This document shows, in pieces, positions 1 to 64,000 of a stretch of DNA of 64,000 nucleotides. A program made the translations under genes and the position numbers. Source of the DNA: Chitinophagaceae bacterium (GTDB taxonomy: Bacteria; Bacteroidota; Bacteroidia; Chitinophagales; Chitinophagaceae); the NCBI GenBank assembly GCA_019638615.1, contig JAHBTL010000014.1, positions 1 through 64,000 of the forward strand, written 5' to 3'. The first letter of the stretch is position 1; each line of letters opens with the position of its first letter. A model generated the notes under the pieces. It was not told the DNA's origin and searched no databases. It was given only the letters and a program-made list of their open reading frames with translations.

Positions 1-54
1 TTCTGCTTTTTGAAATAAAACAGAAAAACCCTATTTTAACCCCAAATTGAAAAA

Positions 55-1863
55 ATGCCCTTCAGCAAAACCCTGCTCTTCACTTTTTCTATACTTTTTG
101 CTTTTGCTCTCCCTGCCCAGGATATCTCCCAACCTGTTGATTCACTGCGACAGGCATTGCAATCACATCCTGCAAAGGACAGCAATCGCGTGTGGCTGCT
201 TATTCATTTAATCAACGCCACTTTTACCAGCCAGCCAGACGAAGCAATGCAATACGCGGAAGAAGCGCTTGCCATTTCGGAAAAGATAAAATGGCAAAAG
301 GGGATTGCACTGTCACTTAAGATAAAGGGAGGCGTGTACCTCGTACAGTCTGACTATATGAAAGCCCTGGACATGTACCAAAGAGCTTTAAAAACAGATA
401 ATGGCAATAGTAAAAAATTCGAGACCGGCATATTGAATAATATTGGAAATATTCATGTCAATATGAGAAACCTGGACAAGGCGCTAGAATATTACAGGAA
501 AGCTTTCTCAGTTGCAACAGCACTGCAGGACAAACATGAGCTTTCAATGGCAGCCGGCAATCTCGGTACTGTCTTTCAACGGTTAATGCAGTACGATTCT
601 GCACTGGTATATTACAGAACTTCGCTGGTACTTACCGGCGAAACCGGGAATGATCGTTTAAAAAGTAACGCCCTGTGCTTTTTAGGTTCTTTGTATCATG
701 AAACAAAAAAATTTGACAGCTCGATCTTCTACTCCCTGCGCAGCGTTCAACTGGCGGATAAAACAGGGAATATATACGTTAAAGCTGCGGCACTGCACAA
801 TCTGTCCAATGCTTTTCTGGCCGAAGGAAAATTAGATTCAGCAGAATACTACGATAAACAGTCACTTTTACTAGCCGAAAATATTGGCAACCTTCAGAGC
901 CAATATGAATCATGGAATTCATTAAGAGAAGTATATGAAAAAAAGGGTGATTATAAAAAAGCATACGAGGCATATAATAAGTATTTAACCATAAGAGACA
1001 GCGTGTATAATGATGAAAAGAGGCAGGAACTGACACGTAAGGAAGTACAGTTTGAAAATGAAAGAAAAGAACTTGAAATGGCTGCAGTAATAAAGCAGCA
1101 GCAAATCATAAGAAATGCGGCACTGACCCTTGCGGCTGTAATACTGGTTGGAAGCTTTGCCTCTTTTATATTTTACAAAAGAAGAAAGGATGCGGAACTG
1201 AGGCAAAAAGAAGCAGAACTGAAGGCGGAAGTGACAGACACCCAAATGAAAGCGCTTCGCGCTCAAATGAACCCGCATTTTATTTTTAATTCTCTCAACT
1301 CAATCCGTCATTACAATGCCCAAGATAATACTATGCTGGCAGATGAATACCTTGTACGATTTTCGCTGCTCATGCGACAGGTATTTGAAAATGCAGAACA
1401 TAAAAAAGTATCTATCGAAGATGATCTGAATGCACTGGAATTATATATGCAAATGGAAACTGCAAGGCTTAACGATAAATTCAATTACCAGGTGCAGGTT
1501 GACAATACGATTGACAGGGAAAACACCATGATCCCACCACTGCTGCTGCAACCCTTTGTTGAAAACAGCATCTGGCATGGGATATCACCCAAAAGCGGGA
1601 ATGGTACCATAAAAATAAGTATCAGCCGGCAGTCGGAGATGATCTGTTGTGTTGTAGAGGATGATGGCGTAGGAATAAAGAAAGATATAGTGGAGAAAAA
1701 AGAAAAAGAGGAAAAGAAAAGCAGGCCATCGGGGATTGGGATAACCCGCACCAGGATAGATTTGATGAATCGTGCTCAAAAGGTTAAAGCTTCCCTGTAT
1801 ATATATCCCTTAAACGAAGGAACCAGGGTAGAGATCAACCTGCCGTTAGAATTTAATTTTTAA
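55..1863 (+). CDS. TPR-containing sensor histidine kinase, LytS/YehU (His_kinase) type
   Basis: Membrane-anchored sensor kinase that should phosphorylate the LytTR regulator encoded 10 bp downstream. The 602-residue product starts with a signal-like hydrophobic segment (about residues 3-21), followed by tetratricopeptide repeats (about 40-310), a charged helix, one membrane segment (about 352-373), a second charged helix and the kinase core. The phospho-acceptor motif MNPHFIFNSLNSIRH has its His at residue 408, as in the His_kinase (LytS) family. An ATP-binding G box (EDDGVGIKK, then GIGITRTRIDLM) lies near the C-terminus. The TPRs are probably periplasmic and sense a protein or peptide; the signal is unknown. 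The first 54 bases of the window show no other gene. Confidence 0.93.
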   Translation: MPFSKTLLFTFSILFAFALPAQDISQPVDSLRQALQSHPAKDSNRVWLLIHLINATFTSQPDEAMQYAEEALAISEKIKWQKGIALSLKIKGGVYLVQSDYMKALDMYQRALKTDNGNSKKFETGILNNIGNIHVNMRNLDKALEYYRKAFSVATALQDKHELSMAAGNLGTVFQRLMQYDSALVYYRTSLVLTGETGNDRLKSNALCFLGSLYHETKKFDSSIFYSLRSVQLADKTGNIYVKAAALHNLSNAFLAEGKLDSAEYYDKQSLLLAENIGNLQSQYESWNSLREVYEKKGDYKKAYEAYNKYLTIRDSVYNDEKRQELTRKEVQFENERKELEMAAVIKQQQIIRNAALTLAAVILVGSFASFIFYKRRKDAELRQKEAELKAEVTDTQMKALRAQMNPHFIFNSLNSIRHYNAQDNTMLADEYLVRFSLLMRQVFENAEHKKVSIEDDLNALELYMQMETARLNDKFNYQVQVDNTIDRENTMIPPLLLQPFVENSIWHGISPKSGNGTIKISISRQSEMICCVVEDDGVGIKKDIVEKKEKEEKKSRPSGIGITRTRIDLMNRAQKVKASLYIYPLNEGTRVEINLPLEFNF

Positions 1864-1873
1864 TTTTCCATTT

Positions 1874-2620
1874 ATGTTGAATTGCATTATAGTTGAAGAT
1901 GAACAGCAAAGCATTGAGCTGTTATCAGCCATGCTAAAGGAACAGTTTGGTGATGATGTAAGAATAGCAGCTTCCTGCAAAACGGTGGAAACAGCCATCG
2001 CAAAAATCAGGGAACATCCACCTGAGCTGCTTTTCCTGGATGTGCAGATAAGCAATCAAACCGGGTTCGACCTGCTTCAGCAAATAGATTACAGGGACAT
2101 TAAGGTCATTTTTGCTACAGCCTATGAAAAATATGCCATACAGGCTTTTAAATTCAGCGCAACAGATTACCTGCTAAAACCCATTTCAGCAGCAGACCTC
2201 CACCGTGCCGTATCCAAAGTGTTGAACCTGAAATATGAAACAGACAGTTATAAAAAAATTGAAACGCTGCTTAAAAATATTTATAACAAAGACCGGCAGA
2301 AATTATGCATTCCCGATATGAACGGGTTTAATATAGTAGAGATCAACGACATCATTCGTTGTGAATCGAACATTAACTATACAACCATATATATCAGCAA
2401 AGGCACACCGATAACCGTTGCCAAAAGCCTGAAAGAGTTTGAAAAAATGCTCAGTGATTTTAATTTTTTCAGGGTTCATAATTCGCATCTTATAAACCTG
2501 TCGCATGTAAAAGGCTATAACCGCACCAAAGGAGGATTTGTGCAATTGACAAATGGAGAGGAAATAGAAGTATCAGTAAGAAGGAAAGACGAGTTTATCA
2601 AAAAGATTACGCAGGTATGA
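1874..2620 (+). CDS. LytTR-family response regulator
   Basis: Cytoplasmic transcription factor, 248 residues, partner of the kinase just upstream (10-bp gap, same operon). The receiver domain occupies about residues 1-120, with acidic residues near the N-terminus (VEDE) and the phospho-acceptor Asp56 in LLFLDVQIS. A linker leads to a LytTR DNA-binding domain at about residues 145-245, recognisable from VEINDIIRCESNINYT and FFRVHNSHLINLSHV. Family knowledge: LytTR regulators bind short direct repeats and often control cell-surface or exopolysaccharide genes. The target here cannot be told from the context. Confidence 0.95.
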   Translation: MLNCIIVEDEQQSIELLSAMLKEQFGDDVRIAASCKTVETAIAKIREHPPELLFLDVQISNQTGFDLLQQIDYRDIKVIFATAYEKYAIQAFKFSATDYLLKPISAADLHRAVSKVLNLKYETDSYKKIETLLKNIYNKDRQKLCIPDMNGFNIVEINDIIRCESNINYTTIYISKGTPITVAKSLKEFEKMLSDFNFFRVHNSHLINLSHVKGYNRTKGGFVQLTNGEEIEVSVRRKDEFIKKITQV

Positions 2621-2657
2621 AAATGATGGCAACAATTTTACTTTTCAACTTACAACA

Positions 2658-3284
2658 TTGAAAATCATAACCATTTCTGATACTCACGGCAAACACAATC
2701 AACTCCACCTGCCGCCGGGAGATATGTTAATCCATGCCGGAGATATATGCATGAAAGGGGCAGGGTATGAAGTAGAGGAATTTCTACATTGGTTTGAACA
2801 GCAAAATTTTAAATATAAAATTTTCATTGCCGGAAATCACGATTTTTATCTGGAAAAAACACATGAAGCCTGTATACAGCAAAAAATACCCAAAGACATC
2901 ATTTATTTAAACGATAGTGGAATAACAATAGACAACTTCAATATATGGGGCTCGCCTGTTACTCCATGGTTTTTCGATTGGGCCTTTAACAGGCGCAGAG
3001 GAGAACCGATAAAAAAGCATTGGGACCTGATCCCTCGTAATACGGATATACTCATTACACATGGTCCGGTTTTCAGAATATTAGATGAAACCAATGACAA
3101 GCGAAATGTAGGTTGTGAAGACCTGCTCAGCCGTGTATTCGAAATCAGACCGAAAATTCACATCTGCGGACATATTCACGAAGCTTATGGAACTGCTATT
3201 GAATCCGGTATACAGTTTGTCAACGCAAGTGCGCTCAACAGCCGGTACGAACCGGTAAACCAGCCTGTTGTTATCGAACTGTGA
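2658..3284 (+). CDS. calcineurin-like metallophosphoesterase
   Basis: Small phosphoesterase of 208 residues, probably cytoplasmic; the substrate is unknown. The family metal-binding motifs are all present in order: ISDTHG (residues 7-12), HAGDI, AGNHDF, ITHGP and CGHIHEAYG. A TTG at 2658 is taken as the start: the motif SDTH begins only six codons later, no ATG lies in frame between the preceding gene and the motif, and the ATGs at 2617, 2623 and 2626 are out of frame. It follows the LytTR regulator by 37 bp in the same direction and may be co-transcribed. A role in RNA or nucleotide metabolism is possible but unproven. Confidence 0.88.
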   Translation: MKIITISDTHGKHNQLHLPPGDMLIHAGDICMKGAGYEVEEFLHWFEQQNFKYKIFIAGNHDFYLEKTHEACIQQKIPKDIIYLNDSGITIDNFNIWGSPVTPWFFDWAFNRRRGEPIKKHWDLIPRNTDILITHGPVFRILDETNDKRNVGCEDLLSRVFEIRPKIHICGHIHEAYGTAIESGIQFVNASALNSRYEPVNQPVVIEL

Positions 3285-3925
3285 ACCCTGCGAAGGTCAC
3301 TGCGATACCGCAATGGGGTTGTATTAAGCTAAAGATATATTGGCGCGGGAGAAGCAGTCCCAACCTGAGATCAATCGTTGAGATTGCTTCCCCAAACCGA
3401 AGGTCGGGGTCGCAATGACCCTAATTTTTTTCGTCACTGCGAGTTACTAATTAGGCGGCGCCTCCATCATTGCGCCGTGACAAGTTGCATTTGTTTGTCA
3501 CAGCTTTCTGATTTGTAAGTATCCTAAGTCGGCTAAGTTATCAGCAAACGTATCAGGGCTCTGTTGCTGAATTCACAGTAGTACTAAAGCTTCATCAGAG
3601 CGTTCCGGGAAATTGCGGTAATAATTTCCCGGCGGCTTTTTGGTTACTTTTTTCCGCAAAAAAGTAACAGAAAAAAGCGGAGGGATTGTAGTTGAAAGGA
3701 AAACCGGGTTTGTGGAACAACAAATTGAAGTTCATAACCAGTTGATAAATAACAAACTGGATGATATGTCATTGGCAGACCGCGATAGGGTTGCATTAAA
3801 CTAAAGATATGTTGGCGCGGGAGAAGTAGTCCCAACAACTGTTATACGGCGAGTCAGGCGACTGACGCACAAAGCTATGCGCAGAGACTACGCCTGGGAA
3901 GAGTTTTTTTTCGTCATTTCCACCC
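3285..3925. repeat. Intergenic repeat cluster: A unit, B copy 1, A fragment
   Basis: No credible protein gene. 3298-3419 is a REP-like A unit with a GC-rich inverted core (GCGGGAGAAGCAGTCCCAAC). 3433-3777 is copy 1 of the 345-bp B module, and 3778-3838 is another A unit on the far side. The reverse-strand open frame across 3644-3838 is repeat-derived, because the same frame recurs at 39 kb. Confidence 0.85.
3433..3777 (+). repeat. B module copy 1 (345 bp dispersed repeat)
   Basis: By eye it matches 58742-59086 in the same orientation with two mismatches, and the reverse complement of 39201-39545 with the same two. It contains a perfect 8-bp hairpin (GGGAAATT / AATTTCCC) and a perfect 11-bp hairpin (GTTACTTTTTT / AAAAAAGTAAC, loop CCGC). 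Its right end abuts an A unit. Confidence 0.9.
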
Positions 3926-6900
3926 CTAATTCAACCCCCTGAAATCAACCGGTACCAGCTTGCTTACACCAGGCTCCTGCATGGTAACACCGTAAATAAT
4001 ATCTACGGTAGACATGGTCATTTTGTTGTGCGTTACAATAATGAACTGCGAGTTCTCGCTGAACTGGCGGATCATATTGGTGAACTTGCCTACGTTCGCG
4101 TCGTCCAGCGGCGCGTCCACCTCATCCAGGATACAGAAGGGCGCCGGTTTAATGAGATAGATAGCAAACAGCAGTGCCGTAGCCGTCAGGGTTTTTTCTC
4201 CGCCGCTCAACTGCGTAATGGAAGAAGGACGTTTACCTTTGGGCTTCGCTACAATGTCAATGCCGGTTTCGGCAAGATTCTCAGGATTTTCTAAAAGAAT
4301 ATCCGCCGTATCTTCCTCTGTAAACAAGGCCTTAAATACACGCTGGAAATTTTCCCGCACCGTATTGAACGTTTCCAGGAACTTCTGGTTGGCGGTAGCC
4401 TCTACTTCCTGTATGGTTTGCAACAGGCTGTCCTTTGCCGTTACAAGATCATTTTTTTGTTCCAGGATGAATTCATACCTTTTTTTCATTTCCTGGAAAG
4501 CCTCGATCGCCGTTGGATTCACTTCTCCCATATTTTCCAGGCGCTTCTTCATCCGCTCACAGGATGCCTGTAATTCTTCCAATGGCATATCGCCCGTACG
4601 AGGTTCATCCAGTATCGCATCCAGGTCCACCCGAAACTCTACACTAAGGCGTTCCTTCATGCCTGCCAGTTGGAGCTTCAGATCACTGAGCTTGTCTTTT
4701 ATTTCATTCAGCAGGTGATCTAGCTGCTCTTTCGCTTTTTGCCTGTGTCTTAATTCACTTTCCTTTTCCTGCAGCACATTCCTCCTGTTATAATAGGCCT
4801 GATCGGCTTCATTCAGCTTTCTTTCTTCTTCGTCTTTGCCGCGCAGCATCTCCAGCAAATGATCCGAGACGGCTTGCAAGGTATCAACAGTTTCAGTAAT
4901 ATTACCAGCGGCCTCCTGCAATTGAGATGTGCTGTTTTCTATCTGCTCTTTCAAATCAACCAGTTGCCCGCTTTTGAAGTCATGCTCCTGCTTTAAACCG
5001 CTTACCCTGCTCTGCAATTTGGCATATTGCAGGTTACTATCGTTGTAAGCGGCATTGGCAAAATTGTATTCCTGTTCCGCAATGCTGTACTCCTGCTCCG
5101 AAGCCTGCAAACGGTCCATCAGCTCCTGCAGCTGTGTATTTAATTTTTCCAGCTCTTCCCGCACATCGGCAATGCTGTCCTGGTTATCCTGTAACTGGTT
5201 ACGAAAATCCTCCAGCCTTTTATTGCCGGTTTCCTCCTGGTGCAAAAAGTTTTCAATTTTATTTTGCAGGGCAAATACCTGGTTGGTAAGCTGGTTGATG
5301 GTTTCCTGTGTCTGGCGGATCGCCTGTTCCTTTAATTGCTGGTTATATCCTATTACCTCGTTGTGTTTGGCTTGTATGGCAGCTTTCAGCTCATTGACTA
5401 CCTGCTCCTGTATGGCGATCTCTTCCTGCAGCTTTTCAAGATTTTTAGCACGACCGATTTTTTTCCCTTCAAATAAACCCACACTGCCACCCGTCAGGGC
5501 GTATTTTCCTTTTACATACCTGCCATGCTTTTCCAGCACCACGGCTCCATTGCTATGGATCAGGGCATTTTCATTTTCGGCAATAAATACGTTGCTCAAT
5601 AAATATTCCGCCAGCTTTTTATATTTGTTATCTACTTCTATTACACTCATCGCCGCGATGGTATCCTGTGGCTGATGATGCGGCTCCTCGTTAAACGCGT
5701 TTACTTTATCCAGTAAAAAGAAATTTGCTTTTCCCTTCTGGTTGGCGTCCAGCAAATGAATTGCCTGCAAGCCTTCTTCAAGATTGTTGACTACATAATA
5801 ATTTAAAAAAGGCTCCAGCACATTTTCTACGGCTGCGCGATATGCTTCTTTTACATATATAATGTCCGACAAAATAGGCGCGGTATGATTCCAGTGAGGA
5901 TTGTTGTGCAGGAATTTTACACTCTCCGGGTAGCCCTCCATCGAATCGATCAAACTTTTTAGCAGGGCATGCTCATTTTTTTTGGCATCCAGCTTCCGGT
6001 TTTCTTCCGCCAGTTGGTTGCGCAGTTTTTCTACCATTGCCTGCGTTTGCAATATCTGTTCCTTGGTAAACTCATGCTGTTCCTGCAATTGTTGCAGATC
6101 GGTGCGTTTGTTTTCCAGCTCGGTTTCCTTTTCTTCTTTCTCCCGCTCCAACTGCTGTATTTGCATGCGACGCTGCGCCTGCTCTTCCTCGCCCTGGTGA
6201 AGGGCGCGTTGTATATTCTGTATAGAAGTATCGGCTACGGCTACCTGCTTTTCAGCATCGAACTGCCGGCGTTGCAAAGCCTGGTTATCGCGGCGAAGCA
6301 GATCGAGAGTCGACCGCTTTCCATCAAATATCCTTCTCTTATCTTCTACATCTTCTTTCAGGGTGTCCAGCTTTTCCGTAAATTCCAACAGCTTATTTTC
6401 CTCATCGCTGATCTGCTCGCTGGTAAAATGAATGCTTTCTTCCAGCCCTTTCAATTGCCCTTCCGATTTCTGCAGGAAATCGCCCAGGCTTTTCTCTCTT
6501 TCCTTTAAATATTGCAGGCGCTGCTCGGCCAGGCTTTTTTCTTTTTCCTTGTCTCTTACGGCTCCCTGCAGCGCGTTGAAAGCATGCTGCATTTCCTGCA
6601 ACTGTTTTTCCTGTTCTATAAATCCAACCTTGTCCTGCTCAATGGCTGCTTCCTCCTGTGCTATAGCAGCTTCCAGCTCAAACCTGCGGTCAATTTCCTG
6701 TTGCTGCTGCTCGTTGAGCTCCTTATAAGTAATATTAAAACCTTCCAGCGCGGCCTTTGCCAGCTCCACGCTCAGCTCTTTATAGTCTTTTTTTATTTCG
6801 TAGTATTTCTCGGCTTTCTTTGCCTGGCTTTCCAGGCTCTTCAACTGGTTATTGATCTCAAATAACAGATCCTCTATACGCGCCAGGTCCTGTTCGGTAG

Positions 6901-7447
6901 CATCCAGCTTTAGCTTGGCTTCCCTTTTTCTTGTTTTGTAAATGGTGATCCCTGCAGCCTGCTCCAGCATACGGCGGCGGCTGTTCTCTTTGTCTTTAAT
7001 GATATCATCCACCATTCCCAGCTCAATGATTGCATAGCTGTCGGTGCTTACACCGGTATCCAGAAACAGGTTATGAATATCTTTTAAACGGCAGTTCACA
7101 TCGTTCAGGCGATACTCACTTTCTCCGCTTTTGTAAAACTTTCGGGTAATGGTTACCGTGTTGAATTCCGTTGGCAAAAGATTGCGGGTATTCTCAAACG
7201 TCAGGCTCACTTCGGCCAATCCGCTGGAGCTTCTTGTTTTTGACCCGTTAAAAACAAGGCTTTCCAGGTTTTCGCTGCGCAGGTTGCTGATCTTGTGCTC
7301 ACCAATTACCCAGCGAATGGAATCTATGATATTGCTTTTACCGCAGCCGTTGGGTCCTATGATGCCGGTAATGCCTTCATCGAAGTTGATAGTGGTTTTA
7401 TCAGCAAAACTTTTGAATCCTTTGATTTCTAAACTCTTTAAACGCAC
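3926..7447 (-). CDS. smc: chromosome segregation ATPase SMC
   Basis: Structural maintenance of chromosomes protein of 1173 residues, normal for bacterial SMC. It forms the arms of the condensin that organises and segregates the chromosome, together with ScpA and ScpB, which are not in this window. The N-terminal half-ATPase has the Walker A motif GIIGPNGCGKS (residues 28-38). Two long coiled coils rich in E, K and Q flank a hinge around residues 500-670. The C-terminal half carries the ABC signature LSGGEKTLTATALL and the Walker B region CILDEVDAPLDDANV. The start MRLKSLEIKGFKSF is the family start. Many long open frames on the opposite strand here are mirrors of the coiled-coil codons. Confidence 0.98.
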   Translation of the reverse strand: MRLKSLEIKGFKSFADKTTINFDEGITGIIGPNGCGKSNIIDSIRWVIGEHKISNLRSENLESLVFNGSKTRSSSGLAEVSLTFENTRNLLPTEFNTVTITRKFYKSGESEYRLNDVNCRLKDIHNLFLDTGVSTDSYAIIELGMVDDIIKDKENSRRRMLEQAAGITIYKTRKREAKLKLDATEQDLARIEDLLFEINNQLKSLESQAKKAEKYYEIKKDYKELSVELAKAALEGFNITYKELNEQQQQEIDRRFELEAAIAQEEAAIEQDKVGFIEQEKQLQEMQHAFNALQGAVRDKEKEKSLAEQRLQYLKEREKSLGDFLQKSEGQLKGLEESIHFTSEQISDEENKLLEFTEKLDTLKEDVEDKRRIFDGKRSTLDLLRRDNQALQRRQFDAEKQVAVADTSIQNIQRALHQGEEEQAQRRMQIQQLEREKEEKETELENKRTDLQQLQEQHEFTKEQILQTQAMVEKLRNQLAEENRKLDAKKNEHALLKSLIDSMEGYPESVKFLHNNPHWNHTAPILSDIIYVKEAYRAAVENVLEPFLNYYVVNNLEEGLQAIHLLDANQKGKANFFLLDKVNAFNEEPHHQPQDTIAAMSVIEVDNKYKKLAEYLLSNVFIAENENALIHSNGAVVLEKHGRYVKGKYALTGGSVGLFEGKKIGRAKNLEKLQEEIAIQEQVVNELKAAIQAKHNEVIGYNQQLKEQAIRQTQETINQLTNQVFALQNKIENFLHQEETGNKRLEDFRNQLQDNQDSIADVREELEKLNTQLQELMDRLQASEQEYSIAEQEYNFANAAYNDSNLQYAKLQSRVSGLKQEHDFKSGQLVDLKEQIENSTSQLQEAAGNITETVDTLQAVSDHLLEMLRGKDEEERKLNEADQAYYNRRNVLQEKESELRHRQKAKEQLDHLLNEIKDKLSDLKLQLAGMKERLSVEFRVDLDAILDEPRTGDMPLEELQASCERMKKRLENMGEVNPTAIEAFQEMKKRYEFILEQKNDLVTAKDSLLQTIQEVEATANQKFLETFNTVRENFQRVFKALFTEEDTADILLENPENLAETGIDIVAKPKGKRPSSITQLSGGEKTLTATALLFAIYLIKPAPFCILDEVDAPLDDANVGKFTNMIRQFSENSQFIIVTHNKMTMSTVDIIYGVTMQEPGVSKLVPVDFRGLN

Positions 7448-7760
7448 AGCTTACATTTTTTTGAAGAGGACAAAAATAACAGAATCGGTATGAAAAACAG
7501 TGCATGGGAATTCGCTAAGTCCTGTTATTGTTAACGAGTTATACACAAGAATGACACCTTAAAAAATGTTATGAACATTGTGTGGAAAAGAAATCGTTCG
7601 AGACGTCTCATCCCCGGAAAATTACGATGGAATTCTTCGATAAATACTCAAAGAGGTTGAGCAAACCGTTACATTAATATTTAATGCTATAAATAACAGG
7701 GGAATATAGCAATAGAAGGCTGCTGCAGGTATGATCTGTGACGGCTTTATTTATGCAGTG
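7448..7760. other. Intergenic region upstream of smc
   Basis: 313 bp, AT-rich. It must hold the smc promoter on the minus strand. I see a short perfect palindrome GAGACGTCTC near 7600 and no convincing gene, tRNA or repeat. Confidence 0.5.
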
Positions 7761-8359
7761 CTATCGCTTGTAAAATTTGTCATCCTTCCAGTTGAAGGGA
7801 TTGTTGGCTATATAACTTTTGATCCTTTGATATTCAGCAGCGTTGCTGATAATATGCTCATGAAAACGGGATTGCCAGGCGAATTCCAATCCCAACCGGT
7901 TGCAATGTTTGGTTACTGCCGATTTATACGATCCCACAACAGATGATAATGAATTTTTACCCTGGTTTTGGAACCGTTGCTGCCCGATGGTTTGAGGCGG
8001 TTCGGATTGTTGCGGTGGGTGGCATTGTAGAGACAAGGCATGCCTTGCCTCTACAATGCCGGTACCATCATCATTTCCGCCCGTTGTATTATTCAACATC
8101 AAAATGCCATGAATATGATTAGGCATTACAGTGAATTCATCCAGATCAACATTTTTCGCACGATTTTTTATTTCATGCCAAAAGACATCCGCCAATATGC
8201 CCTGTTTTGACAAATGCATTTTCCGGTCTATGATTTCCCCCAAATAATGCTTCCTGTTTTTTATGCAAATGGTTACGAAATAAGATGCATTCCACCTGTA
8301 ATTCCAGTTTTGCAGGCGCGTAGAGGCAATGCGTATTTGTTTTGGAATTTGTGTGACAT
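7761..8359 (-). pseudogene. RAYT-type (Y1_Tnp, HUH) transposase, frameshifted near codon 10
   Basis: REP-associated tyrosine transposase family, whose members process REP palindromes by an HUH/Tyr mechanism. From the in-frame part one reads YFVTICIKNRKHYLGEI, then the HUH motif in VMPNHIHGIL, and LSSVVGSYKSAVTKH with the region of the catalytic Tyr. An uninterrupted frame begins only at a TTG at 8243. The family-like N-terminus MSHKFQNKY starts at an ATG at 8359 and is joined to IASTRLQNWNYRWNASYF only if one base (a C near 8332) is restored. Within the gene, 8021-8060 is a 40-bp palindrome read in frame as part of a variable loop. No terminal repeats of a mobile element were found. A basecalling error is an alternative to a real frameshift. 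Confidence 0.8.
8021..8060. repeat. REP-like 40-bp palindrome inside the transposase gene
   Basis: GGCATTGTAGAG-A-CAAGGCA followed by its reverse complement with one mismatch, centred on GGCATGCC. It is read through in the frame of the transposase between the HUH motif and the Tyr region and contributes about 13 residues. Confidence 0.85.
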
Positions 8360-8429
8360 AGGTTATGCTGTTTGGTTTACAACATTGCTGTAAGGATGAA
8401 TGAATGGTCTCAATCCTACTATGAAGCCT

Positions 8430-9133
8430 CTATTTTTTCTTCTTTCCTCCCTTCAGCAACTTCTTTTCATCACGATCTAATTTTCTTTGCAGTTTTTTCA
8501 CGCCCTCAGCGGGTGGCAGGTTTTCCGGCACTATTCCTCGTTGAGTCAGCATATTTCTTACAGCAAGATTATTGTCAATATGTTCCTTTTCAATTTTGGT
8601 TTCCCCTTTCAGGTCTTTGGTTTGTACATTCAAGCCCGTCATTTCCGCTGCCAGGTCTTTAGCTTTAATGCTGATGGTAGGTAAAAAATCAGCTACCGGG
8701 CGACTGTCGGGCACTCCCATTTTCTTTTTCAGTATGTGTGTATTCAACCGAAACAATGCCTGGTCGCCCTGCTCCTGATAACAGCAAACCCCAGGTTATC
8801 CACGCCTCTTTCATATAAAATTCCTGAAAGCTGTTTTTCCGTTCTGCTCAGCTTTTCCCTCGCTTTTACCCTCTCGTATTCTAATAATCTTTGCTCTACC
8901 AGTTCCGCTCTGCGGGTTTGTACGGCAAAATAATTTTGTGCAAAAGCGATCTCCTTTTTTCGGCTGTCTCCGTTTTGAGCAATCAAATAGCAGGCATAGC
9001 GGGTAAGCAACATATCATTGATTGACTTTTCGGCGCCCTTGGGCATCGGTATCGTTTTCCTGACGTCAGGAAAATGATAGACAGTTTCTTCCCCGGCATT
9101 TCTACAGGCATCTTTTGCTTTCTGAATTACCAT
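8430..9133 (-). pseudogene. dinD: dinD-like DNA-damage-inducible gene, 5'-truncated and frameshifted
   Basis: Two adjacent frames together give a DinD-like protein. The upstream frame (9133-8744) reads VYHFPDVRKTI, LLTRYACYLIAQNGDSRKKEI and FAQNYFAVQTRRAEL, and ends at LYERGVDNLGFAVIRSRA. The downstream frame (8756-8430) continues with QALFRLNTHI, MGVPDSRPVADFLPTISIK and RGIVPENLPPAEGVKKL. Restoring one G in the GGG run at about 8767-8769 joins them. The N-terminal 40-50 residues usual in DinD are absent: the frame opens inside the stop codon of the next gene (9127-10203) with an in-frame TAA directly before the ATG. DinD of E. coli is an SOS gene that inhibits RecA filaments (family knowledge). 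This copy is probably dead. Confidence 0.85.
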
Positions 9134-10203
9134 TTATTCACTTTCATAAAATCAACCGCCATATCGCAGATCAGTTTCCCGGCAAAAGGATTTTGCCGGC
9201 CATTTGCAAGCTGCGCCGCACCGCCGGCAATATGCAAATAAGCAATATGAGAATGATGAGACAGAAAGGATACATATTGCCTGGCTTGCAATACGGTAAA
9301 GCCGCCGGGCATGGCAACCCCACCGGGGGTAAACTGAATGCTTTCCATATCCAGCTCTATGCCGGTATAAGCCTCCCCGGTAAACGAAACAGCTTGCACC
9401 ATTGCCTCTTTCAGGGTGAGCTTCTCCCTGATAAACATATCTTCATACGTGGTATACTGGATCTGGACATCAGAATATAATTCATCCAGCATGCGCTGGC
9501 TGTTATAGTTTTCATATAACCCTATGATGACATAGCGATTTAAAAAGCCGTCGTCCTTTGCATACCTGAATGCATTTCCGCTGTGACGCCCTTCTATCAC
9601 ACGGTAACGGGCATGCGCATCCGCATTAATTACATTGATTTGATTGGTATTGGTTTTACCCGACTTATATAAACCTTTGGCGGCTCCTTTGATCAGCGGA
9701 TAGCTGTTGTTATGTCCTCCGCCTATAACCACCGGGATATTTCCGGCCTGGGTAACGAGCTTGATTATTTCTTCTACCTCCGGATCAATGATTTTTTGTA
9801 CGGCATGACGACAGGCATCTGCCAGCTCTTCCTGGTTTTTGGCATTGGCGCCAATCAACGCCTTTATATCGCTGAAGTCAAACTGCCCGAGTACAAGGAT
9901 CTCTTCTCCCGAAAAAAAATCGGTGCTCTGAACATTGCAAAAAGCCTGTAAAAAAGGCAACCATGCGGTGTCAGCGCCGCCAATGTCATAATTACCCAAT
10001 GCACCAATGTCCTCAGGAATACCTACTACTACGTACTTCGCTTTAGACTGCAATAACATTTCTGCAACGGTACCTTCCTGTATCACATGCACACACTCTC
10101 CCAGCTTTGTTTCAAAGCGGCGCAAACGCGTAATATTCAGAATATCCTGTTTACTGTAAAAACGAAAGTGAGGGTATAGCATATACTGGCTGTTTATAGA
10201 CAC
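9127..10203 (-). CDS. arginase/formimidoylglutamase-fold enzyme with altered metal site
   Basis: Ureohydrolase-fold protein of 358 residues, like those annotated as formimidoylglutamase (HutG) in Bacteroidota. Family marks are GIPEDIGALGNYDIGGAD, the metal-site loop GGGHNNSY (His164), ADAH (Asp195, His197) and GIELDMESI (Glu283, Asp285). The usual DAHxD motif reads DAHARYR, with Arg at residue 199 (codon CGT) where the second metal-binding Asp is expected, so a two-metal centre may not form. No other hut genes are nearby. The start is uncertain: GTG at 10203 or ATG at 10182. Its stop codon overlaps the start of the dinD remnant. Enzyme activity is inferred only. Confidence 0.75.
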   Translation of the reverse strand: MSINSQYMLYPHFRFYSKQDILNITRLRRFETKLGECVHVIQEGTVAEMLLQSKAKYVVVGIPEDIGALGNYDIGGADTAWLPFLQAFCNVQSTDFFSGEEILVLGQFDFSDIKALIGANAKNQEELADACRHAVQKIIDPEVEEIIKLVTQAGNIPVVIGGGHNNSYPLIKGAAKGLYKSGKTNTNQINVINADAHARYRVIEGRHSGNAFRYAKDDGFLNRYVIIGLYENYNSQRMLDELYSDVQIQYTTYEDMFIREKLTLKEAMVQAVSFTGEAYTGIELDMESIQFTPGGVAMPGGFTVLQARQYVSFLSHHSHIAYLHIAGGAAQLANGRQNPFAGKLICDMAVDFMKVNKW

Positions 10204-10237
10204 AATGAGGGAAGATACGGATTTCGTGATTATAAAA

Positions 10238-10262
10238 AACCAGGGCGCATTTACCCCTGGTT
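10238..10262 (-). terminator. Hairpin with U-tract upstream of the arginase-fold gene
   Basis: On the minus strand AACCAGGG pairs with CCCTGGTT across a 9-nt loop and is followed directly by a run of T. It lies 35 bp before the start of the 9127-10203 gene, so it is a leader attenuator or the end of a short upstream transcript. Confidence 0.55.
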
Positions 10263-10434
10263 AGAATTATTTTCATTTCGGTAAAGTCAAAAATAGTACA
10301 TACCACAATAAAGTTCAATTTTCCACACAAACGCTTATGTTGTGGTATTGTATTGCCCGGTTGTGGGCACTGCGATACCGCTTGCATGTAATAAGCTGCA
10401 CATGTCCGGTATCTTGCTAAAAACAACTATTGTA

Positions 10435-10464
10435 TTGATAAAATTGGCTTATCCACTAAATTTG
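10435..10464 (+). promoter_or_regulatory. Bacteroidota-type promoter of the antitoxin gene
   Basis: A TTG element near 10436 and TAAATTTG at 10457-10464 fit the TTG-N19-TAnnTTTG pattern of the Bacteroidota primary sigma factor, about 43 bp before the antitoxin ATG. Confidence 0.5.
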
Positions 10465-10506
10465 TACCCAAAAAAGTGAGGCTCATACTCGTTAAAAACC
10501 TTCATT

Positions 10507-10743
10507 ATGTCCACAAGTACGAATATATATCTGCCGTTGCAGTTTAACCAACTGGTTGATTTAATCAAAGCGCTGCCCAAAAAGGAAAAGCAACAGCTCA
10601 TTGAGGTGCTGGAGCAGGATGAGTCTCTCATTATCCCGGAATGGCAGAAACAGGAAGTTCGCAAACGCATTAAAAAATACAATAAATACCCCGAGTTACT
10701 GATTGATGAAAAAAAGGCGCTGCAAATAATAAATAAAATGTAA
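10507..10743 (+). CDS. antitoxin of a ParE/RelE-type module
   Basis: A 78-residue, highly charged protein: LPLQFNQLVDLIKALPKKEK followed by a helical K/E-rich stretch and a short C-terminal tail. Small proteins of this form are the usual partner encoded directly before ParE/RelE-like toxins in Bacteroidota. The stop codon overlaps the toxin start (TAATG), showing translational coupling. It should neutralise the toxin and autorepress the promoter at 10457-10464; both are inference from the family. The toxin partner here is short, so the module may be inactive. Confidence 0.7.
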   Translation: MSTSTNIYLPLQFNQLVDLIKALPKKEKQQLIEVLEQDESLIIPEWQKQEVRKRIKKYNKYPELLIDEKKALQIINKM

Positions 10744-10910
10744 TGCCCCGGTTCAAAATTGCGTACTCCCCGGAAGCCTTACAGGAAATAAAACGTATTG
10801 TTGAATGGTATAATGAGGCCAGCCCAGGATTGGGAGAACGTTTTAAGAGAAACCTGCTTAGCGAAATTGCAGCCATCAAAAAAAATCCACATACCAGGTC
10901 GTTTCGTTAG
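10743..10910 (+). pseudogene. ParE/RelE-like toxin, C-terminally truncated (55 residues)
   Basis: Starts with the ATG that overlaps the antitoxin stop. The product reads FKIAYSPEALQEIKRIVEWY, then ASPGLGERFKRNLLSEIAAI and NPHTRSFR, the normal N-terminal half of a ParE/RelE toxin with the two long helices. Toxins of this family are about 90-100 residues. Here a TAG ends the frame before the beta-sheet and catalytic C-terminal half. I could not find the missing half in another frame over the next 190 bases, so the gene seems cut by recombination, not by one frameshift. Confidence 0.72.
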
Positions 10911-11101
10911 CAGGATTAGTGATATCACCTGGAAAATGAGATTTTAAAACAGCCCCATTATACACTCTTACCCTTATTTCGACCGAGCCGGCACGAATAC
11001 TATGGTTTAATGTAACTCTTGCAAAGGAGAACTTTTTCACCGAAGGTAAATCTGCCTGGCTTTTGCACTGCGAACGGAACCGAAGTAACACAAGCGTGTT
11101 T

Positions 11102-12355
11102 TTACCGGTTGCTTTCCCGTATACGCAGGTAATTTGCCAGCCACTGAAAAGCAACGAACCCGATGATGAATAGGGTAGCAGGCACACTATAGATTTCTCC
11201 TGTATTAAATGTGGTCACAATGCCTCCCATGCCGGCTAAAGCAAGTCCGGCCGTATAAGCAAGCATGATCTTTTTATTCTTTGTAAAAGAGAAAAGTACG
11301 CCCAACGGGATCATCATGGCAAACCCGAAGAATGCGGGAGCCATCCACCTGATGTCATTCGTAACCAGGTATACAACCGTGCCGGCTACAAACACCAGGA
11401 AGCTGACTGCTACCAGGTTAGAGCTCCGGATCTCATTTTTATCAAGCAGGTATTTACCAAACGCATTGAATCGCAGGAACAGGTTGCTTACAGGTGTAAT
11501 GATCCAGGTAGAAAATGCAAAAATCGCAAAGGCGATGATCAATGGCATTAAATACGGGCGTAACGCTTCGTTGTTTTCTGCCAGCGCGTTTAAAAACCTG
11601 AATGCTACATACAATCCTATGATCACAGCCCATTGATACCTGGCAGTGAGATTGCCGATCCAGAAAGCATATTTCAGGAAGAGCTTATACAACCAGTAAC
11701 GCGCCTTTAGCGCTTCCGCCATACCCGAGCGGGCATATTCAAAATGCGGATTGATCCGGAGGGCCTCCCGGAAATGTTCCAGCGCTTTCTTATGCTCTCC
11801 TTTTTCCAGCAGGCTCCATCCGTAATTGGCATGCGTATAGGCATTGTAAGGATCTTCTGCAAGCGCTCCTTCGATTGTATGAAAAGATTCTTCTTTCCTG
11901 TTCAGCTTCAGCAATGCCGTACTCCTGATATTCAGTCCCAGGATATTTTCCGGGTCGCGTTGCAATGCTTCATCGGCTAACTCCAATGCCCTGTCGTACT
12001 TCTTCCGGGTAAGGTTAACGGATGCCCACAAAGAAAAAAAATCTGCTTCAGCCGGGTTGAGCGTAATAGCATTTTTCAGGTTATTTTCCGCTTCGTCGTA
12101 GTCTTCCCTGTTTATATTAACGCGGGCTTTTATAAAATACAACCAGGGTGTATCGGGACTAAGCCCTATGGCATTATTAATAAGCAGCTCCGCCTCATCG
12201 TGCTGATCCTGGTGAAGTTTTATTTCTGCAAGCATGGCCAGTACCCGTATATTGGCGGGATCTTTACTCAACACATCTTTCAGTAATTTACCTGCTTCGT
12301 CCAGCTTGCGTTGCTGCAACAATATTTCGGCCCGCGCTATCAACTGTTCCGTCAT
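11102..12355 (-). CDS. TPR-repeat membrane protein
   Basis: A 417-residue protein with tetratricopeptide repeats over about residues 5-215 (repeated motifs such as YKKAL/YDRALELADEAL spaced by 34) followed by a hydrophobic C-terminal half with about six membrane segments. No enzyme motif is seen. The start ATG at 12355 is one base from the stop of the upstream AAA ATPase gene, so the two are one operon and very probably one functional unit. The TPR part may be cytoplasmic and dock the ATPase to the membrane; this is inference. I do not recognise a named family beyond TPR. Confidence 0.8.
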   Translation of the reverse strand: MTEQLIARAEILLQQRKLDEAGKLLKDVLSKDPANIRVLAMLAEIKLHQDQHDEAELLINNAIGLSPDTPWLYFIKARVNINREDYDEAENNLKNAITLNPAEADFFSLWASVNLTRKKYDRALELADEALQRDPENILGLNIRSTALLKLNRKEESFHTIEGALAEDPYNAYTHANYGWSLLEKGEHKKALEHFREALRINPHFEYARSGMAEALKARYWLYKLFLKYAFWIGNLTARYQWAVIIGLYVAFRFLNALAENNEALRPYLMPLIIAFAIFAFSTWIITPVSNLFLRFNAFGKYLLDKNEIRSSNLVAVSFLVFVAGTVVYLVTNDIRWMAPAFFGFAMMIPLGVLFSFTKNKKIMLAYTAGLALAGMGGIVTTFNTGEIYSVPATLFIIGFVAFQWLANYLRIRESNR

Positions 12356-12356
12356 A

Positions 12357-13661
12357 CTATTTTTTTAATTTCATATAGCTCAGTACGTCATCATACAATC
12401 CCGAATCGTTCGAGAACAAAGCAAAATTTTTAGCCGCACCAAACCACTCCGATGTGCTGGGCTTATGTTTTTTGACGGCGTTTTCAAGATCTTTTGTTGT
12501 AAGTGGTTTAGGAATCCCGTCTTCAAAAGAGGCTTCCAGCTTTTCTTCAATCGCAATGTCTATCAGGGCTTCCAGGTCAGCCCCCGAAAAGCTGGCGGTC
12601 TTTTTTGCCAGGGCTTTGTAATCAATGGAATCTACAGGCTTGTTCTTTAATTTGATCTTTAATATTGATTCCCGGGCCGATTCATCGGGAGGAGGAATAA
12701 AAATGATCCTGTCAAACCTGCCGGGACGCCGGAAAGCGCTGTCGAGATGCCACGGCGTATTGGTCGCTCCCAATACCAGTATGCCTTCATTGTTGCCATC
12801 AATACCATCCAGCTCCTGCAGGAACTGGTTGATCAGGTGCCGTCCGGCAGATTGCTTCATGTCACTCCTGCTGGCACCCAACGCATCAATTTCATCAAAG
12901 AACAATACACAGGGTGTATTTTGTCTCGCTGTTTCAAATATATAGTGAAGATTCTTTTCACTGTTGCCTATCCACATGTCCAGTATATCGTTCAGCCCCA
13001 CACTGATAAATCTTGCATTTACCTGCCCGGCCGTGGCTTTGGCAATATAGGTTTTTCCACAGCCCGGCGGTCCATACAGTAAAATACCGCCGCCTGTTTT
13101 TTTCCCATAAGCCTTGTATAGTTCAGGATGTTTGAGCGGTCGTATGATTTTAAGGTCTATTTCCTTTTTTATATCCGTCATTCCGCCAACATCCTCAAAG
13201 TTAATGGAGGGCTTTTGTATAAAGGCTGAATGATATGCTGCATCCTCTTCATAACTGCCGGCGGCATTCACTCTCAATTCGCTGTCAAGCGCATCATCCG
13301 CACATCCCGGATCCAGCGCCAGCGCTTTCTGGTAACTTTCTATTGCTTTAGCTGTTTCATTTTCTTTCAGCAATGCTTTGGCATGCAAAACAAATACTTC
13401 CGCATCCGGGGAGCCTGACTGGATCAGCGCCTCCAGTATTACATTGCACCGGCTGTATTGCTGTTGCTGGTAAAATACTTGTGCAAGCCCGGTTTTCACC
13501 TTTGCCTCATCGGTTAATGTTAATAACTCTTTGTATTCTGCTTCAGCTTCCTCCAACCTGCCGGCTTTCAAAAGGGTTTCGGCAAGGTGTTGCTTCAGGG
13601 GAATATTACCGGGAGAAAATCTCAGCGCTTCCCTGAGGTTTTGAATAGTTTGTTCGTCCAT
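12357..13661 (-). CDS. TPR-AAA+ ATPase (Cdc48/SpoVK-like AAA core)
   Basis: A 434-residue protein. An N-terminal TPR region (about residues 8-125) precedes one classical AAA module. Walker A is GPPGCGKT (197-204), Walker B is VLFFDE (252-257), and the second region of homology ends in FRRPGRFDR (310-318) with the expected arginines. The pore-loop region reads DMWIGNSEKNL, with Trp in the position normally aromatic. C-terminal helices follow (FSGADLEALIDIAIEEKLEA). Such ATPases unfold or remodel proteins as hexamers. First gene of a two-gene operon with the TPR membrane protein. The substrate is unknown. Confidence 0.9.
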   Translation of the reverse strand: MDEQTIQNLREALRFSPGNIPLKQHLAETLLKAGRLEEAEAEYKELLTLTDEAKVKTGLAQVFYQQQQYSRCNVILEALIQSGSPDAEVFVLHAKALLKENETAKAIESYQKALALDPGCADDALDSELRVNAAGSYEEDAAYHSAFIQKPSINFEDVGGMTDIKKEIDLKIIRPLKHPELYKAYGKKTGGGILLYGPPGCGKTYIAKATAGQVNARFISVGLNDILDMWIGNSEKNLHYIFETARQNTPCVLFFDEIDALGASRSDMKQSAGRHLINQFLQELDGIDGNNEGILVLGATNTPWHLDSAFRRPGRFDRIIFIPPPDESARESILKIKLKNKPVDSIDYKALAKKTASFSGADLEALIDIAIEEKLEASFEDGIPKPLTTKDLENAVKKHKPSTSEWFGAAKNFALFSNDSGLYDDVLSYMKLKK

Positions 13662-14357
13662 GAATTAAAATTAATGCTCAATGGCAGGGCGCAAATCGTA
13701 TATAATGTTAAATACGGGAGAGCAAGATAATGACTTTTTAGTGTAAACCTGAATATCGTGAAGGTTATAAGATCATCAGCTCCCTACGGTCACGGCGAGT
13801 AAACCATTCGTGTGCTCAATCATTGAGCCTTGACATGTTGTACTCGTATTTTTCAGTTTTTTATATGCCAGGTTCAGAGAAAATGTATCAGAAATCTGTA
13901 GTTGAGTTTACAGTAGTACTAACGCTTAATCAGTCCCGCAAAAAGCGGGACGGGAAATTGCGGTAATAATTTCCCGGCGCCCGCTCGAACGATATTCAAG
14001 TCGGGCGGGGCTTTTTGGTTACTTTTTCCGCAAAAAAGTAACAAAGAAACCAGCACCAGGAATTGTGGTTGAAAAGAAAGCGCGTTTTATAAGCAACAAA
14101 CCCGCAGTTCATACTTCATTGATAAACACTCAACTGAATAATATGTATTGGCAGCCCGCCTTCATGCAAACTGGAGTTAGATCAATGCGCTGGCGGGAGA
14201 AGCAATCCTCGCAGAAAAAGAGGAAGTTGTCCTCTGCAAGGACTGCTTTATTACTACTATGAACTCAGCAACAGAACTCTGATGTATTTGCTGCTAATTT
14301 TTCCGGTCGGGTATCATGATCCTTTAAACAGCAATATAAAATGAAATGGTATGTTTT
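13662..14357. repeat. Intergenic region with ancient B module copy 4
   Basis: 696 bp without a convincing intact gene. 13789-14153 aligns along its whole length with the 345-bp B module but is strongly diverged. It has gained a small hairpin (GTCCCGC-AAAAA-GCGGGAC at 13933-13951) and a mini-palindrome (13979-14010). 14258-14302 is an inverted fragment matching the middle of B. Confidence 0.75.
13789..14153 (+). repeat. B module copy 4 (diverged)
   Basis: Landmarks shared in order with the young copies: the GACAnGTTG segment, the CAGTAGTACTAA block, the GGGAAATTGCGGTAAT hairpin, the GTTACTTTTT...AAAAAAGTAAC hairpin, then ATTGTGGTTGAA and TTGATAAAC, ending at TTGGCA. Confidence 0.75.
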
Positions 14358-15605
14358 TCAATGCTCATTTTTTTCGTAACCTAGTTGTAAAGCCTGCTCC
14401 AGGTCTTTCAGCAGATCTGTAATATCTTCCAGCCCGACGCTCATGCGGATGAGTCCATCCGGGATACCGGCTGCCAGGCGCTGCTCTTTCTTCATGCCTG
14501 CATGCGACATGGAAGCAGGATGAGATACCAGGGTATCCGTTGTACCCAGGGAAACGGCCCTCACACAAATACGCAGCCTGTTAATGAAATTTACCGAATG
14601 ATCAAAACCATCTTTCAATTCAAAGCTCAATACCGCGCCCGGGTGCCGCATTTGCTTTTTTGATATTTCATATCCCGGATGTGTGGGAAGCCCGTTGTAA
14701 TTTACTTTGCCCACTGCGGGGTGATCCGAAAGGAAATTCGCTATCTGTTCAGCATTGCTGCAATGCCTGTCCATGCGGGCAGCCAGCGTTTTAACGCCCT
14801 GCATCAGCAAAAAGGCGTCAAAGGGATTGCTGTTACAACCCAGCAGCTTATACGTTTGGTACACCCTTTCTTTCATCATTTCTATATTCCTTCCAATCAA
14901 AATACCGCCAATGGCATTTCCATGCCCGTTCAAAAATTTGGTGGTAGAATGGAAGATATAATCTACTCCATACCTGAAGGGTTGCTGCAGGTACGGAGTA
15001 GCAAAGGTATTGTCGATGGTCACTAACTTATTATAACGTTTGGCAACAGCGCAAATGGCTTCAATATCTATGCACTGCATGCTGGGATTGGCAGGCGTTT
15101 CAAGATGCAACAGTTTTACGGACGCATCTTCTTTCAGAACATCTTCCACCTTATCCAGCTCATTCATATTTACGAACCGGCATTGTACGTCAAACCGCGG
15201 AAGCAGATCCTTCAAGAACTCGTGGGTGCCGCCATATATGGAAGAATTGGAAAGAATGGTTTCCCCTGCCGATACATTGGCCATCATCATCACCGCCATG
15301 GCAGCCTGACCGCTTGCTGTCAGCAGCGCTTCTGCCTGCAGGGGTTTCCCTGATTCGTCCTGTAAACCCAATGTTTCAAGGTGAGCGATCAGTTTTGCCG
15401 CCGCCTGCGTGGTGGGATTGCCAAAACGCGAATAGGTAAACCCTTTTTCCTTTCCCGAAAAACGGTTCATGCCCTGTTGCGCGCTGTCGAAAGTAAACGA
15501 TGAAGTAGCGAAAACGGGAAAAAGATGGGCATGTTCCGCTGTTTCATGTTCAAGTCCATGAATAGCGGCAGTTGCCATTGAAGATATTTTATTTGCCAAA
15601 TCCAT
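14358..15605 (-). CDS. PLP-dependent trans-sulfuration enzyme (cystathionine gamma-synthase / methionine gamma-lyase family)
   Basis: Cytoplasmic Cys/Met-metabolism enzyme of 415 residues, full length for the family. The cofactor lysine is Lys223 in FHSTTKFLNGHG, and the neighbouring-subunit phosphate motif YSRFGNPT is at residues 59-66. TASGQAAMAV and IDNTFATPYLQQP are further family blocks. The reaction could be gamma-elimination of methionine, cystathionine synthesis or O-acylhomoserine sulfhydrylation; sequence alone does not decide. It follows the 1-Cys peroxiredoxin gene by 9 bp in the same direction, so the two form an operon linking sulfur metabolism and peroxide defence. Confidence 0.88.
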   Translation of the reverse strand: MDLANKISSMATAAIHGLEHETAEHAHLFPVFATSSFTFDSAQQGMNRFSGKEKGFTYSRFGNPTTQAAAKLIAHLETLGLQDESGKPLQAEALLTASGQAAMAVMMMANVSAGETILSNSSIYGGTHEFLKDLLPRFDVQCRFVNMNELDKVEDVLKEDASVKLLHLETPANPSMQCIDIEAICAVAKRYNKLVTIDNTFATPYLQQPFRYGVDYIFHSTTKFLNGHGNAIGGILIGRNIEMMKERVYQTYKLLGCNSNPFDAFLLMQGVKTLAARMDRHCSNAEQIANFLSDHPAVGKVNYNGLPTHPGYEISKKQMRHPGAVLSFELKDGFDHSVNFINRLRICVRAVSLGTTDTLVSHPASMSHAGMKKEQRLAAGIPDGLIRMSVGLEDITDLLKDLEQALQLGYEKNEH

Positions 15606-15614
15606 TTCAGGTTT

Positions 15615-16250
15615 TTATTTATCGGGCTGGGGTGTGTATCGAAGGTACGATTTCACCTCACGATATCCCTTTGGAAATTTAGCGGGTATATCTTCATTTT
15701 TCATTGCGGCGGGCACTACCACATCCTGCCCGTACTCCCAATCTGCCGGCGTGCCGACACCAAACCGGCTGGTTAATTGCAAAGAGTCCAGCACACGAAG
15801 GATCTCAGCAAAGTTTCTGCCCGTGGAAGCGGGATAAGTAATGGTTGCTTTTATTTTTTTATCGGGATCAATAAAATAAACAGAACGTACTGTGGCCGAA
15901 GTAGATGCCTTTTCATGGATCATTTCGTATAGCCTTGATATTTTCTGATCGGGATCGGCGATAATGGGAAATTCCACGGTAGTGGCAGCCGTTTCATTGA
16001 TGTCTTTTACCCATCCCCGATGCGATTGCAGGTCATCCACACTTATTGCAAGTACTTTTGCATTTCTTTTGGCAAATTCCTCTTTTAACTGCGCTGTACG
16101 GCCAAGTTCAGTAGTGCAGATAGGTGTATAATCGCCCGGATGAGAATACAGGATGGCCCAGTTGCCGCTAAGCCATTCATAAAAACTGATAGTACCTTCC
16201 GTTGTTTCTGCACTGAAGTCAGGAGCAGTGTCCCCGATTTTTAAACTCAT
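15615..16250 (-). CDS. 1-Cys peroxiredoxin (Prx6 family)
   Basis: Thiol peroxidase of 211 residues that reduces peroxides with a single conserved cysteine. The peroxidatic Cys45 lies in SHPGDYTPICTTELG, the Prx6-type form of PxxxTxxC. No second cysteine is present in the protein, which fits the 1-Cys group. The long C-terminal extension (about residues 165-211, RFGVGTPADWEYGQDVVVP) is also typical of Prx6. No signal peptide, so cytoplasmic. First gene of a two-gene operon; divergent from the di-haem peroxidase gene across 229 bp, so two peroxide-detoxifying enzymes share one regulatory region. Confidence 0.95.
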   Translation of the reverse strand: MSLKIGDTAPDFSAETTEGTISFYEWLSGNWAILYSHPGDYTPICTTELGRTAQLKEEFAKRNAKVLAISVDDLQSHRGWVKDINETAATTVEFPIIADPDQKISRLYEMIHEKASTSATVRSVYFIDPDKKIKATITYPASTGRNFAEILRVLDSLQLTSRFGVGTPADWEYGQDVVVPAAMKNEDIPAKFPKGYREVKSYLRYTPQPDK

Positions 16251-16392
16251 AGTGTGATTGATTGTATTTTATATTATGTCAAAATTTGACCCCGCCAAAG
16301 CTAAAGGAATGACAATGGGATGCGCGATGATTTACATGAAAAAATTCAATGCACACCATACAAATAGCTGATGGCTGAAAATGAAAAAATAA

Positions 16393-16416
16393 AAAAAAGA
16401 TAATTATGTCTTTTAT
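16393..16416. promoter_or_regulatory. Candidate operator upstream of the di-haem peroxidase
   Basis: Inverted repeat AAAAGA-N8-TCTTTT placed just before the TATATTTG box. Aligned with the perfect inverted repeat at 19110-19133 it agrees at 17 of 24 positions, suggesting the same regulator acts at both sites. Confidence 0.45.
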
Positions 16417-16421
16417 TTTAT

Positions 16422-16429
16422 TATATTTG
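16422..16429 (+). promoter_or_regulatory. -7 box of the di-haem peroxidase gene
   Basis: TATATTTG matches the TAnnTTTG consensus exactly, 51 bp before the chosen ATG at 16480. Confidence 0.55.
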
Positions 16430-16479
16430 CCCCTATACCCTGAAACTAATTTTATTGATTGATCCCGGGAGATTGCATC

Positions 16480-17676
16480 ATGTCATTTCGTATTGCCTGC
16501 TATATTGTTTTTTTTCTTATTACATGCACCTTTTTTATCCATGCATGTAAATCTTCAATTGATAAGCAGTTTCCTGTCACTAAAAAATCACAACCACTGG
16601 ATGAGGGTACAATCAATGCACTTCCGCTGGATTATAAATCACCGGCCAACAATCCTACTACACCTGAAAAAATCGAATTAGGCCGGCTGCTTTTTTATGA
16701 CCCTATTTTGTCCGGGGGGAAAGATGTGGCCTGTGCCACCTGTCATCACCCGGAATTTGGCTATGCTGAAAGCATTGACCTGTCTATCGGCGTAAACGGA
16801 ACAGGGCTGGGTGAAAAAAGGATTTTCAAAAGCAATAACAATATTCCTTTTGTAAAAAGAAATGCACCTTCTATTTTAAACACTGCATTTAACGGCATAG
16901 ATGAGAAGGGCAATTATACACCGGAAGAAGCGCCCATGTTCTGGGACAATCGTGCCAAAAGCCTGGAGGAACAGGTTTCGATGCCGGTAAAGGCGTTTGA
17001 AGAAATGCGGGGGCATGGTTTTGAAGAGATTGATATATCTGGCGAAGTGGAGAAAAGGCTGAACGCCATTCCGGAATATAAAAAACTGTTTGCTGAAATC
17101 TTTCCTGAAGACACAAAGGTTACATTCACCAATGTTGCGAAAGCGATAGCGGCTTTTGAGCGCTCTTTAACAGCCAATAATTCCCGGTTTGATCAGTATA
17201 TGCGTGGAGATAAAAAAGCCTTGTCTGGCAGGGAACTGGATGGCATGAAGGCTTTTATGACCGCCGGATGCGCCAGGTGCCACAGCGGGCCCATGCTTTC
17301 CAATTTTAAACCGCATTTGCTCGGAGTAGCCGAAAACAAAAAACTGCCTTTCATTGATTCCGGCTTTAACGGAACATTCGCCTTCCGTACTCCCACCTTG
17401 CGGAATTTACGGCTTACGAGGCCTTATATGCACAACGGCACCATTCAAACGCTGGATAATGTACTGTTGTTTTATGAAGACCTTCATGGAAAAGAACTGG
17501 CGAATAAAAATTTGAAGAGAAGCCAGCTTGATACCCTGGCATTAAAGCTGAAAGTCCAGTTTAAAGATATTGATGCCATCGTAGAATTCCTCAATACGTT
17601 AAACGACAACAGTTACGACAGGAAAATACCTGAATCCGTGCCAAGCGGATTGCCAGTAGGAGGAAAAATAAAATAA
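16480..17676 (+). CDS. di-haem cytochrome c peroxidase (CcpA/MauG family), lipoprotein
   Basis: Periplasmic peroxidase that reduces H2O2 with electrons from cytochromes. From the ATG at 16480 the product has 398 residues; an upstream TTG at 16459 adds seven residues but spoils the signal peptide. A hydrophobic leader ends in CTFFIHAC, a lipobox-like site with Cys23. Two haem c motifs are present: CATCH (Cys85, Cys88, His89) and CARCH (Cys264, Cys267, His268), the latter followed by the PHLLGVAE region. TPTLRNLRLTRPYMHNG is a family block near the C-terminus. It ends 3 bp from the converging LysR gene. Regulation is probably through the inverted repeat at 16393-16416. Confidence 0.93.
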   Translation: MSFRIACYIVFFLITCTFFIHACKSSIDKQFPVTKKSQPLDEGTINALPLDYKSPANNPTTPEKIELGRLLFYDPILSGGKDVACATCHHPEFGYAESIDLSIGVNGTGLGEKRIFKSNNNIPFVKRNAPSILNTAFNGIDEKGNYTPEEAPMFWDNRAKSLEEQVSMPVKAFEEMRGHGFEEIDISGEVEKRLNAIPEYKKLFAEIFPEDTKVTFTNVAKAIAAFERSLTANNSRFDQYMRGDKKALSGRELDGMKAFMTAGCARCHSGPMLSNFKPHLLGVAENKKLPFIDSGFNGTFAFRTPTLRNLRLTRPYMHNGTIQTLDNVLLFYEDLHGKELANKNLKRSQLDTLALKLKVQFKDIDAIVEFLNTLNDNSYDRKIPESVPSGLPVGGKIK

Positions 17677-17679
17677 CCA

Positions 17680-18582
17680 TCAGCTGACAGCTTTCCCGTT
17701 TACATTGATTTCTTCCCGCAGGAATTTGATAAAATAATCGAAGAAAGCCGGGTACACCCGGTCACGCATCCGCGCAATATACTGCTGCCTGAAAAAACCT
17801 TCGCGCCGGATCTTTACCGCTTTGATTCCTTTATCCATATAAGGTTTTAACGCCCAGTTAGCCATTACAATCACTCCCATATTGGCCTTCACCAGTTCAA
17901 TGGAAGCTTCCGTCAATGGCAGTATGATCAGCTTTTTAGGCTGAACGCCCTTAGGAGTAAGCTCGTTCCTGAAAATGGAAACGGTATCCAACGGCAGTGA
18001 ATGAATGATCAGGTGTACGTCCCTGAAATCTTCCGCTTTTACATAAGCGCGTTCAGCCCAGGGGTGCCTGCAGGATACCACAGCCAGCATCTCATCGGAA
18101 AATAATTTAATAAATTCTACTTTGTCGAAATGTTCCGGGTTACTGGTAAGCGCAATATCCAGCTCCCCATCCAACAGCTTTTCAAGCGGGTGATGAGTGG
18201 CCTCAAATACGATCTCGATCTCTACTCCCGGAAATTGTTCATTGAATTTTTTCAGCACTGCAGGCAACCAGTGATAGCTTGTATAACATTCCGTGCTGAT
18301 CCTTATAACCCCCTGCTCTCCCTTCATCATTTTTCTAACTTCCGCTTCAGTTTTATCCGTTTCTGCTATTATCCTGATAGCGCTTGCATATAATTTTTTG
18401 CCGATGGGGGTAAGTATCAGTTTCTTGTTACGGCGATAGAAAATCTGGGCACCTACCTGCAGCTCCGCTTCTTTTAACTGGTAGCTCAATGCGCTTTGTG
18501 AAAGATGCAATACGTCTATGGCACGCGTAATGCCGCCCTCCTCAACAATTGCCTTGATCAATTTCAGGTACCTGATTTCCAT
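17680..18582 (-). CDS. LysR-family transcriptional regulator
   Basis: A 300-residue regulator. The N-terminal winged helix-turn-helix (about residues 1-60, EEGGITRAIDVLHLSQSALS) is followed by a coiled linker and a periplasmic-binding-protein-like effector domain (about 90-295). The domain pattern resembles MetR-like LysR proteins, which sense small sulfur metabolites, but the ligand here is unknown. It starts 7 bp after the hemerythrin-like gene on the same strand, so the two are co-transcribed. It converges with the di-haem peroxidase gene. Confidence 0.92.
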   Translation of the reverse strand: MEIRYLKLIKAIVEEGGITRAIDVLHLSQSALSYQLKEAELQVGAQIFYRRNKKLILTPIGKKLYASAIRIIAETDKTEAEVRKMMKGEQGVIRISTECYTSYHWLPAVLKKFNEQFPGVEIEIVFEATHHPLEKLLDGELDIALTSNPEHFDKVEFIKLFSDEMLAVVSCRHPWAERAYVKAEDFRDVHLIIHSLPLDTVSIFRNELTPKGVQPKKLIILPLTEASIELVKANMGVIVMANWALKPYMDKGIKAVKIRREGFFRQQYIARMRDRVYPAFFDYFIKFLREEINVNGKAVS

Positions 18583-18589
18583 TGTTTAA

Positions 18590-19090
18590 CTACAACGATG
18601 ATTTTTCATTTTTCCAGAATTCATCATGATACAGGTTTTTCATACCGGGCGAAATATTTTTTGCCAGCAGCGATGTGTGGATCTGTTTCAATTGCTCAAC
18701 AGTGAATGTATTTTTGAGGAGGGGAAAAAGCTTTTTTTCTTCAAATTGTATGTGCGTGTCTAATAAATTCACCAAATCTGTCAATTCAGCAGGAGTCACA
18801 ACATCTTTTGCGGTTATGATTTGCCGGATCCTGTTGTACAGCAACGAATGATCCTCCAGCGCTTTTTTAACAACCGGCCTCGATGTATCGCCTAAAAGCA
18901 ACAGCTCTTCCTCCTTCAGATGAGGATCCAGGTTCTGATCCCAGAAATACATTATATACTGAACAATACGGTGGGGAGCTATATTCAGTTTAATACCTTC
19001 TTTTATGCGCCAGCAAAACAATAAGCCGGAACGATGATCCTCTCGGAGCGGGTGGAAACAATGAATGTGGTCAAAATATTTATTGTCCAT
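18590..19090 (-). CDS. hemerythrin-like (HHE) domain protein
   Basis: About 166 residues from the ATG at 19090 (MDNKYFDHIHC); a TTG at 19099 is possible but weaker. Histidine and glutamate ligands of an HHE di-iron bundle are spaced as expected: HPLREDHRSGLLFCWRI, LDPHLKEEELL, LEDHSLLYNRI and LDTHIQFEEKKLFPLL. Such proteins bind O2 or NO or serve in iron-sulfur repair. It heads a two-gene operon with the LysR regulator and is divergent from the Rrf2-oxidase operon, which also ends in a hemerythrin-fold repair protein. This supports a shared role in NO or oxidative stress (inference). Confidence 0.85.
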   Translation of the reverse strand: MDNKYFDHIHCFHPLREDHRSGLLFCWRIKEGIKLNIAPHRIVQYIMYFWDQNLDPHLKEEELLLLGDTSRPVVKKALEDHSLLYNRIRQIITAKDVVTPAELTDLVNLLDTHIQFEEKKLFPLLKNTFTVEQLKQIHTSLLAKNISPGMKNLYHDEFWKNEKSSL

Positions 19091-19109
19091 TTTACACAAA
19101 GTTATAGTT

Positions 19110-19133
19110 ATAAAGGACTCATTTGTCCTTTAT
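19110..19133. promoter_or_regulatory. Perfect inverted repeat operator between hemerythrin and Rrf2 genes
   Basis: ATAAAGGAC-N6-GTCCTTTAT, nine-base perfect arms, in the 112-bp divergent intergenic region. A related element lies before the di-haem peroxidase (16393-16416). It could be the site of the Rrf2 or LysR product or of an FNR/CRP-type regulator. Confidence 0.6.
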
Positions 19134-19135
19134 GC

Positions 19136-19163
19136 CAAATAAAAGATATTCCTATCCTCTATT
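19136..19163. promoter_or_regulatory. Second inverted repeat upstream of the Rrf2 gene
   Basis: AAATA-N3-GATA-TTCC-TATC-N3-TATTT, symmetric with nine paired positions in each arm. It sits 40 bp before the Rrf2 start and differs from the repeat at 19110-19133, so it may belong to a different regulator, possibly Rrf2 autoregulation. Confidence 0.5.
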
Positions 19164-19202
19164 TACAAAATGTGTATTATCTTCGTGTCATAAAAACGGA
19201 AA

Positions 19203-19634
19203 ATGTTTTCAAAAACATGTGAATATGCCATCAGGGCTATGATATTCATCGCTCAAAAAACAACCGAGGGAGACCGTATCGGTATCAGGGAAATAGCCAG
19301 GGGCATCGATTCTCCTGAACATTTTATCGCCAAAATTTTACAGGAGCTAAGCAGGAAAGGAATTGTACAGTCTGCCAAAGGACCGAACGGAGGCTTTTAC
19401 CTGGATGCGCACTCCATGAAGCAATCCCTTGCTGATATTGTAAGAGCCGTAGATGGGGATAAAATCTTCCAGGGTTGCGGTCTTGGCTTAAGGCATTGCT
19501 CGGAAACACATCCCTGCCCCATACATCATGAATTTAAAAGTGTGCGGAAACAATTATTCCAGATGCTGGAAAAAGCAAAAGTAGGCGCCTTTACAGATGC
19601 ACTGGAGACCAGCCTGGCTTACTTAAGGCGTTAA
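19203..19634 (+). CDS. Rrf2-family regulator with three cysteines (NsrR/IscR-like)
   Basis: A 143-residue transcription factor. The winged helix occupies about residues 1-70 (CEYAIRAMIFIAQ, PEHFIAKILQELSRKGIV). Three cysteines, Cys92, Cys99 and Cys105, lie in the loop (GCGLGLRHCSETHPCPIHH) where NsrR and IscR hold an iron-sulfur cluster. The spacing is close to, though not identical with, IscR (92, 98, 104). It precedes the oxidase operon by 47 bp and is divergent from the hemerythrin gene. A sensor of NO or of cluster status for this locus is the likely role. Confidence 0.9.
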   Translation: MFSKTCEYAIRAMIFIAQKTTEGDRIGIREIARGIDSPEHFIAKILQELSRKGIVQSAKGPNGGFYLDAHSMKQSLADIVRAVDGDKIFQGCGLGLRHCSETHPCPIHHEFKSVRKQLFQMLEKAKVGAFTDALETSLAYLRR

Positions 19635-19651
19635 GCTTTTTTTTGAAACAA

Positions 19652-19675
19652 TAAAAGATAAAAAGGTATTAATAT
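19652..19675. promoter_or_regulatory. Inverted repeat before the oxidase operon
   Basis: AAGATA and TATCTT arms separated by about 12 bases, in the 47-bp gap between the Rrf2 gene and the oxidase start. Position suggests control of the operon; assignment is weak. Confidence 0.35.
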
Positions 19676-19681
19676 CTTATT

Positions 19682-21838
19682 ATGAAAACAAAAGCATTTT
19701 TTTCTGTCATTGTTCTGATTGCTGTTGCTGTTTGCCCCGGTTTTTTGCCGGCTTACGCGCAGGAGATGAAGCTTTCTGATTTTTCTTTCGCGTCGGAAAG
19801 CGCCTGGCTGGGAGTGGTATCGCTGATCGTTGCGGTATTGTTCGTAGTGGCAATGCTGCTTCGTAAAAAAGTAGCCGAGCTCAGAAAAAGCTATCAAAAG
19901 CAAAAAGAAAAGGATGATGGTGGCAGGCTTAAAGAACATGTAACCCGGCTTAACAGCAACCAGATTGAAAAGCTGCTGCAATATAAAAAAGCAAAACGTA
20001 CCGGCACATTTTTCCTGGTTGTATCGCTGCTTTCTGCCTGTATGCCTTTTTCTGCTAACAGGGTATGGGCCCAGGCTGCTGCAACTGATGAAAGCTCATT
20101 ATTAGGAGAAGGAGGCATCGTAATTACACTTGTGCTTGTTTTAATACCCATACTTGCAGGTTTTATTCTGCTGATGATCAAAATAGGGAACGCCATTAAC
20201 CAGCAGAAAAACAAGATAAGGCTGGAAGAAGCCTCAAAGCTGGCCGGTTATTTAAAAGACCTTCCCGAAGAAGAAATAGACGCTATACTGAAAAAAAGAA
20301 AAAAGGCGCTGGACTATACGCTCACCAACCATGAGCTGTCAGGCACTGAACCCGCAGAAGACAGCAAAGGATTACTGAGCATTACAAGGGAACCCGGATT
20401 GCCCATCGTATCTGTTAAAAAGAAAGCCCTCCCCCGCCCCCATATTGATCCTGCGCTGGCAAAACTGGTGCTGGGATACCTGGTATGCGCTACCTGCTGG
20501 TTATTGTTTGGAACAACGGTAGGGCAATATGTGGGCATCAAATTTATAGCGCCGGACGCCGACCATGTAAGCTGGCTGAGCTTCGGCAGATTACGCCCGG
20601 TGCACACCAACGCCGTATTCTGGGGATGGGCATCGCTTGCCATGATAGGGCTGGGATTTTATATAGTGCCCCGTGTAAGCAATGTAAGATTATACAGCCT
20701 GCGCATGGGCTGGTATGCACTGTATCTCATCAACGCTTCTGTTCTTATCGGAACGATATGCCTGATGGCGGGCATTAACAACGGGGGTGGCGAATACAGG
20801 GAATATACCTGGCCGGTAATGCTGCTGTTTGGGCTGGGACTGGCATTGACGCTTGTAAATTTTTTTCAGACCATTGCCCGCCGGGCTACAAAGGAAATTT
20901 ACATCTCGAACTGGTACATGGTTGCGGCTATTATTTTTACGATTGTTATTTCGCTGGCAGCTTATATACCCTATTGGCAAAACGGGCTGGGTGAAACCAT
21001 CATACAGGGATATTATATGCACCAGGGAGTAGGCATGTGGTTTATGCTGTTCACGCTGGGGATCGTTTATTATTTTTTGCCGCAGCAACTGAATAAGCCT
21101 ATTTATTCCTATAGTCTCGGCATACTTGCTTTTTGGACACAAATACTTTTTTACACCTTAATTGGTACACACCACTTTGTATTCAGCGCCATTCCCTGGT
21201 GGTTACAAACGGTAGCCATTGTGGGAAGCGCCGGCATGGCCATACCGGTGATTGCAGGCACTACCAATTTTCTCATGACCTTTAAAGGCGCCTGGTACAA
21301 AGTAAGAAACAGCTATACGCTGCCGTTCTTCCTGGTGGGGACTATTTTTTATTTTACCGGCTCTATGCAGGGCACGGCGGAAGCTTTCCGCTTTACCAAC
21401 CTGCTCTGGCATTTTACAGATTTCACTGTTGCCCATTCGCATTTAACCATGTATGGCATTATATGCTTTTTCCTGTGGGCCGCCATATATACGGTATTGC
21501 CGAGGCTTACAGGCAAAGAAGCTCCGCAAATTACCATGGGTGCTCATTTCTGGCTGGCCCTGATCGGTTTGATGTTTTATACCATTCCGTTGATGTACGG
21601 AGGAACATTGAAAGGGCTTTTATGGATGGAAGGCAAACCGTTTATGGAAGGTGTAACGCTGATGGCTCCTTATTGGTTATGGCGTGCTATAGGAGGCAGC
21701 CTCATGTGGCTGTCGCACCTGTTTTTTGCCTATAACATATATAAAATGATAGTTCGCAGCAATAAGGTGGATATCAGGGAAGTCGCCATCCAAAAGCTGC
21801 AACACGAAATAAAGGAAGCACCGCAACCTGTAGACTAA
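19682..21838 (+). CDS. ccoN: cbb3-like cytochrome c oxidase subunit I with long N-terminal extension
   Basis: Haem-copper oxidase subunit of 718 residues; CcoN is normally about 480. The core begins near residue 255. The low-spin haem His is His308 in FGRLRPVHTNAVF. The helix VI CuB His is in MHQGVGMWF, the active-site Tyr and His pair in LFYTLIGTHHFVF, and the haem ligands near the end in VAHSHLTMYG. Tyr in helix VII matches O2-reducing cbb3 enzymes, whereas the last block looks more like NorB of NO reductases. The first 250 residues are extra: two tandem modules, each a signal-like hydrophobic segment ending in an AQ dipeptide, a membrane segment and a charged helix. The CcoO-like fusion gene follows after 14 bp. 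Confidence 0.88.
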   Translation: MKTKAFFSVIVLIAVAVCPGFLPAYAQEMKLSDFSFASESAWLGVVSLIVAVLFVVAMLLRKKVAELRKSYQKQKEKDDGGRLKEHVTRLNSNQIEKLLQYKKAKRTGTFFLVVSLLSACMPFSANRVWAQAAATDESSLLGEGGIVITLVLVLIPILAGFILLMIKIGNAINQQKNKIRLEEASKLAGYLKDLPEEEIDAILKKRKKALDYTLTNHELSGTEPAEDSKGLLSITREPGLPIVSVKKKALPRPHIDPALAKLVLGYLVCATCWLLFGTTVGQYVGIKFIAPDADHVSWLSFGRLRPVHTNAVFWGWASLAMIGLGFYIVPRVSNVRLYSLRMGWYALYLINASVLIGTICLMAGINNGGGEYREYTWPVMLLFGLGLALTLVNFFQTIARRATKEIYISNWYMVAAIIFTIVISLAAYIPYWQNGLGETIIQGYYMHQGVGMWFMLFTLGIVYYFLPQQLNKPIYSYSLGILAFWTQILFYTLIGTHHFVFSAIPWWLQTVAIVGSAGMAIPVIAGTTNFLMTFKGAWYKVRNSYTLPFFLVGTIFYFTGSMQGTAEAFRFTNLLWHFTDFTVAHSHLTMYGIICFFLWAAIYTVLPRLTGKEAPQITMGAHFWLALIGLMFYTIPLMYGGTLKGLLWMEGKPFMEGVTLMAPYWLWRAIGGSLMWLSHLFFAYNIYKMIVRSNKVDIREVAIQKLQHEIKEAPQPVD

Positions 21839-21852
21839 TTATATTTTTTGAT

Positions 21853-22866
21853 ATGGAGCTATTTGATGATCATAAAAAATTATTTGCAACAGCCACTTTG
21901 CTTTTTGCAGGACTCACGTGGATGGTGGCTATATCACCTGCTATACAAAACCAGCAAAACAATAAGCCCTTACCGGGATGGGAGGAGCCAGGAAAAGACG
22001 CAGTAAAAGGAAAAGCATTGTTTGTAGCCAATGGCTGTGTAGCCTGCCATACCCAGCAGGTAAGAAATGTGGAAATGGATAAAGTATGGGGAAGCCGTCC
22101 GGGCATTGCGGCCGACTATGCTGGCATGTCGCGCACGGATTTTTGGCGCAATACCGCCACACTGATGGGAACGGAACGTACCGGCCCGGACCTGACGGAT
22201 ATAGGCAACCGCCAACCTTCTAAAGACTGGAACCTGGTTCACCTGTATAACCCGCGTATTGTGGTAAAGGAATCTGTTATGCCCGCGTATCCCTGGTTGT
22301 TTACCGTAAAAAAAGAGCCTGCCGCCAGTGATGTGGTGGTAAATGTGCCCGCAGCATACCTGAAGGGCAAAGAAGGAAAAGTAGTAGCCACCCCCGATGC
22401 CCTGTACCTGGTAGCCTATCTGCAATCTTTACAACAGGTAAAGCTGCCGGATGGCAAGCCGGCGCCTGGCTTTTTGTATCCGCAGGTGAAAAAGAGTGTG
22501 CAGGGTAGCAATGAAACGCAGGGCAATTTACCGGAAGGGAAAGCATTGTATGCGGCGAATTGCCAATCGTGCCACCAGGCCAATGGCGAAGGACTTGCCG
22601 GCGCTTTTCCGCCATTAAAAGGCAGCAGCGTGGTAGAAGGAGACAACCTGGAACTGTATGTGGATATTATTATGAACGGATACGACGCGCGGCAGGAATA
22701 TGGTGTGATGCCACCGGTAGGTACCAATATGAATTTTACGGAAAATGAAGTGGCGGCGATCATTAACTATGAAAGAAGCAGTTGGGGTAGTGATGCAAAA
22801 AATGTTACACCGGAAGAGATAAAAAAAGTGATGGATGTTTTACAACAAAAAATTGACGCGAAATGA
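21853..22866 (+). CDS. ccoO: CcoO-cytochrome c fusion subunit of the cbb3-like oxidase
   Basis: Membrane-anchored di-haem cytochrome of 337 residues that passes electrons to subunit I. The N-terminal anchor (about residues 10-30) is followed by a CcoO-type domain with haem motif CVACH (62-66) and the typical HTQQVRNVEMDKVWG. A second mono-haem domain, CQSCH (237-241) followed by GEGLAGAFPPLKGS, resembles one CcoP domain. Normal cbb3 oxidases have separate CcoO (one haem) and CcoP (two haems); here one polypeptide seems to replace both with two haems in total. The stop overlaps the next start by four bases (ATGA). Confidence 0.9.
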   Translation: MELFDDHKKLFATATLLFAGLTWMVAISPAIQNQQNNKPLPGWEEPGKDAVKGKALFVANGCVACHTQQVRNVEMDKVWGSRPGIAADYAGMSRTDFWRNTATLMGTERTGPDLTDIGNRQPSKDWNLVHLYNPRIVVKESVMPAYPWLFTVKKEPAASDVVVNVPAAYLKGKEGKVVATPDALYLVAYLQSLQQVKLPDGKPAPGFLYPQVKKSVQGSNETQGNLPEGKALYAANCQSCHQANGEGLAGAFPPLKGSSVVEGDNLELYVDIIMNGYDARQEYGVMPPVGTNMNFTENEVAAIINYERSSWGSDAKNVTPEEIKKVMDVLQQKIDAK

Positions 22867-23123
22867 AAAAAATAAAGCTCCTGCTCCTGTTGACTGTCTT
22901 TTTTGTACCTGCCATTGCCTGCCCGGTTTGCGAACGGCAGCAGCCGGATATGTTGAAAGGAGTTGTTCATGGCACAGGCCCCGAAAGTCAGTGGGATTAT
23001 GTGATCGTGTGGGCGATGGTTGCCGTGGTTTTGCTGACATTGTTTTTTTCTGTTAAATGGCTGGTGAAGCCCGGGGAAAAATCGGATACACATATAAAAA
23101 GGATAATACTAAACAACCAGTAA
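22863..23123 (+). CDS. small membrane protein of the oxidase operon
   Basis: An 86-residue protein with a signal-like first segment (IKLLLLLTVFFVPAIA), a CPVC pair just after it, and one membrane helix (about residues 44-66). The ATG overlaps the stop of the fusion cytochrome gene, so translation is coupled. The CxxC in a secreted position could bind copper or act in thiol exchange, but this is only suggested by position. It may serve as a CcoQ-like or assembly subunit. I do not recognise a named family. Confidence 0.72.
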   Translation: MKKIKLLLLLTVFFVPAIACPVCERQQPDMLKGVVHGTGPESQWDYVIVWAMVAVVLLTLFFSVKWLVKPGEKSDTHIKRIILNNQ

Positions 23124-23124
23124 C

Positions 23125-23529
23125 ATGAATGATAAAAGTACCATACTCATTTTTGTTGACAACGACAGCCGCCCCATAGCGGAAGTGCTGGCTCCCGTAA
23201 GTTTTGAGCTGGACACACGGAAGCTGACAGACGGAGCGCATGTATTGAGAATTGTAAGCAAAGATCCCAGCGGTAAAGAAGGCATTCGTAAAATACCGTT
23301 TGTAGTGCGCAACGGACCTGCCATTGCCATCGAAGGCATCCGGGAGAACGACGTAGTAGACGGGGTGATACCATTGATGATCAACGCCTATGGTAAAGGC
23401 GATCAAAAGTCATTCCTGATCAAGGGCAGTGAAACCCCGCAAAGTATTCCCGCATGGGTGTGGATACTTATTGTGGCTTTTGTCGGCTGGTCTATGTACT
23501 ATTTATTCAGGTATTTTCCGGCGCCTTAA
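23125..23529 (+). CDS. Ig-like-fold protein with C-terminal membrane anchor
   Basis: A 134-residue protein 1 bp after the small CPVC membrane protein, in the oxidase operon. The first 95 residues form a beta-rich segment (FELDTRKLTDGAHVLRIVSK, GIRKIPFVVRNGP) similar to small Ig-like domains. A membrane helix at about residues 109-127 (IPAWVWILIVAFVGWSMYYL) closes the protein. No signal peptide is visible, so topology is uncertain. Operon position implies an accessory subunit of the oxidase; the exact role is unknown. Confidence 0.7.
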   Translation: MNDKSTILIFVDNDSRPIAEVLAPVSFELDTRKLTDGAHVLRIVSKDPSGKEGIRKIPFVVRNGPAIAIEGIRENDVVDGVIPLMINAYGKGDQKSFLIKGSETPQSIPAWVWILIVAFVGWSMYYLFRYFPAP

Positions 23530-23574
23530 AAACAATACGGGCATTTCCATTTTACAACAATAAATTAAATCATT

Positions 23575-24291
23575 ATGAACATCACAGCACAAAACATTAT
23601 CGGAGAATTAACAGCGCTCGACTATCGCACAGCGCTTGTATTTAAGGAAAATGGAATTGATTTTTGCTGCAATGGCAACCGCAGCATTGCGGAAGCCTGC
23701 CATCATGACGATGACCGGATCAGCGCGATCATTGCCGCATTACAAAAAGCTACCGCAACAGATAAAACAGCCGGAGCCGATTACAATTCCTGGCCGCTGG
23801 ATTTACTGGCAGACTACATTGAGAAAAAACATCATCGTTATGTAACCGGCAGGATAGCTGAAATTCAACCGCTTTTAAATAAGGTCGTGAAGGTGCATGC
23901 CGGCCAGCATCCCGAATTAACAGAAGTGGAAAGATTATTCAATGAGTCTGCCGGCGAGCTCACTGCCCACATGAAAAAAGAAGAGCTGATCCTGTTCCCC
24001 TTTATCAGGAAGATGGCAGCGGCAGGAGATTCTCCTGTACATGCACCATTTGGCAGTGTGCAAAATCCCATCAGCATGATGATGCATGAGCACAATAACG
24101 AAGGAGAACGTTTCAGGAAAATAGCGGATTTGACCAATCAGTATACAGTGCCCGGGGATGCCTGCAATACCTACAGGGTAACGTTCGCGCTGTTAAAAGA
24201 GTTTGAAGAAGACCTTCATTTGCATATTCACCTGGAGAACAACATTCTTTTCCCGAAAGCCATTGCCCTGGAACAGCAGCCGGTTGCTTAA
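23575..24291 (+). CDS. ric: iron-sulfur cluster repair di-iron protein (RIC/ScdA/YtfE)
   Basis: A 238-residue cytoplasmic protein that repairs iron-sulfur clusters damaged by NO or peroxide. The N-terminal ScdA domain has the CC pair in GIDFCCNGNRSIAEAC. The hemerythrin part supplies ligands in HHRYVTGRI, HAGQHPELTEVE, HMKKEELILFPF, MMHEHNNEGE and HIHLENNILFP. Forty-five bases after the oxidase operon genes, same direction, and probably the last gene of that unit. Together with the Rrf2 sensor and the hemerythrin-like protein it points to a nitrosative-stress function of the whole locus. Confidence 0.95.
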   Translation: MNITAQNIIGELTALDYRTALVFKENGIDFCCNGNRSIAEACHHDDDRISAIIAALQKATATDKTAGADYNSWPLDLLADYIEKKHHRYVTGRIAEIQPLLNKVVKVHAGQHPELTEVERLFNESAGELTAHMKKEELILFPFIRKMAAAGDSPVHAPFGSVQNPISMMMHEHNNEGERFRKIADLTNQYTVPGDACNTYRVTFALLKEFEEDLHLHIHLENNILFPKAIALEQQPVA

Positions 24292-24385
24292 TTCAACGGA
24301 AAACACCTCTTCAGTCATATTCAAATCCAATGTTGATAAACCAGCGGATAAATTTACCCGGAAGTGCTTGTTGTACGGGTTGGCT

Positions 24386-24424
24386 AAAAGTTTGATGAAA
24401 ATTCATTCATCAAACTTTTTTATT
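24386..24424 (+). terminator. Intrinsic terminator after the oxidase-RIC operon
   Basis: A perfect 14-bp stem AAAAGTTTGATGAA / TTCATCAAACTTTT with a 6-nt loop, flanked by A and T runs, so it can also end the converging permease transcript. Confidence 0.85.
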
Positions 24425-24452
24425 TGAAATGCTTAATTTTTTAAATACTCAT

Positions 24453-26111
24453 TTATCCGGCTGCAGTATTCTTTTTCATGATGCGCATCATGTACGTCAA
24501 TACATGTACTCCTGCAAAGATCAGGGAGAAGTAGAACAGCCCGGTGTCTTCCCCGTTGGTTTGCGCGTGATGAACGAACGCGATAACACCCAATGCCAGG
24601 CTCAATACCAGTCCGCTGATACCTACCACTTTGTTGCCCTGGGATTTGGTGCCAGGTAAATTACCCGATAGCTTGCTGTGGTAGATGCCATACCACAGAT
24701 AGATATCGAAGCCGATGATCATCCATACGATCAGCCGTATCCACGTATCCAGTGGCAAAAACGCCATCATGAAAAAGCAGGTGGCTATGCCGAGTATAGG
24801 CACAACAGGAACCAATGGGGTTTTAAAAGCACGGGGAGCATCCGGCATTTTTACCCTCATCACCCATACGCCGATACAAACCAGTATAAAAGCGAAAAGG
24901 GTGCCGATGCTTGTCATCTCCCCTACCACGCGGGCAGGTACAAAAGCAGCAAATAAGCTCACAAAAAGCATGAACATCAGGTTGCTCCGAGCGGGCGTTT
25001 GAAATTTAGGGTGAACAGCGGAAAAGATTTTAGGCAACAATCCGTCTTTGCTCATGCTGAAAAATACGCGGCTCTGTCCCATCAGCATCACCAAAATTAC
25101 TGATGCATATCCGGCAAGAATGGCTACAATGATCGCCCGGTTCAGCCAGGGATAATCAGGATGTATAACGCCCGATGCATCAGGAGTGCCCATGTGTTCA
25201 ATAGCTACAGCAACAGGAGCAATGCCGTCCTGCCCTTTAAACGAGGTATAATTGGTAACGCCCGTCATGACGTGCGCAAACAAAAGATACAATACGGTGC
25301 AAATAATCAATGAGCCGAGAATGCCGATGGGCATATCCTTTTTAGGGTTTTTTGCTTCCTGCGCCGCGGTGCTTACCGCATCGAAGCCTATATATGCAAA
25401 GAATACAATCGCCGCGGCTCTTACCACACCGCTAAAACCGAATTCACCGAAAGTGCCTGTATTATCAGGAATATAAGGCACATAATTGTCGTTGTTGATG
25501 TATTTCCATCCCAGGAAAATAAAAATAAGCACGACGGCGACTTTCAGCGCTACAATGATCGCGTTCACAAAAGCGCTCTCCTGGGTTCCTTTAATAAGCA
25601 GCAAGCTCATCAACACAACAATAAACACAGCCGGCAGGTTAATTAGGCCGCCATCCCAGGGACCCACCATGAACGCGGCAGGTAAATGCACATCAAAGCC
25701 TTCCAGGAACTTAACAAGGTACCTGCTCCAGCTAATGCTGACAGTAGCGGCTCCTACAGCATATTCCAATACCAGGTCCCATCCTATTATCCAGGCTATG
25801 AATTCGCCCATGGTGGCATAGCTGTAAGTATAGGCGCTTCCTGCCACCGGTATCATAGAAGCAAATTCCGCATAACACAATCCCGCAAAAGCGCAACCCA
25901 GCGCCGCTATAACGAACGATATGGTAATGGCGGGCCCTGCCTGGTTAGCCGCGGCGCCACCCGTTATGGAAAACAAACCCGCACCGATAATAGCGCCGAT
26001 TCCCAAAGCCACCAATGCCCAGGGTCCCAATGTACGTTTCAAACTGTGTGAACCGGTTTCCTGCGCTTCGGCTATCAGTCCTGCCAGAGGCTTTTTAACA
26101 AATAAACTCAT
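24453..26111 (-). CDS. APC-family amino acid permease
   Basis: Inner-membrane transporter of 552 residues with about 12-14 membrane segments. The first helices carry the APC consensus GIGAIIGAGLFSITGGAAA, and AEFASMIPVAGSAYTYSYA follows, as in cationic amino acid transporters. FAYIGFDAVSTAAQEAKNPKKD is the family loop. The substrate is probably an amino acid, not fixed by sequence. Monocistronic; it converges with the RIC operon, with a terminator between them. Confidence 0.93.
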   Translation of the reverse strand: MSLFVKKPLAGLIAEAQETGSHSLKRTLGPWALVALGIGAIIGAGLFSITGGAAANQAGPAITISFVIAALGCAFAGLCYAEFASMIPVAGSAYTYSYATMGEFIAWIIGWDLVLEYAVGAATVSISWSRYLVKFLEGFDVHLPAAFMVGPWDGGLINLPAVFIVVLMSLLLIKGTQESAFVNAIIVALKVAVVLIFIFLGWKYINNDNYVPYIPDNTGTFGEFGFSGVVRAAAIVFFAYIGFDAVSTAAQEAKNPKKDMPIGILGSLIICTVLYLLFAHVMTGVTNYTSFKGQDGIAPVAVAIEHMGTPDASGVIHPDYPWLNRAIIVAILAGYASVILVMLMGQSRVFFSMSKDGLLPKIFSAVHPKFQTPARSNLMFMLFVSLFAAFVPARVVGEMTSIGTLFAFILVCIGVWVMRVKMPDAPRAFKTPLVPVVPILGIATCFFMMAFLPLDTWIRLIVWMIIGFDIYLWYGIYHSKLSGNLPGTKSQGNKVVGISGLVLSLALGVIAFVHHAQTNGEDTGLFYFSLIFAGVHVLTYMMRIMKKNTAAG

Positions 26112-26263
26112 TAGCGTTAGTATAAATTTTAATATTTAAAGACGAGGGCAAATCGGGTTTGAAAAATAAGGGATTTATTTGAAAACCGGCAAAAAGTTTA
26201 TTGTTTTTATATATACCGCCCTCAAAACAGGTATTTCTTTTTCATTACCAGTAAACTTTCTGT

Positions 26264-26271
26264 TAGTTTTG
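26264..26271 (+). promoter_or_regulatory. -7 box of the dicarboxylate/amino acid symporter
   Basis: TAGTTTTG fits TAnnTTTG, 22 bp before the ATG at 26294. Confidence 0.45.
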
Positions 26272-26293
26272 AAATTTTACCAGCATTTACAAT

Positions 26294-27766
26294 ATGAACA
26301 AAAAGAAATCGGGAATACTGGCTGTTATTTTATTCACCGTTATTGCTATCCTTCATTTCATTGCCCTGGAGCAATGGGTCGCCATTTCCGATACTGTTTT
26401 ATTTGCTTCGCGCTGGATATTCATTGCAAGCCTGGTATTATTTGCGCTGTATAAAAAATCACTCACTACCTGGATACTGGTAGCAATGGCCATTGGCGTG
26501 GAGATAGGACTTGATTTCCGGGAATTTTCGCAGAACCTGCAATTTCTAAGTAAAATTTTCCTGCGGCTGGTCAAAACGATCGTGGCGCCCTTGTTGTTCG
26601 CCACACTGGTGGTGGGCATTGCCAGTCATTCCAACCTGAAGCAGGTGGGGCGTATGGGATGGAAATCGCTTGTATATTTTGAAATTGTAACTACACTCGC
26701 CCTGTTGATCGGCATTCTGTTTATAAATATTACCAAAGCCGGCGAAGGCATTATTGTACCTGACAGCCTGTTAAAAGAAATTCCCCGATCGTCGGAAAAA
26801 CAAATGCAGGAAAAGATGATCGTCCTGCTCGACAGCGCCGGTATAGCGCACCCGCCCGACTTATTGCAAAAAATGCCCGATGCACCCGGTAAAACCTGGC
26901 AGGATCATATTATAGACATATTTCCCGAAAATATCGTCAAATCTGTTTATGAAGGGAATGTGCTGCCCATTGTAGTGTTCAGCGTAATATTCGGTATAGC
27001 GCTCGCCATGCTCAGCGAACAAAAAAAGAAACCATTGCTGGAGTTTGCCGAGAGCCTTGCGGAAACCATGTTCCGGTTTACCCATATCATCATGTATTTC
27101 GCTCCGTTTGGGGTTGGAGCGGCTATAGCGGTTACCGTAGGGCACCTGGGCATCGACATCCTTAAAAACCTGTTTCTTTTGCTCATTACCCTATACCTGG
27201 CGCTGATCTCTTTTATTGTTGTTGTACTGGTCCCCATTGCTTTGTTCGTTGCCAGGATACCATTAAAAAAGTTTATTCAGGCTATCAAAGAACCGGTATC
27301 TATTGCATTTGCCACTACCAGCTCTGATTCCGCTTTGCCTACGGCGCTCGAGAACATGGAAAAATTCGGTGTACCGCGTAAAATAGTGTCGTTTGTAATA
27401 CCAACAGGTTATACATTCAACCTGGATGGTACCACGCTTTACCTTTCGCTCGCTTCTGTTTTTGTAGCCCAGGCGGCTGGTATAGATCTGTCTATCGGAG
27501 AGCAGATCATAATAGGACTTTCACTGATGCTTACCAGCAAGGGAGTGGCAGCGGTGCCCCGTGCCTCGCTGGTAATACTTATTGCTACTGCTTCTACGTT
27601 CAACTTCCCGGTATGGCCCATTATGGCAATTTATGGCATTGATGAGCTGATGGATATGGCGCGTACCTCTGTCAATGTTATTGGCAACACATTGGCGAGT
27701 TGTGTAATCGCCCGGTCTGAAGGAGAATTCGACGATGCAAAAGCTCTTGCTTTTGAGGCTGAATGA
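26294..27766 (+). CDS. DAACS-family dicarboxylate/amino acid:cation symporter
   Basis: Inner-membrane symporter of 490 residues (GltP/DctA type). The transport-core blocks are present: the serine-rich loop FATTSSDSALPTALENMEKF, then IPTGYTFNLDGTTLYLSLAS and SKGVAAVPRASLVIL, where NLDGT and the final Asp/Asn helix (MDMARTSVNVIGN) bind substrate and Na+ or H+. An insertion of about 70 residues (roughly 160-225) after the third helix is longer than in the transporters I know. Likely substrates are glutamate, aspartate or C4-dicarboxylates. Confidence 0.92.
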   Translation: MNKKKSGILAVILFTVIAILHFIALEQWVAISDTVLFASRWIFIASLVLFALYKKSLTTWILVAMAIGVEIGLDFREFSQNLQFLSKIFLRLVKTIVAPLLFATLVVGIASHSNLKQVGRMGWKSLVYFEIVTTLALLIGILFINITKAGEGIIVPDSLLKEIPRSSEKQMQEKMIVLLDSAGIAHPPDLLQKMPDAPGKTWQDHIIDIFPENIVKSVYEGNVLPIVVFSVIFGIALAMLSEQKKKPLLEFAESLAETMFRFTHIIMYFAPFGVGAAIAVTVGHLGIDILKNLFLLLITLYLALISFIVVVLVPIALFVARIPLKKFIQAIKEPVSIAFATTSSDSALPTALENMEKFGVPRKIVSFVIPTGYTFNLDGTTLYLSLASVFVAQAAGIDLSIGEQIIIGLSLMLTSKGVAAVPRASLVILIATASTFNFPVWPIMAIYGIDELMDMARTSVNVIGNTLASCVIARSEGEFDDAKALAFEAE

Positions 27767-27874
27767 TAATTAAATGTTAGTTTTCCTGCCTCTTTTTTAA
27801 AACATCAGGAAAACAGGCGGTTAATTAAGCCAGAAAGTGCAAATTTGCGCCGGGAAAAATATCAACTAAAGTTT

Positions 27875-28840
27875 ATGATGAAAAGATTTCTTGGATTTGT
27901 TGTAAGTTTTGTATGCACGGCAACTGTATTCGCACAGGAACAGGTAAGCGTTCAGTTTGTTAACCAGTATGAAGATGCGCTGAGCAATATACGGGTGTCC
28001 AATGCAGGTAAAGACTCTACTTATACAACGGATGAAAAGGGTTTCACGGTTATTTCTGTGACCCCAACCGACCCTGTCAACATTCACCTGGACGGATATA
28101 CAGCAGTTACCACCACACTTGCCGATATTCAATCAAAAAGCAAAATAACACTTCATAAAAATTTTGCATGGAAGGATCTGCTGAATCCCATGTTCTATAT
28201 TATCAACGGGGGGTTATGGCTTTTGTTATTCATCGTTTTTGCAGAAACGGGGCTGTTTGTCGGGTTCTTTTTACCAGGCGATAGCCTGCTTTTCGTGGCA
28301 GGCATTTACAGCAGCGATCTGATGAATGAATTTTATAAGAGCTTGGGTATTGAAGCCATTCAGAATGAATGGATAGACCTGTTCCTGCTGGTAGGCTTGA
28401 TCTCATTTATGGGTATTATTGGTAATACAGTGGGATACTGGTTCGGAAGAAAAATAGGCCCGGCCATGTTTACCTGGAGGGACCGTTTCCTGTTCAAGAA
28501 AAAGTACCTGCACGATGCCCATGACTTTTTTGAAAAACATGGCGGCGGCGCTATCGTATTTGCCAGGTTCCTGCCTATTATCCGGACATTTGCTCCGATT
28601 GTAGCCGGCATAGTAAATATGGATAAAAAGAAATTTGCCTTTTACAATATTGTAGGTTGTTTTGCCTGGGTGATCAGCATGATCTTCGCCGGGCACTTTT
28701 TGCAGATATGGGTAAGAAAACAATTCGGCTTTGAACTGAGGGATCACCTGGAAGCAATAGTGATCATTATTGTACTGGTGACTACATTGCCTGTTTTCTG
28801 GAAACTTTTCTTCGGTAAAAAATCTTCCAAAGCTTCATAA
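27875..28840 (+). CDS. DedA-family membrane protein with secreted N-terminal domain
   Basis: 321 residues from the ATG at 27875 (the frame also opens at a TTG at 27845). A signal peptide (MMKRFLGFVVSFVCTATVFA) precedes about 80 residues of a beta-rich, carboxypeptidase-regulatory-like domain (YEDALSNIRVSNAGKDSTYT). The DedA/SNARE-associated core then shows LFVGFFLPGDSLLFVAG and the conserved ARFLPIIRTFAPIVAG. DedA proteins act in lipid carrier or phospholipid transport across the inner membrane (family knowledge). The extra N-terminal domain is not part of standard DedA proteins. An MFS gene follows after 11 bp. Confidence 0.88.
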   Translation: MMKRFLGFVVSFVCTATVFAQEQVSVQFVNQYEDALSNIRVSNAGKDSTYTTDEKGFTVISVTPTDPVNIHLDGYTAVTTTLADIQSKSKITLHKNFAWKDLLNPMFYIINGGLWLLLFIVFAETGLFVGFFLPGDSLLFVAGIYSSDLMNEFYKSLGIEAIQNEWIDLFLLVGLISFMGIIGNTVGYWFGRKIGPAMFTWRDRFLFKKKYLHDAHDFFEKHGGGAIVFARFLPIIRTFAPIVAGIVNMDKKKFAFYNIVGCFAWVISMIFAGHFLQIWVRKQFGFELRDHLEAIVIIIVLVTTLPVFWKLFFGKKSSKAS

Positions 28841-28851
28841 AACAATTTTCA

Positions 28852-30084
28852 ATGTCTCAACCCAAAACGTCTGCTTCCATATTTAATGTGGCCGTACTGG
28901 TGGCTGCCCTAGGCTATTTTGTAGATATTTATGATTTATTATTGTTCGGAATTATCCGCATTCCCAGCTTGCGCGATTTAGGACTTACAGAAGAGCAGAT
29001 ATTGACCGATGGCGAAGGCATTCTTACCTGGCAAATGTGGGGATTGCTGATAGGGGGAATTGTGTGGGGAGTAATGGGAGATAAAAAAGGAAGGCTGAGT
29101 GTGCTGTTCGGATCTATTATTTTATATTCCCTGGCCAACATAGCGAACGGGTTCGTACAAACAGTGGAGCAATACAAATGGATCCGCTTTATAGCAGGGA
29201 TCGGTTTAGCCGGTGAATTAGGTGCGGGCATAACGCTGGTATCGGAACTTACGGCAAAGGAAAAAAGAGGTATTGCCACTTCGCTGGTGGCGGGTATCGG
29301 CCTTACCGGCGCTGTTGTGGCATTTATCATGAAGGAAAATTTCAGTTGGCGAACCTGTTACTTTATAGGAGGCGGTTTAGGCTTATTGCTGTTGGTATTG
29401 CGTATATCTGTTTTTGAATCGGGCATGTTTCATAAAGCAAAAGAGATGAATGTAGAGCGTGGAAATCTCTTAATGTTTTTTAACAATGCAGACAGGTTCA
29501 GACGATACATTACCGGGGTGCTGATAGGTTTGCCCACCTGGTTTGTGATTGGCGTGCTCGTTACTTTTTCGAGCGAGTTTGGCAAACACATGGGGATTAC
29601 CGAAAAAATAGATCCTGGCAAAGCGATCATGTTTGCTTATGCAGCCATTTCGCTGGGAGATATTGCCATAGGTTTTGTAAGCCAGTGGATGAGAAGCCGT
29701 AAAAAAGCGCTTTATCTTTTCTATTCTATTACCGCCCTGTTCATGCTGCTGTATTTCACTGTGCAATGGAACGGCTCTGCCATGCAGATGTACTGGATCT
29801 GCGCGGGACTTGGCTTTGGCACAGGCTTCTGGGCAATTTTTGTTACAATGGGCGCCGAACAGTTCGGCACCAATATACGGGCAACCGCCGCCACTACCAT
29901 TCCTAATATGGTAAGGGGCATGCTGGCTATTTTCATCTTACCTCTTTTCCAGGGATTGAGAAACGTTACGGATTATTATACAGGCGGATGGATAGCCGCC
30001 ATCATCATTATGGCCATAGGCACAGCAGCCATCATTCTTACAAAAGAAACTTTCGGCAAAGATCTCAATTACGTTGAAAAATAA
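28852..30084 (+). CDS. MFS transporter
   Basis: A 410-residue inner-membrane transporter with 12 predicted membrane segments. Major-facilitator marks are the loop 2-3 motif GVMGDKKGRLSVLFGS and, in the second half, GFVSQWMRSRKKAL. Helix 4 (GIGLAGELGAGITLVSEL) resembles sugar/metabolite MFS families. The substrate is unknown. It begins 11 bp after the DedA-like gene and is likely co-transcribed with it. Confidence 0.9.
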   Translation: MSQPKTSASIFNVAVLVAALGYFVDIYDLLLFGIIRIPSLRDLGLTEEQILTDGEGILTWQMWGLLIGGIVWGVMGDKKGRLSVLFGSIILYSLANIANGFVQTVEQYKWIRFIAGIGLAGELGAGITLVSELTAKEKRGIATSLVAGIGLTGAVVAFIMKENFSWRTCYFIGGGLGLLLLVLRISVFESGMFHKAKEMNVERGNLLMFFNNADRFRRYITGVLIGLPTWFVIGVLVTFSSEFGKHMGITEKIDPGKAIMFAYAAISLGDIAIGFVSQWMRSRKKALYLFYSITALFMLLYFTVQWNGSAMQMYWICAGLGFGTGFWAIFVTMGAEQFGTNIRATAATTIPNMVRGMLAIFILPLFQGLRNVTDYYTGGWIAAIIIMAIGTAAIILTKETFGKDLNYVEK

Positions 30085-31025
30085 ATAAGGGCGGTTTCCG
30101 GTAAAGTGACCCTCACCATGCCGCAGTTTCGCAGATTAAACCGGCGCATCTGCCTGCTATTTTATCACATCCTATTTCAATGCTGTATATTCTTGCGTTG
30201 TTATTATTCATTATTCCGGTAATATATTTTTCTGATCTCTGCATCCACAAAGAAGCATTCGTTGTGAATGCTGCTCCGCAGTGAGCGCCGCGAGAAAATT
30301 ATTGGTGAAATATTGGAAAGAAAGTGTACTACCCTGTGATTATCATTTTTGAACACCCAAAACCCACAATATCTGCACCAGAGGTGCAACCTGTTGGTAA
30401 CTCTATGCAATGTATCTCCTTATAGGTGAAGCCCCTTTTTTGCACGCAGAGGGCAGCCTCTCTGAGGCAATGACAATTTGGGTCCTGTTGCTACTCACTG
30501 ATCTATGTGCCTGATTCTATTATTTAATTCACCTTCTCACAATACGAACTTGTCATTGCCGCTCTATTTCAGAATAGTATTATATAGTTGCGATTTAAAC
30601 ACCTAATTCTATTAAGCAAAATGTGGCGCAATTATGAAATCCCCGCCTTCTTTGTAACAGGCCCATACCACTTACCGTACCCTATTGGCTTTTGGTGTTA
30701 CCCGAATTTGCGTTCCGGTACTCCATATTATTTTATCCCCTCTATTTATTTTTATCCATGTTTTGCTCACTATAAGGTTTTGAAGTGGTGAGCGCGGGAA
30801 TACGAGTATATAAAAGGGTTCCCCATCTACTGGTATTAAATAACAGGCAGTTTAATTTTAATGGTTCCTACCTTTTTGACCTTGGTAACAGACCCGCACC
30901 ACATATATTCTACCTTCTTACCTTCTGCCGGTGCAAATAATGCAATAAGCCCGCCCGAACGATGTTCAGTCGGGGCAGGCCTGTCTTGCCCGTCATTGTG
31001 CTTCTATACATTATCTTCGTACTGT
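30085..31025. other. Long intergenic region with degenerate sequence and a mini-palindrome
   Basis: 941 bp with no convincing gene. Open frames at 30588-30791 and before 31026 are low-complexity and family-unlike. Two stretches (about 30645-30700 and 30865-30915) share a weak similarity (GTAACAG-CC-CACC-C), suggesting decayed repeats. 30949-30980 is a mini-palindrome related to 13979-14010. Confidence 0.5.
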
Positions 31026-32078
31026 ATGATCAAATCTCCGGAACAAATTCTTGCAAAAGGATCTGCATTTAAGGGACGATCCCGGCTGAAATTCCTTATT
31101 ATCCGTTTTTCCTCTATCGGTGATATTGTACTTACTACCCCGGCTATCCGTTGCCTGAAACAACAAATGCCTGGGGCAGAAGTTCATTTTCTTACTAAAA
31201 AAAAATTCAAAGCTGTAACAGTTGCCAATCCTTACATTGATAAATTTCATTATTATGATAATGATTATAAGCAAACCATCAACGATATCTGCAACGAACA
31301 ATTCGATTATATCATAGACCTGCACAAAAACCTCCGGACGCTGCGGTTATGGCTCGAAACCGATATGCGTACCAAATGGCTGAACTACCGGAAGCTGAGC
31401 ATACAAAAATTCCTGCTCACCAAATTTCATATCAATACCATGCCGGGCATTCATATTTCACAGCGTTGCCTGAATGCATTGAAGCCGCTCGGCATTAAAG
31501 ATGATGGAAGAGGGCTGGATTATTTTGTACCCAACGGTGAGGAAATAAAAACAGAGGATCTTCCCCTCTCCCATCAAATGGGTTTTATTGCAATGGTGAT
31601 CGGCGCCTCTTATTACACTAAAAAACTGCCGGTTGCAAAGTTGCAGGAGCTCTGTAAAAAAATAGATCATCCCATTGTACTGGTAGGCGGAAAAGAAGAT
31701 TTTGAAGAAGGAAAAGCCGTTAATGAGGTGGATCCTGTAAAAATTTACAATGCATGCGGCAAGTTCAGCTTAAATGAATCTGCGGATATTATCCGGAGGG
31801 CAAAGCTGGTAATATCGCACGACACCGGCTTCCAGTACATTGCCTGTGCGTTCAATAAGCCCGTCATGGCCGTTTGGGGCGGCACTTCGCCCAGGCTGGA
31901 TGTGGAGCCCTATTATGGCAGTCATGTCCCTCCAAAACACCACAATTTTATTGTACCGCATTTGCCATGCCAGCCCTGTTCCAACTTCGGTACCCGAACC
32001 TGTCCTAAAAAACATTTTAAGTGCATGCTGTTGCAGGATACAGATGCGTTGGCAGCCACCACCATGCAGCAGCTCTGA
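31026..32078 (+). CDS. glycosyltransferase family 9 (ADP-heptose:LPS heptosyltransferase-like)
   Basis: About 350 residues from the ATG at 31026; the frame is open from an ATG at 30861 but the first 55 codons are intergenic in character. Family blocks are LKFLIIRFSSIGDIVLTTPA near the start, the acceptor-half motif DYIIDLHKNLRT, and the donor-binding half with IGASYYTKKLP, LVGGKEDFEEG and ISHDTGFQYIACAFNKPVMA. The Cys-rich tail LPCQPCSNFGTRTCP is usual for this family. It should add heptose or a related sugar to the lipopolysaccharide core at the inner face of the cytoplasmic membrane. Confidence 0.9.
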   Translation: MIKSPEQILAKGSAFKGRSRLKFLIIRFSSIGDIVLTTPAIRCLKQQMPGAEVHFLTKKKFKAVTVANPYIDKFHYYDNDYKQTINDICNEQFDYIIDLHKNLRTLRLWLETDMRTKWLNYRKLSIQKFLLTKFHINTMPGIHISQRCLNALKPLGIKDDGRGLDYFVPNGEEIKTEDLPLSHQMGFIAMVIGASYYTKKLPVAKLQELCKKIDHPIVLVGGKEDFEEGKAVNEVDPVKIYNACGKFSLNESADIIRRAKLVISHDTGFQYIACAFNKPVMAVWGGTSPRLDVEPYYGSHVPPKHHNFIVPHLPCQPCSNFGTRTCPKKHFKCMLLQDTDALAATTMQQL

Positions 32079-32118
32079 CTTTTGAACACTTTATTTAAAA
32101 GACACGCCCCATTATTTA

Positions 32119-34362
32119 CTATTTCCCGAATTTCTTTTTCAATGCGCTTAACGCATCGGTCAATGATGCGGAAGAAAGATCAGGTCCTTTTTTTTCGAAG
32201 CGTTTGTTGTTCCCCTGGAAGCCTCTTCGTTCACCACGGGCGGGCGGTTCCTGCGTTTGTTTGATGGATAAGGCGATCCTCTTGCGGGCATGATCTACTT
32301 CGAGCACTTTCACCATCACCTTGTCATTCAGCTTCAGCACTTCGTTCGGATCTTCAATATACTTATGCGCTATTTCCGATACATGCACCAACCCGTCCTG
32401 CTTCACTCCGATATCAACGAATGCGCCAAACCTGGTGATGTTGGTTACAATACCTGGTACTACCATTCCTACCTGCACATCCTCCATGCTGTAGATACCG
32501 GCAAATTCAAATTGCTGCACTTCGCTGCGTGGATCCAGTCCCGGTTTTTGGAGCTCCTTTAAAATATCCTGTATCGTATGCTCTCCAAATTGTTCGCTTA
32601 CATACTTTTTGGGATGGATGTTTTTAATAACGGATTCATTGCCGATCAGGGCTTTGATCTCCACCTGGCTATCTGTCGCCATCTGCTGCACCAGATTATA
32701 AGCTTCCGGGTGCACCGCGCTGCTGTCGAGCGGATTTTCACCCGATTGTATCCGAAGAAATCCCGCGCATTGTTCATAGGCCTTGCCTCCCAGTCGCGGC
32801 ACTTTCAGTAATTGGCCGCGATTGGAAAAACCACCGATCTCGCTCCGGTATTTGATAATATTCTCCGCCAGCGTATTCCCGATGCCGCTTACATACGACA
32901 GTAAATGCTTACTGGCAGTGTTCAGGTTCACCCCTACCTGGTTCACACAGCTTACCACTGTCTGATCCAGCCGCTCTTTCAGCCTGAACTGGTTCACATC
33001 GTGCTGGTACTGTCCCACGCCAATGCTCTTGGGATCAATTTTAACCAGCTCAGCCAGCGGATCCATTAACCGTCTGCCGATACTAACGGCGCCGCGTACT
33101 GTAATATCGTAGTCGGGAAATTCCTCCCTTGCAGTTTCCGAAGCGGAGTATACAGATGCCCCGTCTTCATTCACCAAAAACACCGGCAATCCGAGATCCA
33201 GCTTTTTAATGAACTGCTCCGTTTCGCGTCCTGCAGTTCCATCGCCTATGGCAATGGCCTGGATATCGTATGTTTTCACCAGGTGCCTTATCGTATGCTC
33301 CGACCCCGCCAGCCTGCCGGGCTCATGAACATATATAAGATCGTTCTTTTTCAATTCTCCTTTTTCATCCAGGCATACTACTTTACATCCTGTGCGGTAA
33401 CCCGGGTCTATCGCCAGTACTTTTTTGCTGCCCAAGGGGGAACTGAGCAATAATTGCTTAAGATTTTCTGCAAATACGTTGATCGCCTCTTCATCTGCCT
33501 TCTGCTTCAGCATGGTTCTGAATTCCGTTTCAAGCGCGGGCTGCAGCAAACGGCGATACGCATCTTTTACCGCTTTCCGTACCTGTGTGCTGCTTTCGCT
33601 CATACCTTTGGCATACAGACTTTCCAGTTGTTCTATCGCCTGTTCTTCTTCAGGAGCGATCGAAATGCGCAATACACCTTCTACAAATCCCCTTAACACT
33701 GCCAGTGCCCGGTGCGACGGGACTTTCATGACCGGCTCACTATAATCGAAATAGTCTTTGAACTTTATGCCTTCCGTTTCTTTGTCCGTTACCACTTTAC
33801 TTTGCAGTGCGGCCCTGTCTTCAAACAGCTTACGCATTTTTGCACGCGTCTGTGCATCTTCGTTGATCTGTTCGGCAATGATATCCCTGGCACCCTGCAA
33901 TGCTTCTTCCGCCGTTTTCACTTTTTCATTTACATAAGCAGCGGCTTCTGCAGCAATAGCTGTTTCTTTTTGTTCCAGTATCAATACTGCCAGCGGCTCC
34001 AGCCCGTTTTCTTTGGCGGTTTGGGCCTTCGTTTTGCGCCTGGGCTTATAAGGCAGATAAATATCTTCCAGCTCCGCCAGCGTGGTTGCCTTGTTCAGCT
34101 TTTCCTGCAGGGCTTCAGTCATCTTTTCCTGCTCGGTAATGGATTTTTCAATCGCGGCTTTTCTCTCGGTAAAAGCTTTTAAAGCTTTGGCTTCGTCTTC
34201 TATCTGCTGAACCACCACTTCATCCAGCGCGCCTGTTTTATCTTTCCGGTAACGTGCTATAAACGGGATAGTAGCGCCTTCAGCAAGTAAGGTAAGCACG
34301 GCTTCTGCCTGTTGAACACGGATGTTCAACCGCGTTGCTATTATGGATGCAAATTCTGTCAT
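32119..34362 (-). CDS. tex: Tex-like transcription accessory protein with S1 domain
   Basis: 747 residues, standard Tex length. Domains in order are a helical N-terminal region (about 1-320), a YqgF/RNase H-like fold starting at VLAIDPGYRTGCKVVCLD, helix-hairpin-helix units (LSYVSGIGNTLAENIIKYR, LKVPRLGGKAYEQCAGF) and a C-terminal S1 RNA-binding domain (about 650-720, GIVTNITRFGAFVDIGVKQD). Tex binds nucleic acid and is linked to transcription and RNA decay. A basic tail (RGERRGFQGNNKRFEKKG) follows the S1 domain. Single gene. Confidence 0.96.
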   Translation of the reverse strand: MTEFASIIATRLNIRVQQAEAVLTLLAEGATIPFIARYRKDKTGALDEVVVQQIEDEAKALKAFTERKAAIEKSITEQEKMTEALQEKLNKATTLAELEDIYLPYKPRRKTKAQTAKENGLEPLAVLILEQKETAIAAEAAAYVNEKVKTAEEALQGARDIIAEQINEDAQTRAKMRKLFEDRAALQSKVVTDKETEGIKFKDYFDYSEPVMKVPSHRALAVLRGFVEGVLRISIAPEEEQAIEQLESLYAKGMSESSTQVRKAVKDAYRRLLQPALETEFRTMLKQKADEEAINVFAENLKQLLLSSPLGSKKVLAIDPGYRTGCKVVCLDEKGELKKNDLIYVHEPGRLAGSEHTIRHLVKTYDIQAIAIGDGTAGRETEQFIKKLDLGLPVFLVNEDGASVYSASETAREEFPDYDITVRGAVSIGRRLMDPLAELVKIDPKSIGVGQYQHDVNQFRLKERLDQTVVSCVNQVGVNLNTASKHLLSYVSGIGNTLAENIIKYRSEIGGFSNRGQLLKVPRLGGKAYEQCAGFLRIQSGENPLDSSAVHPEAYNLVQQMATDSQVEIKALIGNESVIKNIHPKKYVSEQFGEHTIQDILKELQKPGLDPRSEVQQFEFAGIYSMEDVQVGMVVPGIVTNITRFGAFVDIGVKQDGLVHVSEIAHKYIEDPNEVLKLNDKVMVKVLEVDHARKRIALSIKQTQEPPARGERRGFQGNNKRFEKKGPDLSSASLTDALSALKKKFGK

Positions 34363-34420
34363 AAGGGGTGCGAAACTAATGGCTGGTTTTCAAAACAAAA
34401 ACTTGGAAAAATGATGATGA

Positions 34421-35764
34421 TTAATTAAAGGTGATCCGGTATTGTGGATAAGTTTCCGCGTAGCGATAAATCATATCGCGGATGAAATCATTGTCGTGGC
34501 AGGGAGTAAGTATTTTTTTTATCTTCTTCAGATCAATTTTCATCGCCTCCGGTATATAGCCCATACCGAAAAATCTTCCTTTTTCTATCAGCAGACAGCT
34601 TTGCTGCCCCGGCTCAACGCCATTCCCCAGTACGGCAAAAGTGGGCAGTTCTTCATAGAGTGTGGTAAGTGCCTGCTCTACTTTTTTGTTGTATACTTCC
34701 GGGCTGTCATTCACTTCAGCCATCTCTCCCATTTCCCTGGTTTTATCAATAAAGCAAAGTCGCGGCGATAGCTGGTGCCTTTCTATCATGTTCCACAACA
34801 GCCTGTAACCATCCCACATTAAGCCAAAAGTATGCACGGGACGCAGGTACTTCCGTTTCCGCTCTATGACCAACCGGGCATATCCTTTCTGGTCTTCAAA
34901 AACATACAAGCCATATTGAAAGCTGATCTGCTTACGGCTGGTATTGTATTTAGGCCACCAGCGTTTGATCTCGGTTTCCTCGAGTATGGCAGCCATCAGC
35001 TCCGTTCCGCAAAGCTGGTAACTGATATGATATACATGGCGGATGAATTCCTGCTTCTGCCGTCCTGCGCCATTGTGCGCAAAATGACTGCTGACCCGGC
35101 TGCGGAGATTTTTGGCTTTTCCTACATAAATTACTTTTCCTTTTTGATCGCGGAAATAGTATACCCCCGGTTTACGCGGCAACTGTTCTATATGCTCCTT
35201 GGGCAAATGAAGGGGGAGGTATTGCTCCTTCGAGGATTTTTTGAGAAACTGAACAATGTGTGGTTCCGCATTATTTTTCAGGAGCAACTCAAACAGCCTC
35301 ACCGTTGCCCAGGCGTCTCCTCCCGCACGGTGACGGTTCTCTATCTGGATCTGCAGCAAGCGGCAGATATTCCCGAGACTGTAAGACGGCAACCCGGTAA
35401 ACACTTTTCGTGTGAGCCTTACCGTACAAAGCTTTTTTGTATCCAGGTTATACCCGCAGTCCTGCAGTTGGTGCCTCAGAAAGGAATAGTCAAAATTTAC
35501 ATTGTGAGCGATGAATATCTTGTCTTTCAGTATTTCATAAATGTCTTCTGCCACCTCTTCGAAAGCCGGGGCATCGGCTACCATTTCGTTCGTAATGCCC
35601 GTCATGGTTTGTATAAAATAAGGAATTTCCTGGCGTGGATTGATGAGCGTTTCGTACTGGTCTATTACCCGGGTGCCATCGTGTATGAAAATAGCGATCT
35701 CGGTAATGCCATTTGCCGAAGCATGACTCCCCGTAGTTTCAATATCTACTATAGCGTATACCAA
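34421..35764 (-). CDS. DEDDh exonuclease fused to GIY-YIG nuclease domain
   Basis: A 447-residue fusion of two nucleases. Residues about 1-170 form a DnaQ-like 3'-5' exonuclease: AIVDIETTGSHASANGITEI (ExoI Asp and Glu), FIAHNVNFDYSFL (ExoII) and HRAGGDAWATV (ExoIII His and Asp). Residues about 195-280 form a UvrC/Cho-type GIY-YIG domain: GVYYFRDQKGKVIYVGKAKN. The remaining part resembles Cho-like C-terminal regions. This architecture, known in several bacterial groups, suggests excision repair. TTG is the only possible start, since an in-frame TAA lies four codons upstream and the exonuclease motif begins five residues in. Confidence 0.92.
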   Translation of the reverse strand: MVYAIVDIETTGSHASANGITEIAIFIHDGTRVIDQYETLINPRQEIPYFIQTMTGITNEMVADAPAFEEVAEDIYEILKDKIFIAHNVNFDYSFLRHQLQDCGYNLDTKKLCTVRLTRKVFTGLPSYSLGNICRLLQIQIENRHRAGGDAWATVRLFELLLKNNAEPHIVQFLKKSSKEQYLPLHLPKEHIEQLPRKPGVYYFRDQKGKVIYVGKAKNLRSRVSSHFAHNGAGRQKQEFIRHVYHISYQLCGTELMAAILEETEIKRWWPKYNTSRKQISFQYGLYVFEDQKGYARLVIERKRKYLRPVHTFGLMWDGYRLLWNMIERHQLSPRLCFIDKTREMGEMAEVNDSPEVYNKKVEQALTTLYEELPTFAVLGNGVEPGQQSCLLIEKGRFFGMGYIPEAMKIDLKKIKKILTPCHDNDFIRDMIYRYAETYPQYRITFN

Positions 35765-36080
35765 TTGCTGCTTTTAACGGTTATCTAAAGGTAAATTCCT
35801 TTTGCGACTCTTACATGCAACTCTTTCAAAACATTGATAATCAATATATAACGATCAAATATATTTAAAATATCCACAACCGGTACACACTACACAATAA
35901 ATGCGAGAAATATAAAACTAATTGCTTAGCTTTGGTTATATCTATTTAATAAACATGCTACAGGTGCATCCGGTTTTGTTTGTACCTGATTTTCTTAGAG
36001 ATCACCATTGGTTATTTCCTGTCCTCCTTTGAAAACATTCCACAATCCGGTCCTGATTTTTACATTTTAAAACATCCGTT
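35765..36080. other. Intergenic region upstream of the 34-residue peptide gene
   Basis: 316 bp, AT-rich. A TAGCTTTG box at 35927-35934 fits the Bacteroidota -7 consensus and would give a leader of about 140 nt for the small gene at 36081. I see nothing else. Confidence 0.45.
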
Positions 36081-36185
36081 ATGAAACTTTTTAATTCATT
36101 ACATGTAGGCGAAAGTGCAAAAATCGCTATGATCGTTATTCTTGTTTACGCTACGATTGCGGTTGTCACTTACCTCTCCTGGTAG
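36081..36185 (+). CDS. 34-residue single-membrane-span peptide
   Basis: The frame encodes a short N-terminal tail (MKLFNSLHVGESAK), then one hydrophobic helix (IAMIVILVYATIAVVTYLSW) that ends the protein. A strong intrinsic terminator lies 23 bp after the stop and a promoter-like TAGCTTTG about 150 bp before the start, so it seems to be its own transcription unit. I do not recognise a family. Small single-span proteins often modulate membrane enzymes; no partner is adjacent. A structured RNA with a chance frame is the alternative. Confidence 0.55.
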   Translation: MKLFNSLHVGESAKIAMIVILVYATIAVVTYLSW

Positions 36186-36208
36186 AAATTATTTCCTTGT
36201 TAAGGTAG

Positions 36209-36245
36209 AACACTTTTCCGGTTGATCCGGGGAAGTGTTTTTTTT
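36209..36245 (+). terminator. Strong intrinsic terminator
   Basis: A 13-bp stem (AACACTTTTCCGG with CCGGGGAAGTGTT, two G-U pairs), loop TTGAT, followed by seven or more T. It separates the small-peptide unit from valS. Confidence 0.88.
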
Positions 36246-36314
36246 GCGTAAACACGCTCAAATTTCAAATCTCAAATCTCAAATCCCTGCTTACCTTTGC
36301 TGACTTTATACACT

Positions 36315-38993
36315 ATGGAGCTTAGTAAAAATTATATACCTGCCGCTGTTGAAGACAAATGGAACGCACATTGGAAAGAAAAAAAATATTTTAAAAGTGT
36401 CCCGGATAACAGGGAACCTTTTACAGTTGTAATTCCCCCTCCTAATGTAACGGGTGTATTGCACATGGGGCATACGCTCAACGAAACCGTGCAGGATATA
36501 CTGGTACGGCGCGCCCGCATGAACGGGTACAATGCTTGCTGGGTTCCGGGCAGCGACCACGCTTCTATTGCTACCGAAGCAAAAGTAGTAGCCATGCTGA
36601 AGGAAAAGGGCATTGACAAGAACACGCTTACCCGTCCTGAGTTTTTGAAGTATGCTTACGAATGGAAAGAAAAATATGGCGGCATCATCTATCACCAGAT
36701 CGAAAAGCTGGGGTGCAGCGTTGACTGGGACAGGGTGACCTTCACTATGGATCCGGCTTATTACGAAGCAGTGATGAAAGTATTTACAGACCTGTATGAA
36801 AAAGGACTGATCTACCGCGGAGCAAGAATGATCAACTGGGATCCTTCGGCGCAAACCGCGCTGAGCGATGAAGAGGTTGAATACAAAGACCTGCAGGGAA
36901 AGCTCTATTACATTCGTTACAATATTACCGATGCCGCAGGTAAAGAACCTGTCAGTCCTGTAACAGGTGAAAAGGGCATCATCATTGCCACCCAACGTCC
37001 CGAAACGATCATGGGCGATACCGCCATTTGCGTGAACCCTAACGATGAACGGTATGCGCATCTGAAAGGCGCTTATGCATATATTCCGCTCATCAACCGT
37101 AAAATACCCATCATTTTCGACGACTATGTGGATACTTCTTTTGGTACGGGAGCTTTAAAAGTTACTCCGGCGCACGATATCAACGACCACAATCTCGGGC
37201 TAAAGCACAACCTGGAAGTGGTAGATACGCTGAACGCCGATGGCACACTGAGTGAAGCCGCGCAGATATATGTTGGAGTGGATCGCTTTGCAGCACGGAA
37301 AAAAATAATAGCCGAGCTTACGGAAAAAAACTTTATTGTAAAAGAAGAAACCTACAATACAAGACTGGGCTACAGCCAGCGCACCGGTGTTGTAGTAGAG
37401 CCACGCATTTCAACCCAGTGGTTCCTTAAAATGAAGGACCTGGCCGGGCCGGCGCTACAAGCAGTGATTGATGGAGAAATTAAGATCCATCCCGGCGATA
37501 AATTCCTGGCAACATATAAATACTGGCTCGAAAATGTAAAAGACTGGTGCATCAGTCGCCAGTTATGGTGGGGACAGCAGATCCCTGCCTGGTACGACGA
37601 AAAAGGCAACTGCATTGTAGCGCTCAATAAAGAAGAAGCTTTGAAAAAATGGGCTGCCTTACCAGGTAACGAAACCGCTCCTCCTGGAGCCGCTTCATTG
37701 AAGCAGGACGAAGATGTGCTGGATACCTGGTTCTCTTCGTGGTTGTGGCCGATGGAAGTATTCAAAGGCATTTCCAATCCAGGGAACGCTGATGTACAAT
37801 ATTATTACCCCACGTCTGTTCTGGTAACCGGCCAGGATATTATTTTCTTCTGGGTAGCGCGCATGATCATGGCGGGACTGGAATACAACCAGGAAAAACC
37901 GATGGAGAAAGCCGTGCCGTTTAAAGATGTATATTTCACCGGCATGGTGCGCGACAAGCTGGGACGCAAAATGAGCAAGCAGTTGGGCAACTCCCCCGAC
38001 TTGCTGCAGCTCATCGATGAATATGGTGCTGATGCGGTTCGTTTCGGCATCATGATCTCTTCGCCGGCCGGTAACGATCTGTTGTTTGACAATGCCTCGC
38101 TGGAGCAGGGTAAATTCTTCAACAATAAAATATGGAATGCCCTGAAGCTGGTGAAAATGTGGGAGCAGAAAAACGACGCCACGCTTTCTGAAAAAGACGA
38201 CTTTGCTACCCAATGGTTTGAAAACAGGCTGGATCAGGTAAGCGCCGAGGTGGAAAAACTTTTTACCGAATTCAGGCTGAGTGAAGCATTGAAAACAATC
38301 TACTCGCTGATATGGGATGACTTTTGCAACTGGTACCTGGAATGGGTAAAGCCCGATTTTGATCAGCCCATATCAGAAACGGTGTACAATAAAACCGTTT
38401 CTTTCTTTACTGAATTGTTGCAGTTACTGCATCCGTTCATGCCGTTCATTACGGAAGAGGTATACCACTTGCTGGCTGCCCGGCAAAAGGATCTATGTGT
38501 TAAACAGTTTTCTGCAAGGAGCAAGGCAGATAATACAGTTATAGCCGAAGGAACCGTGTTGAAAAATGTTATTACTGCGCTGCGCGATGCGAGAGCAAAG
38601 AACAGGCTGAAGCCCAAAGACGAAATCGTTCTTCACCTCCAGACCAATGCACAGGATATATATCAAAAAATTATTCCTGTGCTGCAAAAACAGGTAAACG
38701 CATCCGGTATTCAGTTCGTTACAGAGCCGGTTGCAGGCTGTATAAATATAGTTGCCGGTAAAGACAGGTTCTATATTGAATCGAATATACCTGCTGACAC
38801 CGTTTCCCAAAAAGAAGATTTGCTGAAAGATCTTGAATACCAGAAAGGATTTCTTGCATCGGTAGAGAAAAAATTAGGCAACGAACGCTTTGTTCAAAAT
38901 GCGAAGACTGAAGTAGTGGAGCTGGAAAGAAAGAAGAAAGCCGACGCAGAAGCCAAAATCAAAGCAATCGAAGAAAGCCTGGCGGGATTATAA
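36315..38993 (+). CDS. valS: valyl-tRNA synthetase
   Basis: Class I aminoacyl-tRNA synthetase that charges tRNA-Val. From the ATG at 36315 (MELSKNYIPAAVEDKWNAHW) the product has 892 residues; a TTG 18 bases upstream is rejected. The HIGH motif is in PPPNVTGVLHMGHTL (about residues 41-55) and the KMSKS motif reads GRKMSKQLGNSPD near residue 552. The editing domain spans about 190-350, and the anticodon-binding and C-terminal coiled-coil arm (QKGFLASVEKKLGNERFVQN) complete the protein. Housekeeping, single gene. Confidence 0.98.
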   Translation: MELSKNYIPAAVEDKWNAHWKEKKYFKSVPDNREPFTVVIPPPNVTGVLHMGHTLNETVQDILVRRARMNGYNACWVPGSDHASIATEAKVVAMLKEKGIDKNTLTRPEFLKYAYEWKEKYGGIIYHQIEKLGCSVDWDRVTFTMDPAYYEAVMKVFTDLYEKGLIYRGARMINWDPSAQTALSDEEVEYKDLQGKLYYIRYNITDAAGKEPVSPVTGEKGIIIATQRPETIMGDTAICVNPNDERYAHLKGAYAYIPLINRKIPIIFDDYVDTSFGTGALKVTPAHDINDHNLGLKHNLEVVDTLNADGTLSEAAQIYVGVDRFAARKKIIAELTEKNFIVKEETYNTRLGYSQRTGVVVEPRISTQWFLKMKDLAGPALQAVIDGEIKIHPGDKFLATYKYWLENVKDWCISRQLWWGQQIPAWYDEKGNCIVALNKEEALKKWAALPGNETAPPGAASLKQDEDVLDTWFSSWLWPMEVFKGISNPGNADVQYYYPTSVLVTGQDIIFFWVARMIMAGLEYNQEKPMEKAVPFKDVYFTGMVRDKLGRKMSKQLGNSPDLLQLIDEYGADAVRFGIMISSPAGNDLLFDNASLEQGKFFNNKIWNALKLVKMWEQKNDATLSEKDDFATQWFENRLDQVSAEVEKLFTEFRLSEALKTIYSLIWDDFCNWYLEWVKPDFDQPISETVYNKTVSFFTELLQLLHPFMPFITEEVYHLLAARQKDLCVKQFSARSKADNTVIAEGTVLKNVITALRDARAKNRLKPKDEIVLHLQTNAQDIYQKIIPVLQKQVNASGIQFVTEPVAGCINIVAGKDRFYIESNIPADTVSQKEDLLKDLEYQKGFLASVEKKLGNERFVQNAKTEVVELERKKKADAEAKIKAIEESLAGL

Positions 38994-39024
38994 CGGGCGC
39001 ATTTACTCAATTCAAACGTTCCAT

Positions 39025-39200
39025 GCAGGCAGTATCGCAGTGGAAAAAAGGACAGTCTTTGCGAGTCCGCCGAATCGAGCTTAAATTATTCAATCACTTT
39101 CACGGCGGCGAAGCAATCCCCACATGTTTGACACTTGCCAACCGTTGGGACTGCTTCTCCCGCGTCAACATACGTTTAATTCAATACAACCCTATGGCGG
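39025..39200 (-). repeat. A unit, copy interrupted by B
   Basis: About 175 bp, about 93% identical by eye to 39603-39786. It ends at CCCTATGGCGG where the B module begins. Confidence 0.8.
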
Positions 39201-39545
39201 TGCCAATGACATATCATCCAGTTTGCTATTTATCAACTGGTTATGAACTTCAATTTGTTGTTCCACAAACCCGGTTTTCCTTTCAACTACAATCCCTCCG
39301 CTTTTTTCTGTTACTTTTTTGCGGAAAAAAGTAACCAAAAAGCCGCCGGGAAATGATTACCGCAATTTCCCGGAACGCTCTGATGAAGCTTTAGTACTAC
39401 TGTGAATTCAGCAACAGAGCCCTGATACGTTTGCTGATAACTTAGCCGACTTAGGATACTTACAAATCAGAAAGCTGTGACAAACAAATGCAACTTGTCA
39501 CGGCGCAATGATGGAGGCGCCGCCTAATTAGTAACTCGCAGTGAC
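39201..39545 (-). repeat. B module copy 2 (inverted)
   Basis: The reverse complement matches copy 3 (58742-59086) at every position I could compare and copy 1 with two differences. Confidence 0.9.
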
Positions 39546-39602
39546 GAAAAAATGGCTGGAACTGCTTCTCCCGTCATAAAACCCAACTTAATTTAATGCG
39601 GG

Positions 39603-39786
39603 CTGCATCGCAGTGAAAAAAAAGACAGTCTTTGCGAGTCCGCCGAATAGAGCTTAAATTATTCAATCACTTTCACGGCGGCGAAGCAATCCCCACACGT
39701 TTGACACTTACCAACCGTTGGGACTGTTTCTCCCGCGTCAACATACGTTTAATTCAATGCAACCCTATGGCGGTATTGCAGTGACG
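39603..39786 (-). repeat. A unit, uninterrupted copy
   Basis: Same sequence as the A unit at 39025-39200 but continuing directly from CCCTATGGCGGT into ATTGCAGTGACG, with no B module, so it represents the empty site. Confidence 0.8.
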
Positions 39787-39878
39787 TAGGTTTATCAGTA
39801 ATTAAAGGAAAGAAGGGAAATCAGTTATCTTGCTTATTCAATCAGCAATCACAATATCCTAAATCAGAAATCGCCATG

Positions 39879-40922
39879 TTATCTCACCGAAAATTTATAC
39901 ACCGTTTCATGGTGAAATTTTTCTCCGGGTCTGAGTATGGTGGAAGGGAAAGCAGGCTGATTAGGCGAATCAGGGTAATGCTGCGTTTCAAGACAAAGCC
40001 CCGCGTACCGGTCATAGATCCTTTCCCGGAAAGTATGCTGCAGGCTGCCATTTAAAAAATTACCGGTATACAACTGTACTCCCGGCTGGGTTGTATATAC
40101 TTCCATCATCCTGCCGGTTCCCGCATGGTACAGATAACCGATCTCCTGCAGCTTACCATGAGGATTGTTCAATACGAAATTGTGATCGTAACCGGGCGCT
40201 ACTTTCTTTATGTCTTTTCCAACCTTTTTTAAAGCAGTAAAATCGAGTGCTGTTCCTTTTACCGGCGCAATTTCCCCCGTAGGGATCAGCTTTTCATCTG
40301 CCACGGTATAGTGCGTGGCCTTCAGCATCAGCTCATGCTCAAGAACGGTAGCATCCTTACCGCCTGACAAATTAAAATAAGCATGGTTGGTAAGGTTAAC
40401 CGGTGTAGGCGCATCCGTAACCGCATCGTATTTTATTTCCAGGGCATTGTCGTTCGTAAGCGTATATACTACCTCTACAGTAAGATTACCGGGAAACCCT
40501 TCCTCCCCATCTTTACTGATATAAGTCAATTGCAGGCTGTTTTGTCCGGGTAAGGGCTTTGCATCCCATACCACCTTGTCAAAGCCTTTAATACCACCAT
40601 GCAATGTATTCCCGTTGTTATTGGGAGCCAGCCTGTATTGCCTGCCATCCAGCGTAAAGGAGCCATGAGCGATCCGGTTGGCAAACCTGCCTACCAGGCA
40701 GCCAAAGCAGGGATTGCCTCCCTGCAAATATCCCGGCAACGAATCAAATGCCAGCACCACATTGTCAGACACGCCCCCGCGATCAGGCATCCATATACCG
40801 GTAATGATACCGCCATAATTAATGATTTTTACAACTGTTCCGCCCGGACTGGAAAGCGTATACTGGTATACATCCTTCCCATCCACCATTCCCCATTTTT
40901 CGGCAGGTATATTTTCCGGCAT
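39879..40922 (-). CDS. galM: aldose 1-epimerase (mutarotase)
   Basis: A 347-residue enzyme interconverting alpha and beta anomers of sugars such as galactose or arabinose. Family marks are GCLVGRFANRIAHGSFTLDG, NNGNTLHGGIKGFDKVVW (with a catalytic-site His), NLTNHAYFNLSG, GYDHNFVLN and LCLETQHYPDSPNQPAFPS with the catalytic Glu. No signal peptide, so cytoplasmic. It is divergent from araR across 134 bp and belongs functionally to the arabinose module that follows, supplying the anomer used by the isomerase. Confidence 0.95.
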   Translation of the reverse strand: MPENIPAEKWGMVDGKDVYQYTLSSPGGTVVKIINYGGIITGIWMPDRGGVSDNVVLAFDSLPGYLQGGNPCFGCLVGRFANRIAHGSFTLDGRQYRLAPNNNGNTLHGGIKGFDKVVWDAKPLPGQNSLQLTYISKDGEEGFPGNLTVEVVYTLTNDNALEIKYDAVTDAPTPVNLTNHAYFNLSGGKDATVLEHELMLKATHYTVADEKLIPTGEIAPVKGTALDFTALKKVGKDIKKVAPGYDHNFVLNNPHGKLQEIGYLYHAGTGRMMEVYTTQPGVQLYTGNFLNGSLQHTFRERIYDRYAGLCLETQHYPDSPNQPAFPSTILRPGEKFHHETVYKFSVR

Positions 40923-41056
40923 ATTTTAATTATTTACAGATATTGAAACCGACCATTGATTGCCGGTGCAAGATAATTGATAAGGATGCAAAGCTTTTTT
41001 TTTAAAATCACAAAAACACCCTATTTTAATCCCCTCCAAACAGAACAGCACAACAG

Positions 41057-41764
41057 ATGAAATTAAGTCACTACAGCCCAAAAAATAAAATGCTTGTTGC
41101 AGTAGATTGTATCATTTTCGGTTTCGATGGAAATCAACTGAATGTATTGCTTATTCAACGCGGCTTTGAACCTGAAAAAGGGAAATGGAGCCTGATGGGC
41201 GGCTTTGTGCAGAAAGAAGAGACAATAGAAGAAGCTGCTGCCAGGGTACTGAAAGAGCTTACCGGACTGAGTAATGTATATATGGAACAATTGCACGCTT
41301 TCAGCGCGATCCAACGCGACCCTACCGAAAGAACTATTTCCATGGTTTTTTCGAGCCTGATCGATATACAGGAATACCGGCAACAGATGAATGACGACTA
41401 TCACGCACAGTGGTTCCCGCTCAACCATATCCCCAAGCTGATCTTCGATCACAAAGAAATGATTGGACTTGCTTTGCAGAAATTGCGCTACAAGGCCGCT
41501 TTTCACCCGGTAGTTTTTGAGTTGCTTCCTGAAAAATTTACCCTTCCCCAGCTCCAGAACCTCTATGAGCTTATTTATGACCAGGTGCTCGACAAAAGGA
41601 ACTTCAGCAGGAAGATCCTGTCAACCGGGCTGTTGATCAAGCAAAAAGACAAAGAAAAGGAAAGTTCCAAAAGAGGTGCATTCTATTATAAACTGGATAA
41701 AAGGAAATACGAAGCTCAATTCAATTCGTTTCTCAATTTTATCTCCAACCCGATCATCAACTAA
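41057..41764 (+). CDS. araR: Nudix-domain transcriptional regulator of arabinose use (AraR, NrtR-like)
   Basis: A 235-residue protein with an N-terminal Nudix fold (about 1-140) and a C-terminal winged helix (about 150-230). The Nudix box reads GGFVQKEETIEEAAARVLKELTGL: relative to GX5EX7REUXEEXGU, the Glu after Arg is Val and one of the EE pair is Leu, so catalysis is unlikely and ligand sensing is expected. In Bacteroides thetaiotaomicron an orthologous Nudix repressor (AraR) controls arabinose genes and responds to L-arabinose (established). Here it sits directly before araB-araD-araA and the symporter, 64 bp upstream. Confidence 0.9.
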   Translation: MKLSHYSPKNKMLVAVDCIIFGFDGNQLNVLLIQRGFEPEKGKWSLMGGFVQKEETIEEAAARVLKELTGLSNVYMEQLHAFSAIQRDPTERTISMVFSSLIDIQEYRQQMNDDYHAQWFPLNHIPKLIFDHKEMIGLALQKLRYKAAFHPVVFELLPEKFTLPQLQNLYELIYDQVLDKRNFSRKILSTGLLIKQKDKEKESSKRGAFYYKLDKRKYEAQFNSFLNFISNPIIN

Positions 41765-41781
41765 TTGATAAAAATGGTTTT

Positions 41782-41813
41782 TTTGCAGATTTGAAATAAT
41801 AAGTGTTAATTTG
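41782..41813 (+). promoter_or_regulatory. Promoter of the arabinose operon
   Basis: TTTG at 41782-41785, a 20-bp spacer, and TTAATTTG at 41806-41813 (one mismatch to TAnnTTTG), just before araB. Confidence 0.5.
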
Positions 41814-41818
41814 ACACT
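41802..41818. promoter_or_regulatory. Candidate AraR operator
   Basis: Inverted repeat AGTGT-TAATTTG-ACACT that covers the -7 box of the araB promoter and lies 10 bp before the ATG, a position suited to repression. Confidence 0.55.
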
Positions 41819-41828
41819 GATTTTTAAA

Positions 41829-43481
41829 ATGATGTCAACAGATTGCTTTGTTATAGGAGTGGATTACGGTACAGATTCCGTACGATCCGTCATTGTAAAC
41901 ACTGCCAACGGCGATGAAATCAGTTATTCTGTTTTTTATTATCCGCGCTGGAAAGATGGACTTTTCTGCGATCCCGCAGGCAACCGGTTTCGCCAGCACC
42001 CGCTCGATTATGTAGAAGGATTGGAGCATAGCATACGGTCTTGCGTTAAGCAGGCAGGAGTAGCGGTAACTAAAAACATCAAAGCCATTTCAGTGGATAC
42101 CACCGGTTCAACGCCGGTAGCGGTTGATAAAAGCGGTACGCCACTGGCAATGCATGCCGCATTCCGCAACAATCCCAACGCCATGTTTGTGTTGTGGAAA
42201 GATCATACCTCCACCAAAGAAGCCGCGGAAATAAACGCGCATGCAGAAAAATTTGATACCAATTACCTGCAGTTCGTAGGCGGTATATATTCTTCAGAGT
42301 GGTTTTGGGCAAAGCTGTTACATATTCTTCGTGCGGATAAGGAAGTGAGAGAAGCATGTTATTCCTGGGTAGAACATTGCGACTGGATCCCGTTCCTGCT
42401 TACCGGCGGAACGGATGTTCATCAAATGAAAAGAGGTGTTTGCGCTGCCGGGCACAAAGCGTTATGGGCAAAAGAATTCAATGGTTTGCCGCCGGATGAT
42501 TTTTTTACATCGCTCGATCCGTTGCTGGATGGATTTACATCAAGGCTTTTCGCCGATACCTATACCGCTGATCAGTCTGCCGGGACAATCTCTACAGCAT
42601 GGGCGCAACGTCTCGGTCTGCCGGAAGATGTTGTGATTGGTGTTGGCGCTTTTGACGCGCACATGGGCGCCGTGGGCGGGCAGATAGAACCCTACCACCT
42701 GAGCAGGGTGATGGGCACTTCTACCTGCGATATGCTCGTAGCGCCGGTGGATGAAGTAAAAGACATCCTGGTGAGCGGCATTTGCGGGCAGGTACCCGGG
42801 TCCGTTATTCCGGGTATGATGGGCCTGGAAGCAGGGCAAAGCGCATTTGGAGATGTATTTGCCTGGTTTAAAAATGTGCTGGGTTGGCCGATACAAAAGT
42901 TCATCACAGATGAAACGCAGCGGAATGCCGCTACCGGTAAAATGATCGCGGCATTAAGTGAAGAAGCAGCCAGACTGCCGCTGACAGAAAAAGATGAGCT
43001 GGCCCTTGACTGGTTGAACGGAAGAAGAACGCCTGATGCCAATCAATTGCTAAAAGGCGCCATCACACAATTGAACCTTGGCACAGATGCACCAAGGATA
43101 TTTAAAGCATTGAACGAGGCGATCTGCTTTGGTGCAAGAGCTATTATTGAAAGATTTAATGAACAAGGCATACCGGTAAAAGGGCTGATCGGCCTGGGAG
43201 GGGTTGCACGCAAAGCATCCTTTACCATGCAAACCCTGGCAGATATTGCCAACATGCCGATCCGCATTCATCAATCAGAGCAAACCTGCGCCATTGGCGC
43301 GGCTATGTTCGCGGCTACCGCTGCGGGAATATACAATAAGGTTGAAGACGCCATGCAGGCAATGGGAAAGGGATTTGATAAAGTGTATACGCCTGATGAT
43401 TCAAAAGTAGAAATATATAATAAAAGATATGAGGGGTATAAAAGGTTGGGAAGGTATGTGGAATCAGCGGTCAGCTTTTAG
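41829..43481 (+). CDS. araB: ribulokinase
   Basis: FGGY-family carbohydrate kinase of 550 residues that phosphorylates L-ribulose. ATG at 41829 (or 41832) is chosen over a TTG at 41811, which lies inside the presumed operator. N-terminal phosphate motif GVDYGTDSVRSVIVN, the ribulokinase block WVEHCDWIPFLLTG, and the C-terminal nucleotide-binding block GLIGLGGVARKASFTMQTLA are present. First structural gene of the arabinose operon. The stop is followed by 138 bp of low-complexity, partly palindromic sequence before araD. Confidence 0.95.
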   Translation: MMSTDCFVIGVDYGTDSVRSVIVNTANGDEISYSVFYYPRWKDGLFCDPAGNRFRQHPLDYVEGLEHSIRSCVKQAGVAVTKNIKAISVDTTGSTPVAVDKSGTPLAMHAAFRNNPNAMFVLWKDHTSTKEAAEINAHAEKFDTNYLQFVGGIYSSEWFWAKLLHILRADKEVREACYSWVEHCDWIPFLLTGGTDVHQMKRGVCAAGHKALWAKEFNGLPPDDFFTSLDPLLDGFTSRLFADTYTADQSAGTISTAWAQRLGLPEDVVIGVGAFDAHMGAVGGQIEPYHLSRVMGTSTCDMLVAPVDEVKDILVSGICGQVPGSVIPGMMGLEAGQSAFGDVFAWFKNVLGWPIQKFITDETQRNAATGKMIAALSEEAARLPLTEKDELALDWLNGRRTPDANQLLKGAITQLNLGTDAPRIFKALNEAICFGARAIIERFNEQGIPVKGLIGLGGVARKASFTMQTLADIANMPIRIHQSEQTCAIGAAMFAATAAGIYNKVEDAMQAMGKGFDKVYTPDDSKVEIYNKRYEGYKRLGRYVESAVSF

Positions 43482-43619
43482 CTATCAGGTATCAGCGGCA
43501 AGTGATTAGTTTGCGGTTGAACAATAAACCATAAACTAAAAATCATAGACCGGGCAACCTGCAACTGAAAGCTGAAAGCCGATAGCTAACAGCTCAATAC
43601 CCTCACTAAAACCACCATC
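43482..43619. repeat. AGCT/TCAGC-type degenerate repeats between araB and araD
   Basis: 138 bp rich in short variants of AGCTNNNAGC and TCAGC. It includes an imperfect hairpin GTTTGCGGTT / AACCATAAAC at 43509-43536. The rest of the operon is tightly packed, so this is an insertion-like interval. Confidence 0.55.
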
Positions 43620-44315
43620 ATGAAATACGATCGCATACGCGAAGCTGCTTACAAAGCCAATATGCAGCTGCCTGAATTAGGCCTGGTGCTTTTTACGTTT
43701 GGCAATGTAAGCGCCGTTGACAGGTCACTCGGCATATTCGCTATCAAGCCAAGCGGCGTGCCCTATCATGAACTGTCTCCTGCAAAAATGGTGATCGTTG
43801 ATTTTGACGGCAATCCGGTGGAAGGGGATCTTCGTCCTTCGTCTGATACGTTAACGCATGCCGTATTGTATAAGCACTGGGAGCATATAGGAGGCATTGT
43901 TCATACGCATTCAACCTATGCCACGGCATGGGCGCAGTCGCAAAGGGATATACCGATCTTCGGCACCACACATGCCGATCACAATACGGTGGATATTCCC
44001 TGTGCGCCGCCGATGGAAGACACCATGATCAAAGGCAATTATGAATACGAAACCGGTTTCCAGATCATGCATTGCTTTAAAGAAAAAGGATTGAATTATG
44101 AAGAAGTGGAAATGATCCTGGTGGGAAACCATGCGCCGTTCACCTGGGGAAAAACACCCGAGAAAGCCGTATACAACAGCGCGGTGCTGGAGAATATTGC
44201 GCAGATGGCTTACCTCACGGAACAGATCAACCCCACGGCCCCGAGACTGAAAGGTGCTTTGATCAAAAAACACTTTGAACGCAAACACGGCCCGGATAGT
44301 TATTACGGACAGTAA
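43620..44315 (+). CDS. araD: L-ribulose-5-phosphate 4-epimerase
   Basis: Class II aldolase-fold epimerase of 231 residues that makes D-xylulose 5-phosphate, the exit of the arabinose pathway. The zinc ligands are in IVHTHSTYATAWAQ (two His) and VGNHAPFTWG (third His). Substrate-phosphate loops are GNVSAVDRS and KPSGVPYHEL, and KTPEKAVYNSAVLE closes the active site. Full length. Followed by araA after 35 bp. Confidence 0.96.
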   Translation: MKYDRIREAAYKANMQLPELGLVLFTFGNVSAVDRSLGIFAIKPSGVPYHELSPAKMVIVDFDGNPVEGDLRPSSDTLTHAVLYKHWEHIGGIVHTHSTYATAWAQSQRDIPIFGTTHADHNTVDIPCAPPMEDTMIKGNYEYETGFQIMHCFKEKGLNYEEVEMILVGNHAPFTWGKTPEKAVYNSAVLENIAQMAYLTEQINPTAPRLKGALIKKHFERKHGPDSYYGQ

Positions 44316-44350
44316 GCCACACTTTATCATTCTAAAGCGCACATCACGAT

Positions 44351-45850
44351 ATGAAAGATTTCAATGCACACGAGGTTTGGTTTGTAACAGGCAGCCAGCA
44401 TTTGTATGGAGAAGAAACGTTGAAGCAGGTTGCATCTCACGCGCAAACCATCGCTTCCTACTTAGATAAATCATCCGCCATACCGGTAAACATTGTGTGG
44501 AAACCAACGGTAAAAACGCCGGAAGAAATATACGCTGTTTGCCAGGAAGCCAACGCGGCCAAAAGCTGCATAGGCATCATTGCATGGATGCATACATTTT
44601 CTCCCGCAAAAATGTGGATCAACGGGTTGAAGATATTGCACAAGCCCCTGCTTCACCTGCACACGCAATTTAATCGCGATATACCCTGGGGTGATATTGA
44701 TATGGATTTCATGAACCTGAACCAGAGCGCCCACGGCGACCGGGAATTTGGCTTTATGGTAAGCCGTATGCGCATGAGCAGGAAAGTAGTGGTAGGCTAC
44801 TGGCAGGATCCTGAAGTATTGGAAGATATCAATGTATGGAGCAGGGCTGCCGCGGGCTGGCACGACTGGCAGGGTGCAAAATTTGTGAGGTTTGGCGATA
44901 ACATGCGCTATGTAGCGGTAACAGACGGTGATAAGGTTGAAGCGGAATATACATTCGGTTATTCCGTAAATACACATGGCATCGGGGATCTTGTTCGTGT
45001 AATCAATGCCGTTAGTGGCAAAGACATCGATGACCTGGTAAGCGAATACCAGGACAGCTACACACTGGCTGAATCATTAACCAAAGGAAATGACCAGCAC
45101 CACTCCTTACGTGAAGCGGCAAAAATTGAGCTGGGGTTAAGCGCCTTTTTGAAAGACGGAAACTTCAAAGGCTTCTCCGATACTTTTGAAGACCTGCATG
45201 GCATGGTGCAATTGCCCGGTATAGCCGTGCAACGCCTGATGGCACAAGGTTACGGATTTGCAGGAGAAGGCGACTGGAAAACCGCCGCCCTGGTAAGAGC
45301 CATGAAGGTAATGGCTACCGGGTTGAAAGGCGGTAATTCTTTCATGGAAGACTACACTTATCATTTCGACCCCTCCAATTCCCTTGTATTAGGTTCACAT
45401 ATGCTGGAAATTTGTCCTTCTATCGCAAATGGCAAACCGTCCTGCGAAATACACGCTTTGGGCATTGGCGGAAAAGCCGATCCCGTAAGACTGGTATTTA
45501 ACTCGGGAGCCGGTGCTGCTATCAATGCTTCTGCGGTGGATATGGGCAACCGTTTCCGTTTGCTCGTAAATGAAGTAGAAGCGGTAGAGCCCGTAAATGA
45601 CCTGCCAAAGCTGCCCGTAGCAAGGGTTTTATGGAAACCATACCCTGATATGAAAACAGGCTGCGCCGCGTGGATTTTAGCCGGCGGGGCGCATCATACC
45701 TGCTACAGTCAGAACTTAACTGCTGAACATCTGCAGGATTTCGCCGATATGGCTGGAATTGAATTTGTTCTTATCGGCAAAAACACCAATCTTTATCAGC
45801 TCAAAAACGAATTGCGCTGGAGTGAAGTGTACTATCAATTCAATAAATAA
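44351..45850 (+). CDS. araA: L-arabinose isomerase
   Basis: A 499-residue enzyme converting L-arabinose to L-ribulose, standard length. Recognisable blocks are [17 protein letters not shown] at the start, [30 protein letters not shown], the metal-site region [13 protein letters not shown] (Glu) and FMEDYTYHF (Glu), and [10 protein letters not shown] near the C-terminus (His). Cytoplasmic, Mn-dependent by family. Third structural gene of the operon, 32 bp before the symporter. Confidence 0.98.
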
Positions 45851-45882
45851 TATCTTCAACTTTTAACTGGAATTGACTCGTT

Positions 45883-47577
45883 ATGAAAAATGGACTGCTG
45901 CTTCCTGATTACCTGGTCTTCTTTATTTATTTTGTAATTGTTGCTTCCTATGGATACTGGATATACCAGAGGAAGAAAAAAGCCCAGGCCGATACACACG
46001 ACTTTTTTCTCGCTGAAGGCTCGCTTACCTGGTGGGCGATCGGCGCTTCGTTAATTGCTTCCAACATTTCTGCAGAACAGTTCATAGGCATGAGCGGTGA
46101 CGGCTTTTTTGCAGGGGTGGCCATCGCCGCATACGAGTGGATAGCAGCACTGGCTCTTATCATTATAGCTGTTTGGTTTATGCCGGTATATCTCAAAAAC
46201 AAGATATACACCATGCCGCAGTTTTTGAAAACACGGTACAACGAAGGCGTGTCATTGATCATGGCAATATTCTGGTTGTTCCTTTACGTATTCGTAAACC
46301 TTACGTCCATATTATATCTCGGGGCATTGGCCATTAACGGGTTATTAGGGGGTCAGTATCTGCATATCATTATGGTAATGCTGTCCATCTTCGCCATCAT
46401 CATTACGCTTGGAGGCATGAAGGTAATAGGATATACGGATGTGATACAGGTATCTGTGCTCATTATTGGCGGTCTTGCAACGACCTTACTTGCTTTAAAT
46501 ATAGTAAGTGATAAAGTGGGAACCGGCGCAGGGGTGCTTGACGGCTTCAATACGCTGATAAAAGATGCGCCCGAACATTTTCACATGATATTCGATAAGC
46601 CAACGCCGGAATCCCCGCAGATTGAAATTGATAAGTATCTCATTCTCCCCGGTATTGCTATGTATTTTGCCGGACAGTGGATCGTAAATCTTAACTATTG
46701 GGGATGTAACCAGTATATTACGCAACGTGCATTGGGCGCTGATCTGAAAACGGCCCGCACCGGCATTTTGTTTGCAGGTATGCTGAAGCTAATGATGCCG
46801 ATCATTGTGATGCTGCCTGGTATAGCAGCCTATGTATTGCATAAAAACGGGCATTTGCCACAATTGGTAGGTGGAAAAGATGGCGCTTATTCTGCCATGC
46901 TGAGCTTTCTGCCAACAGGCTTAAAAGGATTGTCGGTTGCCGCATTAACTGCCGCCATCGTTGCCTCTTTAGCCGGCAAAGCAAACAGCATATCCACCAT
47001 TTTCACGCTTGATATCTATAAGAAATACATTAAGAAAGAAGCCGATGAAAAGAAACTGGTCTGGACCGGCCGGATGACGATTATAGCGTCTATGATCATC
47101 GCCGTGCTGTTCACCTGGAATGACCTGCTGGGTATCGGCGGCGAAGGCGGGTTCACATTCATTCAGAAATATACCGGCTTTATCAGTCCCGGTGTATTCG
47201 CGATGTTCATATTGGGTATGTTCTGGAAAAGAACAACCGGCGCCGCAGCCATTGCAGGTTTGGTTACCGGATTGGTGATGGCGATTGTATTTAACAACTA
47301 CGCGCCGCAGTGGTTTGGCAATGAAACGCTGTTGTATACCGCATTCCCCACCACGGAAAATGGCGTACAGGTATGGCGTATCCCCTTCCTCATCTGCATG
47401 GGCTGGGCATTTGTATTTACCGTGATCGTGATGGTGGCATTCAGTCTTGCCGGGCCTAAAATAAATCCGAAGGCATTTGCACTGGATAAACAAATGTTCA
47501 AGCTCCAGCCTTCCATCCTTGCGATGATCGTGATCATGCTGATGATACTGGTTGCGCTGTACGCAAAGTTCTGGTAA
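45883..47577 (+). CDS. araT: sodium:solute symporter, probable arabinose transporter
   Basis: SSS-family inner-membrane transporter of 564 residues with about 14 membrane segments. Family blocks include YWIYQRKKKAQADTHDFFLA, SLTWWAIGASLIASNISAEQ near the start, and SVAALTAAIVASLAGKANS in the substrate/Na+ site. It resembles SGLT-like sugar symporters. As the last gene of the araB-D-A operon it most likely imports L-arabinose with Na+; the symbol follows usage for Bacteroides. It converges with the RND pump gene, 6 bp apart, with no obvious terminator in the gap. Confidence 0.9.
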   Translation: MKNGLLLPDYLVFFIYFVIVASYGYWIYQRKKKAQADTHDFFLAEGSLTWWAIGASLIASNISAEQFIGMSGDGFFAGVAIAAYEWIAALALIIIAVWFMPVYLKNKIYTMPQFLKTRYNEGVSLIMAIFWLFLYVFVNLTSILYLGALAINGLLGGQYLHIIMVMLSIFAIIITLGGMKVIGYTDVIQVSVLIIGGLATTLLALNIVSDKVGTGAGVLDGFNTLIKDAPEHFHMIFDKPTPESPQIEIDKYLILPGIAMYFAGQWIVNLNYWGCNQYITQRALGADLKTARTGILFAGMLKLMMPIIVMLPGIAAYVLHKNGHLPQLVGGKDGAYSAMLSFLPTGLKGLSVAALTAAIVASLAGKANSISTIFTLDIYKKYIKKEADEKKLVWTGRMTIIASMIIAVLFTWNDLLGIGGEGGFTFIQKYTGFISPGVFAMFILGMFWKRTTGAAAIAGLVTGLVMAIVFNNYAPQWFGNETLLYTAFPTTENGVQVWRIPFLICMGWAFVFTVIVMVAFSLAGPKINPKAFALDKQMFKLQPSILAMIVIMLMILVALYAKFW

Positions 47578-47583
47578 ACGCCT

Positions 47584-50500
47584 TTATACTACAGCTTTTC
47601 TTCTTTGCTCACGTAAACGCAGGGCTTTGTGGTATACGATAGGGAAAACAAGCAGTGTAAAAATGGTAGCTGTGACCAATCCCCCGATAATAACGATTGC
47701 CAGGGGCTTCTGGCTTTCGGAGCCTATGCCTGTACTAACGGCGGCGGGTAATAGCCCAATGGCAGCCATTAGTGCAGTCATTACCACGGGACGTGTTCTT
47801 ACCTTAACCGCATTGATGATCGCCTCGTTCAGGTTGCTGATCGTTTTAGATTGCTTGTGGAACTCTGAAATCAGGATAACGCCGTTTTGCACACAAATAC
47901 CAAACAACGCAATGAATCCCACGCCGGCGGATATACCAAAGTTGATGCCGGTAACGTGCAAAGCCAGTATACCTCCTATCAATGCAAAGGGCACATTGAT
48001 AAGCACGTATCCTGCATCTTTCGCATTGTTGAACATAATGAACAGCAAAACAAAAATGAGTATCAAGCTGATGGGAACCACCTGGGAAAGCCGCTTGCTC
48101 GCCCTCACCTGGTTTTCAAATTCGCCTGTCCAGCCCATGGTATACTCCTGCGGCAGACTGATATGCGCGTTCACGTTTCTTTGCGCTTCGGCTATGGTGC
48201 TACCCAGATCCCTTTCGCGAACGGAAAATTTTACGCCGATGAAACGTTTGGTATTGTCCCTGTAAATAAAAGCCGGGCCTGTTACCTGCTTTACTTCCGC
48301 TACTTCCTTAAGCGGGATCTTATTGCCGGTAATGCCCGGTATCATTAGCATCATAATGTCTTCTTCATTTTTGCGGTACTCTTTTTCGTATCGTATCCTG
48401 ATATCGAACTTCTTTTCACCTTCATATTTTTGCGTGGCGGTTTTGCCGCCTATTGCCATTTCTATCACGGCCTGCGCATCGGCTTTGGTGATGCCGTAAA
48501 TAGCCATTTTTTCTTCATCCAGCAATACGCTCAACTCGGGTTGCCCGATATTCCTGAGTATACCAACATCTTTGATCCCGGGTACATCTTTGATCTGCTC
48601 AATGACACGGTTGGCTATTTCGTCAAGCTTGTTTAAATTATCGCCATATATTTTTATGGCATTGGAAGCATTCATTCCGGCCACCGCTTCCGCTACATTG
48701 TCAATGATGGGTTGCGAATAATTATAATTAATGCCCTGGTAATTTTTCAGCTGCCTGTCCATTTCTTCTACCAGGTCATCTAAAGAAATCTTCCGTTTCC
48801 ACTCTTCTTTCGGTTTCAGGTTTACCTGCATCTGAACATAATAAAACCCGCTTGGGTCGGTACCGTCATTGCTTCTGCCGGTTTGGGACAGCACGCCATT
48901 CACCTCCGGAAATTTCATCAGCTCCTTTCTCAGAATGCTCACCTTTTCTACTGTTTGAGGCAAAGAATAGCTCATCGGCATTTTTGCTTCTACCCATAAC
49001 GCGCCCTCATTCAGTTGTGGCAAAAATTCCGTGCCCAGCCAGCGGGTAGAAAAAATGGTGAGTATAAAGCATATCCCCGCAATAAATAAGGAGATCCTTT
49101 TATGGGCAAAGGTCCAGCCAAAGCCTTTTGCCACCATTTTGTTTACAGTTCTTGTAAAAAAATTGTCTTTTTCACGTACGTTTTTACGAAGCAGCATAGA
49201 ACACAAAACGGGCACCAGCGTTAAGGTGAATAAAAGCGCGCCCAATAAGGCAAAGCCCAATGTCCAGGCCAGCGGCGAAAACATTTTCCCTTCTACTTTT
49301 TCAAATGAAAAAATAGGAAGCAGTGCAGAAATAATAATAAGCTTGGAGAAAAAAATGGCTTTACCCATTTGCACTCCCGTGGTTTTGATGAGGCCCATTT
49401 TGGCCAGCTTGTTAAAGCGATCCATACCCACCTTATGGGCTTTATGATCCAGCCCTACAAAAATGCCTTCTACCATTACCACCGCCCCATCTATGATAAT
49501 ACCGAAATCAATGGCTCCCAGGGAAAGGAGATTGGCGCTCATGCCTTTCAGCTTCAGCATTAAAAATGAAAATAGTAAGGATAACGGAATGACCACCGCT
49601 ACAATAACCGTGGTTCTCCAGTCGGCCATAAACAAAAATACGATGACCGTAACAAGGATAATACCCTCAGCCAGATTGTGCATTACGGTTCTGGTACAGT
49701 ACGCCATCAGGTTATCCCGGTCGTAAAAAGTTTCCATTTTTACATCAGACGGTAAAATGGTGGTATTGAGCTCGTGTATTTTTTCTTTTACTCTTGCCAG
49801 CACTTCGCTGGGGTTCTCGCCTTTCCGCATTACTATTATTCCTTCTACCACATCGTCATTGTCGTTCAAGCCTACCTGCCCTACCCTGGGCGCACTGGCT
49901 TCCTGAACCGTTGCCACATTTTTTACCAAAAGCGGGTTGCCGTTAAAAATATCTACAATGGTATTTTCAATATCGGCTTTGCTGTCCAGCAATCCTATCC
50001 CCCGTACCACATATGCCTGCCCGTTCTTTTCTATTACATCGCCGCCAACGTTCAGATTCGATTTGCTTACCGCTTCATACAATTCCAGCGGCGTCAGGTC
50101 ATACTGCTGCAGCTTAACGGGATCAACGGATATTTCGTATATTTTTTCCTGCCCCCCAAAAGCCACTATATCCGCGACACCCGGTACCCTGCGCAGCTCC
50201 CGGTCAATGATCCAGTTTTGAATAGTGAGCAGATCCCTGGTATCCCGTTGGTCGGCTGTCTGTCCGCTGGCTGGCTGGCTTTTCAAAACATAGCGGAATA
50301 TTTCTCCTGTAGGCCCGTAGGGCGGTTGCACATCGGGTTCTGCGCCATCCGGCAGCGACACATTCCTCAGTTGGTTGTTTACCTGCTGCCTCGCGAAAAA
50401 ATCTTCCACATCGTCTTCGAAAATGATCTTGATAACTGACAGACCGAACATGGTAATGCTGCGCACATTGGTTTTACGCTGCACGCTGTTCATGGCTATT

Positions 50501-50718
50501 TCAATGGGCGTTGTAACAAACCGTTCTACTTCCTCAGCGCTTCTGCCATTCCATTCGGTAACGATAATGATCTGGGTATTGGTAACATCGGGAAATGCCT
50601 CAATAGGTATCTTAATGAAGCTGAATACTCCGGCTATCACCAATATGGCCACCCAAAAAAAAGTAAAGAATTTATTTTTGAGTGAGAAGGATATGATTTT
50701 TTTAATAAATGAGTTCAT
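47584..50718 (-). CDS. czcA: heavy-metal efflux RND pump (CzcA/CusA family)
   Basis: Inner-membrane proton-driven pump of 1044 residues, full RND length with two large periplasmic loops. The helix IV motif DFGIIIDGAVVMVEG is the form known for pumps of divalent cations (Zn, Co, Cd, Ni). Cu/Ag pumps of the CusA group lack this DFG-DGA form, so a CzcA-like specificity is favoured. The motif GRSAEEVERFVTTPIE near residue 55 and the C-terminal GGLVTATIFTLLVFP are RND family blocks. Last gene of a five-gene operon; 60 bp after the adaptor gene. Confidence 0.94.
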   Translation of the reverse strand: MNSFIKKIISFSLKNKFFTFFWVAILVIAGVFSFIKIPIEAFPDVTNTQIIIVTEWNGRSAEEVERFVTTPIEIAMNSVQRKTNVRSITMFGLSVIKIIFEDDVEDFFARQQVNNQLRNVSLPDGAEPDVQPPYGPTGEIFRYVLKSQPASGQTADQRDTRDLLTIQNWIIDRELRRVPGVADIVAFGGQEKIYEISVDPVKLQQYDLTPLELYEAVSKSNLNVGGDVIEKNGQAYVVRGIGLLDSKADIENTIVDIFNGNPLLVKNVATVQEASAPRVGQVGLNDNDDVVEGIIVMRKGENPSEVLARVKEKIHELNTTILPSDVKMETFYDRDNLMAYCTRTVMHNLAEGIILVTVIVFLFMADWRTTVIVAVVIPLSLLFSFLMLKLKGMSANLLSLGAIDFGIIIDGAVVMVEGIFVGLDHKAHKVGMDRFNKLAKMGLIKTTGVQMGKAIFFSKLIIISALLPIFSFEKVEGKMFSPLAWTLGFALLGALLFTLTLVPVLCSMLLRKNVREKDNFFTRTVNKMVAKGFGWTFAHKRISLFIAGICFILTIFSTRWLGTEFLPQLNEGALWVEAKMPMSYSLPQTVEKVSILRKELMKFPEVNGVLSQTGRSNDGTDPSGFYYVQMQVNLKPKEEWKRKISLDDLVEEMDRQLKNYQGINYNYSQPIIDNVAEAVAGMNASNAIKIYGDNLNKLDEIANRVIEQIKDVPGIKDVGILRNIGQPELSVLLDEEKMAIYGITKADAQAVIEMAIGGKTATQKYEGEKKFDIRIRYEKEYRKNEEDIMMLMIPGITGNKIPLKEVAEVKQVTGPAFIYRDNTKRFIGVKFSVRERDLGSTIAEAQRNVNAHISLPQEYTMGWTGEFENQVRASKRLSQVVPISLILIFVLLFIMFNNAKDAGYVLINVPFALIGGILALHVTGINFGISAGVGFIALFGICVQNGVILISEFHKQSKTISNLNEAIINAVKVRTRPVVMTALMAAIGLLPAAVSTGIGSESQKPLAIVIIGGLVTATIFTLLVFPIVYHKALRLREQRRKAVV

Positions 50719-50778
50719 GGTTCAAATTGAGAAGAGATATATCTGGAAATGAGAACTGGGAATGCATCAATGATGCTG

Positions 50779-51876
50779 CTAATCATTCAACGCGTCATAG
50801 ATCAGCAACCCGTTTTTGGAAATAACCGTTTCCCCTTCCTGTATCCCGCTTTTAATATAAGTAACATCGCGCAACTGGCTGTGGATCTCTACCTGCCGGG
50901 TTTCGATATTATGCCGGTCTTTAAAAACCATTACCCAGTATTTGCTTTTACCGAAAATGATGGCCGCAGTGGGCACCGTAAGCATTTGCTCTTTTTCGGA
51001 AAAGCTTACATTTACCGTGCAATTCATATCGGGTTTTAGCTTAAAATCAGGATTGGGAATTCTTACCCGTACTTTCATTGCCTTCGTAGCCGGATCTATG
51101 AGATTGTAGATCTTTTCAATTTTTCCCTGGTAATTCAGGTCCGGAAAGGCAACTGTATTTACCGCCACATCATAGCCTTCCTTTATTTGTGATATGTCGC
51201 TTTCATTTACATTGGCAACCGCCCATATTTCATTCATTTCGGCAATAGAAAAGAGGGGCTCATTTTCATCTGAACGAAGCAGTTCATTGATGTTGATATT
51301 TTTCGTAAGCACAAAACCGCTGATGGGCGCTACTATATCGTAGGTTGAGCCTGCCTTGAGACGATATATTTTGTGTATCTCATTGATCCTGTTCAGCCTT
51401 GCCTGCGCTTTTTTCAATTCCGTTTCTGCAGCCGCCACATCTTTTTCAGAATTGAGCTTTCCCGAGAACAGGTCTTTTTGCACCTGCAGGTTTTTTTCCG
51501 CGATCACAATATCATTGGCAGCGTCTAATTTTTCCTGCTGAAAAGTTGCTACCTCGCTGCTTTGCAAAACAGCCAGCAGCTGTCCCTGGCTTACATGATC
51601 ACCTAACCCTACGTTAATGGATTTTACCACACCGCTTAATACAGTATACACCTGGGCAGTTTTATTATTATCCGCTGTTATTTTTCCAAACAAACGAATC
51701 TCATCTTTCACCATCTGCATTTTTACCGGGGCAAATTCACATTGCTTATACATGGTATCGCTCATTGAAAAAGCAAGGGCTGTCTCTTCTACCGGATGGT
51801 CTTTACACCCCAACTGTGTTGAAAAGATCACAGTGATCAGTATAAACAATAAAGGACGATTGCATTTATGATACAT
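50779..51876 (-). CDS. czcB: RND efflux periplasmic adaptor (membrane fusion protein), lipoprotein
   Basis: A 365-residue adaptor that links the RND pump to the outer-membrane channel. A signal peptide ends in STQLGCKD, a lipobox with Cys24, so it is lipid-anchored. A barrel-sandwich (lipoyl) part (AQVYTVLSGVVKSINVGLGD) flanks a coiled-coil hairpin (about 120-175, KLDAANDIVIAEKNLQVQKD), then beta-barrel domains (WAVANVNESDISQIKEG). Lies 17 bp after the TolC gene, same operon. Confidence 0.93.
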   Translation of the reverse strand: MYHKCNRPLLFILITVIFSTQLGCKDHPVEETALAFSMSDTMYKQCEFAPVKMQMVKDEIRLFGKITADNNKTAQVYTVLSGVVKSINVGLGDHVSQGQLLAVLQSSEVATFQQEKLDAANDIVIAEKNLQVQKDLFSGKLNSEKDVAAAETELKKAQARLNRINEIHKIYRLKAGSTYDIVAPISGFVLTKNININELLRSDENEPLFSIAEMNEIWAVANVNESDISQIKEGYDVAVNTVAFPDLNYQGKIEKIYNLIDPATKAMKVRVRIPNPDFKLKPDMNCTVNVSFSEKEQMLTVPTAAIIFGKSKYWVMVFKDRHNIETRQVEIHSQLRDVTYIKSGIQEGETVISKNGLLIYDALND

Positions 51877-51893
51877 AAGATGGAATATGACAG

Positions 51894-53153
51894 TTAATAA
51901 AGATCTTTCCCGGCAAGCATATTTAATTCTTCAGCGGCAGTCACCAGTTGTGTTTTAATACGGCTAAGCTCCGTTAACGCTTCGCTGTAGTTTTCAAAAA
52001 AATCAGTGAACTCAACAATGGACACATTTCGTTTCTGGAAGTTATCCGCCATACCATTATAAACCAGCTCAAAATCCTCGTTGTACAGGTGGGTCGCCTT
52101 TTTGTATTCGGAAACATGCTGTATATAACGGGCATACGCGTTTTGTATCTCACTGCTTACCTCGTTATGCATCGCTTTTACCTGGTATTCTGTTTCCTGT
52201 ACTCTGAATTGAGCGGTTCTTATATTACCCTGGTTCCTGTTCCATAAAGGCAACGGAATAGAGAATCCCGCGTTTACCTGGTTTCGGAACGCCCCGCTGT
52301 TCTGATCATAAGAAGTAAACAGATTGATATCGGGCACGGCTAATTTTTTTTGATATTGCAAATATTGCTGTGCAAGCAGTCCCTGTTGCTGAAGGATCAA
52401 TAAATCGGGGCGGTTAGCCATTGCCGTAGTCTTGAGTACTTCCAGCGAAACGGTTTTTATATACTGCATTAAATCCGTTTCAGAAAATTCAAACCGTATG
52501 ATATCCTGCACCTGCAGGATCTTCTGTAAAATCGCCTGCGTACCGAAATGCTCGTTCAGTAATTCAGAGCGATCATTATTCAGCTTTAAATAAGCGCCTT
52601 TCAACCGGACTAATTCTTTCAACGCAATATTCCCTTTATCCACCTGTGTTTGATACGCGGAAAGTAAATGATCCAGTAAAGAAAGCTGCTGATCGTATTT
52701 ATTTAACAGGGAGGCCTGCAGCCCAAGCGCATACAGACTGCTGTGCAACTGGTATTTCAGGTTGCGTGCGATTTGCTGCAATGTTATTTCTGCGATGGCT
52801 GTATTGGTCTTTGCCATTTCTATCTCGGCTTTTCGCTTCCCGCCCAGCAATATCAGTTGTTCAAACTGGAATCCTTTCTGTCCCTGCTGCCCGATGTGAA
52901 ACGCCTTTTTATGCTCGGGATCGTATGCATTCAGGTCTGCTGTAAAGACGGGATTGGGATACAGTTTTGCCTGTATAATCTGAGCTCTTTCCGCCTCAAT
53001 ATTCATGGAAGCAGAAAGTAAATAAAAACTGTTCTTAAGGAAAAGGCTGTCCGCCCGCGCAATGTTTACGCTTAATGTATCCTGTGCATAAACATGAAAG
53101 GAAAATAAGAATAAGGTTGTGGAAGAAACAATCCTGCAGATAAGGCCAATCAT
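51894..53153 (-). CDS. czcC: TolC-family outer-membrane efflux protein
   Basis: A 419-residue outer-membrane channel component. Signal peptide about residues 1-23 (ending VYAQD). Two repeats of the OEP fold with long helices; typical short motifs are QAKLYPNPVFTADLN and NAGFSIPLPLWNRNQGNIR. Supplies the exit duct for the RND pump. It starts 69 bp after the kinase gene. Confidence 0.92.
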   Translation of the reverse strand: MIGLICRIVSSTTLFLFSFHVYAQDTLSVNIARADSLFLKNSFYLLSASMNIEAERAQIIQAKLYPNPVFTADLNAYDPEHKKAFHIGQQGQKGFQFEQLILLGGKRKAEIEMAKTNTAIAEITLQQIARNLKYQLHSSLYALGLQASLLNKYDQQLSLLDHLLSAYQTQVDKGNIALKELVRLKGAYLKLNNDRSELLNEHFGTQAILQKILQVQDIIRFEFSETDLMQYIKTVSLEVLKTTAMANRPDLLILQQQGLLAQQYLQYQKKLAVPDINLFTSYDQNSGAFRNQVNAGFSIPLPLWNRNQGNIRTAQFRVQETEYQVKAMHNEVSSEIQNAYARYIQHVSEYKKATHLYNEDFELVYNGMADNFQKRNVSIVEFTDFFENYSEALTELSRIKTQLVTAAEELNMLAGKDLY

Positions 53154-53222
53154 GTACTTTTATTCAATGTAAGCGCAAATATGTGAACAGGCACCTTAAA
53201 AACAGCTTTAACGCGATAAAAT

Positions 53223-54590
53223 TCAGCTTAAAGGAAAGCGGATTTCAAATACATTGATGCCCTCGGCCGGACTTGAATAGATGATGTTACCCGAATGAAG
53301 AACTATGATCTCTTTTGCCAAAACCAGTCCTAATCCGAAACCAATTTTGCTCCGGCTGTTTTCTCCGCGAAAAAAATGGTTAAAGAGATATTTCTCCTCT
53401 TCCCTGGAAAGTGTTTTCCCGACATTGATGATGGATATATCCAGCGCATTATTCTCCGAGGAATCCAGCTCTATTTCTGCTTTGGCATTGCTGCTGTACG
53501 TTATGCAATTGGCCAACAGGTTTTGAAACGCCTGCCTGATCAGCATTTCGTTGATATTGAGCGTGAATTTCCCGGGGTCTGCTTCATCGGGAAAATAATT
53601 TACTTCAAAATGAAAGGAAGGATAAATGATATTCAATTCCTGTATACAATCAAAAATAAGCTCATCCATCCGCACGGGGTGTTTTTGAACAGGCTGCCCG
53701 GATTCAAATTTCGAGAGCTCCAGCAACACATTGATGATGTCTGCCAGGGATTTTGTTTTACTGATCTGCGTATCAAGCGCTTCTTTCATCACATCGTTTT
53801 CCGCGTTGTTTTTTATGATCTCCAGTTCAGAGACCAAAACCGCAACGGGGGTTTTTAGCTGGTGCGAAATATGATGAATGGAATGTTTCTGAAAAGCAAA
53901 TGCTTCGTGGGTCCTTTTCAGCAGCTCATTGAATTTTTCATTCAGGTAATTGATCTCGTAGGTGGTGGTTCGTAGCTGGTTGGATAGCTTTGGCTCTTCC
54001 AATTTGTAGTTACCTAACAAACCGGCAAGCTCGGCAATAGGCTTGGAGATCCGTTTAGCCAAAAACAACGAGATCAGTATCACGGCTATGGTAATGGCAG
54101 CGAACACAGCAAACAATATATTACGCAGGTAAGAGAGCTTTGAATAGCCAAACTCATCATAAGCCTTGCTGATGCCGTAAAAATACTTGTCGTCCGACTT
54201 AAAGTAAATAGCTACTACATCGTATCGTCCCTCTTTCCGCTCGATCCAGTCATTACCGGAAGATAAACTATTGAGCAGGTTGGTAGAGTAGCTGATGGGC
54301 AGGTCATCAAGGCTGGAATAGATCAGCTTTTTATTGCTGTCGAAAATGAGCAGCTTTTCATCCAGCAAAGAATTAATCGTAAGCCTGTCTATCGCCTCCG
54401 TCAAATCATTGTCCGACTTCCCGATCTCAGCTATAAAATGAAGCGTTGAAATGATTTTATCTTTTTGCCGTTGCTGAAATTCCTCTTCGCGATAAGAGGA
54501 GAACAGGAGATAAATTACAAATAGAGCCACTGCTGTAAGCAGGGTTACGGTAGCGGAAAAATAAATAAGTATTTTGTTCCTTATCCTCAT
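53223..54590 (-). CDS. sensor histidine kinase of the metal-efflux operon
   Basis: A 455-residue membrane kinase. Two membrane helices (about 8-28 and 155-178) enclose a periplasmic sensor of about 125 residues. A HAMP-like segment (AKRISKPIAELAGLLGNYK) precedes the H-box HHISHQLKTPVAVLVSELEI. The N-box (RQAFQNLLANCITYS) and G-box (IGFGLGLVLAKEIIVLHSG) are complete. The ATG overlaps the stop of the response-regulator gene by four bases. The sensor probably detects periplasmic metal ion; ligand residues cannot be named from sequence. Confidence 0.93.
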   Translation of the reverse strand: MRIRNKILIYFSATVTLLTAVALFVIYLLFSSYREEEFQQRQKDKIISTLHFIAEIGKSDNDLTEAIDRLTINSLLDEKLLIFDSNKKLIYSSLDDLPISYSTNLLNSLSSGNDWIERKEGRYDVVAIYFKSDDKYFYGISKAYDEFGYSKLSYLRNILFAVFAAITIAVILISLFLAKRISKPIAELAGLLGNYKLEEPKLSNQLRTTTYEINYLNEKFNELLKRTHEAFAFQKHSIHHISHQLKTPVAVLVSELEIIKNNAENDVMKEALDTQISKTKSLADIINVLLELSKFESGQPVQKHPVRMDELIFDCIQELNIIYPSFHFEVNYFPDEADPGKFTLNINEMLIRQAFQNLLANCITYSSNAKAEIELDSSENNALDISIINVGKTLSREEEKYLFNHFFRGENSRSKIGFGLGLVLAKEIIVLHSGNIIYSSPAEGINVFEIRFPLS

Positions 54591-55273
54591 TCGGTTTCAA
54601 GATAGTATCCGTACCCAATTTTGGTTCTGATGGTATTCTTCCCAAATGGCTTGTCCAGCTTATTACGCAAAAAATTTACATATACTTCAATGGTGTTGGT
54701 ATTGGCATCAAACGAAGTGCCCCATATTTCCCTCACCAGGTCATTTTTTGAAACCACTTCTCCTTTTTGCCCGCAAAGCTTCATTAACACCTGGTATTCT
54801 CTCCGCGTCAGGGTTATTTCTTGTCCCTGCCTGAAAACCTTTTTAGTTCCCGGCTGAATGACTATATCATCCACTGTCACCACCTCATTTGCTTTTGCGG
54901 CAGCGCCCTGGTTTTTGGTACGTTTTATAAGTGCGTTGATCCGTAATATCAATTCACGCAGGTAAAAAGGTTTGGTAAGATAATCATCCGCCCCGCAATC
55001 ATACCCTTTCACTTTATCGTCTAATTCGCTGAAAGCCGTGAGCATTAAAACAGGTGTTTCCGTATTGAAATTCCTGAATGCTTTACATACCTCAAAGCCG
55101 TTTTTACCCGGCAGGTTTACATCCATCACCACACAATCAAAATGTTCTTTCTTTAAAATTCTTTCCGCCAGTAACCCGTCAAAAATGCCTTCGGCATTGA
55201 TCCCGTCCGCTATCAATGCCCGGGTAATGTTTTTGCTCAGTGTTGCATCATCTTCTACTATCAATACTTTCAT
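54587..55273 (-). CDS. OmpR-family response regulator of the metal-efflux operon
   Basis: A 228-residue regulator. The receiver has VEDDATLSKN at its start, phospho-acceptor Asp51 in DCVVMDVNLPGKNGFE, and Lys in DDYLTKPFYLREL. The C-terminal winged helix (about 130-225) has TLTRREYQVLMKLC and TNTIEVYVNFLRNKL. It is similar to CusR/CzcR-type activators. First gene of the operon, coupled by a four-base overlap to the kinase gene, so regulator and pump are expressed together and positive feedback is expected. Confidence 0.94.
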   Translation of the reverse strand: MKVLIVEDDATLSKNITRALIADGINAEGIFDGLLAERILKKEHFDCVVMDVNLPGKNGFEVCKAFRNFNTETPVLMLTAFSELDDKVKGYDCGADDYLTKPFYLRELILRINALIKRTKNQGAAAKANEVVTVDDIVIQPGTKKVFRQGQEITLTRREYQVLMKLCGQKGEVVSKNDLVREIWGTSFDANTNTIEVYVNFLRNKLDKPFGKNTIRTKIGYGYYLETE

Positions 55274-55314
55274 ACATGCAATGTAATAAACTTATGAAAA
55301 ATGTCAACTGTTAT

Positions 55315-55347
55315 AGGGTTTCCAACCTTCGAGAGATTGGAAACCCT
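55315..55347. terminator. Hairpin of the GTTTCCAA family
   Basis: An 11-bp perfect stem AGGGTTTCCAA / TTGGAAACCCT with an 11-nt loop. The core GTTTCCAACCTT recurs in the hairpin at 58699-58731. No gene ends here, so it may be a REP-like or relic element, not a true terminator. Confidence 0.5.
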
Positions 55348-55584
55348 GTTTGCTCATTTTTTCTTCCGTCATTTCGGCCCCGCTTTCAGACTGTATTGAT
55401 TTAAATGCATATTGTGACGCGGGAGAAACCTGCCTGCGGCAGGCAGTTCTGTTGATTAATAGTACAAAAGCCAGGCAGATTTACCTTCGGTGAGAGCAAT
55501 TCTCCATCGCAAAAGCTGGATTAAACTATAGTATGAGGCAGTACCGGAATGTTCTATTTCACAACTTAATAAATAAAAAATTTG

Positions 55585-55628
55585 TGCAGTCAGATAGCTG
55601 CATGTATATTTGCAGTCAAATAGCTGCA
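55585..55628 (+). promoter_or_regulatory. Tandem operators flanking the promoter of the ArsR-like gene
   Basis: Two 18-bp copies of TGCAGTCA-R-ATAGCTGCA at 55585-55602 and 55611-55628, each with TGCAG/CTGCA symmetry, 26 bp apart start to start. The -7 box TATATTTG (55605-55612) lies between them and a TTG at 55582-55584 gives 20-bp spacing. The downstream copy ends two bases before the ATG. Confidence 0.75.
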
Positions 55629-55630
55629 TA

Positions 55631-55954
55631 ATGGATTTACGTAGAGATGTTTTCCAGGCAATAGCCGACCCTACCCGCCGGGCAATCCTTACCCTGCTGG
55701 CTATCCATGCCATGACGCCCGGCGCCATCGCCGCCCATTTTGATTCATCCAGGCAAACCATTTCCAAACATATACAAATACTTACCGAATGCGAGCTGCT
55801 GAAGCAGGAGCAAAACGGCAGGGAGATTTACTATCATTTCAATCCAAAAAAGATGAAAGAGATCGCTGACTTTATTGAACCTTTCCGCAACAGGTGGGAC
55901 GATAAGTTTAACAAACTGGAAGCTGTAATGAAGCAATACAAAACAAAAAAATAA
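55631..55954 (+). CDS. ArsR-family winged-helix regulator
   Basis: 107 residues from the ATG at 55631; an in-frame TTG at 55610 lies inside the operator and is rejected. The helix-turn-helix reads [18 protein letters not shown] and [20 protein letters not shown], followed by the wing [18 protein letters not shown]. No metal-binding cysteine pairs are seen, so it belongs to the group that controls SRPBCC/AHSA1 genes and not to arsenic sensors. It should repress itself and the genes that follow (6-bp gap) through the tandem operators. Confidence 0.92.
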
Positions 55955-55960
55955 AGCATT

Positions 55961-56428
55961 ATGGAACGAAAAACAAAAGTGCTTGCCGAAGATGGCAAAC
56001 AGGATATACTCATCACCAGGGAATTTGAGCTGCCGGTTGAATTATTGTTTAAGGCTTACGTGGAGCCTGATATCGTTACCCAATGGATGGGCACAAAGGT
56101 ATTGAGGCTGGAAAGCAGGCAATACGGCGGCTATGAATTTGAAACTGCTGATCCGCAGGGAAATATATTGTTCAGAGCGCATGGAACCATTCATGACATT
56201 GTCCCCGGCAAAAAAATAGTACGCACTTTTGAAATGGAAAATGCCGGTTTCGATGTGCAGATCGAGTTCCTGCAGTTTGAACCGCTCACCCCCGACACCA
56301 GCAAACTCACTATCCAAATGATCTTCCGTTCACCTGAGCTGAGAGATGCACAACTGAAGCTTCCGTTTGCGTATGGTATCAATATGGCACACAACAGGCT
56401 GCAGCAAATTGCAAACCAATTAAAATAA
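55961..56428 (+). CDS. SRPBCC (AHSA1-like) domain protein
   Basis: A 155-residue protein of the START/Bet v1 fold. Recognisable are ITREFELPVELLFKAYVEPD and TQWMGTK at the start and the beta-strand block GGYEFETADPQGN. Such proteins bind hydrophobic ligands; the reaction, if any, is unknown. Second gene of the arsR-like operon, 5 bp before the DoxX gene. Confidence 0.88.
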   Translation: MERKTKVLAEDGKQDILITREFELPVELLFKAYVEPDIVTQWMGTKVLRLESRQYGGYEFETADPQGNILFRAHGTIHDIVPGKKIVRTFEMENAGFDVQIEFLQFEPLTPDTSKLTIQMIFRSPELRDAQLKLPFAYGINMAHNRLQQIANQLK

Positions 56429-56433
56429 CGGGT

Positions 56434-56817
56434 ATGAGCAAACGAAACAATATCATTTACTGGATCGCTACCGGCTGGCTGGCGCTGGGAATGACCTCAA
56501 CAGGCATTGTGCAATTAATAAAAATGAAGGAAGAAACAGAGATGATGCACCACTTAGGTTACCCGCTCTATTTCTTAACGATCTTGGGTATTTGGAAAAT
56601 ATTGGGTGCGATAGCTGTCCTGATCCCAAAATTACCGTTACTTAAGGAATGGGCCTATGCCGGTTTTTTCTTTGCTATGTCAGGAGCAATATTTTCACAT
56701 GCAGCCGTTGGAGACAGCAGCAAGGATTTTTTTGGCCCGGTATTGCTGATCGTTCTTACGGTAGTGTCCTGGTATTTCAGGCCTGTGGATAGAAAAATGG
56801 GACCGGTTACGGGTTGA
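56434..56817 (+). CDS. DoxX-like membrane protein
   Basis: A 127-residue inner-membrane protein with four hydrophobic helices and the DoxX-family pattern (HHLGYPLYFLTILGIWKILG, then AIAVLIPKLPLLKEWAYAG and FSHAAVGDSSKD). Third gene of the arsR-SRPBCC operon. Function is not established; members are linked with redox stress in some bacteria. Confidence 0.85.
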   Translation: MSKRNNIIYWIATGWLALGMTSTGIVQLIKMKEETEMMHHLGYPLYFLTILGIWKILGAIAVLIPKLPLLKEWAYAGFFFAMSGAIFSHAAVGDSSKDFFGPVLLIVLTVVSWYFRPVDRKMGPVTG

Positions 56818-56992
56818 AGTTGGGTTTCAGGTTTTGGTATGAAGGTTGTTAAAGGTTTAATTCCCTGAAGGAAAGCTTATAAAAGGCGATCAATTTCAGT
56901 AGTTTTATAGAAAGTAAAAATATCATAGATAAAAGTACATCTGCATCATTAGGTGTTCTGCAGTGGAATCCTCATTTAATAAAAACAGCCAC

Positions 56993-57571
56993 ATGAATCC
57001 CAAAGTAGATTTTTATTTTGAGAATAATGAAAGATGGCAAAAAGAGATCAAACAGATGAGAGCCCTTGCGCTTGATTGCGGGCTTGATGAAGTATTGAAA
57101 TGGGGCTGCCCCTGTTACCAATACAACGGCGCCAATGTTGTTTTGATACACGTGTTTAAAGCATATTGCGCTTTTCTCTTTTTCAAAGGTGCTTTATTGA
57201 AAGATACTGATGGCATATTGATTCAGCAAACAAAAAACGTGCAATCTGCAAGACAGATCCGTTTTACGGATGTAAAAGAAATCACGAAACAGAAAAAAAT
57301 CCTGAAAGCATATATTTATGAGGCCATTGAAGTGGAAAAAGCGGGACTGAAAGTAAAGCTTAAGGATACGTCTGATTATGAAGTTCCGGAAGCATTCCAA
57401 AAAAAATTAGATAAAAGTGCAGCACTCACAAAAGCATTCAAGGCATTAACGCCCGGGAGGCAGAGAGCCTATCTTTTTTATTTTGCCCAACCCAAACAAT
57501 CCCAAACCCGTGAAGCAAGGGTTGAAAAGTCCATACCGAAAATTATGAAAGGCAAAGGATTAAACGATTAA
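56993..57571 (+). CDS. YdeI/OmpD-associated family protein (DUF1801-type)
   Basis: About 192 residues from ATG 56993; an in-frame GTG at 56963 is an alternative. The N-terminal part has the DUF1801 signature KWGCPCYQYNGANVVLIHVF and FFKGALLKD, and the C-terminal part is a YdeI-like helical domain (TPGRQRAYLFYFAQPKQSQT). No enzyme activity is known. 175 bp separate it from the DoxX gene, so it may have its own promoter. Confidence 0.85.
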   Translation: MNPKVDFYFENNERWQKEIKQMRALALDCGLDEVLKWGCPCYQYNGANVVLIHVFKAYCAFLFFKGALLKDTDGILIQQTKNVQSARQIRFTDVKEITKQKKILKAYIYEAIEVEKAGLKVKLKDTSDYEVPEAFQKKLDKSAALTKAFKALTPGRQRAYLFYFAQPKQSQTREARVEKSIPKIMKGKGLND

Positions 57572-57624
57572 AGTACGCGTACCTCGTAAGCAACAGCATC
57601 GCATACAGCACTATCTTTATACTC

Positions 57625-58116
57625 ATGAATAAAGCTTTTTATCAACTGGGAGCCAGAACACCTCAGGGCAAGCCAATTCCTTTTGCTTATTTTGAAGGAA
57701 AAGTGGTGCTTATTGTAAACACCGCTACCAAATGCGGGCTTGCGCCTCAGTTTGAGGGTCTGGAAGATTTGCATCAGCAGTACAAAAGCGAAGGACTTAT
57801 AGTGCTGGGATTTCCATGCGACCAGTTTGCCGGGCAGGAACCTGAAACCAATGAAACAGTAGAACAGGTATGCAAGATCAATCACGGGGTTACTTTTCCA
57901 CTCACAGAAAAATGTGATGTAAACGGGAAAGATACACACCCTGTGTTTAAATATCTTAAAAATAAGCTCGGCGGCTTTTTCGGCAGCAGGATCAAATGGA
58001 ATTTTACCAAGTTCCTGATTGACCGTAAGGGAAACCCTTACAAGAGGTATGCACCGGTAAAATCACCGGCTTTTTTAGAAAAGGATATTAAGAAATTGTT
58101 AAGACACACAACATGA
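57625..58116 (+). CDS. glutathione peroxidase-like thiol peroxidase
   Basis: A 163-residue peroxidase. The catalytic Cys37 is in VNTATKCGLAPQF, with the family Gln in GFPCDQFAGQEP and Trp-Asn in KWNFTKFLID. Cysteine replaces selenocysteine, and bacterial members usually take electrons from thioredoxin. No signal peptide. The stop overlaps the next start by four bases, so the two are translationally coupled. Confidence 0.95.
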   Translation: MNKAFYQLGARTPQGKPIPFAYFEGKVVLIVNTATKCGLAPQFEGLEDLHQQYKSEGLIVLGFPCDQFAGQEPETNETVEQVCKINHGVTFPLTEKCDVNGKDTHPVFKYLKNKLGGFFGSRIKWNFTKFLIDRKGNPYKRYAPVKSPAFLEKDIKKLLRHTT

Positions 58117-58676
58117 AAGCCAGCAACCAACTCAATGCTTCGCAGACCAAAGAGTTACTAAACATATTGCAGGTGCGTTTTGAAAAAAACAAGAACCGTC
58201 ATAAGGGAATAGAATGGGTAAAAGTTCAGGCAAGACTGGAAGCCGGTCCGGGCAGGTTGTGGTCGCTGAATGAAATGGAAATGACCGGTGGTGAACCCGA
58301 TGTTGTTGGTTTTGATAAGAAGACAGGCGAATATATTTTTTATGACTGTGCGGCCGAAACGCCCAAAGGTCGCAGAAGCATTTGCTATGACCCCGAAGCA
58401 TTGGCATCCCGGAAAGAGCACAAGCCTGCGCACAGCGCTATCGGTATGGCAACCGAAATGGGCATTGCTATTTTAAGCGAAGCGCAATATCGTGAGCTGC
58501 AGCAACTGGGCGCGTTCGACCTGAAAACATCCAGTTGGATACTCACTCCCTCTCCTATCCGCCGGCTCGGTGGCGCTTTGTTTTGCGATAGACGCTACGA
58601 TACGGTATTTACATATCACAACGGCGCGGAGTCGTATTATGGCGTAAGGGGATTCCGGGGAATGCTGAGCGTGTGA
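58113..58676 (+). CDS. DUF4256 protein
   Basis: A 187-residue protein of the DUF4256 type, recognised from HKGIEWVKVQARLEAGP, GGEPDVVGFDKKTGEYIFYD and SSWILTPSPIRRLGGALFCD. Function unknown. Coupled to the glutathione peroxidase gene by an ATGA overlap, which suggests a role in peroxide defence, but only by context. A strong hairpin follows. Confidence 0.88.
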   Translation: MKASNQLNASQTKELLNILQVRFEKNKNRHKGIEWVKVQARLEAGPGRLWSLNEMEMTGGEPDVVGFDKKTGEYIFYDCAAETPKGRRSICYDPEALASRKEHKPAHSAIGMATEMGIAILSEAQYRELQQLGAFDLKTSSWILTPSPIRRLGGALFCDRRYDTVFTYHNGAESYYGVRGFRGMLSV

Positions 58677-58698
58677 AGATTACATGCAGTTTGGCTAT

Positions 58699-58731
58699 AG
58701 TGTTTCCAACCTTTTGAAGGTTGGAAACACT
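58699..58731 (+). terminator. Terminator-like hairpin after the DUF4256 gene
   Basis: A perfect 15-bp stem AGTGTTTCCAACCTT / AAGGTTGGAAACACT with a 3-nt loop, followed by GTTTTCT. Confidence 0.75.
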
Positions 58732-58741
58732 GTTTTCTCCT

Positions 58742-59086
58742 GTCACTGCGAGTTACTAATTAGGCGGCGCCTCCATCATTGCGCCGTGACAAGTTGCATT
58801 TGTTTGTCACAGCTTTCTGATTTGTAAGTATCCTAAGTCGGCTAAGTTATCAGCAAACGTATCAGGGCTCTGTTGCTGAATTCACAGTAGTACTAAAGCT
58901 TCATCAGAGCGTTCCGGGAAATTGCGGTAATCATTTCCCGGCGGCTTTTTGGTTACTTTTTTCCGCAAAAAAGTAACAGAAAAAAGCGGAGGGATTGTAG
59001 TTGAAAGGAAAACCGGGTTTGTGGAACAACAAATTGAAGTTCATAACCAGTTGATAAATAGCAAACTGGATGATATGTCATTGGCA
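58742..59086 (+). repeat. B module copy 3
   Basis: 345 bp; differs from copy 1 at two positions and matches the reverse complement of copy 2 throughout by eye. Confidence 0.9.
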
Positions 59087-59315
59087 TACCGTTCACAAAT
59101 TTTATTGATTAAAGGGATGTTGCCCGGGAAAAGCAGTCCCAACAGAATTGCTTTTATATGTACGAGCATTACTTCTCCTAACATGCGGCGGGGATCGCGA
59201 TGACAGATAAGAAAATTGAGGTAACGAAAACTCCTGCATGCCACAACCGCAGGGTATAAGTGTATTTATCGTTAATTTTACAAATTTGTAATAGGCTTAT
59301 TGCAGCATACAACTC

Positions 59316-59792
59316 ATGATCATTAAAACCAACGCGGCAAGGATACTGGACAAGCTGAACATCCCCTATGAGCTCAGAACCTACAAAACAGACCTGGATG
59401 AGCACCAAAGCGCGGTTGATGTAGCCAAAGCCATTGGTATAGCGCCTGAAAAAATATACAAAACACTTGTGTTGAAGGGGCAGAAAGATCCGTATATAGT
59501 GGCAGTTATTCCCGGCAATGCGCAACTGGATCTAAAGAAAATCGCCAGGGCTTCGGGTAACAAAAACTGCGAAATGCTGCCCATGAAAGACCTGCAATCT
59601 GTAACAGGTTATATTCGCGGCGGTTGTTCCCCTATCGGGATGAAAAAGCAATTCCCTACTTATATGGAAGAGCTGTCGACACTGGAAGCAGCCATTGCAA
59701 TAAGCGCCGGCAAAAGGGGCCTGCAAATCGTAATCAGCCCGGCCGACCTGGCTGGCGCTGTCGAAGTATCCTTCGCCGATCTGATACTGTGA
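59316..59792 (+). CDS. ybaK: YbaK/EbsC-type Cys-tRNA(Pro)/aminoacyl-tRNA deacylase
   Basis: A 158-residue trans-editing enzyme that hydrolyses mischarged tRNA. The fold is recognised by KTLVLKGQKDPYIVAVIPG, the conserved Lys/Gly site KIARASGNKNCEML and TGYIRGGCSPIGMKKQFPTY. Standard length for YbaK. Followed after 76 bp by the DUF72 gene on the same strand. Confidence 0.93.
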   Translation: MIIKTNAARILDKLNIPYELRTYKTDLDEHQSAVDVAKAIGIAPEKIYKTLVLKGQKDPYIVAVIPGNAQLDLKKIARASGNKNCEMLPMKDLQSVTGYIRGGCSPIGMKKQFPTYMEELSTLEAAIAISAGKRGLQIVISPADLAGAVEVSFADLIL

Positions 59793-59868
59793 TTTGGAAG
59801 CTCAAAGACAAAATGAATAGAACGCAACCATCGCAGTATTTCCTTACTTTGTACTCAAAACACAGCCC

Positions 59869-60759
59869 ATGCAATTTGGAAAAGTAGCCAATCCGGGAAA
59901 GGTTGATTTCACTTTGCCGAAAGATGCACCTGAAACCGCCGCACTTCTAAAATCATTCAAAAACAACAAACCCTTTGAAGTATATGTGGGTTGCGCCAAA
60001 TGGAATCGCAGCGACCTGAAAGGTTTTTATCCCCGGGGCACGAAAGATGAGCTGGCTTATTATTCCACGCAATTCAACTGTATTGAGCTGAACGCCACTT
60101 TTTATAAAATGCCCGATTTTAAGCAGGTAGAAACCTGGAAAAATAAAACACCGGAAGGATTTAAATTTTTCCCTAAGCTTACAGATATTATTTCGCATTA
60201 CCGCCGCCTCATCAATGTGCAGGAACCAATAGAAAATTTCTGCAATGCCGTAAGTGCCTTTGAAGAAAAGCTCGGCATGGCTTTTTTACAACTGCACGAC
60301 AATTTCGCACCCAAAGATCTTGATCGCCTGAAATCCGTGCTGGAGAATTTCCCAAAAGAAATTCCACTGGCTGTAGAAGTACGCAATGAAGCCTGGTTCA
60401 GCGATAAAAAAATAAGCAGTACCTATGGCAACCTGTTGGAAAAGCTGGGTATGGCCAATATTATTGTAGATACTGCCGGGCGCAGGGATATGCTGCACAT
60501 GCGCTTAACAACACCGCAGGCTTTTATCCGTTATGTGGGCGCCAATCATTCATCTGATATCCCCCGGCTGGATGACTGGATCACACGAATAGCCAAATGG
60601 CGCAAGGCAGGCCTTCAAAAATTATATTTTTTTGTACACCAGAATATTGAAAAAGAATCTCCCCTGCTGGCAGCTCATTTTATAAAAGAACTAAACCGGG
60701 TATTTAAGCTTGAATTGAAGATCCCCGATAAGCCCGGCGGACAATCATCTTTGTTTTAG
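59869..60759 (+). CDS. DUF72 family protein
   Basis: A 296-residue TIM-barrel-like protein. Family blocks are VYVGCAKWNRSDLKGFYPRG, YYSTQFNCIELNATFYKMP, MAFLQLHDNFAPKDLDRL and AVEVRNEAWF. Function unknown; in other bacteria the gene is often near stress or phosphatase genes. The gene seems complete and alone. Confidence 0.92.
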   Translation: MQFGKVANPGKVDFTLPKDAPETAALLKSFKNNKPFEVYVGCAKWNRSDLKGFYPRGTKDELAYYSTQFNCIELNATFYKMPDFKQVETWKNKTPEGFKFFPKLTDIISHYRRLINVQEPIENFCNAVSAFEEKLGMAFLQLHDNFAPKDLDRLKSVLENFPKEIPLAVEVRNEAWFSDKKISSTYGNLLEKLGMANIIVDTAGRRDMLHMRLTTPQAFIRYVGANHSSDIPRLDDWITRIAKWRKAGLQKLYFFVHQNIEKESPLLAAHFIKELNRVFKLELKIPDKPGGQSSLF

Positions 60760-60942
60760 GGCATTCATCAACACCTGAAAGAAAAGAAGAGTCAGTGCTG
60801 TTTCTGCATAAAACGCTTCCTTCAAATTGCGCCGCTCCTTCCGTTGCACATAAACGTGGGCAGGTCAAATCTTACATCAAATCATTATAAATAAACAATA
60901 TCTTTAGCCTGGCACGTTTTATTAAAAGTCAATGTCAAAACA

Positions 60943-61725
60943 ATGCAGGTATCATGTAACAGGCCTTTGCTTAACCGATCTCTCATCAAAACAATGATAG
61001 CCATGTCCATTTTAAGTATATTCGGCTGCTCTGATGGCCGGAATGTCCTGGAGACTACTTACAATAATGAAAAAGTCATACTAAGCAGTGTTGAAAGAAA
61101 AGGTTTTTCAACCAATAGCATTACCTATAGCGTAAAATTGGGCAGCAGGAAAAAAGTACCGCTGAATTATGAAACGGTTGATCTGTACGATCGTCCTTAC
61201 AGCAACGACATTTTCGCCGATGCGCAGCACTACTTTTTTAGCGATACGCCGGCATATAAGAACGCGATAGACTTTGAAAGGAAAATCTCGCCCACCATGT
61301 TATACCTTTCTCCGGGTAAATACAGCAGGGAGGATTTTGAAGCGTATGCAGACTTTTTCAAAAACAAATGGCCCGATATTGTAGCAGAAATCAATAAAGA
61401 ATGGACTTACCTGGACAAGCTGATCATTGGTATTGCATACGGAAACCGGGAAGATTTCACCCGATATTTTATGGGGCAACACGACAATATGCCGTATTAT
61501 TTTGATATAAGTGTTGATGGTCAGGTCCTCTTTCACCGGGGAACACCGCAGGATAATACCGGCTTCGAATCATCCGGACTGGCAAACAAAGTGCAGATGC
61601 CTGGTAAAAAAATACTTTTCCGGGATACCTCTGTCTTCACTCCCGGAAAGCTCAGGGATTTTAAGGACAAACAGGGCAAATCGATGGAGGATTATTTCAG
61701 CATTGAATTAGCGAACGGGAAATAG
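60943..61725 (+). CDS. hypothetical lipoprotein
   Basis: Up to 260 residues. Start candidates are ATG 60943, 60994 and 61003; a hydrophobic segment MIAMSILSIFGC with a lipobox-like end favours an internal start near 60994. The mature part has no motif I recognise; it is moderately basic, with YLSPGKYSREDFEAYADFFK and YGNREDFTRYFMG. Likely periplasmic or outer-membrane, lipid-anchored. Neighbours give no functional hint. Confidence 0.65.
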   Translation: MQVSCNRPLLNRSLIKTMIAMSILSIFGCSDGRNVLETTYNNEKVILSSVERKGFSTNSITYSVKLGSRKKVPLNYETVDLYDRPYSNDIFADAQHYFFSDTPAYKNAIDFERKISPTMLYLSPGKYSREDFEAYADFFKNKWPDIVAEINKEWTYLDKLIIGIAYGNREDFTRYFMGQHDNMPYYFDISVDGQVLFHRGTPQDNTGFESSGLANKVQMPGKKILFRDTSVFTPGKLRDFKDKQGKSMEDYFSIELANGK

Positions 61726-61848
61726 TTGCCGTGATATACTCCCGCTTCAAAAACCTTTGATCCTGGTTAAAATTTCCTGGCTGTTACAGTACCATAACAA
61801 TAACCCTGAGTTTAAACTGTTTCTTATTTACCCTAATCCCGTAACCTT

Positions 61849-62319
61849 ATGGTAACCATCATCCCTCCCCAACCGGCATACAACAGGCTTACTATACCCG
61901 ACAGCGGTCGCAAAGCCGGACAGTTTGAAGATTTTGTATTGAATACCTTATTTCCAGCCGGGCAATATACCCTGATAGAGCGGGGTGCCGATGTAAAACT
62001 GAAGGACAATACAACAGGTATGGAGTTTTACATTGTATGCATGCATCGCTACAGCCTGATCTCCAATAGTTTTAAGTTTTCGAAGGACGACAGCAGGGAT
62101 TCCCGTAACCTCAAAAGCTACTTTTTTGTACTGGGCTTAGGCGGTTCTCCGCAGGCGCCCAGTGAAATATACCTGGCAAATTTCAAAGATTGCCCGTACA
62201 TGCATCTATTTAAACGACATTTAAGGAGTAAAATAATAGCCGCCAATAAGCCTGTTTTTTCTGCAGCGCTTTGGAAGTACGAAACGCTCCCGGAAGTTCC
62301 ACGAAAAAAAACAGCATAG
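61849..62319 (+). CDS. hypothetical protein resembling a degenerate PD-(D/E)XK nuclease domain
   Basis: A 156-residue protein. The layout AGQFEDFVLNTLFPAGQYTL, then RGADVKL, then EFYIVCMHRYS recalls small nuclease-related proteins with FExYV...D...ECKYR, in which the last block carries the catalytic Glu-x-Lys. Here that block reads VCM, so the catalytic pair is missing. If the relation is right, this is a binding domain, not a nuclease. Single gene; no restriction or repair genes nearby. Confidence 0.5.
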   Translation: MVTIIPPQPAYNRLTIPDSGRKAGQFEDFVLNTLFPAGQYTLIERGADVKLKDNTTGMEFYIVCMHRYSLISNSFKFSKDDSRDSRNLKSYFFVLGLGGSPQAPSEIYLANFKDCPYMHLFKRHLRSKIIAANKPVFSAALWKYETLPEVPRKKTA

Positions 62320-62390
62320 TTCTTCCTGTTTTATTGCTATTGCAGATACCGGCATTGAATACAATCGGTATGGTTCGCCGGAAAGTCAAA

Positions 62391-62417
62391 AAAACCCCGA
62401 AAAGGCATTCGGGGTTT
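62391..62417 (-). terminator. Intrinsic terminator for the minus-strand small gene
   Basis: A 10-bp perfect stem AAACCCCGAA / TTCGGGGTTT with a 6-nt loop; on the minus strand it is followed by a run of seven T. The stop codon of the 59-codon frame lies in the stem. Confidence 0.8.
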
Positions 62418-62595
62418 AGGACGGGGAATGATGAGACACTATAGAAACGGCTTTTTTATATAAATATTCTTTCAGGCTGTCTGGCCCTCCGGCTGCATCC
62501 ACAAATTTTTTCTCCACAAAAAGCGTGATCACCTGCTTCACCAGTTCCGGCGGCAATTTCTTCCGCCCTCCCCCAGCTTTTCTCTTATTTTTCAT
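62416..62595 (-). CDS. small basic hypothetical protein (59 residues)
   Basis: The frame begins at ATG 62595 and ends with TAA in the stem of a clear minus-strand terminator. The N-terminus is strongly basic (MKNKRKAGGGRKKLPPE) and leads into an amphipathic helix (LVKQVITLFVEKKFV) and a second helix (SLKEYLYKKAV). That layout suits a nucleic-acid-binding protein but no family is recognised. Upstream lies a very AT-rich stretch with a long inverted repeat that may act as its promoter or operator. The terminator exactly at the stop is the best support. Confidence 0.55.
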   Translation of the reverse strand: MKNKRKAGGGRKKLPPELVKQVITLFVEKKFVDAAGGPDSLKEYLYKKAVSIVSHHSPS

Positions 62596-62612
62596 AAATA
62601 AAACAAATATAA

Positions 62613-62677
62613 AACTATAATAATTAAAATTAAAAATAAATTTATAATTTTTATAAAAAAATTATTTTATTATAGTT
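62613..62677. repeat. AT-rich inverted repeat
   Basis: Perfect 11-bp arms AACTATAATAA (62613-62623) and TTATTATAGTT (62667-62677) separated by 43 bases that are almost pure A/T, 18 bp upstream of the minus-strand small gene. Confidence 0.7.
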
Positions 62678-62813
62678 AAATAATATAAATAGGCCATGGA
62701 GATGCCTGATGGTAGCCGGAACATGATATCCTTCAATTTCCCTGCTTTCCTGCGTGCTAAGCATGTTTGGAGTTTCAGGCTTAAATTTGCCATTTGAATT
62801 AATTACTACAGAT

Positions 62814-63107
62814 ATGAAAATTGAAGTACCGCACCGGTATACGAAGGAAGAAGCGCAGCAGAAAATAAAAGATCTGCTACAAGGACTGAAGGAACAATAC
62901 AGCGACAAGATCAATAACATAGAAGAAAAATGGGAAGGCGATACCAATACTTTTCAACTGGGTGTTGGCCCGTTTTCTACTTCGGGCAACATACAGGTAA
63001 AGGACAAACAGGTAGACATTGAATTATCCATTCCCATGTTTGCAGGCATGTTTAAAGACCAGATCAAAAAGCTGATAGAAGAGCAGGCGAAGAAAGTACT
63101 GGAGTAA
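62814..63107 (+). CDS. polyhydroxyalkanoic acid system (PHA_gran_rgn)-like protein
   Basis: About 97 residues from the ATG at 62814 (MKIEVPHRYTKEEAQQKIKD). The frame is open from 62754 but upstream codons do not fit the family. The pattern VPHRYTKEEA...IEEKWEGDTNTFQLGVGPFSTSGNI...VDIELSIPMFAGMFKDQIKK matches small proteins annotated as polyhydroxyalkanoic acid system family. No PHA synthase or granule genes are in the window, so the real role is uncertain. Confidence 0.8.
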   Translation: MKIEVPHRYTKEEAQQKIKDLLQGLKEQYSDKINNIEEKWEGDTNTFQLGVGPFSTSGNIQVKDKQVDIELSIPMFAGMFKDQIKKLIEEQAKKVLE

Positions 63108-63274
63108 ACCCGGGATGGGGATGATCTTCCCGCATTGTTGTTTCAGCATGTACGCTGCGCATCGGAAGGAAGAGCAATGCACAGCCGGGCGTGATAACAA
63201 TCAGCAATATGCGTGATAAATGTCATTTTCAGGGTAAATAATTAAAAGTAGTTTCATAGCTTAAATTGTTTGCC

Positions 63275-64000
63275 ATGAATCCAGTATTGCAATCGGAAAT
63301 CCAGGAACTGATAGAAACGATCCACTATCGCCCCGCCGTTTCCATCTTCCTGCCTTTTAAGCCTGTAATTACCTCAAAAGAAATACTTGGGCAGCAGCTC
63401 AAAGCCTCCATGGAAGAAGTAGAGCACCACCTGCTAAAAGATTTCCCGGGCGAAGTGGCAATACTTGTCATGCAAAAGCTGCACGCCATTGTTGGAAATC
63501 TCAACTACTATACGCATAAAAAAAGCATCGCCATCTATGTATCGCCGGTGTTTGAAAAGATCCTGTACCTCGATATTGAGCTGGAGCCGAAAGTGGTGGT
63601 AGATGAGCTGTTCGGGATCAGGGACCTGCTGTACAGTAAAAAACAACCCAGGGATTACCTTGTACTATTAGTGAGCGGAAGAAATGAAAGGATTTACCTG
63701 GGTAATGATACGCACCTGTCGGCCATAGTATCTGCACCTTTAAGACCTGCCTACCTGCATACGAACGACATAACGGACTTTAGTAAAATGCCGGAACGCA
63801 AAAGAATAATGATGGAGAAATCCCTTCGCCATACAGATGCTTCGCTCGGCATTATCATTGATGCGTATAAATTACCCGTGTTTGTGATAGGGCAGGAAAA
63901 GATACTGGAACATTTTAAAAAAATTACGCGGCACAGCGCTTCTGCCATTGAATATATTGCAGGATACTATGAGGAGTCCTCTGTAGCAGAGCTCCAGGAA
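63275..64000 (+). CDS. baeRF-like (bacterial eRF1-family) hypothetical protein, partial at window edge
   Basis: Open from ATG 63275 to the window edge (242 codons, no stop). The product has a beta-alpha N-terminal region (RPAVSIFLPFKPVITSKE), a helical linker, and motifs such as IAIYVSPVFEKILYLDIEL and DYLVLLVSGRNERIYLGND. These resemble proteins of the bacterial/archaeo-eukaryotic release-factor (baeRF) group, found near stress genes in Bacteroidota. Assignment is by recollection of the family pattern. The C-terminal domain lies outside the window. Confidence 0.5.
   Translation, partial: MNPVLQSEIQELIETIHYRPAVSIFLPFKPVITSKEILGQQLKASMEEVEHHLLKDFPGEVAILVMQKLHAIVGNLNYYTHKKSIAIYVSPVFEKILYLDIELEPKVVVDELFGIRDLLYSKKQPRDYLVLLVSGRNERIYLGNDTHLSAIVSAPLRPAYLHTNDITDFSKMPERKRIMMEKSLRHTDASLGIIIDAYKLPVFVIGQEKILEHFKKITRHSASAIEYIAGYYEESSVAELQE

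What the first reader, a model, noticed from the sequence alone, without database searches (positions are those of the whole stretch)
3433..3777. A 345-bp intergenic module in three nearly identical copies over 55 kb, plus one ancient copy
3433-3777, 58742-59086 (direct) and 39201-39545 (inverted) have the same length and only two differences among them by eye, although they lie in noncoding DNA between unrelated genes. That implies recent amplification or ongoing gene conversion. A full-length but strongly diverged copy at 13789-14153 shows the family is old in this genome. The module carries two perfect hairpins and no transposase. It could be a non-autonomous element, an RNA gene or a chromosome-organising site.
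Basis: seen in the sequence. Interest (0 to 1): 0.78.

Follow-up and report, generated by a model that had tools for sequence, protein, structure and literature searches.

The report
IS110-type mini-element with structured passenger
The repeated block is a short mobile DNA element without its own enzyme that sits at one exact spot of common genome repeats, probably moved by an RNA-guided recombinase, and it carries an older, folded passenger that also occurs in related genera.

Summary
Observation confirmed: 58742-59086 and 39201-39545 (inverted) are identical, 3433-3777 differs at two bases, 13789-14153 is an old relative. The 345 bp split into a 10-bp host tag (mostly GTCAYTGCGA) and a 335-bp element, 335 bp in 32 of 32 copies measured. 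In 28 of 32 the joined flanks match an uninterrupted REP-like repeat among held loci, without target duplication. The genome also holds a broken IS110-family element at the same REP position, with the same right end (TGTCATTGGCA) and a similar left end (9-11 of 12). Its leader contains ACTGCGA (target tag) and TGGCAG (right end); a related IS110 of another species has, at aligned positions within one base, words matching its own flank and end. Best reading: a non-autonomous element moved in trans by an IS110 recombinase and bridge RNA. Inside lies a ~110-nt core, matched over most of its length in 23 of 244 genomes of the family (13 genera; any match: 40), with two covarying hairpins and a loop-linker pseudoknot (22 of 28 variants over all parsed hits, shuffled mean 8.6). 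No Rfam family reaches its cut-off. Its function, and whether it acts as RNA or DNA, is open.

The parts
3433..3442 (+). host REP tag GTCACTGCGA, the target, copy 1
   Evidence: the tag varies with the host REP among copies
3443..3777 (+). 335-bp element, copy 1
   Evidence: fixed ends GTTACTAATTAG...TGTCATTGGCA
3296..3419 (.). uninterrupted REP unit bounded by GTCAYTGCGA in inverted orientation, next to copy 1
   Evidence: sequence
39201..39535 (-). 335-bp element, copy 2
   Evidence: identical to copy 3
39536..39545 (-). host REP tag, copy 2
58742..58751 (+). host REP tag, copy 3
58752..59086 (+). 335-bp element, copy 3
13789..13798 (+). tag-like GTCACGGCGA before the old copy
13799..14153 (+). 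old diverged member with an enlarged central hairpin
58875..58977 (+). structured core in copy 3
   Evidence: covariance model R1 (as L002 1634-1736)
39310..39412 (-). structured core in copy 2
3566..3668 (+). structured core in copy 1 (transferred by alignment from copy 3)
13901..14042 (+). structured core in the old copy, with extra hairpin sequence
   Evidence: L083 1613-1754
58914..58941 (+). hairpin 1: stem with compensatory changes across the family
58942..58945 (+). linker containing CGG, partner of the hairpin-2 loop
58952..58977 (+). hairpin 2 GTTACTTTTTT-CCGC-AAAAAAGTAAC; its loop pairs with the linker

Best explanation
The module is a 335-bp non-autonomous mobile element inserted directly after GTCAYTGCGA, the tagged end of CGTC-type REP palindromes. 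It carries no recombinase. Its two ends resemble those of an IS110-family element whose broken remnant lies in the same genome at the same REP site. Inferred mechanism: the IS110 recombinase and its bridge RNA recognise the few bases at the joined ends (...GTCATTGGCA|GTTAC...) and the REP tag, and move the element in trans, so only short terminal sequences must be kept and the interior is free. The 335-bp version spread recently in this genome. The ~110-nt core is a passenger older than this element, made of two hairpins and a loop-linker pseudoknot. Shown: ends, site, absence of target duplication, shared ends and site with the IS110 remnant, guide-like words in its leader, core conservation and covariation. 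Inferred: mobilisation in trans, bridge-RNA guidance, any role of the core.
For: 335 bp in 32 of 32 copies; left 10-mers GTCACTGCGA 13, GTCATTGCGA 11, GTCCCTGCGA 5, three others once. Joined flanks match a relative among held loci without a gap at the junction in 28 of 32 (identities 72-98%). IS110 remnant, 1376 bp at G000:C3:118867-120242: GTCATTGCGA|GTAACCGATTAG...TGTCATTGGCA|GGGAGG; its two open pieces match PF01548 and PF02371, and NF033542 below its cut-off. Left 12 nt against GTTACTAATTAG of the window's young copies 9 of 12, against GTTACCAATTAG (G005) 10, against GTAAACGATTAG (an old own copy) 11. Leader words ACTGCGA and GCGGTA total 13 nt against GTCACTGCGA|TACCGC, reached by 1 of 1000 shuffles. 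In the aligned G003 IS110 leader, within one base of these positions, stand ACGCAAG, matching its own left flank GACGCAAG, and TTAGTA, matching its own right end CATTAGTA; the remnant has TGGCAG against CATTGGCA|G. The module's own best guide totals are 8-10 (no shuffles run for it). Short relatives with similar ends and no core match exist (L118, L122).
Against: Only one IS110 remnant with these ends was found, and it is broken; of 58 relatives searched with one piece, only the own genome and G003 (41% identity) match. The target words were noticed before they were tested, and the donor words were compared by eye only. The guide order (right-target guide 5', left-target guide 3') is the mirror of IS621 (PMC11208160, passages). 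The test requiring both donor halves is at chance (625 of 1000 shuffles). Target and donor share no obvious dinucleotide core. G003's boundaries are inferred by alignment. 4 of 32 joined flanks lacked a relative among held loci.
Confidence: 0.76

Rival explanations
1. A single-strand element moved by a Y1 (HUH) transposase of the IS200/IS605 or RAYT type: no target duplication, asymmetric ends, hairpins inside.
For: Same insertion logic: target word left of the element and a similar word as its right end. Hairpin stems are almost purely Watson-Crick (helix 1: 313 WC, 5 GT, 4 AC, 7 other, 1 gap of 330 cells in 33 distinct stems). Own genome has 7 Y1 hits; one broken Y1 gene lies about 560 bp from a truncated copy.
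Against: Of 71 Y1 matches in 20 core-bearing genomes, the 30 whose loci were fetched hold neither the core nor the end words searched within up to 1.5 kb; the other 41 were not examined. G047, G222, G132 and G147 have no Y1 match at all. The shared ends belong to an IS110 remnant.
Confidence: 0.1
2. The copies are not transposed; REP regions were homogenised by gene conversion or homologous recombination.
For: The copies sit in REP-like repeats, which could recombine.
Against: Both ends are fixed to the base in 32 of 32, flanks differ, and uninterrupted relatives of the joined flanks exist for 28 of 32.
Confidence: 0.05
3. The unit of selection is the core as an RNA gene; the element around it is incidental.
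For: The core is wider than the element: most of it matched in 23 of 244 family genomes; in G151 only about 110 bp are shared among three copies; strong covariation.
Against: Relatives with similar ends and no core match exist, core orientation relative to neighbouring ORFs looked mixed in the 19 loci listed (read by eye), and few G-U pairs are seen in the stems.
Confidence: 0.09

Closest known systems
IS110-family elements that insert into REP sequences (IS621; ISPpu9, ISPpu10, ISPa11: PMC1525189, passages)
   Same: REP as the target, precise insertion, a recombinase relative with matching ends in the same genome
   Different: the module has no recombinase gene and shows no guide words of its own; the remnant's guide words are in mirrored order relative to IS621
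CGTC-tagged REPs (Di Nocera et al. 2013, PMC3733652; parts 1-2 of 8 and passages)
   Same: the target: 25 of 32 left flanks read CGTC at the tag
   Different: the module is an insertion into the repeat, not the repeat; stems of the target were not compared with the paper's consensus figures
QMITE2 of Coxiella with IS1111 (PMC5896051, abstract and passages)
   Same: short non-coding repeat, a REP and an IS110/IS1111-type element found together; source of a small RNA
   Different: there IS1111 inserts into the MITE's REP; here the mini-element itself has IS110-type ends and lies inside the REP
H-type pseudoknots with U.A-U triples (telomerase RNA, preQ1-II, SAM-II; recalled)
   Same: arrangement linker - U-run - U/A stem whose loop pairs back to the linker
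   Different: no sequence relation tested; triple helix not shown; could act as DNA

Membership tests
IS110-family-mobilised non-autonomous element | both ends shared with a recombinase-bearing IS110 | tested here: met
   right end TGTCATTGGCA identical; left 12 nt 9-11 of 12 depending on the copy; same REP site. The recombinase gene is broken
IS110-family-mobilised non-autonomous element | bridge RNA guides match target and donor | tested here: inconclusive
   target words 1 of 1000 shuffles; both-halves donor test 625 of 1000; left-target and right-end words differ in G003 in step with its flank and end; mirrored order versus IS621
IS110-family-mobilised non-autonomous element | circular joined-end intermediate | not testable with these tools
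   needs PCR or long reads
Autonomous IS110 insertion sequence | DEDD / Transposase_20 recombinase gene | tested here: not met
   the element is 335 bp; among ORFs of at least 80 aa, one of 84 and one of 103 aa overlap copies 3 and 2, with no Pfam match
Classical MITE | terminal inverted repeats | tested here: not met
   no pair at the termini; the nearest is a 14-nt, 79% pair about 40 bp inside the ends
Classical MITE | target-site duplication | tested here: not met
   28 of 32 joined flanks align without a gap at the junction; GTCATTGGCA at the right is element sequence resembling, not copying, the tag
IS200/IS605 or RAYT-mobilised REP | flanks or accompanies a Y1 transposase gene | tested here: not met
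   0 of the 30 Y1 loci fetched, of 71 matches; of 7 own loci one has a truncated copy near a broken Y1 gene
Known Rfam RNA family | covariance-model match | tested here: not met
   none in the window at gathering score. Six loci at E up to 5 gave six weak hits; two overlap a core (STnc410 20.4 bits, cut-off 50; mir-3910 23, cut-off 95)
Structured RNA (core) | compensatory base changes | tested here: met
   A5, from 50 chosen sources: 181 double-change cells, shuffled mean 34.4, best slid 39. A4, all 112 matches of 77 sources: 262, shuffled 51.1, best slid 67
Structured RNA (core) | transcribed and acting as RNA | not testable with these tools
   no expression data; few G-U pairs leave DNA-level constraint possible

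The most novel reading that the evidence does not exclude
The core is an undescribed class of structured nucleic acid of the Chitinophagaceae, most likely an RNA with a compact pseudoknot in which a U-run lies in the groove of a U/A stem as a triple helix, and bridge-RNA-guided mini-elements are a vehicle that multiplies and relocates it within genomes.
Probability: 0.4. Interest if true: 0.8.

Novelty: new variant of a known kind. Interest (0 to 1): 0.62.

Why it matters
If right, it shows that RNA-guided IS110 recombinases have short non-autonomous followers needing only a few terminal bases, which would explain how REP-rich genomes fill with precise insertions. It ties CGTC REPs, for which the 2013 survey (PMC3733652) found no dedicated transposase, to an IS110 that uses the repeat as target. 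The core gives structural and RNA biologists a testable new fold with many natural variants.

Tried and rejected
Peptide reading: an open frame through the right part of the module looked protein-like by eye, but it has no stop within the module, and G006 relatives break it (by eye). The ORFs of 84 and 103 aa overlapping copies 3 and 2 have no Pfam match.

Y1/RAYT partner: no association in what was examined. A longer autonomous relative was sought through end patterns; these gave subfamilies and coreless forms, no gene. Small contigs were fetched but read only at their ends. The IS110 was found by reading the Transposase_20 loci.

Nested pairing of the linker with sequence after hairpin 2, suggested by single-sequence folding: 7 of 59 versus shuffled mean 7.4, rejected as a conserved pairing.

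Against the loop-linker pairing. The 30-combination test (27 of 30) used 50 chosen sources that left out loci with long inserted hairpins and, with them, most flipped loops. Over all 147 hits considered, 31 could not be parsed; the rest give 28 combinations, 22 with three or more complementary bases (shuffled mean 8.6, maximum 18 of 10,000) and 103 of 116 sequences. The six failing combinations are loop GCGG (5 hits) or ACGG (1), a flipped hairpin; linker GGTGGC with loop CCGC (4); GGGGCC with GGACAAGC (1); two shortened loops. Many of the 116 are near-identical copies.

Core counts: of the 40 genomes, many of the weaker ones match only the T/A hairpin over some 30-50 nt; 22 have a match spanning 75 nt or more and one more (G073) is supported by the model (L177), which I counted by hand. 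G080 was missed but has 8 model matches. Phylum search with the model: 7 of 395 genomes, two in the own family (G000, G080); the five outside have E 1e-6 to 7e-4 and were not examined; only 9 candidates per genome were scored. Viral contigs: 0 for a core pattern, no relative of the IS110 piece. Plasmids: 229 records with distant relatives, all under 60% identity, not followed. One search stopped half-way (its first results are used) and was continued in 61; one search's flank test counted self-matches and was replaced.

Papers: parts or passages of PMC3733652, PMC1525189, PMC5896051, PMC11208160; search listings only for the rest. Those five searches listed no paper that by title or abstract start describes this element or core; the library is open-licence only.

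Full report
Observation. The three copies and the old relative are as described. The window lies on contig C6 of a 7.18 Mb draft genome of 87 contigs. It holds 32 places covering 343-345 of the 345 bp and 8 partial ones of 213-329 bp, plus a diverged subfamily. Several contigs end inside further members, so the count is a lower bound. Among the 32 copies the mean pairwise difference is 4.7 bases of 335, so this version spread recently.

Host. Two genomes of the same genus were identified through matching contig lengths: G005 is JAHBTJ01 (Chitinophagaceae bacterium ACE_BAC11) and G002 is MKWG01 (Sphingobacteriales bacterium 44-15). I call the family Chitinophagaceae after the title of the first record; the tools gave no family name. 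11 of 12 genomes of the genus, the own included, hold a match.

Anatomy and insertion site. Aligning the flanks shows a 10-base word on the left that differs between copies, then a constant 335-bp element ending in GTCATTGGCA (one of the 30 own copies aligned there has GTCATTGACA, one GTCATCGGCA). In 32 of 32 copies the length is 335. The left words are GTCACTGCGA (13), GTCATTGCGA (11), GTCCCTGCGA (5) and three singletons. The right flanks are different REP subtypes (TACCGC 9, GGGAGG 4, 16 others with 1-3 each). With the elements masked, 28 of 32 joined flanks match a relative among the held loci without a gap at the junction, at 72-98% identity; L003, L006, L013 and L051 had none. The target is therefore the tagged end of a CGTC-type REP: 25 of 32 flanks read CGTC; the family is described in PMC3733652. 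The genome has 125 exact GTCAYTGCGA words against 23 for the reversed pattern. There is no target duplication and no inverted repeat at the termini.

Autonomous partner. The seven Y1 transposase hits and four IS110 hits were checked for these ends. One IS110 locus, L070, is bounded like the module: GTCATTGCGA|GTAACCGATTAG at the left and TGTCATTGGCA|GGGAGG at the right, 1376 bp. Its gene is broken into pieces that match PF01548 and PF02371 in Pfam, and the NCBIfam model 'IS110 family RNA-guided transposase' below that model's cut-off. A module copy sits at the other end of the same REP, on the opposite strand. The left end agrees with the window's young copies at 9 of 12 positions, with GTTACCAATTAG of G005 at 10 and with an old own copy at 11.

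Guide words. Bridge RNAs of IS621 carry two loops that pair with target and donor (PMC11208160, passages). The 271-nt leader of the remnant contains ACTGCGA and GCGGTA, together 13 nt against GTCACTGCGA|TACCGC; 1 of 1000 dinucleotide shuffles does as well. I had seen these words before running the test. The test requiring both donor halves is at chance (625 of 1000). A second look came from G003, whose IS110 is 55% identical to the remnant's first piece over 99 residues. In the aligned leaders, within one base of the remnant's ACTGCGA, G003 reads ACGCAAG, and its left flank is GACGCAAG; within one base of the remnant's TGGCAG, G003 reads TTAGTA, and its right end is CATTAGTA. This comparison was made by eye; the G003 boundaries are inferred by alignment and its empty site was not tested. 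In the remnant the guide order is mirrored relative to IS621, which I cannot explain; in G003 only the left-target word was found, at the same place. The module's own best guide totals are 8-10, which fits movement in trans.

The core. Module positions of about 133-244 match other genera. With only 3 candidates scored per genome, 40 of 244 family genomes in 26 of 101 genera have some match. Many weak ones cover only the T/A hairpin. Counting only matches of 75 nt or more, plus one genome supported by the model, gives 23 genomes in 13 genera (counted by hand). A covariance model from 10 sequences finds cores in held loci. In 62 aligned matches (59 distinct) from 50 chosen sources, 96.8% of cells pair, 18 of 22 pairs show changes on both sides, and the covariation score is 0.454 against 0.124 for shuffles and at most 0.089 for slid partners. 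Over all 112 matches of 77 sources the score is 0.337 against 0.095 and at most 0.073. Both alignments were fitted to the model's two hairpins, so they lean towards them. The loop-linker pairing was not part of the model: in the chosen set 27 of 30 distinct combinations have three or more complementary bases, shuffled mean 9.7, maximum 19 of 10,000; over all parsed hits 22 of 28, shuffled mean 8.6, maximum 18. Variants include GCGG/CCGC, GTGG/CCAC, GTC/GAC, CTC/GAG and CTTGAC/GTCAAG. Failures include flipped loops. The competing nested pairing is at chance. The layout - linker, T-run, T/A stem, loop pairing back to the linker - is that of an H-type pseudoknot whose first loop faces a U/A stem; a triple helix is inferred, by analogy recalled from memory.

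RNA or DNA. Departures from Watson-Crick in 33 distinct stems of hairpin 1 are 5 G-T, 4 A-C and 7 others of 330 cells, 1 gap; in ten inner pairs of hairpin 2, 21 distinct stems, 5 G-T, 1 A-C and 2 others. An RNA under selection should prefer G-U more clearly, so a DNA-level role or palindrome repair cannot be excluded. No Rfam family reaches its cut-off.

Passenger or part. In G151 three copies share only about 110 bp; in G110 several pairs share only 62-116 bp, although the inverted pairs of L197 share about 410 bp. In G005 two short relatives with similar ends have no core match. The core and the ends are thus separable modules.

Verdict. A recently amplified, IS110-type non-autonomous element specialised on CGTC REPs, carrying an older structured passenger. 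The first half is a new variant of a known kind; the second may be a new structured family, whose function I cannot give.

Noticed in passing
L040, L041, L043, L044, L045, L048 (G005); L072, L124 (own genome): A roughly 400-bp element bounded by inverted GCGCATAGGCGTCAACTTAA-like ends is nested in the central hairpin region of module copies, in both orientations.
   Followed up: partly
L122 near 2040-2160; L118 near 2160-2280 (G005): Short relatives with ends like the module's but no core match.
   Followed up: partly
L197 1673-1948 and 3330-3603 (G110): Core copies in inverted pairs about 60 bp apart, occurring twice 1.65 kb apart.
   Followed up: no
L174 and L190 (one place), L091, L075 and one more hit: Hairpin 2 carries the loop GCGG instead of CCGC, as if the hairpin had been flipped; this breaks the loop-linker pairing.
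   Followed up: no
G000:C3:48340-48564 and 49120-49368: A module truncated at position 225 lies about 560 bp from a broken Y1 transposase gene.
   Followed up: partly
L160 and L190: The core sits between what look like the same two genes (one resembling murA, recalled) in two species of one genus, with an extra hairpin inserted in the loop in one of them.
   Followed up: no
L072, L040 (second copy): Left flank reads GTCATTGGCA instead of GTCAYTGCGA, as if the target had been the right end of another copy.
   Followed up: no
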